From Carex sylvatica (taxonomy: Eukaryota > Streptophyta > Magnoliopsida > Poales > Cyperaceae), in the NCBI GenBank assembly GCA_964058845.1, contig CAXKVR010000194.1, positions 1 to 64,000 on the forward strand: a stretch of DNA of 64,000 nucleotides, written 5' to 3'. The notes below the pieces were generated by a model. The model was not told the DNA's origin. It was given only the letters and a program-made list of their open reading frames with translations, and did not search any database. The stretch's first letter is position 1, and the number at the start of each line of letters is the position of its first letter. Made by a program: the position numbers and the translations under genes. Below, in pieces: positions 1 to 64,000 of the stretch.

Positions 1-1468
1 GAGGCACTTATAAAGAATAAAACATGGGAAATAGTTGACCTTCCCGAAGATAAGAGACCAGTAGGTTGTAAGTGGGTTTTCTCTATTAAATATGATTCCA
101 ACGGTAATGTTGATCGGTATAAGGCAAGGCTAGTGGCAAAATGGTACATACAAACCTACGGAATCGATTATCAGGAAACTTTCTCTTATGTTGTGAAACT
201 TAATACTATTCGAGTTTTATTGTCTCTTGCAGCTAATCTCGACTGGCCACTACACCAATTTGATGTGAATAATGCTTTTTTGCATGATGATCTGGAGGAA
301 GAGGTATCTATGGAAGCTCCTCCTGGAGTTGTGTTTCAAGGAACAAAAATGTGCCATTTGAAGAAAAGCACTGTATGGTTTAAAGCAATCACCTCGTGCT
401 TGGTTTGGGAGATTTTGTCATGCCATGAAACTCTATGGGTTTAATCAAGGAGATTCTGACCACACGCTTTTTATTAAAAGAGATCAAGGTAAACTAACTG
501 TATTGATTATTTATGTCGATGGCATGATAATTACATAAAATAATGCTGAAGAAATCAGAAAATTAGAGGAAAAATTATCCGAAGGCTTTGAGATGAAAAA
601 TTTGGGAAGACTAAAAAATTTTTTAGGTATTGAAGTAGCTCGCTCTGAACAAGGAATTGTATTGTCACAAAGAAAGTATATCTTGGATCTCTTAAGTGAA
701 GTATGATTATTGGATTGCAAGTCTGTAGATTTCCCTATGATGCCGAACTATAAAATAAAAGAAACTCAAGACCAGGTGCCGGCTAATAAGGAGAGGTCTC
801 AACTATTGGTAGGGAAGCTGATCTACTTGTCTCATACTCGCCCGGATATAGCTTATGCAGTAAGCCAGGTCAGTCAGTTCATGCATAACCCTAGTGAGAA
901 ACATATGAGTGATGTTGTGAGAATCTTGAAGTACTTAAAGGGAACTCCTGGTAATGGTTTATTTTTTAGAAAATATGGGCACCTAAATATCTCAGGGTAC
1001 ATTGATGCAAACTGGGCATGTAATCTCGGTGATAGGAGATCCACTGGAGGCTACTTCACATTTGTAGGGGGGAATTTGGTGACTTGGAGAAGCAAGAAAC
1101 AAAGTGTGGTTGCATTGTCGAGCGCTGAAGCTGAATTCCGAGCCATGGCTAAGGTAATTTGTGAGCTGTTGTGGTTAAAGAAGTTACTTACTGTACTTGG
1201 TTATCCTCCAGGACAAGCAATAGAATTATTGTGTGATAATAAGGCAGCAGTTGATATGGCGCATAATCCAGTACAACATGACAGGACGAAACATGTTGAA
1301 ATTGACAGATATTTTATCAAAGAGAAAATTGAGACGGAAGTTATTGCAATTTCACATGTACGTTCTAGTGAACAGTTGGCAGATATCCTAACCAAAGCTG
1401 TGTCAGGGACCATATTTCATGACATGTTGACCAAGTTGGGTATGTTTGACATGTACATACCAACTTGA
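1..1468 (+). pseudogene. Ty1/copia pol remnant (reverse transcriptase and RNase H), 5' truncated by window
   Basis: This is the 3' part of a copia polyprotein, entering the window already inside the reverse transcriptase. The N-terminal RT block is seen as KWVFSIKYDSNG followed by RYKARLVAKW, then FDVNNAFLH. The catalytic box near 515 reads YVDG instead of YVDD and is followed at once by an in-frame stop. Further breaks lie between about 440 and 710, where the reading frame changes. From 710 a clean 252-codon stretch holds the RT C-terminus (LIYLSHTRPDIAYAVS) and the RNase H domain (SGYIDANWA, VALSSAEAEF, LCDNKAAVDMA), ending in DILTKAVSG and a stop at 1468, as in Tnt1/Tork-type copia elements. 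The lost aspartate and the frame breaks make it non-functional. RT and RNase H identity is certain; the exact copia lineage is not. Confidence 0.93.
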
Positions 1469-1475
1469 GGGGGAG
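1464..1475 (+). other. Polypurine tract of the copia remnant
   Basis: The purine run TTGAGGGGGAG lies between the pol stop codon and the TGTTGG that opens the 3' LTR. This is the usual place and composition of a plus-strand primer in plant copia elements. Confidence 0.8.
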
Positions 1476-1918
1476 TGTTGGATTTACAAACTAATATGTC
1501 AAGATATGCATCTACTCAAAGAAGAAAAGTATCATGAGTCATGAAGGATTAGATTGTGACTCATGAAGGATACGTCAAAGAAGGCCAGCTCATGAGTTAT
1601 GAATGAGGCGGTCATGACTCATGAGGAAGGTGGTGCCTCTGTTATTTCTTTACTTAGTTGGCTTGGATTTATTTCTTGTTTTAGTTCTCTTGTATTAGGA
1701 AATTATCATGCTTGATATACAAAAGAATCCAGGTTATACTTTCTTATTATTCACCTAGACGGATGGTTATAAAACGTATGCCTAGGATGTGTGAAAAGAT
1801 ATACAATGTACTAAATTATTCTGAGCAATAAAATTGAGTGGAAAAGGGAGTTTTTTGAGAGTATGGTGTCTTTCTTCTTCTCTCTTCTTTCTTTTGTCCA
1901 TTATTAAGTTGTTTTACA
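1476..1918 (+). repeat. 3' LTR of the copia remnant (right edge approximate)
   Basis: The LTR opens with TGTTGG directly after the polypurine tract. The likely end is the TTTTACA at 1912-1918, but the matching 5' LTR and target duplication are outside the window, so the right border is inferred. An AATAAA polyadenylation signal lies near 1826. The U3 part (about 1530-1635) repeats variants of a CATGAGTCATGA / TGACTCATGA palindrome four to five times; this resembles clustered bZIP-type TGAGTCA sites and may be the promoter-enhancer of the element. Confidence 0.75.
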
Positions 1919-1923
1919 TTTTT

Positions 1924-2050
1924 GAGCAGACCTTAGCTTGCACCCTAGCAGCTCCGATCAGATTCAAAGAAAAGGAGAAAAAGACGGGTGTTCTACTAGC
2001 CTTTTGCCCTCGGGCAGTTCAACTTGGCTCCATGGTTGCTCGGTTCCACT
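1924..2050 (+). repeat. ~125 bp segment repeated in inverted orientation at 4,868-4,992
   Basis: The stretch from GAGCAGACCTTAG to CTCCATGGTTGCTC matches the reverse complement of 4,868-4,992 with only scattered differences. It begins a few bases after the copia LTR and ends just before the peptidase fragment. On the minus-strand copy it looks like a 5' leader running into an ATG; its origin is not recognised. Confidence 0.85.
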
Positions 2051-2176
2051 GAAAAAGGTAGAAAGTTTACTGATTTTGATTATATTAACTGGTTTCAGTT
2101 TATTAGTTGATTCCATCATTTGTTTTGCAAACCTCTTCCTTAGTCATACCCGATTAAGCCCTAAGATAATTTACTG

Positions 2177-2575
2177 ATGGTTGATTCTCATCAGTTCCAG
2201 TATTTTATTGACATTCATGACTCTTTGAAGATTCATGACTCTTTGAAGACACCACAAAGCATATTGCTATGTCTGTTGCATGATGGAAGAGTGATATTGC
2301 CTCTGTTTGAACAGCCCCTAACAATGCCCAAGGTTGAGGCAGCTTCAGAATTTGGTACCAGAGATTATTCAGATATCGGCTAACGACGGCACATCGCTTA
2401 TGTAGCTTTGTACTTTCCTGGTGAGAAGAAGTACGGACCTCCACCATACTGGACAATGGTTAATGTTTATGGAGGACCTAGTGTACAGTTGGTATGCGAC
2501 ACGTGGGTTAATACAGTTGATACGAGAGGTCAATACCTTCGGAGTAAAGGGATTTTAGTTTAGAAGGTATACCAT
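2177..2575 (+). pseudogene. Fragment of a DPP8/9-like prolyl dipeptidyl peptidase gene (family S9B)
   Basis: Translation across frames gives the junction between the beta-propeller and the catalytic alpha/beta-hydrolase domain of plant dipeptidyl peptidases: an FIDIHDSL block, then IIQISANDGTSL, then PPYWTMVNVYGGPSVQLV and RGQYLRSKGILV. The order and spacing fit the plant DPP8/9-like family, which cleaves after a penultimate proline. The fragment is dead: an in-frame TAG follows TSL near 2400, another TAG replaces the residue after GILV near 2563, the frame shifts between blocks, and 19 bp (TTCATGACTCTTTGAAGA) is duplicated in tandem at 2213-2250. The catalytic Ser, Asp and His lie downstream in the family and are absent here. 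No flanking exons were recognised. Confidence 0.75.
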
Positions 2576-2579
2576 TAAT

Positions 2580-4620
2580 ATAGTTTTTTATTTACAATTT
2601 CAATGAATTTCTCCTAAACAAACCCAGAATTGTTGGCAATTCAGTAAATTAAATTGTTAATTTTTCATACTTGGACCTTCTTGTTTCCTATAAATGTGGC
2701 ACTTCTAACTCAAGCATAACAAGGAAGACACAATGTGTAGTCCTCTCCTTTTTATGTTTAGGTTTACTGGTACCATCTCTCTGGCGCACTCTAATACTAA
2801 TGGTGCTTGATTATTATACTGGTACCATCTTTCTAACAGTTTATTGTTTGATTATTATATTGTATTATTTTGTATTACCCAAATGCATGTACACATGATT
2901 TGCAACAAACTGCTCAAGGCTATTGCTGCCAAGAATGACCTACTAAGAAAAAAAGAGTCATTACTGGTAAAGAACTATGTCATCAAGGCACTTAATGTCA
3001 TATTTTTGCAACCAACCTATCAGTAAGATTGTTTTCTCTTCTTCTCATCAATTTTTTTCATTACTAAATAAAAATGTTCAAGCTCCAAATATTCTCAAAG
3101 TAATTTATCAAACAACTAGTTTAGCTATGTTTTGGACATACCAAGTTTATATTCAAGTTGTTACTGTTACCAAATAATATAAGTCTTACTGGTATGGACA
3201 ATTGAGGCAGATATCAAGAAAATGCAAACAATAAAAGTAAAAAAAAAACAACAATAAAAGCACTAGTATAAAATGCACAAAAAAGAAGAACTGCTAGAAT
3301 AAAACATACATAAATTAAGAACTGCTTGTTAAATGAGGCTCATCCTCAAGATTTCAACTGAGACTCTATAGTTGTTTTTTACTATACAAAAGTTCGAAAA
3401 CACAAAGCATCTAAATGATTTTTTTTATACACACAATTGCATAAACAATTCAATTCAGGGAATAAAAATAATTCCCAAATACATATTACAAGGAATAATT
3501 CCCAAATTATCCTCTAGGAAAGTATCCCTCACTAACTTAACATCTTAAGAAATCAACATATTTATCATCATAGCATCACTCGGAGTAAAAATGCACTAAA
3601 AAGCTATTGTAAGTCTTGAATTCCCACTTTTGCCCTTGTAAAACCTTCACCATAACTCCTTCACTTTTCAGCAGCTCTAAGAGGATCAGCTTCAGTAGTT
3701 GACAGAAAGCTATTATCAGCCAACATTAACCAATATCACAAGAAAGCATGACAGAAGTTAATCAACAATGGTTTTGGACTTCAGGGTACTGTTTGTTTCA
3801 AGGTAAATTTGTCCAATTTAAAGTAATGCCAAAAGTTAAACATGGCTATTTTTTCATAATCCATTGAGATCAAATTCCAAAATAAAAAATGGACTTAAAG
3901 GTAAAACTAAAACATGACAAAAATTACAAAAAATAGAGGTAAAATAATAAATCAAATGCAAAAGTAGAACTATATATAAAAAGAATCACATACCAAAACT
4001 CTTCGGCAACGACAACAGAGTCAGCTAACCGACACCTGGTTCGGTAAATTCGGTAAAATGGGCCACATGGCTCATTTTCTACCGTTCGATTTGGCGCTTC
4101 ATCATCCATTCCCTCATCTTCCAATTCAATTGGAGAGAATTCAGACCGCAAACAAACATTGAATAGAAATTTCACTAAATAAATGATCAAACCAGCTTTG
4201 TATATTGTTCTACTGACAGTATTTAGCAGCTTCGTTCTCTGGCATATCAACAAACATTGTTTCCAATGCACAACCTAAGTGGTATAATTGTCTCCCCATA
4301 ATGTTCTTGAACCCTTTTGGTTATTAATATAACATTAATATAGATTTCTCAAATTAGAATACTGAACCTTGTAAACAACCACACTTAAATGCCTATTATA
4401 CATATTGTACAAATGACTCATATTATACATGTTTGGGCATTTTTGTTTCTCATCCAAACCCTCAAATACTGTGAAATGTTAACACATTTGCTCCTATTTC
4501 AATTAACCAACTATTTGATAAATTCAAATCAAGATAAAATTTAACAAAAAGAATTCTTATGACTGGTTTTATAGTAACGAATCAAGAAGAGATGTCAGTA
4601 GCAATTTAGTCGTATATTGC
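2580..4620. other. Spacer; no supported gene
   Basis: AT-rich sequence with no recognisable domain. The longest open stretch is on the minus strand (3,924-4,271, 115 codons); it contains an acidic block (IELEDEGMDDEAP) that looks protein-like but matches no family I know. It could be a further exon remnant of the neighbouring pseudogene region. No splice-consistent model could be built. Confidence 0.4.
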
Positions 4621-4624
4621 AATT

Positions 4625-5161
4625 TTATCTTAGGCAGGGTTCGATTAACCTGTGAATTTTGGGTTTAATTGCAAATATGAGATAACAAGTAATAAGAAAA
4701 TAATAATGAACAAAGAGACTGGTACCCAGCGTGGATTTTGGGCAGGAACTTAGATTTGTGGAGAGGCCTTCAAAGAGGTTGGGTCCGAGGAAGAACGAAA
4801 AATTAGAGGAGACAGAGAGACAAGTGACGGTGCTGACGTCGGTGCGGTAGAACCCTCTTCTTTTTCGGAGCAGCCATGGAGCCAAGTTGAACCGCCCGAG
4901 GGCAAAGGGCTAGTAGAACCCCCCTTCTTTTTCTCCTTTTCTTTGAATCTGATCGGAGCTGCTAGGGCCTAAGGTCTGCTCGGAAAAACATATAGAGAGA
5001 TAGAGGGGTAGAGGCGTAGAGCGCAGGTGCAGCGCACGCGAGAGGGAGCTAGGGAGGAGGTGAAGAGTCAGAGTTTGAGGAGAGAATTTTATTGGGTTTA
5101 ATCTTTCAATCGGATCTAAATCTGATGAATCAAGTTCAATAGTGTGTACTCCGTTAATCAA
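4625..5161 (-). other. Inverted duplicate of 1,924-2,050 plus flanking open stretch
   Basis: Positions 4,868-4,992 are the inverted copy of the segment after the copia LTR. Read on the minus strand, it continues past a CCATGG start context into an open frame of about 80 codons (to 4,625) with no recognised domain. The upstream part (to 5,161) is CT-rich on the minus strand, like a plant 5' leader. It is probably the 5' end of a broken or captured gene; function unknown. Confidence 0.4.
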
Positions 5162-5199
5162 GTTTACGGATGATTGATGAAATCTAACAGTTCAGACTG

Positions 5200-6480
5200 C
5201 CCATCAGATTTTTTTAATTTTTTTAATTTTTGACTTCTTATTCATTATTAATTTTTTGTGTTCATCGTTTGATCAAATCTATCACATATAAATTTATAAA
5301 TTCAACATTACAAATAATAGTAATGACAGTGACACTAAATCTATCTAACATAAATCTGTCGAATTTTTTATTTGTGTAATTCTGAAAAATTTAATATAAT
5401 AAAGGTAAGCCGGCCTTTTCAATAATTTCGAAACTTAATTGACACGTAGATTCAGTCTCATAAAGATAACACATATAGATGTATAAAAAAAAGCTCATAA
5501 TTCGTGATTCGAAAAAAATTTGGTTCGAAATCAGTTCAATTAATTCTAAAACGAATTAAACCTAGTTCGGTTTGAAATTGATTCGAATTGAACTCAAACT
5601 GAGTCTAACTTGGTTCGAAACTCTTCTTTTTAGTTCTAAATCCTACTTCAATTTCAAACTAGTTCGGTTTGAAACTTGTTTGAATTGTATCAAATTAAAC
5701 TCGAACTCTTCTTTTCAGTTTGAAACCCTACTTTAATTTTGAACCAGTTCAGTTTAAAATTAATTCAAATTTAAATTCAAACTGAATTAAATTTGATTTG
5801 ATTTGATTCATTCACATCCTTAGACACATTAGATTTGTGTGCCTCAAAAAGAGATGCACATACTTAGTCTCCGTGTTACTTTTGAGAAACACACATTGAA
5901 TCTGCGGGTCTTGTTTCATTTCTTGTTTGGCCCAAAAGATAATTGAAGAGAGAGGAGAGGGGGGATTCAAGTCATGTGAACTGAAATAAAAGAGAGGAGA
6001 ACTCAAATTAACAGATAGAAGACTTCTGATAAAAGTCAAAATTAAAAATAAAAACAGTTTTTCAAATAGTGTATAAGAAAATACTAAAACAAAATAAGAA
6101 GCTTTCTCCATTCCAATCAAAAAGATTAAAAAAATACACACACACAAAGCACACAAATTTAATATGCGTTTCTCGAAAACAACATGCAAACTAAATCTGT
6201 GCATCTCCATCAAGACATACGGACTTGATCTGCCTGTCATACATAACTGATATATGTTTTTTCACAAATAATTTGTGACTCGTCTTTTATTCACGAATAA
6301 AATATATTATACGTGTTTTTACATTTTATTCGGAGTTCGATTCAAAAATATAAAAAAACAAATAAAATATAAATTATTCATGAATTATTCGCGTATATTA
6401 TTACTAGGCTCGTTACTCGTTATTTCTCCAAATAATAGCTGTAGGAAGTCTGTTATTCTCGGTTGTGTATTCTACTATTT
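5200..6480. other. AT-rich spacer with degenerate GGTTCGAA/GATTCGA repeats
   Basis: No gene is supported. From about 5,490 to 5,820 the sequence is built from diverged copies of words such as TTGGTTCGAAAT and AATTCAAACTGAATT. A similar word family recurs at 41,440-41,610. The minus-strand open frame at 5,812-6,240 has low complexity and no domain. Confidence 0.5.
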
Positions 6481-6490
6481 TATTTTCCTT

Positions 6491-7750
6491 GCAGCTAAAC
6501 GTATGAGCCGATTTTTTTATTTATATGTAAAAAATAAATAAAATTTTAAAAAATATCCAAATCTCGACAGTATTTTCAAAACTAACCAAATCGAAAAAAA
6601 AAATTCTGATTTCAACATCAATAATCGGAATTTTTTTTTCAGAAACTCAATTCCAAAATCGGAAAAAAAAAAATTTCGGTTCCCAATTCCATAAATTTTT
6701 TTCTAGTTTTTCGTCTCAAAACCAAAATTTTTTTTTCCGGAAATGAGATTTTCCAATTTTTTTTATATAAACTCATTTACTATACATATACATATATAAC
6801 CTCTATTTTTTTTATAAATCTTAATATTTTAATTTAAATAATTTTGTGAAGAAAAAGTTTTCTTGTATGCCAAAAATAAAGTTCTAAATAGCGCGCTATA
6901 GCGGCGTAATAGCAGCACAAAGTACCTTAGACTGGCTCTGGTATGATACCAAGTCCAAACTCAGCAGTCAAGCACTAAGCAAAGGTCACTGGTATAGTGC
7001 AATGCACTAAAAACATTAAATTTGACATCTTCTGGTAAATCAGCAAGTCTTGACTGATACAAGAACCAAATTATAAAAGTGATTATACCAACATGTAGAG
7101 CATTCAAAAATACACAGAATTGACACAAATTTCAATTTATTTGGATTTTTTTTACAATTAATTATGAATTTTCAAAGTTTAGCTTTTGAAAAAACTTTAA
7201 ACATTCATAACTTTTGCTAGGAAAGTCGAATTTGCGCGTATGACCACTATTCGGAAAGGGGGAGACAAGACGGATCCGAATATCACCCCGGAGTTCATCT
7301 CCAGATTTTTGAAGCATCAGAATTAAAAAAAACGTCGTTTAGTGCCTCAAAAATGTAGTTTAAGTTTTCGTTCGACGGTAGATACAATGATCGGTATTTT
7401 GTTTAGTCAAAAGCCTAAGAAATTATTCAAGAATTATTTATATAATTATTTTAAAATACATTTACTATTTATTGTGTTCGTTTGCCTATCTCCGAGCAAA
7501 TGGTATATGTCGACAATAATCAAATAATCTAATTATCTCTGAGCAAACGGTAGGCATACAACGATCAGTATTTTGTTTATAAACATCGTTTGGAAACCGG
7601 AATTTTTTTTTTCCGGTTATTGATGTTGAAATCGGAAATTGTTTTTCCGGTTTGAGTAGTTTTGAAAATGCTGTCGGGTTTGGATATTGTTTTAAATTTT
7701 TAATTATTTTTTGGATATAAATAAAAAAATCCGCGTATCAGTCTGCTTAT
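6491..7750. mobile_element. Inverted-repeat element, probable non-autonomous DNA transposon (~1.26 kb)
   Basis: About 150-230 bp at 6,491-6,720 is repeated as its reverse complement at 7,560-7,750. Shared blocks include GATTTTTTTATTTATAT, ATCCAAA..CGACAG.ATTTTCAAAACTA and GATTTCAACATCAATAA. The middle has no coding capacity. The arms are diverged by roughly 15-20 percent by eye, so the element is old; I found no convincing target duplication and cannot assign a superfamily. Confidence 0.6.
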
Positions 7751-8921
7751 TTTTTTTTATGGGATGCCTACGGACAATTCCAAAAAAAAAAAAAAAAAAA
7801 ATCCGGCTACTTCTGGAATAAACGATTGTATTAATTTAGAAAATGTTTGGTGTCCACCAAAAAATTCCACAAAATTAATCAAAATGACATATATGCTATT
7901 CTCTATACATTCTATCATACATGACATGTATTCAAATGATAAATTGTCTTCGTTTCATTTGTAAAAATGACGTGAATTGTAATATTAATTTAAGAATTGT
8001 GGAGTAATTTATAATTTAACAATATTGAGAAATTAGCAATGCTTCTGGAAGTATCACATTAGACTTGATAAATACTAATTTTAAGAATACAATATTAGCA
8101 ATCATATAATTATCAATTCCAACAATATTTTTTTATCATGACAGGAAAACTAAAATTGATGTAAATAAAATTGCTCTGACAAATAAATATGCCCTAAATT
8201 AATCACACTAAATTCCACAAAGCACATTAAACGGGTAATTAGGGATATATATAGCATCTTATCGAAAATGATACGGATCATGTAAACGGGTAAAAGGTCG
8301 CCATTGACACCCTAGCTTGAAATTAAATAGTCCTTTTCTTTTTCATTTATACATTTGTGATTCAACTATTTAAGTCTTGCATTCAGTTCATTGTCTCGTA
8401 TCAGCAAATTCTTTTCAGAAAATAAAATCCTTAGGCTGTGCTCTAGAAGCGAGGGACAAAATCTTCATTAAAGAAAAAGAAGAAGACAGATTGGAGATGG
8501 CCTCACTTCTGAACAATGTTTTTACACTTTGATTTTGGGAGTGACAAAATTTGAAGAAAAACAACACTTCGCGACCTTCCTCTTCCCTTCGAACAGTAGG
8601 CCTTTACCTCCGCTCTCTCTTCCGTTCACCTCTTCTGGAGCAAAAGAAATTATCGGACAGCTGTGATCTAAGATTAATAAACAATCATACGTCATAATTA
8701 ATGTTGACAATAAATTATTGTGCGAATTTTTCCTTTCATAACGTGACACCGGTATTAAATAAGCAACTTAATCTTTTCAGTCTACAAGCAAAGATTAAAA
8801 GTATAAATTTATTTCTTAAGGCAGATGATTTGTTTTAAAGCTCAAGTAACACGTATTATTCACTTTGAAAGCAACATATAACATATTACTTGCCGGAGAA
8901 ATTAGACATATTCAAAGATAT
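7751..8921. other. AT-rich spacer; no supported feature
   Basis: Contains an A18-type homopolymer near 7,783 and short open frames without domains. The minus-strand frame at 8,522-8,749 is not recognisable. Confidence 0.4.
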
Positions 8922-8930
8922 AAATTTCTC
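8922..8930. repeat. Left 9 bp target site duplication of the MULE (AAATTTCTC)
   Basis: AAATTTCTC directly precedes the first base of the left terminal inverted repeat and recurs exactly at 17,496-17,504 after the last base of the right one. A 9 bp duplication is typical of Mutator superfamily insertion. Confidence 0.95.
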
Positions 8931-9127
8931 CGGCCATTTTTATTAATACCCCTTAAAAAAAATAAAATTTTAATAATACCTCTATGTTTAATTTTTTTTT
9001 ATTACTACCCGGACCGCTAGGCCCACGGGCGGTCCATATATTGAAGGAAACCGTCCCAACCCTGGGCGGTCCACTACCCCAAGCAAATCGCCCCACCCCC
9101 GGACGGTCCGCTATAGTTTAATAATCC
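8931..9127 (+). repeat. Left terminal inverted repeat of the MULE
   Basis: Starts CGGCCATTTTTATTAATACC and pairs with 17,301-17,495. It contains an AT-rich outer part (to ~9,010) and a GC-rich inner part with a GGGCGGTCCACTACCCC...CGCCCCACCCC unit of ~36 bp present one and a half to two times. The first inner unit here is corrupted relative to the right repeat. Confidence 0.93.
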
Positions 9128-10502
9128 CAACCCAGCAGCCCTCCCTCCCACCCTCTCCTCTGCCCTAATTCCGCCCCCCCTCTGCCCCTGCTCCGAACCA
9201 AACTAGGAAAAGAGAAAAAAGAAGAAAGAATTTGCGTCGCCGCCCCTGTCTCCGCCCCTGCCGCTGCCGCCGCCACTGCTCCGCTCCTCTCCCTCTCGTT
9301 CTCTCCTTTCTGCGCACTTTCTCTCGGGCTCGGTGCCACCACTTCATTGAGCACTGTCACGGCCGCTGCACCGAGCACCGCCACTGTACTGAGCTTCTCT
9401 TGAATGTAAGTTTTTTTGATTTGATTAGTTAAATTTAGGGTTAGGGTTAGGGTTAAGATTAGTGAATCGATAATGGTTGAATTAGTTGAATTGGTGAATT
9501 GGTTGAATTGTGACTCGATAATGGTTGAATTAGAGTTGTTTCGAATTTGTTGAATTGCTCCAATTAGTTGAATTGGTTGAATTGGTTGAATTGTTCGAAT
9601 TGTTCGAATTGGGTGCTTTATTGAATTGTTTGGATTGGGAATTATTAATAAAAAAATAATTATGGTAGAATTGCTTAATTTTTTTGAATGTGATATAGTT
9701 CAATTTAGGGTTTATGGTTACGAATTGTGAATTGCTTAAAAATTTATAGTTTATGGTTCCCTTCTTTGAATTTAGGGTTTATGATTCAATTTGGGGTTAT
9801 TATGGTTGAATTATTTGATTTGTTTAGAAATATAAAGTTAGAGTTTATGGTTTACAAAATTTAGGGTTGAGGGTTTTTTAATGTTAATTGACGAAAGACA
9901 TGTATATATATTAATACAAATTAATTTTAAGTAAAAATAAATTATTTTGAAGTATATCAAAATTAGTTTAAAAATTGCCTATTCGTTATTAAGTGAATTG
10001 CAGATTTTTATTTTTTTTGCAAATTTCATATTTTTATAAAATTTAATAGTAAATAAAATTTTCTATTTTTATAAAATTTAATGGTTAATGGTGAATAAAA
10101 TTTAGTAGTAAATATAATTAATTTGCTTAGAAAAATTAATTTGTTTATAAAACAGTCCCTGCCAAGGGACCTCTTTGTGACAGGATGTAAAAAGTTGTAT
10201 GATAAGTATTTTTTAATTGAAATTTTCATAGAAATACTAGTTGCAAAATGTATAAAACTTAATAATATTTTCAAACATAAATTTGAATAAAAGAAATGAT
10301 TATTTTGAAATTTATTTGATAAATTGTGAGCACATATAGTTATTTGGTAATTTGTTATAATTAAAATTCATGTGTTTCGGTTATTGGTTAGATATATATT
10401 TTACAAATATGGTGAGATGAATTGTTGTTGTGATAATAAAAATATGTGTAGTTACTATTTTTTAATTATTGTGATTGATTATATATATTTTTTAAATGTA
10501 GT
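9128..10502. promoter_or_regulatory. 5' region of the PMD gene inside the MULE
   Basis: Positions ~9,130-9,400 are strongly pyrimidine-rich on the + strand, as in many plant promoters and 5' leaders. A short TTTAGGGTTAGGGTTAGGG run (9,433-9,455) resembles a telobox cluster. It is followed by imperfect TTGAATTGG repeats (9,470-9,650) and AT-rich sequence that reads like a 5' leader intron ending at the TGTAG just before the ATG at 10,503. No coding potential. Confidence 0.45.
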
Positions 10503-13500
10503 ATGCGTAGATCTTCTAGACGGTGGAGAGACCCACAAGCGACTAGAGTGGGTCCAGATGCTATGGATCCACCTGGAGCGGGTCCGTCCTCAGTGGATCC
10601 GACTGGAGCGGGTCCATCCTCAGTGGATCTGACTGGAGCGGGTCCGTCCTCGGGTGGAGCGGAGCAGTCATATGAGGATATGGCTGGAGCGAAATTTGAG
10701 GATCCGACTGGAGCGGGTCCGTCATCTCAGACTGGGCGTAGAGATGGTTGGCATGATCCTGACACTTTCAGTCCTCTTCTATGGACTCATCATGTTAAGC
10801 ACAGTGTCTCGTTGGCATCTATTGAGGTACGTGATTTTTATACGTAATGTTAAATAGTACTAAAAAATGACACGATTTGAGTCTCACAAATTGATAATAA
10901 ATACAGGACGATGTCATGCTTACGGTGAGGCACCGCAGGTCAGAGATTCCGTTCATTGCACATCCACTGATGCAGCGGTGCCTCATTAATCTTAGATTGT
11001 ATTAGATTGCCAGCATGCCGCAGAGTAAGATCGATGTATCTCTTATGCATGGTCTAGCCGAGAGATGGAGACCTGAGACCCATACATTTCATCTTCCGGT
11101 TGGGGAGATGGCAGTCACACTTGCTGATGTGAGCGCCCTATGGGGTTTACCTATCGATGGTGTCCCCATAGGTGGCATCTCAGACCATCCAGACCTGCAG
11201 ATGATGATACCGGAGTTGCTGGGGTGTCATCCGAAGAATCTGCAGAAGAAATTGAAGAAGAAGAAGAAGGATGAGGATGACTTACGGTTTTCTGGTTACT
11301 ATATTTCTCTGGTGGCACTTCGTTCTCACTTCTTCCAGAATCGGATACATCCTGAGACTACTGACGATGATGCGGTCTTGAGGTACCATTACACCTTTTA
11401 AAATAACTTATTAATTCAACAATAATCTCAACTATGTAAAATAACCTATTATTTTATATTGAAGGTATACTAGGGCGTATGTGCTGGATTTGTGTGGGGC
11501 AGTCATGTTCGTGGACTCCAGCGGTAACGCGGTCCCGATTATGTTTCTCTCTCTGTTGAGGGACATGCTTTCTCCACCGAGGTGGAACTGGGGTGGAGCT
11601 GTTCTCGCTCACTTATACAGAGCTCTGTGTCATGCTTGTCTGGTAAGTCTGTACTAATTTTGTTATTAAAACTACGTTGTTAGTTAAGGTTGAATAAATA
11701 CCGAGTTCTTATTTTAAGTTAAAATTTCAGGTGAGGAACAAGCAGCTTCACGGACCGCTTCTTTTGCTCCAGCATTGGTCGTGGTCACATCTGCCGGTAT
11801 GTCGGCCAGTTATACCAGATCCACCTCTCCGGTGGGGAGTGCCCGATCCAGATAGATGCCCCGCATATGGTGCCATATGGGGCCTTCACCACAGCTATGA
11901 GGAGACTGGTAGGAGGGTTTCTTATGTCCGGGGTCAGCTCCAGATGCTCGTAGATGGGAGTATCGATTGGTTTCCATATCGTCCATTCTATCAGCACAGG
12001 CTTCTGAGTCAGCTCACATTACAGCAGATATCACTCTGGTATTACCAGGGACCGGTCGTTTGTTTCTGGATAGTAGAGTACCACTATCCCGATCGGGTGT
12101 CTCGACAATTTGGGTTAGATGCTTTCATCCCGGAGTACCCGCTAATGGGTAAGGATGATACTGAGAAGTTCCACAAGTAAGTACTATGTACTTAATTTTA
12201 TTATCACTTTAATATTGCCAATGTTTTTCATTTTTCTAATTAATTGTACTTGCAGTACGACGCATACTAAGCCCAAAGTCGACTGGAGGCAGCGTTTCAG
12301 CCGGGAGTATGACTGGGCTCGACATCCGGATCAGCACTTATGGAGTCCACCACCTCCTGAGTCATTGGGTATTGGTCCCGGGTCTTTGAGATATGATGTA
12401 TAGTTTCAGAGATACGGCAAGCCGTCAGTCTACCTTACCGGTCATTATGGCGACATCCTTCGACGTAGACTGATGGATTCATCTAGGAATTACATGCCTT
12501 GGGGTCCGGTCAATGCTCACTCGGTAAATACTTAAACCTACTTTAATTAAAAATTGTAAATTATAATTACACTTCTTATTGTCATAATAATGAAAATATG
12601 TTGTGTGCAGGTATTGACAGCCATCAGAGGAGTTGGACACAGCCTAGCCTGCATGGCGAAGGATGCTTGGCGTGCCATAGGATGTCAAATGCTCCAGCAC
12701 AGTGCACCAGTCGTGGAGAGAGGTGGTTGGGATGGCTGCCTAGTTGGCATGCTGCGTGATGCTGGAGAGAACATCAATTGGAGGGAGATAAAAGATGCAC
12801 CGCGAGATCCGAATTATGAACGAGTCCCTGTCTACGCCGATGAGATGCCGCCACCTCCTTCAGGTGATTACTCGGTTAATATTGAAAGTAGGACACACAC
12901 AATTATTTTATTTTGATCCGATTCTTTGTTCTAACTAAGTTAACGTTCAATTATGCAGGTGATACCACAGGTTGGGAGTTCCATGACTGGGTGTTGAATA
13001 CCCAAGGATGGAACGCTTATAGAAATAAATATGGAGTTCCGACAGAGCTTGGCCAGGTCAGTTACCGGTTTATATTATTTATTGCAGAGTTCTGTGTATG
13101 AAGAAAATCTAACATTATTTAAATTTAGGATGGAGCACCTCGTTGGGGTGCCGATGCCGAGTTTAGCGTTGATGCCCTGTCCCCGGTATGTACAGATGCA
13201 GAGGTGATAGGCTCCCACCGACCACGTTATGGAGATACGATGGAGCATGACTACGAGGCTGGTGGGAGTACATGGGAGACTGTAGATGGCTTTGCCTCTG
13301 CATTATTTGGCGCACCGCCTCCTTCCACGTATCCTCCAACCTGGGGGCAAGATCCATGGGACATGCGTACACAGCCGGCCGATGCACAGTCATCTATACC
13401 ATTTGATCCATGGGGAGATGGCACAGGTATGCATGACATGCATATAGAGGTTCAGGAGGATATGAGAGAGGAGGGTGCAGAGGACGACTTAGGAGATATT

Positions 13501-13605
13501 AGTCCGCACAGTCAGACACAGAGGCGCCAGCAGCCACATAGGGATCGCAAAGGCAAAGCAGCTGATAGGTGGGATCCCTCCGGAAAGAAACAACGAGGCA
13601 GATGA
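10503..13605 (+). pseudogene. Plant mobile domain (PMD / aminotransferase-like) gene carried by the MULE, two nonsense mutations
   Basis: I reconstruct eight exons: 10503-10826, 10907-11382, 11465-11642, 11731-12176, 12256-12523, 12611-12863, 12959-13056 and 13129-13605. All introns are GT-AG and the phases agree, giving 840 codons including the stop. Exon 1 encodes a low-complexity head with a nine-residue repeat (DPTGAGPSS-like, about five units). Exons 2-6 encode the PMD: RWRPETHTFHLPVGE, TLADVSALWGLPIDG, then W/Y-rich blocks ending near FGLDAFIPEYP. The family includes Arabidopsis MAIN, MAIL1 and the PP7-long form, which act in transposon silencing, and many transposon-borne copies. The tail (exon 8) is acidic, then basic (SGKKQRGR). 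In-frame TAG codons at 11,003-11,005 and 12,401-12,403 break it; both are one C-to-T change from CAG. Downstream exons otherwise look constrained, so inactivation seems recent. Confidence 0.85.
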
Positions 13606-13888
13606 TTTTGTTTTTTTAGTTATGACTGTAGTATTTTGACTCTGGGACTGTACTATTCTATTTTTTTCATTATGACTTTTATGTTGTTATCACTTTACAC
13701 TTCGTGGTTTTTATTTGCGGGCGTCAAAAATAAGTTATTAGTAACAACATAAATACAATTAAAGTACAGCAGCTCAACAATACAACTAAAGTTGAACAAT
13801 ACAACATTATTTGAACAATACAACTAAAGTTTAACAATACAATTAAAGTTCGTAGCTTACTTTCACACTAGCAATAGAGTGAAGAACT
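13606..13888. other. Convergent intergenic space between the two MULE genes
   Basis: About 283 bp holding both 3' ends. Repeats of ACAATACAACTAAAGTT occur at 13,750-13,860. No gene. Confidence 0.5.
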
Positions 13889-16800
13889 TCATCTGACCCG
13901 ACGTGCGAATAAACCTAAAAAATGACCAGATTTTCTTGTACCTGCGGCAGGTACAACATTACTTGTAGATGCTTGACTACTAGATGATTGGCTCGCAGGA
14001 GGGGGGGATGTGTTCTACCAGTTGCTTCAGCAGCAACTCTAGCATTTTCTCTTTCATTGTGTGCGTTTATGGCATCTGGACATAACAATGCAATTCAGTT
14101 ATTACTATAATAAAATCATAAATTAGTGTTATACAAAAAAAAACAATACCTGCTGTGCACATTTCAGAAACAGAACGACGAGCTCAATTTCCCGACGGTC
14201 GCCTACCGCCCATCTCGTCCATGGTCATTACAACACGCTTGTGTCTCCTTCTCCCCTTTCTTATCCATTCTTCTGAAGGAAGTATTCTATCACCGACATA
14301 TGCAGGCCACTCATGTTGATCGAGATAAGAATGGAAAGATCCACCCCAAGTGGAAGCAAGGTAATCGGTACGATACATGTCAGCAACATAGTGATCCTCA
14401 CAGTAGTTTCTCACTCGGCATACCGCCATCACGTGACTACAGGGTATGTGACTTAGTTGGGGTCCTTGGAATGTACAGGTTACCGCCCTGGCATCTCCGA
14501 ATTTAACCACGTACTTGCAAGCCCTCTTCACAAACTCCATAGTGCCATCTGGTTCGCGGCTGGTAGGAACGTATTCATTTGGATTTTGCACTTCGAATTC
14601 TGTACCATCATTTCCCATCGGGATCACGTTCATAGTTGCACCTTTGTCCCTGTGTTGTTTTAGTTTCTCCTCCACCCTTGTTGAAAATGACTGGTTCATC
14701 CTTATTAATTCTGCGGCTTTAGCAAGCCGTTCTTGAAACCAGGCATTTAACTTGTAAAATGTGTCTTCTACAATTGCAGCCACAGGTAACATACGGCTCT
14801 GCTTGAATACTGCATTCAGCGACTCGGACCCGTTGGTGGTCATAATTCCCCAACGCCAACCTCCATCATGAGATTGATATATTTTCTTGTATGCTGCATC
14901 TTCGTTGACATCTCGGAGATTATTTTTGCCGACCTTCATTAAGTAGAGATTTGCCTTTGGCATGTACTACAGAAAAATAAGAAAATAAGATAATATAAGT
15001 AAACAATTGTACTAAAAAATCATCGTCTAAAAATACAATAATATATGTAAACAACTGTAATATATATACCTTTGCAAAACTGTGACTCATCTCTACCACT
15101 CTTCTCGGCTTTTTCTTTCTGCAATTTCGTCTAAATATCTCTAGAACCCACTTGTCATTTCCAGTTGCCTTGGAAAGGTTCTCTGCAACGTGTTGCATAC
15201 ACAACCTGTGCACACACTCGCCAGTACGTGTTGACCAACCGTAATCTTCACGATCAAACACAAATTTTATTCCTTTGTGCTGGTCTGATATCACACAGAA
15301 AAACTTTCCTTCCCCAATCACCCGTCTTCTTAAAAACTGCATAAAGAATCCCCAGTTCTCACCATCCTCTTTACGAACAATTGCAAATGCCAAAGGCAAC
15401 AACTGGTTCTCAGCATCATATGCACATGCTATCAATAACCTCCCCTCATAACGGCCAGACATGAAGCATGCATCAATGCTGATAACGGGTCTGATGTATG
15501 GCACAGCTTGGATACAAGCACCAAAAGCCCATGCTATGCCCTTGAATTGTTGAGCTCCCTCTATTAGCACTCCTTCTTTATCAAAAAAGGGGCCATGCCA
15601 CCTCTCATATACAGTACCAACATTTGTACTTGCCATGGCCTGGAGCAATGGTGCCAGATAGCCGTATGAATCCTTCCAACTACCGAATATTCTGCAAATT
15701 GCAAGTTCACGACCTCTCCACAGCCTGTTGTATTTTAGGGTTACATATTTGTATTTGTGTCTGACGGTTCTAGCCACCGCCTTGATGCTCATGGATGGAT
15801 CCTCCTTAATGTCTTCCTCAATTGCATCGGCAATTAGTGATGCCGTCAGCTGTGAATGGTCTGTCCTAGTGGATGCAGACTTGCATGTATGGGGTGGTTC
15901 ACACTTTTTAATCATCCATGCTTCTCCGGCACCTGCAGGGGTTGCAAAAAGGCGAAACTCACACCGCGGGTGAGTTTTACATAGCACAACTAACCTTGTT
16001 CGATCCCTTTTGTGTATTTTACATTCCCAGTTGCCGTGAACATGAGTCTCGTAGATTTTTTTTATAAGTTCATCTATGTTGGTATAAAGTTGCCCTGGGG
16101 CAAGTTCGTCATTGTATACAACACGAGGGCCAAAATAACTAATGTCTGCCTCTTCAAAAGCTGTGGTATCGTTGAATGTGGTGATCAGATGCTTATTTCC
16201 CCGACCTCTAATTGGGAATTTTTCTTCCCTGGATAAACCTGGTGCAATTGTATCGCCATCTGATAAGTCATCGGATTCTCAAATTCCTTCGTATTCATCC
16301 CCCGTTTCCATTTCCCTTTCTGGTATGGCATCAATAGCATCAACATTAATATCAATATAAGTTTGATTAACGGGTACCGGTCCTGACTCTGGCATAGTTG
16401 GAAATCTAGGGATTATGGGTGTCTGTCTGGGTGGTGGTGGTAACTCTTCAGTATTTTCAGGGGAGTTGTGGTATCCCTGGTTGTCATAAGAGGAGTGGTG
16501 GTGGTACCCCTGGTTGTCATAAGGGGAGTGGTGGTGGTACCCCTGGTTGTCATAAGGGGAGTGGTGGTGGTACCCCTGGTTATCATAAGGGGAGTAGTGG
16601 TGGTACCCCGGGTTGTCATAACCGGAAGGTCCAGCTCCGGCCGCACTAGAAGGTCCAGCCCCACCTCGGGGAACCCTCTTTAAATATATGTCCATTACGG
16701 AGACCCCACTAGACTCAAATTGAGTGTACACAACTCTCCACAAATTCATATCTGTTATTGGAAACCTCACAAAGTAAGGTCTACCCCCCGCCCCACCCCT

Positions 16801-16998
16801 TTGTGAGTTGTCAATCCGTGTAGCCAATTCTATTTCATACCTGTTGGGGTTTACAGCAGTCTTTTCATATATTATCTGCTTAAGTTCCTGAAATGTGGTA
16901 TTTTCATTAACCTCGAAGTCAAATGCCGCGTCTTTCGTGTAATACACGCCATCTACACTCTTTTGTAGCTTGCCGCCCATATACAATGCAACTAACAT
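13889..16998 (-). pseudogene. MuDR-type MULE transposase, broken by two stops and a probable 1-nt deletion
   Basis: Three exons on the minus strand: 16998-15070, 14966-14150 and 14075-13889, with GT-AG introns. The N-terminus (MLVALYMGGKLQ, ~110 residues) is a PB1/ubiquitin-like head typical of plant MULE transposases. A repeat region follows (16,430-16,625; PYDNQGYHHHS about five times), then the zinc-binding and MULE transposase core. Catalytic aspartates lie in ISIDACF (~15,487) and VISDQHKGI (~15,285), a CVHRLCMQHVAENL C..H motif lies between the second Asp and the Glu region, and GIMTTNGSESLNAVFK comes after the intron. A SWIM-like tail (IPCSHVMAVC) is present, though the usual first CxC is CTF. 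In-frame TGA at 16,281-16,279 and 14,186-14,184 both fit CGA-to-TGA. The last exon fits only if one C was lost from the C-run at ~14,001-14,007. Confidence 0.88.
16430..16630 (-). repeat. 33 bp tandem repeat inside the transposase N-terminal region
   Basis: About five to six imperfect 33 bp units encode YDNQGYHHHSP. Positions are read as GTGGTGGTACCCCTGGTTGT on the + strand. The repeat lies between the PB1-like head and the catalytic core, in a Gly/Ser/Pro-rich linker that also contains GAGPSS, the same peptide repeated in the PMD gene of this element. Confidence 0.85.
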
Positions 16999-17300
16999 CT
17001 TTTACTTAACAAACTACATTTAAAAAAAATAATTTTATAAGTATTATAATAATTGTTCAGTAATTATAACGAGCACAATAATAAATGACTAATTAAAAAC
17101 AAATTTTACTTGTTGCTACAGTAATGCTACAGTAATGATACAGTAATACTAATTAATTCTACAGTAATTGACTAATTAGTAATAATTAAATAAAATTTAC
17201 AAAATAATACATGTCAGGAGACGGGCGGTTCGCAGTTTTTTTTCTTTTTGGTTCGGAATGAGGCAGATAAGAGAGAGAATGAGGCAGAGAAGAGAGGAGA
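16999..17300 (-). promoter_or_regulatory. Transposase 5' flank of the MULE
   Basis: AT-rich with TACAGTAATG repeats (17,117-17,170), then a purine-rich GAGGCAGAGAAGAGAGGAGA segment adjoining the right inverted repeat. It should hold the promoter of the transposase; no clear TATA box was chosen. Confidence 0.4.
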
Positions 17301-17495
17301 GTTATTAATCCATAGCGGATCGCCCGGGGGTGGGGCGGTTTGCTAGGGGTAGTGGACCGCCCAGGGGTGGGGCGGTTTGCTAAGGGTAGTGGACCGCCCG
17401 TGGGCCTGGCGGTCCGGGTAGTAATAAAAAAAAATTAAACATAGGGGTATTGTTAAAATTTTGTTTTTTTTAAGGGGTATTAATAAAAATGGCCG
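17301..17495 (-). repeat. Right terminal inverted repeat of the MULE
   Basis: Reverse complement of 8,931-9,127. On its own strand it starts CGGCCATTTTTATTAATACC and holds two clean copies of a 36 bp subterminal unit (GGGCGGTCCACTACCC...CCGCCCCACCCC). Such subterminal repeats are the usual binding sites for MULE transposase. Confidence 0.93.
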
Positions 17496-17504
17496 AAATT
17501 TCTC
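17496..17504. repeat. Right 9 bp target site duplication of the MULE (AAATTTCTC)
   Basis: Exact copy of 8,922-8,930. Confidence 0.95.
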
Positions 17505-18170
17505 TCTACTTTCTAAACTAATATCGTGTCAGAATGACATATTTTTATAAAAAAATTTAGACTAAATTACAAATAACAGTTCTTAAATGATATATTAAAT
17601 GACATATCTACATAAATAATATTTTTTAAATGATATATTACATGCCATTTTTTTTGTATTTTTTAACATTTTGTTATAAAAAATCTCATACAAAATGACA
17701 TATAAAATTATAAATAACATCTTTTAAATGATATAAAAAATATAAAAAATTAAGATATGACCAATTAATTATCAATCAATTAAAAAAAGCATAGATGATA
17801 TTTAAAAAATGAGAATAAATCATAATCAATTAGAATGATAATACAATTTGCATGTGACGAGTATGTGTCTAAATAAATTTAAATTTTTATGCATAAAAAA
17901 ATATATCAAAAAGATGTATAGAATTAGAAATGTTAAATTATTTAATTGGAGAGTTGATATTCTATCAGAAATCTCATCTTATAATCACATCAGCTGATGA
18001 ATCTATGTACTTAATATAAAAATAGTGATATGCAAATGGCTAACACCTTCTAACTTTTTGTCAGTCGCTTTGAATCTCCAAAGTAAGAAAAAGAAAATAA
18101 TGAACATAATTTTTTGATGCATTTTGCAATAAAGTTCGAAATATGTAGAAGTTTTATATTAGGGATCGAC
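17505..18170. other. AT-rich spacer with ATGACATAT repeats
   Basis: Diverged copies of AAATGATATA/AAATGACATAT occur at 17,530-17,760. No gene. Confidence 0.4.
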
Positions 18171-18174
18171 TAAC

Positions 18175-18760
18175 TATCTCTCAGTCAATTTCTCCCATTC
18201 ATCCCTCAGTCAATAACTACTTGTGGGATCGTTAACTAACTAAACTTCATTAATTACTTAGGAGACCACCTAATATTTAATAGATTTTATAACTGACGCG
18301 TGCAAATATGGATACCTATGCTTGCAAGTGTTAATATATAATATATCAAGTATTCATACCTAAGATACCAAGTATTTTGGAAAAAAAATGGACACATCAC
18401 ACACACATTTTCTACACGTTTTTAGAGTTGAAATTTTTTTCTCCGTTCAATCTCGTCAATATTTCTGACGATCTGTGAGAAAATTTACAAATCTAAAACC
18501 ATGGACGTCTTTTACGTAATTTTCTCTTTCAAATGAGATCCATGATGACATACTTTTACGTTGTCCGTCGTGCAAGTATTCATACCTCGTCATGCAATTA
18601 TTCATACATCGTCGTGAGTACATTGTCTTGTAAGTATTCATATCTTGTAGAACAAGTATTCATATCTTGTAGAACAAGTATTCATACCTCCTCGTTCATG
18701 TATTCATATCTCGTAATGCATGTGTATCTAATTCATGTCTAAAGTGTTTATACCTTACAT
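18175..18760. repeat. Dispersed repeat, inverted relative to 44,460-45,430
   Basis: The stretch with GGAGACCACCTAATATTTAA, GCGTGCAAATAT and CTCCGTTCAATCTCGTCAAT matches, as reverse complement, several blocks at 44,500-45,430. Here it runs straight into the 126 bp minisatellite. Non-autonomous element with internal tandem repeats (Helitron-like or MULE-like) is possible, but no termini were defined. Confidence 0.6.
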
Positions 18761-18822
18761 ATTTTATCAAATTTTTTTTATATGACACAGGATGAAGTCT
18801 AAAAATATTAATATTAAGTGGT

Positions 18823-19650
18823 GCAAGCATTTATACATCATCATGCAAGTGTAAATAGTTCATATGTTAAGTGTTAGTAACTAACAGAATCTATGAAAAT
18901 TTTATTTTTTATTTCCATATGGCACGGGATGATGTATGAAAGTATTAATTTCAAATATTGCAAGTATTCATACTTTGTCATGCAAATGTTAATAGTTTAT
19001 GTATCAAGTGTTTTATTTAAAATATTTTATCAACAGTTTTTTTCTTTTGGCATCAGATGACGTTTGAAAGTACTGATATAAAGTATGCAAGTATTCATAT
19101 CTCATCATATAAGTGTAAATAGTTCATGTATCAAGTATATGTATCTAACAAATTCTATTTTTTTTTTCATATGACATTGGATGATATCTAAAAGTATTAA
19201 TATAAAGTATTGCAAGTATTCATACATCGTCATGCAAGTGTGAATAGTTCATGAATCAAGTATTTTTATCTAACAAATTCTATCAAAAAAATTTCACATG
19301 ACACTGGATGATATCTGAAAGTATTAATATTAAGTATTGCAAGTATTCATACATTGTCATGCAAGTGTGAATAGTTTGTGTATCAAATATTTTTATCTAA
19401 CAAATTCTATCATTTTTTTTCACATGACATTGGATGATATCTGAAAGTATTAATATCAAGTATTGCAAGTATTTATACATTGTCATGCAAGTGTGAATAG
19501 TTCGTGTATCAAGTGTTTGTATCTAACATATTCTCTATTTTTTTTCCTTGTGACACTAGATGACGTTTGAAAGTATTAATATCAAGAATTGTAAGTATTC
19601 ATACCTCGTAATGTAAGTATTTATACTTATAACTGAAGTATGAATTGTAA
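18823..19650 (+). repeat. ~126 bp minisatellite, about seven copies
   Basis: GCAAGTATTCATAC-type starts lie at 18823, 18960, 19087, 19212, 19339, 19465 and 19591, a period of 125-137 bp. Each unit contains CATCGTCATGCAAGTGTGAATAG, AACAAATTCTAT, a T-run and GACACTGGATGATATCTGAA. Copies are diverged by several percent. Confidence 0.9.
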
Positions 19651-19659
19651 GAAGAATCA

Positions 19660-20930
19660 ATAAGTTATGGGTATTTTCCCAAGAGAAATCGATCACTGGT
19701 AACACATCATATCATTGAGTATTTGTACCAGTATAAATATAAGAAGAAAAGACTCACTGGTAACACATCATATCACTGGTATTGACAATTGAGTATTTGT
19801 ACAAGTATTTCTTACGAAGCGAATAGTCAAGTGTTCCTAATTATCTCGGCCGCCATAATCCTATTTTTCTATTATTTCTGTCAAAAAAGAAAGAATGATT
19901 TTACACCAGTAAATTATGTAGCTGATTGACAATTTAGAGGCTCTACCATTAAAGTAGGGGAAGTCCTTGCATTAGTAAGAATATTTTGCTAGCCCCTATT
20001 TTTATTTAATTATTCTTTAGTACTCACCTCTAGACAGGTGCAGAATTAGAAAATTTAGATTGGAGGAACATAAAATGCATAATATGTTGTAAGTGAAATT
20101 CAAATTAAATTTTTACGACCACAAAGTGAAAATCTTAAAGAATTTTTAGCATTTCATAAGGGAAATTGAATCATATAAAAACATTCAAAAAAATTAAACT
20201 CAATTAAATTTTAATATACATAATTACAAAGATTAAAATCATAAGAGCAGTTAAGCGACCATACAATTAGCAGTAGATCTGCTAAGTAGGAATCTCATCA
20301 CTATAATGGTCCTGGAACGAAACCATAATATATGAACATTTTAAAATAGTACGTATTAATTCGTTTAGTATAATCAACAAGAAGAACTAACCTACAAAAA
20401 AAACACCTTTAATAGATCTATTTCTACTACACTAAGCATGGGTTGAATCACAAATCAAATGCCCAAATCATATTTTTTCACATGATTTACCACTCGGGCA
20501 ACAAGGCACTTGCATGCAAGATATTATAAGACCATATCTCTTCCAACGACACACTCCAATCGGGTTAGCATGTGTCCATCAAGAACAAATGAGGGAAGCA
20601 CATGAAAGGCCACACCGGTGGTGCCACAAAGGCAATAACCATGTTGTAGTTAAATACTGTATAGATATAGAGTAATCCGTTAATTAGTTAGAGTAATTCG
20701 TTAATTGAGTTGGGGGATAAATGGAGAAAATAGATTTAGAAAAAAAAAATCTTTTCTTTTTACATTAATGGTTTAAAGGAGCCCAATCTTTTTTTGTCAG
20801 TAAATAAAATTTGAATAGCAGCACCTTTGTTTGAACAAAATACTTCTCACTTGCTTATAAATACCATTCATTAGTCAATTAAAGAAGTTAATGAACCGAA
20901 TTAATGATTCTATTATAAAAGAACCGAATC
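19660..20930. other. Spacer without supported genes
   Basis: A short direct repeat (CACTGGTAACACATCATATCA) occurs at ~19,693 and ~19,753. No coding signal. Confidence 0.4.
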
Positions 20931-20935
20931 ATGAA

Positions 20936-21255
20936 GGTTATGTTTGGTTGTGGAGCAAAGTTAATGAAGATTAAATTGTTTACTTTATCTTACTTATATA
21001 TTACACCTTGTTTGTTAGTTTATATCATGAAATAAATTAATCCACACGAAGAAGTAAGATATTGAAAAATGAACTCAAGTCTATGATAGTAGGCTATGTA
21101 GGTGGAGTAAGTTAATCCACCTAGAGAGGTGGAGTAACTTACTTCGGATTAGCTCACCTTTTACTCCATCTTATTCCTATTTTACTCCTTGTTTGACTCC
21201 TTAAGCGTGGAGTAAGGAGTTTACTCCACCTCCCACTTCACAACCAAACATGGCC
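20936..21255. mobile_element. MITE with GGYYATGTTTGGTTGTG termini
   Basis: GGTTATGTTTGGTTGTGGAG at the left pairs with the reverse complement of CTCC...CACAACCAAACATGGCC at the right. Internal GGAGTAA/TTACTCC blocks are also inverted. About 320 bp with no coding capacity; the target duplication is unclear. Confidence 0.65.
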
Positions 21256-21485
21256 TAACTCATTTTTTTTTGTATCTGTTTGTGCATACTATGTGAAGGC
21301 ACCAAGAGCAAATTTCAAAAATTTAACTCAAAGAAACCTACATAGATTTACTTATTTGACTAACGATGAACCTTATTTAGCATTTCAACTTGTTTAAACT
21401 TTATACCTCAAATCTTGATCTCTAAATCAAAAAGTAGGGACTTGAGATGTAGGGTTGTTGCCTCCAAGCAAGAAAGCCTCCACTA

Positions 21486-21490
21486 GTATC
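21486..21490. repeat. Left 5 bp target duplication (GTATC) of the gag-only copia element
   Basis: GTATC precedes the left LTR and recurs at 41,036-41,040 after the right LTR, 19.5 kb away. Confidence 0.9.
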
Positions 21491-22183
21491 TGTTGGTCCC
21501 AAAGGCACCTAGAGGGAGGCGGCTAGAGTGAAGTTGTAGTGCACAAGCAACAATGTCTTTCTCTAGATCTGTAAATACGAAATATTAAAGTTGGAGACTG
21601 CTAGAGTGATATTTCAAATCTTGGTATAGCTTCTATTTATAGAGAGCTAATAAAAAGGAAGTAAGTAGTGCTGACCGTTGTAACGGTACAGGGGGACCGT
21701 CACAACGATAGGTCAATCGGAGTGGTTTGGAGTGTAACAGTGGTCACTGTTGATTACGGTAGATGACCGTGACAATGGTCCCCACCACGGTAATCCTCTG
21801 GAAAGATTAGTAATGTGGTGACGCTAAATCTTATTTTATGCATCACGGGATTTGTACAGAATTTATTTATTTCATTATCACGGTCACTGGACCGTGACAA
21901 TGGTAGGCCTCACTTAGGTTAATCTCAATCTTATTTTACCAATCTTACATATACGTTATCCTTAATCTTGAGTTAATACTTTTGCTATCCAGTGTCTTGT
22001 GCTTCATGACTACATCCATGATGTTGTATTGCAATGTATTAATTCATCCTTGATGTGTAATTACTAATCCTTCACTTGTCATGAACCTACACAGATACTC
22101 AAGAAGGAAAAATGTAAAATACAATTATGTATGTTTTACAAATCTAGTCAAACAGATAAGTCGAGGGCTCCCAAAAATCAGCA
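21491..22183 (-). repeat. 3' LTR of the gag-only copia element (internally deleted)
   Basis: Matches 39,929-41,035 at both ends (TGTTGGTCCCAAAGGCACCT and GAGGGCTCCCAAAA) but lacks the part equivalent to ~39,960-40,385. The outer minus-strand start is TGCTGA, mutated from TGTTGG. It carries ACCGTTGTAACGGT-type motifs at 21674, 21696, 21766, 21871 and 21891. Confidence 0.9.
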
Positions 22184-22200
22184 ATCTCCTTTTTTGACGA
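22184..22200 (-). other. Polypurine tract of the gag-only copia element
   Basis: On the minus strand GTCAAAAAAGGAGATTG immediately precedes the 3' LTR start, the expected place for the plus-strand primer. Confidence 0.7.
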
Positions 22201-23320
22201 TTTGCAAAACATGCATATCAAGTGAGTACATAAATTGGTTATTCTCACAAAGTACAGAAAATTCAAATTTTTGAAGTTTTTGTTTTCCCTTGTTTCTTGT
22301 GCTTGTGTATGTGTCATATGTCATGGAATGCCAATATAGCATGAACTTGTAATATCTCTCCTCTTTTTTGGAAATGGTCAAAAGGGTAGAAAATAAAACA
22401 CATTTATGATCAAAACAAAGAGAGGGCTCCCCCTTAATTTGATAAAATTTTAAATTAAAACCCAACAATAAAGATATAAATAAAAATATTAAAATTTAAG
22501 CATGAAAATTTGCACTAAAGATGAATTTTGAGATTATATAGTGCAATATATGTAGCTTTTGACTCCTTTTTGGTCATAAAATTGTTGAAGTTATATTTGA
22601 CCTAACATGATCAATCAAATCTTCTAAATTAAGATAATATTGAGGTTAAGTGTTGATCAAGTGCATATGCCTCTAATTGTAGGCAAAATATTGAAATTTA
22701 TGATATTTAATTGATAATTATAATGATTCTTATAATTGGTATAATTTTGAATTTTAATAAATGATCAATTTTCAATGCCTCTAAAATAGGCAGAATTATT
22801 AAAGTTATATTGATGGAGTCAATTTTTAATTTAATTTTGATGAAGTCCAATACCCTCTCAGATAGGCAGAATGTTGAAATTATAATTTGAATTTGATCAT
22901 TTCATTTCTTTTGATAATAAAATGTTTTAAATTATGGGTGCTTATTATGATTCGGGAAGAATTTTGAGTTGATCATTTTATATTATTGTAATCTTTTAAT
23001 GTATGGAGATTATACTAAAATGTAATCATAATAGGCAATATACGTTGTAATAATATTAGAAAATATTTTATGTATTATAATACGTTAGACTATACTAAAA
23101 TGTAATCATAAACTATCAATTCAACAGATATAAGCATCCAAATCTCATGCTAACATAAACTAAGCATAATAATTAATCTACTTATCAGTTCAAACCTAAT
23201 TACTTGTTCACCCTACGGATTACGTACTCACTTGTCCAAGCATAGCAAACAAAAAATAATTAAGTTATTACAGACCAATTTCTAAATCTATCCTCTTACC
23301 ATAGAAGTAACAAAAAAGAT
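22201..23320 (-). other. 3' non-coding part of the copia element
   Basis: AT-rich; contains a degenerate repeat around GCCTCTNANNTAGGCAGAAT...TTGAAATTATA at ~22,670, 22,780 and 22,853. No domain is seen in the open frame beside the LTR (22,178-22,468). Confidence 0.45.
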
Positions 23321-24493
23321 CTAATTATCATCATTACTTTCTTGAGGAAAGTAGCGGTTGAACCTTTGATAAAATCCCATCTGAATGGCCTCAATGTTCT
23401 CAATCTTGGTGTGCGTCATCTTGCATCGTTCGTCTGACATTGTTTGATGCTTCTGAAACATCTCCTGCAGGTTGTTCATCCCTACTGTGAGATTACCCAC
23501 TTGTTGAGCAATCCAGATCACTTGTTCTTTCATAGTCTTTCCATAAGACTGAGATGAACTCGATTCTCCTTGAGTTGAGATGTCCGTACTTGAATTCCAG
23601 TATTAATTTGTCAGTGCATTGGTTGCCCAGATCCATTCATTAATGGAATGATTATCCGGTATCAAGGTGTTTATTCCATCGACTTCATCCTCAATCCATC
23701 CCATAGTGGTTAGTTCATCACACAAATTAATGGGATCAAACAGATTGACCCTAACAGGAGGATTTATATCGTTGCAAGAAAGAATCATTTATATGATATT
23801 TGCATAGGGTAGAGTATGATGAGAATAATTATAGGCAGTTCTCATGTGACGAAGTATGATATAGGGAATGTGAGGTTGAACTTTATCAAGAGAGATAAGG
23901 TGACGCATGTAGAAAAGACTGGTAAATTCGAGGTTGGTCTTGATCTTTGCTTTTGGGGTCAGAATGTTATTGAGAAACACATGTGTAACCCTAACGAGGT
24001 AGTGTAAATTGGGTCAAGTGGTCGATTTTGATTGAACCATCTTCGGTAATCCATCTCGGTTCCTATGGCTGGTGGTTGAGATGGCCATTTATTATACACA
24101 TATACTTCAGTGTCGGTATTATGGAGACCAAGCCAGTTGGTAAGATTCTCAAAAGACAGGTTTATTTGTTTTTCACACACATATGTAGTACATATGAACG
24201 GATTTTCAGATACTCAAAAGTTGGCATAAAAGAACTTAGTAAGTTTATCAGTGTATGGGGTATCACATTCAACCATTGATCTCCAATTCCAGTGATCAAT
24301 ATACTCTTCTATTCTTGACCCATATGGATTCTTGATTGGTGTGGATTGGACAAAATAATAACATTGTGCTATTTCTCGGTTTATCAAACCCCTAATATAC
24401 AGAGAATATGCCATGTTATCCCTGAACAAGTACTAATTTTCACTATTTATTGCCCAATTTTCTAGTACGAGAGGGACTTCACGGACCCATTTT
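23321..24493 (-). pseudogene. Extra 3' ORF of the copia element (plant transposon protein type), main part
   Basis: Minus-strand frames joined by one frameshift (~23,960-23,980) and interrupted by several stops give a protein of about 380 residues. Blocks such as LTKFFYANF, FENLTNWLGLHN, ILTPKAKIKTNLEFTSLFYM and HIPYIILRHM have the order and flavour of the 'putative plant transposon protein' domain found in many plant retroelements. The C-terminal part (23,533-23,321) is a predicted coiled coil (VGNLTVGMNNLQEMFQKH). The frame continues upstream, across the Athila insertion, to an ATG at 36,575-36,573. It lies where env-like ORFs lie in Sireviruses. Function unknown. Confidence 0.65.
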
Positions 24494-24498
24494 GACTC
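24494..24498. repeat. Left 5 bp target duplication of Athila (GACTC)
   Basis: Exact match to 36,553-36,557. Confidence 0.95.
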
Positions 24499-24669
24499 TG
24501 ATATCTCCATATTATATCTGAATTATGGCCCTAATTTACAATGAAACCTGTGCTTTAAAGCCTATTAATGTGGACTTTTTACTTATATTTCGATGAAATG
24601 TGGTACTGCTATGTTTTGTTTGGTATTTTGCAGGAAAAAGGGCGAAAAACTGGTTCTGACAACTTTTCA

Positions 24670-25646
24670 TACGGCCCGTATGATATTCTGTGCGGGCCGT
24701 ACAAGAACTGCCCAACCACACAGAAAGATCCACAACAGAGGCACAAAGTCTCCAAGTCAAAGCCCAGGCATACGGGCCGTACGGGATCCTGTACGGGCCG
24801 TACAAAGCTAATTCGGAAAATCCAGCTGGAATCTGAATTGAGCACAATTTGAGGAGCCGAAAAGGAAACCCCTGGAGGCGTGATCTGGGGCATTAAAGGA
24901 GATATTCCACAGCAGGAAAGGGGATTAATAGCTAATCAATCAATAACTTTCCTATCATTCATTCTATCATTGATTCTTGCTAGGTTTTGGACAAGAGGAA
25001 AAGAAGAAGAGAAGGGAAGAACGCGGTTTCTCCACGGATCTTCGGATTTTCCACTGTTTTGTCATGAACTCTTTTATTCCTTGTTATTTGTGTTATCTTA
25101 TGAACATGAGTAGCTAATTTACTTTGTTTCTAGGGGTAAGATGTAGTTTCTAGTTTTGTTTTGCTTGTATGCTACTTGGATTTTGTGTTGAACGCTTTGT
25201 TTTTACTTTGTTATGTAGTATTTTTATTGCTCTATTTGTGCTTGCTTGAATCTGATTAGTCATCCCGTTAGATGAATGCGCACATCTAAGTGTGGAGCCA
25301 AGTCTATGAAATTCATTCCAACCGAATAAAGTATATGAAGTAGGGTTAAACCAAGGAGTACCCGAAAGGCGAAACTTTCCTTGAGGCGAAAGTCCTTGGA
25401 TACTTTTAGTAAACTAACAAATAACTTAGATAAATTAGGCCAAAATGCGAAAGTTGAGGTTTAACGCATCTAAGAGGGAAGTACTTGAGTCCGGTAATCG
25501 GGTATCAGGCCAAAATGCGAAAGTTGAGGTTAGGTATCTAGATCTGGTCAAAAGAAACCCTAAACACAGTATCAACACAGAAAACAGTAGCTGCAGCATT
25601 AACTTGAGGTCCCATACGGACCGTACGGGAATCTGTACGGGCCGTA
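24670..25646. repeat. Paired TACGGNCCGTA palindromes in the 5' LTR (three pairs)
   Basis: Starts at 24670/24691, 24771/24792 and 25615/25636; every pair has a start-to-start distance of exactly 21 bp. Five of six are perfect palindromes around a variable centre base; 24691 has one change. The same six sit in the 3' LTR. Confidence 0.95.
25351..25399 (+). other. Possible folded RNA element in the Athila LTR
   Basis: CCAAGGA at 25,351 can pair with TCCTTGG at 25,393-25,399; the 35 nt between contain further short complementary blocks (GAAAG/CTTTC, CCTT/AAGG), allowing a compact branched fold. An identical copy is at 35,937-35,985. Whether it lies in R or U5 is not known. Confidence 0.45.
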
Positions 25647-25972
25647 CGCCTTGAGACTGAACAGAAATGAAATCTGAACCCTGGAAACGCCCTTTTATCA
25701 ATTGAAAACAATTTTAATTATCTCTTATTGTCTTTTAATCAGTAGAATTGTTAGAGCTAAAACCAAACCAAATTCTTCTCACTTCTAGAATCTCAAGTGA
25801 TTTTAGGATAAGTATAGTGTTTTTATTCCGTCCCTGTGGATCGATACCTGAGCATACTCAACGACAGGATAGTTCACTTGCTATCTGAATTGACAGAGTA
25901 TAACAAAGGTTTAAGAAGTATAGCTTGCTATACTGAAACTTTTTGGCATATATTCTCGTGCGATCAAGTTTT

Positions 25973-25990
25973 TGGCGCCGTTGCCGGGGA
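25973..25990 (+). other. Primer binding site of Athila (tRNA-Asp type)
   Basis: TGGCGCCGTTGCCGGGGA begins six bases after the 5' LTR. This is the primer site common in plant Athila and related gypsy elements, complementary to the 3' end of tRNA-Asp. Confidence 0.85.
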
Positions 25991-26178
25991 ACGGCAACTA
26001 AAATTCTATACTTTTTCTTATTTTTGCTTGATTCTAGATTTTAATTTTAATTTTTCGTATTCCATCTTTGCAGGAACATACTGGAAGAGTCATTGCCCAA
26101 GAACCACTACCAACTTAGAAGCAAAGGGCAAACCTCCAACACATTTGTTCCAGCGCCACCACATCTGTCACCTCTCCG

Positions 26179-26209
26179 TACGGCCCGTACAAAATTCATA
26201 CAGGCCGTA
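26179..26209. repeat. Motif pair in the Athila leader
   Basis: TACGGCCCGTA at 26179 and TACAGGCCGTA at 26199, 20 bp apart, ahead of the gag ATG. Confidence 0.9.
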
Positions 26210-26251
26210 CAAACCGACAACAGAGGCCAGACAGATCCAGAACAAAGCAAA

Positions 26252-29200
26252 ATGAACAACCACGGTGCTGAACAAGATCCACTCAACGAGGGTACTGGAC
26301 AAGGTCAACCCAACGAGGATCAATACTCTGATGACGAAGGAGCAAACTATGCGCCAAGGACGTTGCGAGAGTTCAATGTCCCGCGAGCTGGAGATGTTAG
26401 AGGAGCAATCCGATTGCCAAGGATTGTAGGCAACCAACCCAACTTCAATCCGGGCGTTGTAAACATCGTGCAACAAAACACATTCCATGGCATGGATCAT
26501 GAGGATCCACATGCCCATGTTCAAACCTTCCTTGAATGCTGTGCCACCATTAAAATTAATGGCGCAACAGCTGATTATATTAGACTTGCTTTATTTCCTT
26601 TCACTCTTAGGGATAAAGCCAAGAAATGGTTAGGGTCATTACCAAGGGATTCAATCACCACTTGGAGGGAATTGTCCAAACTGTTTTTGACCAGATTTTT
26701 TCCCCATAAAAGAACTGCCAAGGTTAGGACCCAACTGACCAGTTTCAAACAAAGGTCTGATGAACCACTGAATGAGGCCTGGGAAAGGTTTAGGGAATTG
26801 CAATACTCTTGCCCACATCATGGTATTCCCGAATGGTTACTTATTCAGTCTTTTTATGCTGGTTTAACTGATACCACTCGTACTTCTGTAGATGCAGTTG
26901 CAGGTGGAGCTCTCATGGATCGAGACGCTACTGAAGCAATGAACTTAATCGACAATATGGCGACTAACCAACAGTGGTCCGGCCGAGAGGGCAATCGAGC
27001 TACTGGAGGAGGCCGACTTGAGCTCGATCAGATCACAGCTCTCACCGCCAAGTTTGACGCCATGCAGAAGGCTTTTGACAAGATGAGTGTCAAAGCACTC
27101 GGTAATCAGCAACCACAGCCTTGTGTTATGTGTGGAGACGAGGGGCACGAGTATGAGAATTGCCCGCTTGCGCAAAGGGATGAAGGGCCCGAGCAAGTTA
27201 ACTCTCTCAACAGTGAACCATCCTACTTCCCAAAACCTCCTTTCAGCCGAACCTATTCCAAGGATCCGATTGAACAACAGAATTGGAGGTGGAAGCAAAA
27301 CAATCCCACACAATTCAACAACAACCCTTCTGGCAGCAACAACAACAACAACCGCAACTTCTACAACAATGCTGCATTCAATAACTCAAACAACCGACCA
27401 CCATATTCTGGACCATCTAAGCCCTATGTTGCTCCTGCAGTAGAAAACTTCATGCATGAACAAGGGAAGATGAATCAAATGCTTTTCGAACAAATGCAAA
27501 CGATCAGTGCTCAATTGGCAAGTTTGGCCCAAAACAAACCCCAAAGTGGGAGCCAAACTGCACCACCACAACCTGGGATGCTACCAAGCCAACCAGAGAT
27601 TAACCCTAGGGGAGAGGCCAAAGCGGTAACATTGCGAAGTGGGACACAGTACCAAGGACCAGCCATACCTGTCGAGCCAGAAGCCGACCATACGGTCCGT
27701 ACAAATCCCATACGGCCCGTACCAACACCCCCTGCGATTTCTGAACAGTCAAAGCCTGATCCGATTGAGGTTGTGACTGAGACAACAGACCATACGGTCC
27801 GTACAAATCCCGTACGGCCCGTACCGAATGAAACTGATAAACAGAAAAAGAAGGTGACCGAGAAACCACCGCCCTACCGGCCACCAGTACCATTTCCACA
27901 GAGACTAGCCGAAACCCGACTCAATGAACAATTCTCAAACTTTCTTGGAGTTCTCAAGCAATTGCACATTACCATCCCATTTACCGAGGCTTTGACCCAA
28001 ATGCCAACCTATGCTAAGTTTCTCAAAGATATCCTATCCAATAAACGAAGCTTGGGGGGGCATGAGACGGTGAAATTGACTGAACAGTGCAGTGCTATCC
28101 TGAGAAATGAACTTCCACCGAAATTAGGAGATCCGGGTAAATTTTCCATTCCATGCACGATTGGCAAAGCAACCATCCGACAAGCTTTATGCGATTTGGG
28201 GGCTAGTGTGAGTCTCATGCCGCGAACTATCTTCGAACGAATGGGTGTAGGCGAGCTTAGACCTACGCGGATGACTTTACAACTTGCGGATTCTTCGGTG
28301 AGACTACCACTTGGCATAGTGGAGGATGTACCGGTTCGAGTCGGTAAGTTCTATGTGCCCGGTGATTTTGTTGTGATGGAAATGGAGGAAGACAAGGAGG
28401 TCCCTATTATTCTAGGACGGCCGTTTTTGAGAACCGCCGGGGCGCTAATCGATGTGAAAAATGGGACTTTAACCTTGAACATTGGAGATGAGAAAGTTCA
28501 CTTTCAAATCGACCGAGCAATGAAGTATCCCGCTCAACCCGAATCGTGTTATATGGTCGATGTGATTGATGAATTAGTTGAAGAGAAGTTAATGGAGCAA
28601 ATCAACAACTCTCTAAGGTATCATTCTGATTTTTTATCTGATTTGCAGGCTGAAACAGGCGATCTTGAGAGAATTTGCGCAGCAGACATGACACCTGTCT
28701 GTCTGGAAGATTTTCCGTACGGGCCGTACACAGATCATACGGACCGTACAACAGACGAATTTAAAACAGAGAAGCTGGAGATTGAGAAGGAACCAAAAGG
28801 CCAGTCTGAAGCTGAGGCATACGGTCCGCACGAAATCCATACGGCCCGTACAACAAGCCAGACAGCACAGACCACTCCCGAATTAAAACCTCTCCCAGCC
28901 ACTCTCAGGTACGAATTCCTTGACTCAGAAAAGACATGTCCTGTCATTGTGAATGCAGGGTTGACCCCTGACCAGACCGCCAAGCTCATGGAGAAGTTGA
29001 GAACCCACAAAAGCGCGATTGGGTATTCTATCAATGACTTGAAGGGGATCGATCCAACCACTTGCACACACAGGATCTTGCTAGAAGACGACCACAAGCC
29101 TTCAGTTGAACACCAAAGACGGCTAAACCCGAATCTAAAAGAGGTAGTAAAGAAAGAAATTTTAAAACTTTATGAAGCAGGTATCATCTACCCGATTTCT

Positions 29201-31900
29201 GACAGCAAATGGGTGAGTCCCGTCCATGTGGTTCCCAAGAAAGGAGGAGCAACAGTGGTGAAAAATGAGAAAGAAGAGATGATTCAAACGCGCGTTGCAA
29301 CCGGTTGGAGGATGTGCATAGATTATCGGAAGCTCAACGCGGCTACACGCAAGGATCACTTTCCCTTGCCATTTGTTGATCAACTCCTTGAGAGGCTTGC
29401 TAACCACTCATATTTTTGTTATCTTGATGGTTATTCAGGTTTCTTTCAGATTCCCATTCACCCGCAGGATCAAGAGAAGACCACATTCACATGCCCATAC
29501 GGTACCTACGCATACCGTAGGATGCCTTTCGGTCTTTGCAATGCACCTGCGACTTTTCAGAGAGCCATGATGGCTATTTTTTCTGATTTTATTGAGAAAG
29601 AAGTTGAAATTTTTATGGATGATTTTTCTGTATACGGTACCTCTTTTGATGCTTGTTTGGCTAACTTGTGTAAGATTTTGCAGAGATGCGAAGAAGTCAA
29701 TTTAGTCCTCAATTGGGAAAAATGTCATTTCATGGTCCAAGAAGGAATTGTCTTGGGGCATGTTATCACCTCTAGAGGGATAGAGGTTGATAAAGCAAAA
29801 ATTGAGGTAATCGAGAAACTCGAAATCCCAACAAATGTCAAGGGGGTTCGAAGTTTTCTTGGACATGCCGGTTTTTATCGCCGTTTCATAAAAGACTTCT
29901 CAAAAATTGCGAAACCTTTGACCAATTTACTTATTAAAGATTCTGATTTTATTTTCACTGATGATTGTGTCAAGTCTTTTTGCAGTTTAAAGGAAGCTCT
30001 TATCTCTGCACCTATCTTACAGCCGCCAGATTGGTCACTACCATTTGAGCTGATGTGCGACGCAAGCGACTACGCAGTCGGAGCAGTTCTGGGGCAACGG
30101 AAAGACAAAAAGCCGTGTGTTATTTACTATGCTAGCAAGGTGCTAGACCCGGCCCAAATGAACTACACCACAACCGAAAAGGAGCTTCTCGCCATTGTAT
30201 TTGCTCTCGACAAATTCAGATCATATCTGGTGGGCTCGAAGATAGTGGTCTACACAGATCATGCCGCACTAAGGTACCTCTTAAGTAAAAAAGATGCAAA
30301 ACCAAGACTGATTAGATGGATTCTTCTTTTGCAGGAGTTCGATCTTGAGATAAGAGATACGAAAGGAGTCGAGAATTCTGTAGCAGACCATCTGTCACGT
30401 CTACATTGGGAAGAAGATACCACAACTAAGCTCCCAATCAATGACTCATTCCCCGATGAACAACTCCTTGCAATCAGTTCTGATCTGGACGACAACCATA
30501 CGGGCCGTACAGAAGTTCATACGGCCTGCACTATCCACCATACGGACCGTACACAAACTCATACGGACCGTACAAGTACCAACCAGTCCAAACAGCAGAC
30601 TCCCTGGTATGCCGACATTGCGAATTACCTGGTCTCTGGAGTTTTGCCCGCCACAATGTCCCAACAGCAGAAGAAGAAACTAAGGTCAGATTCCAAGTAC
30701 TACTTTTGGGACGAGCCCTATCTCTTCAAGGTTGGAGTTGATGGCGTATTCCGACGTTGTGTCCCATTCGAGGAAACAGACTCTATTCTTGCACATTGCC
30801 ACTCGTCCGCTTATGGAGGACACTCTTCATTCTCTAAGACCACTGCCAAGGTATTACAATCTGGTTTCTTTTGGCCTTCTCTTTTTAAAGATGCAAGATC
30901 TTTTGTTATAGCTTGTGATAGGTGCCAAAGAACTGGAAACATGACAAGGCGAAGTGAGATGCCTCTCAACTTTATTCTTGAGGTCGAGATTTTTGATGTT
31001 TGGGGCATCGATTTCATGGGTCCATTCCCATCTTCTCGAGGGAATGAGTATATTTTGGTGGCAGTCGACTATGTATCAAAGTGGGTCGAGGCCATGGCGT
31101 GCCGCAAGGCTGACTCGAATTCGGTAAGAAAGTTTTTCAATGAGATCATTTTCCCTCGTTTTGGGGTGCCTCGAGCTGTCATTAGTGACGGAGGCAAGCA
31201 TTTCATCAATCGACAATTCAAAAAATTATTGAGCCGACATGGGGTGACTCACAAGGTATCAACCTCTTTTCACCCTCAAACTAATGGCCAAGCTGAAATT
31301 TCTAACAGGGAAATCAAGTCGATTTTAGAGAAAACAGTTGCAAGGACAAGGAAGGATTGGGCTTTCAAGCTGCATGATGCACTCTGGGCCTACCGCACCG
31401 CATTCAAGACACCGATTGGCATGAGCCCGTACAAGCTGGTGTATGGAAAGCCGTGTCACCTTCCTGTTGAAATTGAGCACAAAGCATTCTGGGCCACAAG
31501 AGCGATCAACATGGACCTGCTTGCAGCTGGAGAAAAGCGTGTCCTCGACTTGCATGAGTTGGAGGAAATGAGGTTGCATGCATATGAGAATGCGAGATTT
31601 TACAAGGAAAAGACGAAGCGATTGCATGACCAGCGCATTTCGCCTCGCCAGTTCAAAGAGGGAGATCTTGTACTTTTATTTAACGCTAGATTGAGAATTT
31701 TTCCAGGTAAACTCAAATCGAGATGGTCCGGCCCATTTCAGGTGGAGAAAGTGTACCCTTTCGGAGCAATTGATATCTGGAGCAAAGAAAGTGGTACCTT
31801 CAAGGTAAACGGTCAGCGTCTCAAGCACTACGTTGCCGACCACTTGATGGATGAGCGAAATGTTCAGTTTCTTTCTGACCCCGCTCAGATAGAAGTTTAA
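26252..31900 (+). CDS. Athila gag-pol polyprotein
   Basis: An intact frame of 1,882 residues from the first ATG (26,252); the frame is open 53 codons further upstream, but without an ATG. Order: retrotransposon gag domain (~85-200; [19 protein letters not shown]), one CCHC knuckle ([14 protein letters not shown], ~290), aspartic protease ([13 protein letters not shown], ~648), RT (~965-1180; [33 protein letters not shown], catalytic FMDD at ~1122), RNase H ([17 protein letters not shown], ~1268; YTDHAAL), and integrase with an HHCC head (~1515-1560, ending CDRCQR) and DDE core ([28 protein letters not shown]). Palindromic motif pairs sit in the spacers between knuckle and protease, protease and RT, and RNase H and integrase. 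All catalytic residues are present. It should assemble particles, copy RNA and integrate cDNA. Confidence 0.95.
27691..27823. repeat. Two motif pairs between the zinc knuckle and protease
   Basis: Perfect TACGGNCCGTA at 27691/27711 and 27793/27813, each 20 bp apart. The peptide reads HTVRT for the first member and VRPV or IRPV for the second, so the two members of a pair are read in different frames. Confidence 0.93.
28718..28850. repeat. Two motif pairs between protease and RT
   Basis: 28718/28738 (both perfect) and 28820/28840 (first member ends CCGCA), each 20 bp apart. The peptide reads YGPY then HTDRT, and YGPH then HTART. Confidence 0.93.
30499..30572. repeat. Motif quartet between RNase H and integrase
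   Basis: Starts at 30499, 30520, 30541 and 30562: four units at exactly 21 bp. 30520 has two changes. Because 21 is a multiple of 3, these four are in one frame and give HTGRT, HTACT, HTDRT, HTDRT. Confidence 0.93.
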
Positions 31901-32761
31901 GTTGAAAGGTGGTCTAGCTAACGACCTTAAATGAGCGCTTCTTGGGAGGCAACCCAAGCATTTTTAAAATTATTTTGTTTGGTCATTTCTCTTATTGTTA
32001 TTACTTTAGTTTCTAAATATTTAATTTGCTATTAGTTTAATTTTGATTTTTCATTTTGTAGTTGTCTTTCAATTCTGATCAGATAGGAGAAGAAATCATC
32101 TCTGCAGGTTGGTACGGTCCGTACACAATATCATACGGGCCGTAGGGAACCCATCCGACGCAGAAACTCAAGGGGCGCGACCTTTTCTCTTCGCGTTCCT
32201 TCGCATCAATTCGCGTCCCTTCGATTAGACCCTCTTCCCTTTTAAACCCAACCCCCCCCGACAGACTCTACCCCACACCACCTCCTTTTGTCGTTTTCTT
32301 CCTACGGACCGACCACCACCCCGTATAACCAAAACCCTAGCCGCCGCAACTTCTCCTCCGCCGCTCTCCGCCTCTTGCTACCCACCAGCCGCCCCACTCT
32401 CCGCCACCCTTCTATCCGCCTCTAGCGGATCGCTGCCACCTCACCTCCGCACCACCCTTCTCTTTTCCACCGGTCACTGATCTTCTCTAGCGGCTCACCA
32501 CCACCGGTCACCATCTCTAGCAGAGCACCACCGCCCTCGTTCGCTGCTACACCCTCGTGATTCCCTCCAAGCCGCACTACAAATCCCTCGCCGCCGACAA
32601 TTATTCTACCAAGACACCGACCAAACCCTACCAGCCGCCTCCTTCCCCTTTGAGCACACACCAGCCCTACGGCCCGCACAGACTCCCCATACAGGCCGTA
32701 CCAACCACCGTCCGACCCGTACAAATCCCTCTCCGGGCCGTACCACTTCCTACTGACAGCT
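31901..32761 (+). promoter_or_regulatory. Spacer and leader ahead of the Athila extra ORF
   Basis: About 860 bp between pol and the extra ORF. Motif pair at 32113/32134 (21 bp). From 32,260 the sequence becomes C-rich (many CCGCC, CTCC), unlike the rest of the element and like a plant gene 5' leader. A motif quartet (32668, 32690, 32711, 32732; spacings 22, 21, 21; all slightly degenerate) ends 20 bp before the ATG at 32,762. This suggests a separate promoter or splice-derived leader for the extra ORF. Confidence 0.55.
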
Positions 32762-34096
32762 ATGTCTGGTGAGCGCCGTCAAAAGCGGCGCCAAGACCGC
32801 TCCCCCACACCACCCCGTCATCCCTCACCAGAGCCCTATGACTCCGGCTCTGACCGCACTTCCTCTGGTGAATACACCGACCGCGCCGACCGCTTCGCAG
32901 CACGGTACTTTGAAATGCCCACTCGTCGGATGTACGAGAACTTCATCTCTTTACAACGGCGAGTATTCGAGAACACCGCCATGGTTCACTTCGACACACT
33001 CCACGCTCTTGGCGTCGAGGATGATTTCCTCCGTCTCACCGCTGGAATTGGGTTCAGCCCAGATTTCTGGAACATTCGCAACCCCGCCTACGAGATGGAC
33101 ACCAAGGAATTCCTCTCCTCTCTCGAGCTGAAGTTGGACAACCACGATGTCCTCTTCCTCAAATTTCGGCTCTGTAATCAAACCCATCGCGTCTATCTCT
33201 CCTCTCTACGCGAGTGGTTCGGTTTCTATCGCGAGCCCACTACTGACACTCTCAGTTTCCGACCTGGGTGGGATCGAGATACCTTCTGGGCCATGATCAC
33301 CGGCTGCCCTCGCTCCGCCAATGCATCATACCGAGCCCGCTACATCCCTCACCCGGTTCTGCGTATCATCCAGCGCGCCCTTGCTTCTACCATCTTTGCG
33401 CGCGGTGAGACTCAGAACCGCGCCAACACCGTCGACCTCATGCTCATGGATACCATGCTCCGTGCCGACTCCGAGTATCCAGACTTAGCCCTTCTCATGG
33501 TCCAGCACTGGATTGGGCAGCAGTCCAAAACCAGGCACGGTGGCAAGATCAAAATTGGGGCTTATGTCGAGGTCCTTAAGCAACGCCTTGGCTTGGGTGA
33601 GTATCCAGGTCGCGACCCATGTCCGGGCCCCACTCTGATGGACCTTGAGAGCTACCGCCTGGCTCTCTTCCTCACTATCTCCCGGGGCCCGGCCGGTCAC
33701 TCTGACTACTATGAGTGGCGCTTTGCCGATGGCTCTTCCCGCCGCCTACCATTTGGACCATCCATCACCGTGGACGACCCCTCCACCTGGTTGGTCTCCG
33801 CTACTCCACCTCCTGCCTCTGACATCCCCAGTACCTCCTTCCAGCCACCCCCATCTGTGTATGCCCGCCCTTGCCCAGCTGACCCCTCTCTTAGGGATCT
33901 CTACTACCTCATGACTGATATCCGGGCCACTCAGCTGCAGCAGGACCGCTACATCACAGCCATCCAGGAGCAGACGGCCATTCACACCACTCGACTGGAT
34001 GAGATTAGTGGCAGCATGTTTGACTATGCCGAGCGTCTTGGTGACATCGAGGACCAGTTTCGCGACTGGCGCTTCGACCCCTCTTCTGACTACTGA
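32762..34096 (+). CDS. Athila extra ORF (env-position, ATHILA ORF1-like protein)
   Basis: An intact 444-residue protein starting MSGERRQKRRQD. Residues 1-45 are basic and Pro/Ser-rich, with a possible nuclear localisation signal (RRQKRRQDR). Residues ~45-320 form the globular part known from the env-position ORF of Athila elements (blocks RRMYENFISLQRRVFENT, LHALGVEDDFLRL, VYLSSLREWFGFY). Residues ~335-370 are Pro-rich. Residues ~375-435 are a predicted coiled coil (LQQDRYITAIQEQTAIHTTRL) with an acidic end. No signal peptide or membrane segment is apparent, so envelope function is unlikely in this copy. It has higher GC, especially C at third positions, than gag-pol. Family assignment is from memory of ATHILA-type proteins; molecular role unknown. 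Confidence 0.8.
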   Translation: MSGERRQKRRQDRSPTPPRHPSPEPYDSGSDRTSSGEYTDRADRFAARYFEMPTRRMYENFISLQRRVFENTAMVHFDTLHALGVEDDFLRLTAGIGFSPDFWNIRNPAYEMDTKEFLSSLELKLDNHDVLFLKFRLCNQTHRVYLSSLREWFGFYREPTTDTLSFRPGWDRDTFWAMITGCPRSANASYRARYIPHPVLRIIQRALASTIFARGETQNRANTVDLMLMDTMLRADSEYPDLALLMVQHWIGQQSKTRHGGKIKIGAYVEVLKQRLGLGEYPGRDPCPGPTLMDLESYRLALFLTISRGPAGHSDYYEWRFADGSSRRLPFGPSITVDDPSTWLVSATPPPASDIPSTSFQPPPSVYARPCPADPSLRDLYYLMTDIRATQLQQDRYITAIQEQTAIHTTRLDEISGSMFDYAERLGDIEDQFRDWRFDPSSDY

Positions 34097-35084
34097 TCAG
34101 GTTTCTTTCTCCCTACCCTAGCTTATTTATTTTTCCCATTACATATCCTGAAGCATTGAGGACAATGCTCGGACTAAGCTTGGGGGGGTGATTAGTTATT
34201 TTCTTTATTTTGCATTTAGTTTGTCTTAGTTTGTTCCTGTGTTTGCATGTTTTGAGGATTAAATCTGTGTGAATTGCGTGAATTAGGGTTCAATTTGAAA
34301 AATTTTGGTTGTGAAATGGTTGAATTTGGGAAATTGGAAATAACCACACATTTGGTTGAAAGAATTGTAGACGATAGTCTGTTTTGGGACTTTGTGGGAT
34401 TGAATTGAATTGTGTCAAGAAAGCATTTGAAACCGGAATATGCCTTGTAAAAATAGAAAAAATGGGATTTCAAAACAATAGAAAGATTTGGATATCCATT
34501 GGTATGAATGAATATCATTGGATGTGTGTATTCATGATGTATACGAGGATAAAAGATAAAAAAAATTCTTGAAAAGAATGAAAAGATGGAGAATATAAGA
34601 GTACCGGCAATAAGCCATGATTTGGCGCCTTTGAGCTCGTCTCCCATACGGACCGTACCCAGATCATACGGGCCGTACACCTAAAAGAAAAAATGGTATC
34701 AGAGCCTTTACAAACATCAACACACGAAGTCCGTGACTTTCTGACCTAAGCTTGTTCCAAGCTTGGGGGAATTTCCAACCACAAATGAGGGCATAAATTT
34801 GGTGAAGAATGAACTATTGATACGTTTGATTGCTTAATTTTTACAAATAGCATTACATTCTTGAAGTTAGGGTTTGATCAATTGAGTTGTGGGGTGAATT
34901 AAATTGACCAAAGGAAACCAAGTTACTATCCAAAATGACTCTAATGGATTTCTAACGAACGCAAGATCATGCACATTTTTCCTCTTAGTAGATTAAGTTG
35001 CATTTAGGTAAGTCCAACAACCCGAACCACACCTAAGTTAGAATTTTTGCTTGAGGACAAGCAAAGTTCAAGCTTGGGGGAATT
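34097..35084 (+). other. Athila 3' non-coding region with repeated polypurine tracts
   Basis: Three copies of AAGCTTGGGGG: ~34,177 (AAGCTTGGGGGGGTG), ~34,758 and ~35,071, the last (AGCTTGGGGGAATT) abutting the 3' LTR as the functional polypurine tract. The first and last copies are each preceded by GAGGACAA. A motif pair lies at 34647/34667 (20 bp apart). The rest is AT-rich and non-coding. Confidence 0.8.
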
Positions 35085-36552
35085 TGATATCTCCATATTA
35101 TATCTGAATTATGGCCCTAATTTACAATGAAACCTGTGCTTTAAAGCCTATTAATGTGGACTTTTTACTTATATTTCGATGAAATGTGGTACTGCTATGT
35201 TTTGTTTGGTATTTTGCAGGAAAAAGGGCGAAAAACTGGTTCTGACAACTTTTCATACGGCCCGTATGATATTCTGTGCGGGCCGTACAAGAACTGCCCA
35301 ACCACACAGAAAGATCCACAACAGAGGCACAAAGTCTCCAAGTCAAAGCCCAGGCATACGGGCCGTACGGGATCCTGTACGGGCCGTACAAAGCTAATTC
35401 GGAAAATCCAGCTGGAATCTGAATTGAGCACAATTTGAGGAGCCGAAAAGGAAACCCCTGGAGGCGTGATCTGGGGCATTAAAGGAGATATTCCACAGCA
35501 GGAAAGGGGATTAATAGCTAATCAATCAATAACTTTCCTATCATTCATTCTATCATTGATTCTTGCTAGGTTTTGGACAAGAGGAAAAGAAGAAGAGAAG
35601 GGAAGAACGCGGTTTCTCCACGGATCTTCGGATTTTCCACTGTTTTGTCATGAACTCTTTTATTCCTTGTTATTTGTGTTATCTTATGAACATGAGTAGC
35701 TAATTTACTTTGTTTCTAGGGGTAAGATGTAGTTTCTAGTTTTGTTTTGCTTGTATGCTACTTGGATTTTGTGTTGAACGCTTTGTTTTTACTTTGTTAT
35801 GTAGTATTTTTATTGCTCTATTTGTGCTTGCTTGAATCTGATTAGTCATCCCGTTAGATGAATGCGCACATCTAAGTGTGGAGCCAAGTCTATGAAATTC
35901 ATTCCAACCGAATAAAGTATATGAAGTAGGGTTAAACCAAGGAGTACCCGAAAGGCGAAACTTTCCTTGAGGCGAAAGTCCTTGGATACTTTTAGTAAAC
36001 TAACAAATAACTTAGATAAATTAGGCCAAAATGCGAAAGTTGAGGTTTAACGCATCTAAGAGGGAAGTACTTGAGTCCGGTAATCGGGTATCAGGCCAAA
36101 ATGCGAAAGTTGAGGTTAGGTATCTAGATCTGGTCAAAAGAAACCCTAAACACAGTATCAACACAGAAAACAGTAGCTGCAGCATTAACTTGAGGTCCCA
36201 TACGGACCGTACGGGAATCTGTACGGGCCGTACGCCTTGAGACTGAACAGAAATGAAATCTGAACCCTGGAAACGCCCTTTTATCAATTGAAAACAATTT
36301 TAATTATCTCTTATTGTCTTTTAATCAGTAGAATTGTTAGAGCTAAAACCAAACCAAATTCTTCTCACTTCTAGAATCTCAAGTGATTTTAGGATAAGTA
36401 TAGTGTTTTTATTCCGTCCCTGTGGATCGATACCTGAGCATACTCAACGACAGGATAGTTCACTTGCTATCTGAATTGACAGAGTATAACAAAGGTTTAA
36501 GAAGTATAGCTTGCTATACTGAAACTTTTTGGCATATATTCTCGTGCGATCA
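35085..36552 (+). repeat. 3' LTR of Athila
   Basis: Copy of 24,499-25,966 at an offset of 10,586 bp with no difference seen on reading. Motifs at 35256/35277, 35357/35378 and 36201/36222. Confidence 0.97.
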
Positions 36553-36557
36553 GACTC
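36553..36557. repeat. Right 5 bp target duplication of Athila (GACTC)
   Basis: Exact match to 24,494-24,498. Confidence 0.95.
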
Positions 36558-36575
36558 TTATCCCTTTAGTGCCAT
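36558..36575 (-). pseudogene. First codons of the copia extra ORF, cut by Athila
   Basis: On the minus strand an ATG at 36,575-36,573 opens a short frame that is in phase with the ORF at 24,493-23,321 once the Athila element and one TSD copy are discounted. A TAA follows after five codons, so the ORF was probably already inactive or decayed. A GTAAGT...CAAG segment just upstream (on the minus strand) looks like a short leader intron. Confidence 0.55.
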
Positions 36576-37231
36576 TATCTTGAGAATTACTGAGAGACTT
36601 ACCTACTTGAAGTAGAGGAGAGTAGAGAAATGTACTCGGATCGTCAATCCAACGGTCAAATTGTCGAAATTTTGAGGTATTGAAATCTAGGGTTTTGGTG
36701 GAGAGAGAGAATGGCAACCAGATTTTGCAAATGAAGGGTAGAAATGAGTTGAGAAGAAGAAGGAGAAGAGAATGAGTGTCTCCTCAGTCAATTTAGTGGT
36801 CGGAGCAGCCCAAACGACGAGGTGGAGGTGAGAATAGGTGGTAATAGAGAGGAGAGAGTCGGGTTTAAAAAGAAGAAGGAAGAGGAAGAAGGAAAGGGTT
36901 TAAAACGTGTCTGTCCGATCGACCATTATCACGATCCAGGGATCGTTGTCACGGTCCCTCGAGATGTTGTAATGCCTGTGCATTAAATGCATTTAATGCG
37001 AGAGTTTTGTCTTTAACGGACGTCTACCGTTGTCACGGTACCATAACGCTAAGTTTCTGTCTGATGAAGCGTGCTCATGACGCTAGTTGCTAATTTTAGC
37101 GTTGGGATATTATTTTTATCGTTATCACAGTACAGGCACCGTTATCACGGTAGATGAGAAATTTTGAAATCTTATTATGTAATTATGTTATATATGAACC
37201 GTGGCAATGCTTCAGCCACCGTGATCACAAA
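36576..37231 (-). promoter_or_regulatory. Putative internal promoter of the copia extra ORF with paired motifs
   Basis: Read on the minus strand this is CT-rich leader-like sequence (including AAAACCCTAG near 36,690) preceding the ORF start. Upstream lie three pairs of ACCGTTRTCACGGT-like 14-mers: 36922/36942, 37118/37138 and 37198/37218, each exactly 20 bp apart, plus a single perfect one at 37026. The same motif occurs in the LTRs. Confidence 0.55.
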
Positions 37232-37499
37232 AGAATTAAATATAATTTATTTTAATTATTTTTGCATGTATAATTCATTTTTAGTGGTTGCTATGCTTTC
37301 TAACCATTTAATTTACTCTATCCAGATATTTTCTAAGCTGCAATAAGAAGAAACATTGACCAATTTATAACTGATGTTCTATTTAATTACTCATTAACTA
37401 TTAGAAAATGTATTTAAATATATATAGAGGGTGAAAGATATAAGTGTATTATAATATGTTTTATGTATACTAGTAAAAAAGGGTACGAGCACACATGTT

Positions 37500-39880
37500 A
37501 GATTCATCTCCCCCTCAATCATTTCACTCATTCAGGTATTTTAGGGAGATGTTTATACAAGTTCTAGTTAATTCTTGACTTAGGCATCCAAACAACATTC
37601 AACATGTTGCTCTTTCTCCTAAACCAACATTCTGCTAAGGTATGTCCTAGTTGACAACAATAGTGACATGATATTGATTTTGTTTTATTTATGAATTTAG
37701 ATGAAGAAATTTTGTTGAAGTTTAATTTGTGAGGTGACTTGCTAGAATTTGATCTATTTGATTCTTGAGCATTGTGTAGGGGAGAAGACCAATTGACATT
37801 TCTAGTTGATTTTGAGCATTGGTTATTTTTTAGAATCTTATAACTATCATTTTTTGACTTATCTTTCATTTGTAGTATGTTTTTAATATGATGTTGGAGA
37901 ACACCTCTGTGTGATCCATTTCTTTGGATCTTGTTAATTAAGTAAATCTTATTATCAGAACATCTACCTAATATTCCTTGATTAACATTGTTTGTTGTTT
38001 GTGGTGTGTGTGTGTGATAGATGTGTGTATCTTGTTCTTAGATTTGTTTTTATGTATGTATAGTTGAGGTGTCATATTGTTCAAGTTTCGAGCTTGTACC
38101 CCTTCAATGTTATGGCTTTTCTTGTGAGTGGTGTCAAATGAGGAGTTACCCTTCTTGGCACCGGAAGCATTAATTGAGCCTCCAATTTTCTCACATGCAA
38201 TTTTTATCGGACCTATCCTAATGCCACTACTATGTTCATTAGGTGATCTCAATGCCTTATTTTTAATATCCAATTGTTGTATTATACTTTTCAACATTTC
38301 TATCTCACTTGAATACTTTCTACTAATGTTGGTTATTTTTAATTCTTTATTTTCTAATTCATACCCTAGATTTTCACATTCAATTGTTTTAATTTCTAAC
38401 TTTGACCTTAGTTTTTCATTTTTATCTTTTAATTCTTGAAACTCAAGTTTGACCTTATTAATTTCACTTACAAAAATTATTTTTGCATTTCATGTATTGT
38501 GGACTCTAGACACGTTACCTTAAGTTCTTGCTCAAGAACCATTGATTCTAAGTTTTGAATGACATTATTCTTCTCATCCAGGAGGGCATGCAATTCTTCA
38601 TGCATGTTGATTGACCTAGTATTCAACTTAGCAATTGATTTCTTATCTAGACAAGAAATTTAATCACTAGTTGATTCTCTTTCATCACATCCTACTTTAT
38701 GAAACTCAGGGGTTATGCGTACCTTTACTGTAGAAGTAGAAGTGGATGCTTCATTATCATGAGTGTCCATTAAAGCTAGTTGAATGACTTCTTCATTCTC
38801 AGATTCTGAGTTTAATTCTTCACCACTGCTATAATCTGTCTCTGTCTGTTGATCAGCAACCATTGACTTTTCATTATTGCCCTTGAAGTTTCTGTCTCTT
38901 CTAAATCTGGGGCGTCGGTTCTGTTGATCACCACTTTTCTTCTTTTGAGAGAAGAGTTTGAAACAGTTTCAGATGGAATGCCCTTCTTTGTTGCAACCAA
39001 GACAGATAACCTTTTTATTATTATTTTCTCTCTTTTTGTTGTACTTTATTTCAAAGTCCATCATTCCTTGGATTAATATATTTAGGAGTTTATCATTTTC
39101 AGTTGGTTAAGGATTAGAGGTTTGAGTATTTGGAAGATTAGGTGAAACGAATGGTGGCGCATTGAATTCTTTAGTTTTGTTTGATTTTTGAGGTTGTGCA
39201 TATAGTGTTGTAACTTTAGCCTTGGGCTTATATTCCTCGGTTTGTCGGAGTTTCTCTTCACAGCTTCTGAGATGAGCAAACAGTTCTTATGGTGTGAAGA
39301 CTTGTACTCCCGACAGTACCTCTAGCACGCTTATCATTGATTTCCATCCAGGTTTTCTAAGCATAACTCTTAATAATTTTCCTACAATCTTATTGTTAGA
39401 AAGAGGTTGACCAAGTTCTATGAATTTATGTTATATTTGTAAAAGTATGTTATAGGTATTTTTTACAGTCTCACCACTTTCTACACAGAAGGTTTCAAAT
39501 TTTGTTTCTAGACCAGTTAATTTGGTTCGCTTTATTTGGTCATTACCCTCATATTTGGTTATAAGATAATCCCACATCTCTTTTGCATTTGTAGCATTTG
39601 AGAACATAATCCATAAGGATTCATGTACTGCACCCATGATAGCATTCATGGCAAGAACATCTACCTTTTTGGCAAGTTTGGATTCAGTGGTAATTATGTT
39701 GGTAATAGAGTTATATATTGGTGTGAAAGCATTTTCTACGGTTTCTCATACTTCAATTAATTTCATATAGTTGGTCATAACCCATTTCCAATAACTAAAG
39801 TTTTTGATAGCATGAGTTAACATGGGAGGTTCTCTAATAAATTTTGGTGTACATAGTGTCATATCTAGGATCTAATACAA
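37500..39880 (-). pseudogene. Sirevirus-like gag of the copia element, decayed
   Basis: Minus-strand frames share one gag layout. The UBN2/copia gag domain at 39,860-39,300 includes MNAIMGAVHESLWIMFSN and a WDYLITKYEG block. A CCHC knuckle follows near 39,000 (CLGCNKEGHS, a stop, then NC). Next is an acidic stretch (YSSGEELNSESENEEV, ~38,850-38,770), then a long coiled-coil-rich region to ~38,000 with many stops. A second knuckle (CHYCCQLGHTLAEC, ~37,650) comes before the end near 37,564. Two knuckles separated by an acidic and coiled-coil region are typical of Sirevirus gag. Stops are frequent, so no protein is expected. A purine tract on the minus strand (TTGAGGGGGAGATG, ~37,510-37,525) follows directly, where pol would start in a complete element. 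Confidence 0.75.
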
Positions 39881-39906
39881 TAATCAAATTAAGTGTATCT
39901 TAATTT

Positions 39907-39928
39907 AATTTTCTGCTTTGATACCACT
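39907..39928 (-). other. Primer binding site of the copia element (tRNA-iMet type)
   Basis: On the minus strand, TGGTATCAAAGC follows the LTR end (ACCAACA) within a few bases. It is complementary to the 3' end of initiator tRNA-Met apart from one change, as in copia elements. Confidence 0.85.
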
Positions 39929-41035
39929 TGTTGGTCCCAAAGGCACCTAGAGGGGGGGGAGTGAATAGGTATTTTTATATTTTTAGTCTAAATAATAATA
40001 TTCTAACGTGTCGATAAGTTATTCTTAGCGAAACTAGAATAACTTTGTCATAAAATAAATGTAAAGTAAATAGTAGAATTTAGAGACACTTGATACGAGA
40101 GTTATTTACAGAGTTCGGCACTAGCGCCTACATCTTCGAGGCTTGCGACCTTCTAATAGCGCGTCTTTCTTTACTCAATGAAAAAAGAGTTCAAGGTGGA
40201 ACCGGTGAGCCCTTACAATTCTTTTGGGAAGTCACACGGCGCCCTAACAACACAATCCGAGTCGCAAGGACTTCAAGGATTGCAAGGTGAGCACAAAGCT
40301 CAAGGTAGTAAATGATTCGATCATGTAGAATCACTCTAGGAGTTGGTTGATTGATTGAATAAGCTTGAGATTGATTATGTATATTGAAGTTGTAGTGCAC
40401 AAGCAATAATGGCTTTCTCTAGATCTGTAAATACAAAATATTGAAGTTGGAGGCGGCTAGAGTGATATTCCAAACCTTGGTATAGCTTCTATTTATAGAA
40501 AGCTAATAAAAAGAAGTGGTGCTGACCGTTGTAATGGTACAAGGGGACTGTCACCATGGTAGGTCAATCGGAGTGGTTTTGGAGTGTAACGGTGGTCACT
40601 GTTGATTACGGTAGATGAACGTGACAACGGTCCCCACCACGGTAATCCTCTGGAAAGATTAGCGATGTGGTGATGCTAAATATTATTTTATGCATCATGA
40701 GATTTGCACATGATTTATTTATTATGTTATCACGATTACTGGACCGTAACAATGGTAAGCCTCACTTAGGTTAATCTCAAGCTTATTTTACCAATCTTAC
40801 ATATACTTTATCCTTAATCTTGAGTTAATACTTTTGATATCCAGTGTCTTGTGCTTCATTACTACATCCATGATGTTGTATTGCAATGTATTAATTCATC
40901 ATTGATGTATAATTATTAATCCTTCACTCATCATGAACCTGCACAGATACTCAAGAAGGAAAACTTTAAAATGCAATTATATATATTTTGCAAATCTAGT
41001 CAAACAGATAAGTCGAGGGCTCCCAAAAGCCAACA
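39929..41035 (-). repeat. 5' LTR of the gag-only copia element
   Basis: 1,107 bp; + strand TGTTGGTCCC...AAAGCCAACA, so both ends are TGTTGG on their own strands. Contains ACCGTTRTCACGGT-like motifs at 40525/40547, 40618 and 40724/40743. Confidence 0.92.
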
Positions 41036-41040
41036 GTATC
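41036..41040. repeat. Right 5 bp target duplication (GTATC) of the copia element
   Basis: Matches 21,486-21,490. Confidence 0.9.
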
Positions 41041-41833
41041 CACCAAGGATTCGGAAGAGAATACAACTTTTCCTTGCTAGAGGTACTACTTAAATTCACA
41101 CTCTTAAATCGATAGTTCTACTTCTTCTTCAAGCTAACTATTAGATGAGATTGGTAGACCTTTTTCTCAACACAAGAGAGGAGAACTTTATGAGGTGGTT
41201 TTTATACTTAAAAGTTAGGGTTAACTTTATGAGTGATATTTTGGGCCAATGGGCCAATAGACAATCTTATGGACTTAACCCATATGTCAAATGGTCCCAA
41301 CATTGGTCTATTTACTCTCTTCTATTTATTTATCAATTGTTCACAAATAAAACATCTAATGAATTATAATTGGGCCAATCAATTTAATTTCCTCATGTTA
41401 TGCTAAGATATAAATTCACATGATATGTCTCTAGGGGTGCACAAAAAATTTGAGATTCGTGATTCGATTCGAAATTTTTTGAAAAATAATCGATTCGAAA
41501 GTAATTCGGTTCGAAATTAATTCAAATCAGTTTGATTCGAAATTAATTTAATTTTGAATTTGAACCAGGCTCAATTCGATTCGTGTGGTTCACGAATCTT
41601 GAAGGTTCGATTTGTTTACGCTGTCAAGGAGTTCGGGTTTTAATTTAAGGTGCAGAACAGGCTGTCTTTTTTTTAAATGCATGGCCGCTGTTACCAAGTT
41701 TGAATTTTATTGATTAAAAAAGTGAACAAAATACAATGGCCCATGGGCCTGCTGCGCCTGCACATAACAATACAGTAATTCACATCATGTTATTACTATT
41801 TCTTACGTGCGGAACAGGCTGTCAAGGAGAGAA
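41041..41833. other. Spacer; no gene
   Basis: Ordinary AT-rich sequence, then degenerate GATTCGATTCGAAAT words (41,440-41,610) like those at 5.5-5.8 kb. It may be an old LTR remnant continuing at ~42,570, but I cannot support borders. Confidence 0.35.
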
Positions 41834-42074
41834 TTAGATGTGATCTCTATATTGAAATGTGCTTGGAGATCAAATTTTACATTTTTCTGAATTTTTTTAC
41901 TATTTATTAAGCCACTTTGAAAATCGCTGATCCAATGGTGGCTTAACAAAACAGTAAAATTAGAAGCCACCTTTGGATCAGCGATTTTTAAAGTGGCTTA
42001 ATAAATAGTAAAAAAATTCAAAAAAATATAAAATTTGGTCTCCAAGCACATTTCAATATAGAGATCACATCTAA
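41834..42074. mobile_element. Foldback MITE 1 (~240 bp)
   Basis: Nearly perfect palindrome: TTAGATGTGATCTCTATATTG at the left equals the reverse complement of the right end; arms of ~105 bp meet near 41,950. No coding capacity. Confidence 0.85.
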
Positions 42075-42156
42075 CGGTTCAGATCGACCATTTCGACATT
42101 GAAAACACAAAAATAAGTTATAAGCATAGTAGCCAACCTCTCTCTCTATATATATA

Positions 42157-42564
42157 GGAATATGCTAGCATGTTATGCGCAGCATAGAGGGCATCCGTGC
42201 AACGACCCAATATTCAACTTTTCAAAATCCTAACGGTCGATTCGAATCGTTCATCTTGTTATACATATTAATATGTGTTTGGAGACCAAATTTTACATTT
42301 TTTTTGAATTTTTTTACTATTTTTTTAGATTTATTGAAAATCCCTGTTTTCAGCAAATCTGGACCATAAAAAAACAATAATTTTCAATAAATTTTAAAAA
42401 ATAGTAAAAAAATTCCAAAAAATGTAAAATTTGGTTTCCAAACACATATTAATATGGAGAACAAGATGAATAGTTCGGATTGACCGTTAGGATTTTTGAA
42501 AAGTTGAATATTGAGCCGTTGCACGGAGGCCCTCTATGCTACGCATAACATGCTAACATGTTCC
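42157..42564. mobile_element. Foldback MITE 2 (~408 bp), TA-flanked
   Basis: GGAATATGCTAGCATGTTATG at the left pairs with CATAACATGCTAACATGTTCC at the right; arms of ~190 bp. Flanked by TATATATA on both sides, which fits TA target preference. Its core (TTTGGAGACCAAATTTTACA...) is shared with MITE 1, so they belong to one family. Confidence 0.87.
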
Positions 42565-42574
42565 TATATATATA

Positions 42575-43690
42575 TTTAAGGTTGTCATCTCCATGACTTT
42601 ATTTTATAATCATCAAATGATACTAACATAAATTTATCCAATTAAATCCCTTTTGGTGCGACCCAGTAGGATCTATATCACGTTGGCAATAGAATTAAAA
42701 CTATTTAAATTCCATAAATCATAAGTGGTATCTAGAAATATAAATTATGATTACCTAAATGACACAGATGATATATCCATTACAGTACCATGATCCTCAA
42801 GCAATATTTGCTTGCCTATGTCAATTCACGTGTCACATGATATCATGAATAAATTCAAGGTAGGAGAGTGCCATCCTTGCTAGTTTATTCTTTTCTTGAT
42901 TCCAAGTAATCAGTAAATAATGATCAACTTCTTGTTCATAATTGCATGCATACTTTATTACTTCATCAAGGGGCCTACAGATACCATAACTCATATATAA
43001 AATATGAGGGACACTGGTATTTTTGATAAATATATTTTTCTTTGCACAAGAAATATATATTGAGATATTATATATATAGCTATTAGTTACGGTTAGCGTT
43101 AGATAACATCTACAAATACATGAATCTCGTGTAGGAAAAATAATCATCTCATACCAAAGAATTCAAGACACAAATGAAATATTAATGTCACTAATACAAT
43201 CCATATTATGTTTTATTTTCGAGTCATGTCCAATCCCCTGATCTCCATCAGGTATTTATGTGATTAAATTGATAACTCATTATCACATGATCCGCAAAAC
43301 ATGATCATCATTTAACCCACATACTAATCTTGTACTGGTAAATAATGTTCCTTTCTAATTACCAAGATTATGAACATTTAGAGTATTTGTTACTTATTAT
43401 TATAGAGTTCCACAGTTTAGGTCCTCAACTTGAACAATCTATAATGTAATAAACACTTAAGGAATAAATGATTCTTTAATTTCATGAACAAAACATATAA
43501 TACAACTATAAATAATTGTCTTTTAGATAATAACACTAACACTATGTACTTGTGCGATAATAAAAATAAAATTGAATTATTAATTAGATTTCTTACAAAT
43601 TGTAGGTAATCAGATTGATGATTCGTTTTCTTTTGTAGAATTGAAATTTATAAACAAGGACAATCTATCAACTTTTCTATATTATATAGG
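42575..43690. other. Spacer; no supported gene
   Basis: AT-rich; the longest frame (minus, 42,833-43,147) has no domain and low complexity. Confidence 0.4.
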
Positions 43691-43789
43691 GTAATTATAA
43701 TTTTCCCCACCTATCCATCCTCCTAATTAACTAACTTTCTATTTTAACTATAACTACTATTTCTAACAATATTTATTTCTTTTATCTTT

Positions 43790-44060
43790 CTTCATTTCTC
43801 TTCCACCTCCATTTTTCTCTTTCACCTCCATCTTCTTCTCCCACCTCTGTCTCTGCCTCCGCCTCTCTCTCCCACCTCCGTCTCTGCTTCCCATCTCCGT
43901 CTTCGCTTTTCTCCCCTACCTCCATCTCCCACCTCCCTCTCCCACCTCCGCCTCCTCCCATACCTCACCTCAACTTCGCCTCTACCTCCCCCTCCCACCT
44001 CTGCATCCCACCTCCACTTCCGCCTTCATTTTTCCATCGATAAGCCCCCTCCCTCTATCA
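43790..44060. repeat. Pyrimidine-rich CCACCTCC-type minisatellite
   Basis: Irregular copies of CTCCCACCTCCGTCTCTGCC-like units. Strand-asymmetric C/T composition over ~250 bp. Confidence 0.75.
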
Positions 44061-44459
44061 CCTCGAAATGGTAAATACAATAAGCTCTATCCCTCTTACA
44101 CTTCCGCCTCAATTTTTTTCGTCTATGCCTGCTGCTCCCGCTCCAGCGAATGTTTTGCCAGAAGTCACCCGTCACTCCATCCTAATCAAGCACGCCTCTG
44201 CCGGAAATGAATACTTCAATGTGTATGAATGAATACTAGAGCATGCCTCTACCGGGTCAGATCCATCACTGTCGACCGTATCAAAATAATTTTATATATG
44301 TGGATGCAATTAATCACTTTCATGTCTATGTTCTCCTTCCTTATGAAGTAGCGAGTTTTTCAAAGAACAAAACTTTATAAATGGTGAATTAGGCCACTGC
44401 GTACAAAGTAAATGATATAAAAATAAATTTTCAAAAAAAATAGAGGTATATGAATGAAT

Positions 44460-45430
44460 ACTTGATGTTTTAGATATGAATTTCAACGTGTATGAATGAA
44501 TACTTGATATCTTAGATATAAATATTTACGCGACAAGATATTAATACTTGTGCAACGGACAACTCGAAAGTATGTCATCATGAATCTTATGTGAAAGATA
44601 AAATTCTATAGAAAGCATTCGTGGTTTTATATTTGTAAAATTTCTCACAGATCGTCATAAATATTGGTTAGATTGAATGAAGAAAAAAATCCACCTCTAA
44701 AAACGTGTAAAAGATGGATGAGTGATGTGTACAGTTTTTATATTTGCACTTGTATGACGAGGATGAATACCTTATCAATAAGGAATGAATACTTATGCAA
44801 CGGACAACTCGAAAATATGTCATCATGGATCTCATTTGAAAGATAAAATTATGTAGAAAACGTTCGTGGTTTTAGATTTGCAAAATTCATCACAGATCGT
44901 CAGAAATATTGGTTAGATTTTACGGAGAAAAAAAAATTCACCTCTAAAAACGTGTAAAATATGGATGAGTGATGTGTCCAGTTTTTATATTTGCACTTGC
45001 ACGACGAGAATGAATACTTTCTCGATAAGGGATGAATACTTGTGCAACGAACAACTCGAAAGTATGTTATCATGGATCTCATTTGAAAAATAAAATTATG
45101 TATAAAACATTCGTGGTTTTAGATTTGTAAAATTTCTCACCGATCATTAGAAATATTGATTAGATTGAACGGAGAAAAAAAAATCACCTCTAAAAACGTG
45201 TCAATTTTTTTTTTAAAAAATACTTGATATATTAGGTATGAATACTTGATGTGTTATAGATAAATACTTTATGCATTATATATGAATATTTGCACGCGCT
45301 AGTTGTAAAAAAATTTAAATATTGGGTGATCCTCAAATAGTAAGTGGTCTCCTAGGTAGTTAGTAGTTATTGAAGTAGTTAATGAGTGGAGGATGAAATG
45401 GAAAATTGCTATAGGGAGATAGCTAGGTGC
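44460..45430. repeat. ~245 bp tandem repeat (three copies) in a dispersed element related to 18.2-18.8 kb
   Basis: GCAACGGACAACTCGAAA-type anchors lie near 44,551, 44,797 and 45,043, a period of 244-248 bp. Each unit includes GTCATCATGGATCTCAT, TTCGTGGTTTTAGATTTG and CACCTCTAAAAACGTGT. The right end (45,290-45,430) matches the inverted sequence at 18,175-18,330. Confidence 0.85.
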
Positions 45431-46500
45431 TATATATTTTTAATTAATTTTAAAAAAATTATCTCCAAACTCATTTTAGGTCTAAAAAAGTTAGTACATA
45501 AAGCGAACAGAGTCAAAAAAAATATATATATAAAAAAGCCCCTCTCGCTGAGCTCATCCCATCATATTGAGTATCAGATTGAAGTAACGAATTAGTTGCG
45601 GGTGCTTTCTCCTCTTCAGTGATGGAAGGGCGAATGGTCTCTCATATGTATAAAGTAGGTATATCTTCTGTTTTTAGTTAGATGTTTGTGTGTTGTTTTG
45701 TGCTACTTTATGTCTCTTCATTTGGCTTTCTTCTTCTCTTTCTATTTAGAGGTAATTGTCCGGACTGGTTGATTTAGTTTCTAGTTTGGTTTGATTCAGT
45801 GGCTTCTCGGCTAATGGATGACTCTCCTGATCTGATCAATTCAATTCCCAATCTGATTTGGATTCAGTGCCTTCTCGGTCCACATGATGCATATACCTCG
45901 TGCGTTTTTAGTTTTAATTAGCTGTATATTTTTACATATGCTCGTTATCTAATCTTATATAACAACTACTTTGTAACTCTTTTTATAAATACAATTGTCT
46001 ACGAATTATAAAAAAAAAAAAAAGAAGTTTGGTACATAATCAGTCACATGGAAATCTCGACAGAAAAATTTAGAAAAAAGAAAAAGAAAAATCGATCAGA
46101 TCGAAGTCATCGAACGGTTGACAGAACTTCCTGTACTCTCTGGTTAAATGTTCAGTTCTCCCGTGAAGTACAGTACATGCATCACGTATAGAGAAAAGTG
46201 GGTGGGCCCACCACTTGGGAAGAAAGTATTTTCTCCTATTTTTTCTGCGGCGACTGCTATTTCTTTACTCATGATCATATGATTCCATATCAAGTTATCA
46301 ACTTCTAAAGTGATCGCTACACACAAAAGTACATAGTCCGAAGTATAGAAAATTGTTCTATAAACCAAAGATTAATGCCGTTCGTTCGATCGAAATTTAG
46401 CAGAATTCAACGATCGAGAGACGACGCTGGTGCACGTGCCCCTCGCCTCTAATGTCCGTCAGATTTAAAATTTAAGAGGCCGGAAATAATTTAAAACCCT
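45431..46500. other. Spacer upstream of the receptor-like kinase; no gene
   Basis: No domain-bearing frame. An A15 run lies near 46,010. Confidence 0.4.
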
Positions 46501-47493
46501 TAAAAAAGTAATAAAATTGTTAACACATGGCAAAATCACAAATGCACAGATCTCATCTCGGTAAGGACCGTGAAAAGTCAACCCGAGGTCTACGGTCTAC
46601 CCCGTTCCACGCCACAAGTTTCAGTTCCATGCACCCATACCATAAGTCAGAAGCTAAACTTCCCACCACTTACCTCCCGACACTACGGTCCAAAACTCGT
46701 AACTACTCTGTGGGGAGAGAGACTTTTGGGTCAATGAGATCGACCCCATCTGTCAGGCAGACAAGTAGTCCACTACTTTCCAAGGTTGCCTGCCTTCAGA
46801 CGATTTATGAATACGGCCCCAATTTCCTTTTCCCACGTAACATTATCCAATTTTCTATTTTCTCTTTTGGCTGCCGTCTTTTTCAGAGAACTTGGCAAAG
46901 ACTTTCCTTCGCTCCGATCAAATAACTTTTTGTTCCTTTTTGAGCTTCCTTGTTTCTCGCTCAGTAATGATAGGATCTGTGCTTCTTCGCTTTTGGAGGC
47001 TGATTTGAAAGTTGAAGCTTCATTTCGGACCATTGATCACGTTTGCTTAGTGATTCGAAGTCTGCTTGGGCTTGAAGACGATTATTTAGAAGGTAATTTT
47101 TATAGTAAGTTCTAGTTTTACTATTAAGAGAAATTTCTTCGTTTGGTTGGATTCCCTCGGTGATTATTTTTTCAACGACCTCAATTGGTACTGCGCTTTT
47201 GTATGGAACAATAAGCGTCTATTCTTACTTTTACATTGTTCTACAATTTACAAGTTCGAATTGCAAGCTTGAATTACCCAAAGTAAAATTAAAAACATTC
47301 CTAGATATGTCTTATGTCCCTATTCACTTAGGATCTTATATTTTCCCCATTTTTGCCTCTAAGAGCACCGCTGAAATGGTCAAATTCGGTTTTCCTTTCC
47401 AGTTTTGCAGATCTCACAAGGCCATGGAGAAATATTTTTATTTTGCCTCTACCACCAGACTATCATGTTGAGTTGAATAAGCAACATTACGGA
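46501..47493 (+). promoter_or_regulatory. 5' region of the CRCK-like kinase gene
   Basis: Presumed promoter and 5' leader. Short frames here (46,527-46,925; 46,786-47,115; a 15-codon frame at 47,422) could be upstream ORFs or an unrecognised first coding exon with a signal peptide. TTTTGCAG at ~47,402-47,409 could be a leader acceptor. Confidence 0.35.
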
Positions 47494-50400
47494 ATGAAAG
47501 ACAAGGAAATCAATAATGTAGGTGCGGGGTCGGGTCATTTTTTAATGGGTGTTACAGATACGGTTGTTATGTTTTATGGTTACATTTTCCCTTGCTTGGA
47601 CTCCAGAAGTGGAAGCGAGGCTGGGGATTCTGTTCGGCGCGGAGAATCAAGTTCAGGTTTGCACACTCTTTCTCGTCCCAAATGTATGTCAGTAATCATA
47701 TTGCACTGAATCTGGCATCAACCTACTGGCTCTTTGATTAGATAGCTGGCAGATTCTTCTGATTTTATTTAGTACAGTTTGCTCAATTTAAGGTTACTCA
47801 GCCGAAATTGAGCCACTTCAAGATATATAATATATGGAGTTGTATAATTGTGGGATTTTAGGCTTAATTGTATCTGTATTTAAATAATGGAAACTGGTAT
47901 TCATGCACTCAGTTTCTTTTAGCTAGTCAATAATTCCAACACTTTTATGTTGTAGAGCATTGGCCTTCATCTCCTGGTAGATTTCACGACAGCCCACTAA
48001 GAGCACCGCCAAGCCCACTAAGAGCACCGCTGAGCCCATTTAGACTTAACTTATCCCCACAACATAGTAGGAGAGATCCTTTGAAACTCACTCTTTCTCA
48101 GATATACAAAATAACCCAGAACTTCTCCAAGGATCATATAATAGGTGTAGGTGGTTTTGGATCTGTCTACAAGGCTGAGTTGTCTAATGGTCGTGTTGTC
48201 GCTATAAAGAGAGGAAAAAAGGTACTTCACATTTCTATTTTGTTTTTTACATTTTCACATGCAATGATAAGTCCCATGGATTGTTTAAAAAAATGTGATA
48301 ATTTGTGCATATTGCATGGAGCTTAGAATATATACTAATGCCAGAATTAACACCTTTTTATTTCATTAATTTGGAAGGAAAATTTTGGGGCTCTACAAGC
48401 AGAGTTTCGCAATGAAGTTGCTTTGTTAACTCAAATTGAACACAAAAATCTCGTTCAGTTGCTGGGCTACATAGATGATGCAAACGAGCAGCTCATTATT
48501 TCTGAATATGTTCCCAATGGAACCCTAAGAGAGCATTTGGATGGTAATATACATACCTTGTCTTATTTTTTTTTTATCTTTACAAAGGTCAGTTTATAGA
48601 ACTGCTGAACTTATGAGCTAATTTGGCAGGAGAGCGAGGGGGCATTCTAAAATTCAGTCGGCGACTGGGAATAGCAATCGATATTGCCCATGGTTTAACA
48701 TATCTCCATAACTATGCAGGTTAGACTCATAGTAACAAGGTTCGCGAATTATTTGCGAATAATTCGGATTTGAGTACTCTGCGAATCAATTCGCGAATTA
48801 AACGAATTATTCGTGAATTATTCACGAATTTAACGAATTTTACGTTTTATTCGTGTTAAATTCGCAAAAATTCGTCTGCGCAAATCTGGAGAAATTTTGA
48901 ATTTCGTTGCTTTTCACGTTTTTCTAGGCGGACCACGTGAACGGGTACACGTATCCTCTGATATATCTCTAACTTTTACGTGACTTGATCTTCTGTGATC
49001 ATTTTTGTATATAAGAGTTTATATTCAAGTTGTTATTTAATGTCAAAATTAAAAAAATTCTCAGATTTAGAGTTTAGTTTCGTACCGAATCATTCCCGAA
49101 TTATACCCGAATTATATCCGAATCATGAATTTTTGACCTCGCTGAACCGAACCCGAATAATTCATTTGTCACTATGGTTAGGCTGATGATAATTGTAACT
49201 TGTTTAGTTTTACTAGTTCTTATTTTGAGAAGTTTGATGTACTAGTGCATGAAGGTGGCACTGCTTTCCCTTTCAAAAAATAGCAACACTGGATTTCTAT
49301 TCTTTGATGATCATACACCTAACTGGTATTAACAGGCTGAGCAAAATATATCGGTGCATCACCAGTCTGGTAAGACCAAGAAGTAATTTTTGGTTGAGGA
49401 CTAAAGTTAAGGAGGCCTAAGATGGTTATCATGATTTAGGCCTGCTTAAATTATTTCATGTTTGGTTAAGGACTTAAGGTCAAAAGAAGAGAGAGAGAGG
49501 AGTAAAATTTACAATAGTCACTGAAAGTGGGTCCAGGACGCAACACAAAATTAAGGCACCTAGAAAGGTGGTTTAGTTTAGGCCAGCCTATTAATGCTCG
49601 TTTGGTGGAATAACTAAGGCCTGAACCCCTTACCCCTTATTCCATGGTGTTAGACTTTAATCCTTGCTTTCAGTTTTGGCCAATCATCACGTTCTTTTTT
49701 CGGTTGTATATCCTCTCATAGCTATGCTTATTATTTTTTTTATTTTTTTTTTGTTTAATTAAGAAAATCCTATAATCCACCGGGATGTAAAGTCGTCAAA
49801 CATCATGTTGACCACTACACTCGGAGCCAAGGTGGCTGACTTTGGCTTTGCTAGGACAGGCTCCACCAAGGAAGGGCAGAGCCATGTCAGCACAAACATT
49901 AAGGGCACTGCTGGTTACGTAGACCCTGAGTATCTCAGGACGTTTCATCTCTCTACAAAAAGCGATGTTTTCTCCTTTGGGATTTTACTGCTGGAGATTT
50001 TATCTGGTCGCCGTCCCGTGGAAATAACTAGGAGGAAAGAAGAAAAAATAACTATTAGATGGGTAAGTGCAACCACATGCTTGACCTTAGTTAAATTATA
50101 TTTTTACCATATATTTGATTAGAAATAAAGGGATGAAATGAGAAATCTTGCATAGTCAGGATATCATACAAGAGAAAAATATCCTCTCTTTCCACTAGTA
50201 ACAAGAGAAGTCGCAACTTAATCCAGAAATTAAAGTTAAGCTGACACCTTTTGTTGCATTTAGAATATTCTTTTTAATTGACTTCATCCATGCTCTAAAT
50301 TAGAGGTGCTGACCAAAACAGCCTTCACAAAATACATTTAATTCCCATTATCTAGTTTCTTATTGTGTTGGTCAAGAAATGTGTAATAATTTTTAAGTAA

Positions 50401-50798
50401 ATATCATTTCCGTCATTTCGGTGGACTACATCTCAATATTTATCTGTTAAAATATTTGATTTACAGGACTATTTACTAATAACAACTTTGTTCTGCATTC
50501 TTGATTAAAGAGGGACTCTTAATTTTGAATTCTTAATTAAACATTCTGTGCAAATTCAGATTTCTCTTCAGCAGCTAATTGCGTGATTTTTCTATTAATG
50601 TAGGCCTTTTCTAAATTTGACCGGGGTAACTACAAGGAAATACTAGACCCCCTGATGCGGGAAGAAGTGCCTGATGAGGTGCTAAACAGGATCCTCAGCG
50701 TAGCTTTCCAATGTGCGGCTCCTTACCGGCGCGACAGACCCAACATGAGAGAAGTCTGTGAGCAGCTATGGAAGATAAGAAAAGACTACAATGCATAA
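47494..50798 (+). CDS. Calmodulin-binding receptor-like cytoplasmic kinase, CRCK3-like
   Basis: Six exons with consistent GT-AG phases: 47494-47656, 47956-48221, 48378-48543, 48630-48719, 49764-50062 and 50604-50798, giving 392 residues. Exon 2 begins with the Pro/Ser spacer typical of CRCKs (SPLRAPPSPLRAPLSPFR), then the kinase: glycine loop GVGGFGSV, ATP lysine in VAIKRGKK, alpha-C glutamate in FRNEVALL, YVPNGTLREHLDG, HRDVKSSN, DFGFAR, and GTAGYVDPEY. All catalytic residues are present, so it should be an active Ser/Thr kinase. CRCKs bind calmodulin and act in stress and immune signalling; CRCK3 is guarded by the SUMM2 immune receptor in Arabidopsis. The start is uncertain: CRCK3 relatives carry a signal peptide and membrane segment, here perhaps missed upstream or reduced to the hydrophobic FYGYIF stretch. 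A MITE lies at the exon 4 donor. Confidence 0.88.
48728..49176. mobile_element. hAT-like MITE at the exon 4 donor of the kinase gene
   Basis: Ends CATAGTAACAAGG and, inverted, CATAGTGACAA; both inner flanks share GAATTATTCG words. Flanked by GTTAGACT (48,720-48,727) and GTTAGGCT (49,177-49,184), an 8 bp duplication with one difference, as in hAT insertions. 449 bp, non-coding, rich in CGAATTA repeats. The left duplication starts exactly with the intron's GT donor. Confidence 0.75.
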
Positions 50799-51430
50799 TA
50801 CAGGGCATAATATGTAATCAAGGAATCTTCAGTAAAAGACCTTTCTTCCCCCCCCCCCCCAAAAAAAAAGTGCAAATGATATTTTTTTAATTTGTAATCC
50901 CCTTGAAGCAGGTGTATTGTTTTACTGTTTGTTTGGTAAAAATCATAGTTTCTAGTCCAAAACTTTTTTAGGCTGAACTATCCAAGGGTTGGTTCTTTTC
51001 TCATTAAATTTAGGCTGCACTGCCCAAGATTGGAACACTTGTATATATGAATTAAGGTTGATTAGAGTGTTTTTGGGGTTGCCTGTGTTGATGCTATTAT
51101 GTGTTTTGCCATGTAAAGCCTGTATGAAGCTAAATTAATTGGCTTAGGAAATCAGTTTCATAATTTTTTTTTGTTATGTAGTTGTTGATTTGTTCGGCAT
51201 AATTGAAACCAATCCCAACGAAAAGGCATAATAAATTGGAATGGTGAAATGGTACTGCCATGATAGTGATTGGGTTGAAATTTGGTTATGATGGATATTT
51301 AAGGGGGTTTGTTATGTAATTTGATGCAAAAATCAAAATGCAAGAGATGAAAATAATTTCCTGATTCATTTCAAACTTCATGTTTATTACAAAAATTGAC
51401 AGATAATCTCCATAATAAGCCCTTTACAAA
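50799..51430 (+). other. 3' flank of the kinase gene
   Basis: Likely 3' UTR; contains a C14 followed by an A9 run at 50,848-50,869. No gene. Confidence 0.4.
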
Positions 51431-51439
51431 TGCATAGAT

Positions 51440-52060
51440 TTATTTGTTCTAAATTAAGCATACATATTTAAGTATTGTACATAAAATCTTGCTAGAATGC
51501 ATATATATAGTTCGTTTTGTTGTGTTTGTTCATGTTTTTTAATCAATTTGGGTTACATTAATTAACATAAATCACCAAAAATAATAGATATCTTTATATT
51601 GGTCTTTTGAATGTGCCTAATTTTATTCGTGCAAAATCAAACGGGTAATTGAATGTTATACATATAAGTTCTATTAGAATGCATCTACAACACTACAATA
51701 CATCTGTATGTCTGTTCATATCTTTAATTAATTTGGTTGTATTGATAATCCTAACACCATCAAAATTGGCATATATTTTCTACCAAGTATCTTTGACATG
51801 TTCATGAGTTGATTTAACATTGAATCATAAATACATTAAATATTATGCATAAATGATGCTAGAAGGCATTTCCACTGGTTGTATATGTTTGTTCATATAT
51901 TTAATCAATTTAGACTACATTGTGGCTGTATCTGTTTGACAAAAACAATTTATATTCAGTGTCATTTATACATACATAAATTTATTTAGATAGATATATT
52001 ATGCATTAACTTTGGCTATAATGGATCACTTATGCTGATCTAAGCCATTTAAAATAAAAT
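51440..52060. repeat. Old ~180 bp tandem repeat, about three and a half copies
   Basis: Anchors TTGTACATAAAATCTTGCTAG (~51,475), TTATACATATAAGTTCTATTAG (~51,655), TTATGCATAAATGATGCTAG (~51,843) and TTATGCATTAACTTTGGCTA (~52,000), each followed in the first three copies by a T-rich GTTCAT...TTTAATCAATTT block. Strongly diverged. Confidence 0.65.
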
Positions 52061-53115
52061 AAAAAATCTTGTGCAAGCAAAATCAAGAAGATCTTTTACG
52101 GTCTTTAATCCGGCTTTCGTAAGAAGCTTGTATATATTTCATCCAAAAAAATTTGACACTTTTAACGTATCGAATTTAAAAATATTTGTCATTTTCTTTA
52201 AACGCGAGATCTTTTGAACGTGAATAATTTGAATGGAGTGTTCGACCGTAGATCTTTCTGCATAATCTACTTTGTTCATAGCATCTATCTTACTTAAAAG
52301 AGAAAGATGATTATATAGTTATGAACAACATGGAACGAACCAATATCTGTTCCAGAACCTGAACAAATTATATAAATTTTGATAATATATGAAGTCCTCA
52401 ACGGTTTTTATAGATTCTTTTTTCGGAATAGCCGATATACTCCGTGGAACAAGGGCTATTTATTATGTAACTATTTTTATGGATCCAACATTGAATCCCA
52501 TAAAATTTTATATAATATCCTATTGTTGAACTCCATTCTTAAATTTGTGGTTATCTTTATATAAAATATTCTGTTGAACACTTGAACCCATCAAACCATT
52601 CTTAAATTCATAGTTATATTTATATAACATATTCTGTTGAGCCCATCAATAAATTTGGCTCCGCTCATGAGTGCAACAATACCAATTAACCTCAACGTAG
52701 AAATTAAGCACTCAAAACTATAATCCGCCTGAAATGCTAAATGTAATTCATGTAACATGCAAGGGTGATACTATAATTTTACCAAACAAACAAATATTTA
52801 TCTATGTCTACTAGCCACATGAAAAAAACAGTCAATTCATCCGGAAACATGTGCAATTAATAAACCTCCATATCCAAGAGTTTAAAAGAGCCACAATTCT
52901 CTATTTATGTAACAAAAGATAACAACAATAAATGAGGTACTGATCACACCAAAAATAGTTTCATTTTGATAAATTTTCCCCTCTAATTAATCTTATTTCT
53001 CAAAATACAAAACTAATTTAATCTTTTTGACTAAATTAACTTCAACAAGTAATGATTGTGATAATTAATGATAGTGATACTTTAAATAATCCTCTTTTAA
53101 GACTTTTTATATTTG
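52061..53115. other. AT-rich spacer; no gene
   Basis: A 35 bp direct repeat (TTTATATAA.ATATTCTGTTGA) occurs at ~52,555 and ~52,617. No coding signal. Confidence 0.4.
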
Positions 53116-53120
53116 ACAAA

Positions 53121-53720
53121 TTTAAATACATCATATGTTGATTTTTCAAAGAATAATTTTGTTCATCTTAACAAATTTTATCTCCATTTAACTCCTTCCA
53201 AACATTTATTTTTTGAAAAATTTAAATACATCATATGTTGATTTTTCAAAGAATAATTTTGTTCATCTTAACAAATTTTATCTCCATTTAACTCCTTCCA
53301 AACATTTATTTTTTGAAAAATTTAAATACATCATATGTTGATTTTTCAAAGAATAATTTTGTTCATCTTAACAAATTTTATCTCCATTTAACTCCTTCCA
53401 AACATTTATTTTTTGACAAATTTAAATACATCATATGTTGATTTTTCAAAGAATAATTTTGTTCATCTTAACAAATTTTATCTCCATTTAACTCCTTCCA
53501 AACATTTATTTTTTGACAAATTTAAATACATCATATGTTGATTTTTCAAAGAATAATTTTGTTCATCTTAACAAATTTTATCTCCATTTAACTCCTTCCA
53601 AACATTTATTTTTTGACAAATTTAAATACATCATATGTTGATTTTTCAAAGAATAATTTTGTTCATCTTAACAAATTTTATCTCCATTTAACTCCTTCCA
53701 AACATTTATTTTTTGATAAA
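53121..53720. repeat. Minisatellite: six copies of an exactly 100 bp unit
   Basis: TTTAAATACATCATATGTTG recurs at 53121, 53221, 53321, 53421, 53521 and 53621. The copies are identical on reading except for a GAAAAA/GACAAA difference at the unit junction. Such uniformity implies very recent expansion or ongoing homogenisation. Confidence 0.97.
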
Positions 53721-54404
53721 TACAACCAAAATAAGACGATCATCAATAAAATACGGACTTGATCTTATATTTTTAGTCAAAAAACAACAGATGTGTGCAA
53801 GTTTCAAAGGAATGAAGATGAGAACATTTTTTTTCTTAATTATATTTATCCAGTGCTAGTTAAATTCCGATATCCCGATTTAGAATGGAAATGGGGATTC
53901 CTTTTTGTCTATTTAAGCTCTCTCTGACTCTGAGGCGGCCCATGCGGCCATATGCCACTTAAAAGGCAACTACTATTCTCGCCTCGCGCCAAAGTTATAT
54001 ACTAAAATTCCATCACCTATTCTCTGAGGTAACAGAATATTTATGTTTAGATCCAGACATGCACGGGATACTTTAATATTGGTGTCGATCCTGATCGGAC
54101 GGTCAGTATCTTAACAAAAGTATATTCTATTACCTTAGGTGTGTGAATTCCTGGTGTCCCTTCCAGTTCCGACTTCCGACGACTATTAGTTAAGAACCAA
54201 AAATTTCTTATATGTGAATTGTGATTCATAAAAAAAAGCATAAAACCCAGACGGAACCAAATTCAGCAAAAACAAGAAACCAAACCAGACAAAAAGTACA
54301 CACCCTCACACAAGCTCACACACACACACAGAATAGGAAGGAATTATAGGAAAGAATTATAGGTGCTCTGATAAAACCTCCTCCTTTCTCTCTCTCCTCG
54401 GTCC
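53721..54404 (+). promoter_or_regulatory. Upstream region of the ARM-repeat gene
   Basis: The last ~100 bp before the ATG is CA- then CT-rich (CACACACACA, CTCTCTCTCC), typical of a plant 5' leader. A small inverted pattern is not evident. No other gene. Confidence 0.4.
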
Positions 54405-55658
54405 ATGGAGGAGAGGGATTCAGACAACCAAGCGACCAATCACAATCCTGATATACTACAAGCTCTACAGGCTCTCAAGCGCGCATCCAAGGAGGTCCAA
54501 GTCATTGCCACCACATCAGACGACGGTGGTTCCAACTCTCCTTCTATGAGAGCTCTCTTGGAGCTGGAGAACGGCTCCGACGATCTCTTTTCCGGCGATT
54601 TCCTCCTTTGCCCGCTCCGGAAGCTCCTCTCTCAACTCCGGTCACTCTCCGCATCCCTCCCTTTGTCGCCAAATAAGTCAATCGGCGCTTCCCTTGTTGA
54701 TTCGATCTTTCGTAGACCAAAATCGCCACAGCATGCCATGATTTCACAGGTCGCTGGCTTGATTGCATCTGAAATTCAGTCGTGGATCGACCGGGAAACC
54801 CTCGACCGGCTCGTCTCGGCACTGCAGTACCAGTTTTCTGATGAAGAGCGTGCTACTCTCCTCCTTGCTTTAGAAACACGTGCCAGTGAGGGTTTTGATC
54901 GGGGGTTTCAAGACATGCTTCTCAAATCAGGTGCCTTTTCTGTTGTAGAATCAGTCTTGGCGGATCCAGGCTGTGCCCAGGTGGTGCGGGACCGGTGCGC
55001 TGCTTTAATTCTCGCTCTTGTGCGGTTCAACAAAGACGTATTTGTGGGGCCTGTGTTAATGGGGTCCACAATACAGTCACTAGTCACCATTGGGTCCCCA
55101 GCTACTCTTCGGGCACTAAATGGGCTAATTGCTGCAATTAGAAGCCCCCTAATTGACGAATTGCATTCTCATGGCGAGTTACAGAGGTTGGTATTTCTCC
55201 TCTCTTCTCCTGATTTAGAGGTTCAGATTCGTGCATTGGAGTTTGCATTAAGAATTGGGTACTTTGGTCGAAAGGAGGCTGTGGAGGCAATGCTGACCGA
55301 GGGTTTGATCAAGCGGCTGTTATGCCTCCAGCGGTCCGAACTTGGGGGATCTTTGATTGAAATAGACAGCTGGGATTTCTCCAAGGATGACAGTGGAAAG
55401 AATGATCACTGGATTCATGTAGGAAAATTCTTGAAGCTAAGGCAAGGAGGGAATAAACAGTTGCGATTTCTCGAGGCACGGCCATTTGCAAGTTCAGTTG
55501 CACGGTTCGCCATACAGATCGAGGTTGGAGAAGGCCTGAGGCAGAGAGAGAAAAGCGAGATCAAACAGGATATTTTGAAACGGGTCAAAGAGGCGGCGAT
55601 CTCACCCGTCGAGGCTGCCAATGTATTTGCTGAGGTGCTCTGGGGGTCTACACCATAG
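54405..55658 (+). CDS. Armadillo/HEAT-type repeat protein (single exon)
   Basis: A 417-residue intronless protein. The acidic N-terminus (MEERDSDNQATNHN) is followed by helical repeats: LLPLRKLLSQL-like blocks, then VRDRCAALILALVRF, PATLRALNGLIAAI, LQRLVFLLSSPDLEVQIRAL and KEAVEAMLTEGLIKRLLCLQ, which have armadillo-type hydrophobic spacing. The C-terminus carries a conserved-looking RFAIQIEVGEGLRQREKSEI segment. No U-box or other catalytic domain is present, so it is not a PUB ligase. It belongs to the plant ARM-repeat superfamily proteins of unknown function that act as protein-interaction scaffolds; the cellular partner cannot be told. Start chosen at the first ATG, which has an adequate context (GTCCATGGAG). 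Codon use is GC-richer than the surroundings, as in the other host genes. Confidence 0.85.
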   Translation: MEERDSDNQATNHNPDILQALQALKRASKEVQVIATTSDDGGSNSPSMRALLELENGSDDLFSGDFLLCPLRKLLSQLRSLSASLPLSPNKSIGASLVDSIFRRPKSPQHAMISQVAGLIASEIQSWIDRETLDRLVSALQYQFSDEERATLLLALETRASEGFDRGFQDMLLKSGAFSVVESVLADPGCAQVVRDRCAALILALVRFNKDVFVGPVLMGSTIQSLVTIGSPATLRALNGLIAAIRSPLIDELHSHGELQRLVFLLSSPDLEVQIRALEFALRIGYFGRKEAVEAMLTEGLIKRLLCLQRSELGGSLIEIDSWDFSKDDSGKNDHWIHVGKFLKLRQGGNKQLRFLEARPFASSVARFAIQIEVGEGLRQREKSEIKQDILKRVKEAAISPVEAANVFAEVLWGSTP

Positions 55659-56299
55659 TGATACTAATCAAGCCGGCACAGAAATTTGCTGGTAAATTGT
55701 CAGTACTAACAAACAGTAGGAACTGAGAGTACCCTGCCGTTCTACCAGTATCACCGAACCATGCAACTGAAGTTGTAATTGCAGGAAAGCGGGACCATGC
55801 TTTGCTTTAGGGATAGATGGAGATTTTTGGTGAATTTGGAAGGGTTTAGGTGCCAGATAGCCAGAATATAACTTTGTCTGTTGGAGGTTGAGGTTGTACA
55901 TCAGATTAAAGAAGAACTAATCATGATTTGATAATCATGAGATTGGTAAAGCAGGGGCAAGGACTAGGAGGTTGGTAGTTGTACAAAGTTTTATAGTTAG
56001 TTTTATTCTAATGCAATTAGTTCAACCAAATTAAATAACAGTAATCAACTTATTTTCCTCAATGTTTGTGAAAGCATATTGAATTGAAGTGCCTATAGAA
56101 CTTAGCATAATATACAGTACTGAAAGCATATTCTGGGGTGAATAATAAATGAAAGTGGGAAACTCAGCTTATCTCAAGCGATAATTGGATAATTAGATAG
56201 CGATTGGTAGCTAGCGTCTTTCTAGCTTACTCGAAACTTATAGAAGAAAAGCTGGTAAGTAGATAGCGATTGGTAGCTTCTTTCTCGCTGGAAATGTAC
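55659..56299 (+). other. 3' flank of the ARM gene and spacer
   Basis: Presumed 3' UTR to ~56,000. A 20 bp direct repeat (TAGATAGCGATTGGTAGCT) lies at ~56,195 and ~56,261. No gene. Confidence 0.4.
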
Positions 56300-56402
56300 A
56301 GGGGGTGTGTTTGGATGAAAATTTGAGTTAGTGAGAACAGTAGTTAATTTAAAATAATAGCTAATTCGAATTAGTACTATTATTTACTTCATCCAAACGC
56401 AC
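56300..56402. mobile_element. Short foldback MITE (~103 bp)
   Basis: GTGTGTTTGGATGAA at the left pairs with TTCATCCAAACGCAC at the right, with inverted AATAGTA..TACTATT words inside. Small palindromic MITE. Confidence 0.65.
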
Positions 56403-56492
56403 CTAAAAAAAGGCCTGAATTCTGTTACGCACTTTCACTTTCTTTCACCTAAAAAAAGGCCTGAATCCTGTTACGCACTTTCACTTTCTTTC
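56401..56492. repeat. 46 bp tandem duplication
   Basis: ACCTAAAAAAAGGCCTGAAT... at 56,401 and again at 56,447; one internal difference (T/C). Confidence 0.9.
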
Positions 56493-56992
56493 TCGTGATT
56501 ATATAGATTTAGAATTGTGTGATAGATTGTATTGGAGCTTGTAACAACTTTTTAATACCAAGGCCACGTGATCTGTTGACTCTTGTCCAGACGTCTACAT
56601 GTGTTCAAATTTTTAACTCTATCTTTAAAAAATAAAATAATTATTTTGACGAAGCCCCCTGATAATTCTGCTTTCTATTACTTTGATTTTTCAAAATTTA
56701 GCTGCGCAGTTGTTGCCTGTAAAAAAAGGATTCCAAGGAAGACTAAGGGATGCTTGGAATATTCCTGAAAATGTAGTGACAAAACGATGATGTTCAGAGA
56801 AGGAAGATACAAGTTATAACTACTTGGATCTCATTAATCATAAAGTGACTAACCATTGGAAGATGACAGCCCGTAATATAAATAATATTCACAACACCGT
56901 CTCGTCAAGAGATAAAGTCAACTTTTTAAATACAAATAATTTTGTAAATACTAAAAATACAATAATAAAAATAATATTAGTAATATAATTAG
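56493..56992. other. Spacer; no gene
   Basis: No domain-bearing frame. Confidence 0.4.
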
Positions 56993-57380
56993 GAGCAAAG
57001 CTAGGGTGTGATGTGCCAACTAAAAAAGTTTAGTGAGCACAACTCAAAAAATATATCAGATCAGTTTCAAACAAAGAATTCAAACCATTGAAATTTATGT
57101 ACTTCATGAGTGATACTTGTACATGCAAAATTGAGAATTTATTTGCTACAAGGTCAAGCGGTTAAAGAAATAATGAAAAATTAATTTGAAACTTTCTTTG
57201 ATCGCTTAACTTTTTAGCAAATAAATTCAAAAAATTTAAAATTTTATATGAACATACATCACTCATAAAATACATGAATTTCAACAATTTAAATTCGTCG
57301 TTTAAAATCAATTCGATATATTTTTGAAATTGTATTCACCAAAATATCTTGATAAGCGCATTATACCCTAACTTTGCTGC
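56993..57380. mobile_element. Foldback MITE of the AGCAAAGYTAGGG family (copy 1)
   Basis: GAGCAAAGCTAGGGT at the left pairs with ACCCTAACTTTGCTGC at the right, and long arms fold through AAATTTATGTACTTCATGAG / ACTCATAAAATACATGAATTT. A second copy lies at 62,925-63,247. Confidence 0.8.
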
Positions 57381-58950
57381 TAATGAGCAACAAAGAAATT
57401 ATTACATCTCAAACGTATAAAATTTTTTGTTTTTTTGGCAGAAAAGCCCGTAGGAAACGTATCAAATTGAACTTCTCGTTTTTTCTGTGATTATTGCTCT
57501 GTAGTAATTAATGTAGCGGGCTAAAGTATCTGGATTAAAAAATGAAAGAGCAAAAAAGTATGCGGTTGCACACAGGGGAATTGGCGCAGAAACATGAAAA
57601 CATGTCGGCAAGAGTGCGCATCCTATCTCATATTTTGAGTGACCTACGTGTCCGGTGCCTATTCGGGGATAGCGCAGGGGCCAGTAGTGTTTAAGCTTTG
57701 ATATTCGTGCAGAACGTCTTTGAACGGTTGAGATTTTTTAAAAAAGTCGCGCAAAACATATATAGTTTCTTACAAGTAGACACTAGACAGGGTTGCCATC
57801 TGAATTTTATGGGGATGTTCCCGTTCTATGTATTCATGAGATGATGACTGATGAGAAGGACTAATTTTTGATGGTTTTCACTGGTTTAAAGCTTATCCAT
57901 TTATTATTTTAAATGCTGTTCAAGTGCAACCTGAGAAAATGACTCTTTTCCAAATTACTCACTGTTTTCTTTTCTTTTTTTTAATTTCTTCAAACGGAGA
58001 AGAAACATGAACTATTATTGTTATGTAATAAACTATTTAAATAATTTGACAGTAGGACATTCTTAAAAGTTACATGTAATTAATTATATAATGAAATTAA
58101 GCATGTTAAGATTTTCAGGGGTATCCGCGTTACTCGTCTAGCATATAATTTTTAAGTAGAGAGCAGAGAAATTTGAGCACAGAGCTCTCTTACAGTCTTA
58201 TCTTATCTTTTCGGGATATATAAACGAAGAGAGAGAAATAGATGAGAAATATGTTCTATATATATTACTTACCTAGATGAGGTGATTTAACTTGTTCCGC
58301 ATGTCTGGATTTGTTATCAGGGAAAGAAGATTTTTTATATTTGCTCTTTTCTGCATAACCTAGCTAGACCTCCTTAAGTTAAGCCTCCACACTTAATTTC
58401 TTAACTTAAAGCCTCCATTTAAACAAGAATAGCTTAGATAGACGTAACTTGACATGATCAATTTAAACCTAATCAAACATGCCTAAAAGAACTTCATTTT
58501 TTTTATTATTATTATGAGCATTATCATCATTACAATTATCATTATTATTATTTGCCACTATGTTGCCGTTTGTCTTGAAATTTTGCTGCATGTTATTTTC
58601 TGACGCCTGCAAAGCTTTGTTATATAATACATATTGCATTGAACACAGCTTTGGATGTGAAAAGAAATGACCGAGGTACAATCATCAATCAGCCAATATC
58701 CATGTAGCAAAAAGAATAAAATGAAATATCAACAAGGATAGTACCAACCGTACAAACTTCACGAGACTACAAAATCAACACCTACGTATTTTGCATAGTT
58801 TGCCTTCCCGTCATACTTTTTTTTTTTTTTTTTAACTTCTTTCAATTTTCAATCCTCTAGGCTGAAAGAATGGAGGAACCTAGCTGTACATAATTTTCAC
58901 AAAAATCAAACTCCCAGAAAGAATCCAAGTTGAAACTATCTTCTTCTTTT
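57381..58950. other. Spacer between the ARM gene and MGDG synthase 3' end
   Basis: No supported gene. Contains an ATT/ATC microsatellite (58,500-58,555) and a T20 run (58,818). The last ~200 bp is probably the 3' UTR of the minus-strand gene. Confidence 0.4.
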
Positions 58951-61900
58951 TTAAGCAATGGGTAGTTGGTAGGAGGAAGAGGTAATAGGATAAGCGATTT
59001 TAGACAAGGGGCCATGTCCTTGGCCTAGTGAGTGGATGTCTCGAACTATGTCAAAAACTGCCTCAGGCTGGGCCAATTTTAGCGCATTTTCTGACATCCT
59101 CTTCAGCTCTTCAGATTCAGACCCAAACCAACTAGCAACTAGTGAGGCTGTCTCTTTTGGGCTTTTGGAGAAGACGCCTGCTCCGTTATCAACCACATAA
59201 GGGACATTGCCAACTTCCTGTCGAAGAATTTGAAGTTTGGCATGACATCAACTATCTGCAAAATGTAGTTTATAATACCACTAAAAAAAGGGTTTAAATA
59301 CAAACCTGTCCGGGGATGAAGTCGTTAAGGATAATTGGGAGCCCTCTTATTAAGGCCTCTGCTATTGTACCAGGCCCAGCCTATAATTAAGAGAAAAGGT
59401 GTTATAAACACAAAAAACAGCAGGGAAATGGGATGATCACTATATTAATAGATGCAGATACCTTTGTTATAATGCAATCACATGACCCCATCCACTTCTC
59501 CATTTGCGTCTCAAATCCCCTAATCTGTAGCATAGAAAGTTTTAATCAGAGAACAGAATTGTTCCATTAATATAATACAACCTTGCATTCATTTTTGTAA
59601 GGTTTTCCACACCTTGACTGGAATTTTCCACTCGAGTGATTCAAGTGAGGAACTCAGAGTTTTGTTGCGGCCACAAATTACAATGAGCTGACCAATCGGC
59701 TTATTCTGCTCCTTGTCAAACAAAGCCTCGCCAAGAGCCTTGGCCGTCTTTTTGACGGGCCCCATCCCTTCACCGCCTCCCATCAGAAGGACAGCTGGCA
59801 GATCGGCATCCATTTGTAATTCTTCTCTCAGTTCCTCCTACAACAGTGGTAAAGTAAAATTTTAAAGGGCTGTACCAATAAAAAATTGTTGTGAAATTCC
59901 AAAGCATCTCAACACTATAAATAAAAATAAGTCCCTGTTCTACTGAGAAACTAGATATCGAGTGTTAACTATATTAGTTATATTACAACAAAAGCATTCT
60001 GAAACACAAAGCCCCTCTATTCTTTTCCTTTAATTACACATAATAAAAATGATGCACGACCCCTTGCACAAAACAAAAGCTTGTTATAAAGGTTCATAGT
60101 TTGCGAGTTGAAAAAATTGGTAGTTAACCTATTTTAAATAAGGACACTTTTGCGATTTTCTTAAATCTTATCAACGAGCACCATTCGATTTCTTGGTATA
60201 TAGACTCATGTGCAAAATTTCCCAGAAATTTCTTTTTCTATGTAAGAAGGTATATGCCATACCTTGACAAGAACGGCACGGCAGAAGGACGGGCGAATTG
60301 GCAAGCCAAAAACTCGAACCTGAGAAGGCTCAAGCCCTTCAAGCAAAGCCCGCTTCGATACCTCTTCAGAGGGGCAGTAGCATCTATTGACACCAGCATG
60401 GAACCTGAAATTAATTTCAATTGTCATGGAACCAAATAATATGTGGGATACACTTATTATATGCAATCAATCTTACTGTACCATGTGGGATGGCATGTAT
60501 TGAGGTCGGTTATGACAGTGACAAATACGACTCTGTTTTGAAGACCTTGCCATTTGAGCACCCATAAAGGAATATGTTGCATGAGCGGATGCACACTAAT
60601 TATTATATCTGGCTTGTATTTCTTAAGACCAGCCTCGACCTTCCTTCACCACAAGAAAAAAAAATAGAAGAAACAATAAGAAGAATATTTAAGGGGTAGA
60701 AAAGATGACCCTTTGAAAAATGTGGTAGGGTCATTCTGGGTGCAAGTTCGTCCAAATTGACCATAGCAAATGAATGAACTTTATATAAAATTAGATTGAT
60801 GTAAACAACGGCCTCAAAATGATCCTATCATTATCAGAGATATTGCTCCCTTTTTTTTTGGCTTTCCTCAATCAAGCAACAAGTTGGCTTTTAGTGCAAG
60901 TTGGTGGGGTATGAACAGAGCTGGTTTGTATAAAAATATGCCTAACCACATTTATATAATTGAACATGTCAACATGGAGCATGTTTTCAATAGAGAGCAA
61001 AAAAGGAGACAGATCTACAATTGATAAATACTAGCAAGATATTTCACCCCACCCCACAGCCAAATGTTTCTAAAGCAACTGTATTTTTTTTTTTTTTTGG
61101 TTATAGATCTGTATCTCACCGTGCACACCTGGCTCCATTAATGTTGGATGGTTTAGTAATTACAAAGCATGTTTCCACTAATTAATCCCCGTAATTCCCC
61201 AACATTCTCCAAATTTCAATTATAATTTTTAGGAACCATAAGTTTTGAAAACCTAATTGCAACTTGATGTACTCCTTTCCATCTTGAGCTAAAAATTAAG
61301 AGCATGTTAACCACTTTCACTAAAGAAAATGCCCAGGCACATGACACAATAAAATTGCCTAATAAGTATCAATTATTTGAAAAATATATAATAAATAACA
61401 ATGATACCAAATGCCACCAATTTTACCAATAAAATCCTGCCATCCTTGAAGGCATTTTTTCTTATCAAGGCCACAGGCTCAACCATTAAATTCACAACCA
61501 GATGAGAAGGTTGCCAACGCTCAACCATTAAATTCACAGGCATTTTTTCTTATCATGGCAATGAAGTCTGTGATGGCTATTAATCATGAAATCAAAAATT
61601 ACAACGAGAAAAGATAAACAAATAAATGCTTACTTGGCGTAGACGGCAGCAAGAGCAGAAAGATAGAGACAATGGACCCAGCGAGGGGATGTGCCATGGA
61701 AGGCAAACTTCCATAGTTGGACATGTTTCACCATGAACTTGTATGAGCTCTCCATGTTATTCAGTGGCCACCCAGCATGGTCTTTGCACAGATCCTTGAC
61801 AAACACCTGCAAATTCAAGATTTAAAAAGTTAGAAACAAAAGAGATCATTCGTGAAGACCAAAGGTCAAAACCATTGGACAAAGCTGGCCCAATACATGC

Positions 61901-62582
61901 TAACCCGTTGACTGGAACGATTGTTTGGTAAAACACAGAGGTCCATCAGGAAATCCAAAATTAAGTTAAGTCTAAATTTGTCAAGAACTTGCATAATGTG
62001 AAATCTCCATGTTCAAATTTGAATTGCGGTGGTGTTAAGGATGAGGTATGAACCATTTCGAAAAGGGGAACATAAATTATTTACTATTATTGTTCAACAA
62101 AATCTTCTTGTGGAAAATGTACCTGAAATTTTCCCTCTTTACCTCTTTCTAGACAAAAGGTAAAATCAGAAACGATAGAACACAAACCAAATAAAAATCG
62201 AAAGTTATCTTACCTTATATTCATCACCGTACTCGATCTGAAACGCATTTCGAATTGCCTCGGCTGAAGCACGGTGACCCCCGCCAGTATCGCTCATTAA
62301 AATCAAAACATTCTTGGTTTTCTCAGCTCCGATCTGCTCCAATTCAACAATTCCTTCTTCTTCCTCGCCCCAGCTACACCCCATCTCATCTTCATCGAGG
62401 TCGCATGAACCAGTACGATTTGTGCCGATCCCAGCCAAGCCACCACCTTCGCCGCTGTAGGAGAAGCTCTTCTTTCGGTACTTCTTCTTCAGCCTCTGTT
62501 GTTCTTGGTAATCTTGTACGCTCTGTAGCACGACTTCCCTAATGGATCTCCATTTCCCAGGGGTTTGAGTATCAACCGACAT
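58951..62582 (-). CDS. MGD2/MGD3-like: Type-B monogalactosyldiacylglycerol synthase (MGD2/MGD3-like)
   Basis: Eight exons, minus strand: 62582-62214, 61806-61634, 60643-60482, 60404-60263, 59837-59613, 59524-59462, 59380-59306 and 59217-58951. Phases agree and give 491 residues. The enzyme transfers galactose from UDP-galactose to diacylglycerol, making MGDG (GT28 family). Visible blocks: [20 protein letters not shown] (N-terminal Rossmann, diacylglycerol side), [93 protein letters not shown] and the nucleotide-binding [13 protein letters not shown]. The N-terminus lacks the long transit peptide of type A (MGD1) and instead has a short basic/acidic lead, which places it with type B enzymes of the outer chloroplast envelope that are induced by phosphate starvation. 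No damage seen. Confidence 0.95.
60644..61633 (-). other. Long intron 2 of the MGDG synthase gene
   Basis: 990 bp, GT-AG. Contains a T17 run (61,085) and a 25 bp direct repeat (CTCAACCATTAAATTCACA at ~61,479 and ~61,520). No internal gene. Confidence 0.7.
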
Positions 62583-62760
62583 GACCGCGGCTGAAGCTTC
62601 TCTCCGCTCCTCTCTCGGAGTCTTGGTCTTCTCTCTCTGACGTGAGAGAGAGACGTTCGAGGGAGGAGAGAGGAGGAGAGGTTAGAGCGTTGGAAAGGAG
62701 GTTGGGAGAGAGAAGAGAGGTTATTTATATATTCGGGGACCAACGGTTGTGAGCTTGTGC
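62583..62760 (-). promoter_or_regulatory. Leader and TATA box of the MGDG synthase gene
   Basis: The minus strand reads AATATATAAATAACC at ~62,735-62,720, a TATA box about 140-150 bp upstream of the ATG, followed by a CT-rich leader (CTCTCTTCTCTCTCCC). I looked for a phosphate-response P1BS site (GNATATNC) in the flank and did not find a clear one. Confidence 0.6.
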
Positions 62761-62924
62761 AGAGCTGGGAGAGTCCGAGCTGGCACCGGACAAATTTGGG
62801 GGAGGGGCAAGACTCAGAAGAATGATTTTGGGAAGGTAAATTTATGAATCATACGAGGAACGATTAACATCTGTTTTAGAAGGTAAAAGATAAAAGAGCT
62901 CCAGTTTGTACACAGTGGATACAA

Positions 62925-63247
62925 GATCAAAGTTAGTTTGTGATGTATTCACCTACAGAGTTTGATGAGCTTAACTCTAAAAGTATATCAAATCAGTTTT
63001 AAATGACAAATTAAAATTATTAAAATCTATTTTTTTTATGAGTGCTGCATGTACATACAAAATTTCAACGGTTTGAATTTTATTTTCTTTATGACTTTAT
63101 AGTAAATAAATTTATAACTTTTAAAATTTTGTATTTACATACATTATACATTATTCATGAAGTATATAAATTTCAATGATTTAAATTTTTTATTTGAAAC
63201 TGATTTGATATACTTTTGAGTTTGCTCCTACCCTATCTTTGCTCGTG
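62925..63247. mobile_element. Foldback MITE of the AGCAAAGYTAGGG family (copy 2)
   Basis: Diverged copy of 56,993-57,380: shares GATGAGCTTAACTC-, TATATCAAATCAGTTT- and GAGTGCTGCATGTACAT-like blocks with inverted partners on the right, ending CCTATCTTTGCTCGTGAG. It lies ~350 bp upstream of the MGDG synthase ATG. Confidence 0.7.
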
Positions 63248-64000
63248 AGTACAGTACATACATTATTATTTTATTTCGCGTGTACAACTTAACAAGGTGA
63301 TTGTAATCTTTTACTTTAGACCCTCGTCTTGGGTAAATTGATACGTTTCTTTTACTTGTTCAATCTTTTCCCAAATAAATTAATAGAATTAATATATGAA
63401 ATGATACTTACTTAATTGATCAGGTTATTAGGATAAAGAGTCAAATAAATACAATACAACCATATTCTTGCACAAATTAAAATTCATTTAAAAGAAGAAT
63501 ATCAGAAAGAAAGGGGGTATGGATGTAAAACAGGAGGGTGTAGACGCAAATTTAACTGAAAGGGACAGAAAAACAAATGGCGACCGTGTTTTAGATACTG
63601 GAATAATTCCCATGGAACGGGAATATTAAGGCACCGGGTGCCGCGACAGGTGGTTTGTGCTGGAATGTGCTGGCCGTTAGATTCGTATCTTTCTCGGGGA
63701 AAGATGCTCCGTGCGGTGCATGATTAATTTCCAAATGACACGACGCGTGCGATGCGAGGGAGGATTGTTAAGGAGAACAGGTATTGACTCGTGTAAACCG
63801 AGTCGGTCCATTTGACCAATTTTACCTGACTTGACTTAATGTACAAGTACTCTGTTTTCACATTGAGTGTACATTTGTTGGAAGGAATGTACAGTAACGG
63901 AAGTTTGTTACTTATTTTTAACGCAAATTAAAAGAAGTACGCAGTGGAAAGCCAGAAGCATTGCCAAAGTACATTGCAGGTAACCATTTATAACTGTTAT
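63248..64000. other. Spacer at the window end; no supported gene
   Basis: Mixed composition with a CG-rich stretch at 63,610-63,770. It may be promoter of the MGDG synthase gene or of a gene beyond the window. Confidence 0.35.

Follow-up and report, generated by a model that had tools for sequence, protein, structure and literature searches.

What purpose could so many paired copies of one short palindrome serve in a retrotransposon? The question is raised by a 64,000-nucleotide stretch of Carex sylvatica DNA (contig CAXKVR010000194.1, positions 1 to 64,000; hereafter the window), in which an element carries 34 sites of the 11-bp palindrome TACGGNCCGTA, 25 of them exact. All 34 starts and the 25 perfect copies given in a preliminary description of this DNA were recovered. 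That description took the array for paired operators spread over the whole retrotransposon, which is also the best reading that we can offer from the sequence.

The element is an Athila-type Ty3/gypsy retrotransposon, here assigned to family A. Its LTRs are identical across 1468 bases, starting with TG and ending with CA, and the element is bordered on both sides by a 5-bp target duplication, GACTC; these two features indicate a recent insertion. The protease, reverse transcriptase (RT), RNase H, and integrase occur in Ty3/gypsy order in the Pfam spans, with protease matches near or under the curated cut-offs, and an extra sense ORF on the 3' side (ORF3) matches PF03078 with 56.5 bits against a cut-off of 20.2, as found in the Athila lineage. 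The element and its operator sites are arranged as follows.

24499..36552, plus strand: Athila-type Ty3/gypsy retrotransposon, family A (identical LTR block, flanks, and Pfam domains)
24499..25966, plus strand: 5' LTR with three operator pairs (24670/24691, 24771/24792, and 25615/25636)
26051..31900, plus strand: gag-pol open frame, 1949 codons from stop to stop (gag, protease, RT, RNase H, and integrase)
26179..26209, plus strand: leader operator pair, upstream of the first Met of gag-pol (26252)
27691..27823, plus strand: gag-protease linker with two operator pairs (27691/27711 and 27793/27813)
28718..28850, plus strand: protease-RT linker with two operator pairs (28718/28738 and 28820/28840); families B, C, and D have like-placed arrays
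30499..30572, plus strand: RNase H-integrase linker with four operators in 21-bp steps (site scan and Pfam spans)
32113..32144, plus strand: operator pair in the integrase-ORF3 interval (site scan)
32668..32742, plus strand: four degenerate operators in 21-22 bp steps, the last ending 19 bases upstream of the ORF3 ATG
32762..34096, plus strand: ORF3, ATHILA ORF-1 family (PF03078, by Pfam), candidate trans-acting factor
34647..34677, plus strand: operator pair in the interval between ORF3 and the 3' LTR (site scan)
35085..36552, plus strand: 3' LTR, identical to the 5' LTR, with the same three pairs (35256/35277, 35357/35378, and 36201/36222)

Other features were noted in the window. Rfam snoR71 (RF00097) scored above its gathering score at 26720-26826 on the minus strand, antisense within gag, and this Rfam family may overlap retrotransposon sequence. 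MULE-type transposase frames (PF10551) were found at 14184-17001 on the minus strand. A 253-residue open frame at 707-1468 on the plus strand resembled the end of a Ty1/copia pol by eye and had no Pfam match at E 0.001.

The pairing of the sites was confirmed, with spacings of 20, 21, or 22 bp within clusters and no solitary site among those listed. As the preliminary description also stated, conserved domains are free of sites: the gag-pol sites, comprising one pair upstream of the first Met and others within three inter-domain linkers, fall outside the Pfam domain spans. Throughout 64 Mb in 950 contigs, which form the basis of all genome-wide counts in this study, exact TACGGNCCGTA occurred 1166 times, versus 23 for a reversed-word control, and 401 pairs of exact copies were separated by 0-30 bp, versus none for the control. 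The gap was 9-10 bp in 400 of these pairs, corresponding to a period of 20-21 bp and to the sharp peak at 20-22 bp that had been predicted. Exact sites were absent from 300 first-order Markov shuffles of the window element. A chance origin of the sites is ruled out by the reversed-word controls, the pair spacing, and these shuffles. Additionally, family A sites use all three reading frames and encode peptides as unlike as HTVRT, IRPVP, and YGPY, which indicates that the DNA word, not the peptide, is kept. In the coding linkers, a DNA word is thus maintained in several frames where the peptide may differ freely.

Sequence constraint was assessed by mapping family A copies onto the window, using 26 copies for the RT region and 29 for the LTR. 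The former set comprised 26 of 30 loci (left out were L036, which is the window itself, L035, and L063 and L064 of family B), and the latter comprised L001 and L007-L034 (left out were L002-L004, which overlap L001, and L005 and L006 of the window) and sometimes includes both LTRs from one element. Compared with the window, the RT region differed at non-CpG positions by 0.012 per cell within palindrome arms, with values of 0.085 for spacers, 0.046 for the 40-bp flanks, and 0.028 for all remaining positions. Since a window-referenced count favours sites that match in the window, pairwise diversity was calculated with the window excluded, giving 0.032 for arms, 0.152 for centres, 0.101 for spacers, 0.067 for flanks, and 0.039 for the rest of the RT region. 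The corresponding values for the LTR were 0.013, 0.081, 0.044, 0.015 (40-bp flanks), and 0.028; LTR arms are thus below spacers and centres, yet barely below their near flanks. CpG decay was also considered as a methylation footprint. CpG positions in the RT region differed by 0.025 per cell within motifs, compared with 0.075 elsewhere, but this reduced motif rate is inseparable from general constraint because non-CpG motif positions are lowered too.

These values bear on the proposal that the arrays are a functionless by-product of local tandem duplication that amplified a word. The pairs at 27691 and 27793 agree at 8 of 9 compared spacer bases, and the targets of VANC proteins are reported to grow through tandem repeats (PMC5735166). 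Nevertheless, duplication is a very improbable explanation, given that the 40-bp flanks of three doubled pairs agree at just 9-15 of 40 bases, that arms are less variable than spacers and centres, and that the sister subfamilies carry different words at corresponding positions.

Diverged members of the family had been expected to share the motif; instead, the subfamilies sampled have a similar layout built from different CGG-based words. Subfamilies were sorted by RT identity to the window into B (C157 and C298, 92%), C (C1 and C31, 83-84%), and D (C140 and C281, 81%). In family B, a degenerate ACACGGNCCGTGT precedes ORF3 and also occurs in each of the two gag-pol linkers read, in steps of 15, 20, and 21 bp. 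Family C has TTGCGGNCCGCAA in steps of 21-22 bp, with TTG in 30 of the 36 flanks of 18 sites. In family D, CGGNCCG has only 2 scattered copies in 10 kb, and the units are AGTGCGG...CCGCACT with half-site starts 14-15 bp apart. Two such units adjoin back to back, which restores a unit period of 20-21 bp. The D-like copies on C537 and C34 contain an extra compact form, AGTGCGTCCGCACT, 21 bp from a wide unit. Genome-wide, the family D quartet was found 723 times and the family C pair 46 times, each with 0 for the control, and two CGGNCCG at 16-24 bp were found 1133 times, with 12 for the control. Among the copies read (others may differ), the protease-RT linker arrays of all four families precede the beginning of the RT query match by 450-710 bp, and the pre-ORF3 arrays lie within about 400 bp upstream of the ORF3 start. 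A single motif for all Athila elements is ruled out in the subfamilies sampled, as the words of B, C, and D differ. The genome has at least four operator dialects with a common two-turn layout.

Further arrays were observed beside these families. A CGGNCCG array of another type, in which GGTACCCGGTCCGGGTA-like words follow each other in 18-bp steps, occurs at C1:26357, C1:365295, and C1:366696. On C43, ATTGCGGNCCGCAAT pairs bracket a family A copy (L010 50-340 and L011 3560-3800), whose insertion target seems to have been an element bearing C-type arrays.

The centre base of the palindrome had been described as varying freely. It does vary, but complementary centres are rare in exact adjacent pairs, a pattern that bears on a reading in which the copies of a pair fold together as RNA or single-strand hairpins and serve RNA packaging, reverse transcription, or the supply of small RNA. 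Palindromes of maize Sireviruses reportedly have a small-RNA role, and RNA folding of six exact pairs gave a two-copy hairpin in every case. However, the central mismatch stayed in five of the six, and the sixth closed with a U-G pair. Complementary centres were found in 1 of 29 unique exact family A pairs versus 27 of 83 imperfect ones (copies and window; Fisher p 0.001, with related copies and a pattern spotted post hoc), in 0 of 8 exact versus 6 of 8 imperfect adjacent pairs in the window, and in none of 10 family C pairs. In addition, loop length by itself demands no 20-21 bp rule, the half-sites of family D are differently arranged, and no known Rfam RNA lies over the operators, the one match in the element being snoR71 in gag. 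Hairpin function is therefore improbable; a tentative lead is that perfect hairpins may do harm and not be what the pairs are for.

The predicted confinement of the arrays to this Athila family was contradicted by seven elements whose RT is 41-42% identical to that of the window and which carry C- or D-type arrays as direct repeats on either side of the RT match. The D-type examples (C1:431719, C2:214782, C8:691932, and C9:50545) account for 4 of 4 RT matches of ≤44% on contigs C1-C9, among the matches listed, and the C-type examples (C91:342055, C99:22653, and C360:44253) account for 3 of 73 RT matches of ≤44%, with all 46 C pairs covered. Three ORF3 searches, which score best candidates alone, marked no ORF3 in these seven elements. 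A motif class common to several lineages favours either a host factor or Athila proteins that act in trans.

Under the former reading, a plant transcription factor family would read CGG half-sites, and the element lineages would have reached variants of flank, orientation, and spacing that fit its members. The CGG/CCG core common to A, B, and C, and present in D as GCGG, is consistent with this reading, as are the C- and D-type arrays at elements without an ORF3 match and the CGG-CCG core of 12 of 13 RM boxes in Sireviruses, which belong to another superfamily (PMC2829016). On the other hand, a single host factor poorly explains why the sister subfamilies of one genome should have exchanged the word at successive sites and yet kept the layout. 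We regard host-factor operators as plausible but somewhat doubtful.

A factor encoded by the element itself was sought in ORF3, counterparts of which were found in all four subfamilies. The identity of ORF3 to that of the window is 46-48% in B, 30-31% in C, and 27% in D, a divergence far beyond that of RT, which supports ORF3 as the candidate; fast divergence may also have other causes. The ORF3 alignment contains invariant residues, including FARGET. The top 19-residue Kyte-Doolittle mean, a guide to the transmembrane segment expected of an envelope-like protein, was 0.93-1.43 in four pieces (those of C and D without their C-terminal ends), and a short basic patch lies near the ORF3 start in A, C, and D. 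In sunflower, a nuclear localisation signal is predicted in an Athila sense ORF that resembles PF20167, a domain related in that study to PF03078 (PMC11728184). The lack of any hydropathy mean above 1.43, the basic patches, and the nuclear prediction for this related ORF support the candidacy as well.

The candidacy is weakened by the domain searches: Pfam found no DNA-binding domain in four ORF3 proteins, two of them partial, and neither ORF3 nor its alignment had a PDB sequence match at E up to 1. A single-sequence AlphaFold model of the window ORF3 had a mean pLDDT of 34, with no DNA-binding fold seen. A search of the genome for Transposase_28 (PF04195) gave no match but is uninformative, as control genomes were equally without one. 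The arrays at the seven elements without a marked ORF3 also weaken the candidacy, as does a D-type copy, L065 (G000:C140:254500-264499), which has kept intact arrays and an open gag-pol with almost no ORF3 remaining. Its ORF3 match stops at query residue 61, eight residues beyond the first Met of the query.

ORF3 matches also occur inside long open frames. At G000:C692:15259-16152 (with L071), the match lies within a frame of 1474 residues whose upstream part resembles protease followed by the beginning of RT; from the sequence, the RT-to-integrase region seems to have been deleted and ORF3 fused in frame. Similar matches were found at C44:228078-228971 (1469 residues) and C109:166810-167703 (829 residues).

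Weighing this evidence, we tentatively favour, at slightly below even probability, operators for a dimeric factor, most likely ORF3. The sites are paired two turns apart, their arms are quieter than spacers and centres, they disregard the reading frame, and their word changes between subfamilies; from these observations we infer that a protein binds them, which protein this is, and what it does. One protein dimer would dock on the two NNCGG half-sites of each 11-bp palindrome, and a second dimer two helical turns away would bind jointly with it on one face of the DNA. Arrays in the LTRs, leader, coding linkers, and the region before ORF3 could gather a sequence-specific factor on the element, where it may sustain expression as an activator or an anti-silencing platform. 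If this factor is the fast-evolving ORF3 protein, each subfamily would possess a private operator word.

Support for paired operators read by ORF3 comes from the nearly invariant 20-21 bp pairing, the quiet arms with the window excluded, the three frames, and the other CGG words of B, C, and D at about two-turn steps in like places, whereas the small difference between LTR arms and flanks weakens the operator reading. Thus, the two-turn spacing, quiet arms, and frame independence uphold the dimer-binding operators of the preliminary description, but its motif is neither shared by diverged members nor confined to Athila. A narrower proposal, that ORF3 is a nuclear DNA-binding protein that reads the paired CGG operators of its own family and counters silencing, with ORF3-less elements that share operator words using the protein in trans, is rather unlikely. 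If true, Athila LTR retrotransposons would run a self-encoded, family-specific regulatory system through ORF3, long called envelope-like.

The grammar of the arrays resembles that of the fungal Zn2Cys6 (Gal4-type) operators, in which specificity is set by the orientation and spacing of CGG half-sites. This likeness is an analogy of grammar alone, as the organisms differ and Pfam found no Zn2Cys6 domain in ORF3. For Athila itself, reviews still term the extra ORFs env-like and debate their function (PMC7264820, PMC11728184), and a 2026 sunflower paper asks whether Athila ORFs shape methylation and leaves the question open (PMC12844716). A literature search of titles and abstract starts returned no description of such Athila arrays, which is not proof of absence.

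The analogy with Sireviruses drawn in the preliminary description proved closer than claimed. The RM boxes of Sireviruses are element-specific palindromes, nearly all with the CGG-CCG core, clustered in the LTRs and upstream of ENV; their clusters form CpG islands, and their linker copies are confined to ENV-bearing elements (PMC2829016). In the parts of that paper considered here, RMs are presented as a feature of Sireviruses that classic Ty1/copia elements lack, and Athila is mentioned on other points. Like RM boxes, the Athila arrays consist of a many-copy, element-specific palindromic word with a CGG-CCG core, with copies in the LTRs (window) and upstream of the extra gene (window, B, C, and D). 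Unlike them, they are carried by a Ty3/gypsy element with ATHILA ORF-1, not by a Ty1/copia Sirevirus. The Athila arrays extend the RM boxes, and the new features are the pairing rule, the dialects (several sister-subfamily words per genome), the second half-site geometry of family D, and the sites in gag-pol coding linkers. Athila, certain elements of 41-42% RT identity, and, according to the literature, Sireviruses all have the CGG core, which suggests that plant LTR retrotransposons follow a common logic of control, reached via a shared host factor or by repeated invention.

VANDAL transposons combine private words with a fast-diverging element protein, VANC, that removes methylation, and both binding and demethylation are reported as shown there (PMC5735166, PMC10398659). 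The Athila arrays are similar in being dense arrays of family-specific short words that differ between sisters and lie beside a fast-diverging extra ORF. They differ in that VANDALs are MULE DNA transposons, whose words (YAGTATTAY and AGTTGTCC/AGTTGTAC) have one orientation and are not described as palindromes in the portions of these papers considered, and in that some Athila operators sit in coding linkers. ORF3 was not classed as a VANC because DUF1985, the domain carried by VANC, was not listed by Pfam at E up to 10 in four ORF3 proteins, two of them partial. By analogy, VANC/VANDAL provides the closest working logic for the Athila arrays. With private words next to an ORF that diverges fast, the role of the extra Athila ORF becomes a four-by-four binding question.
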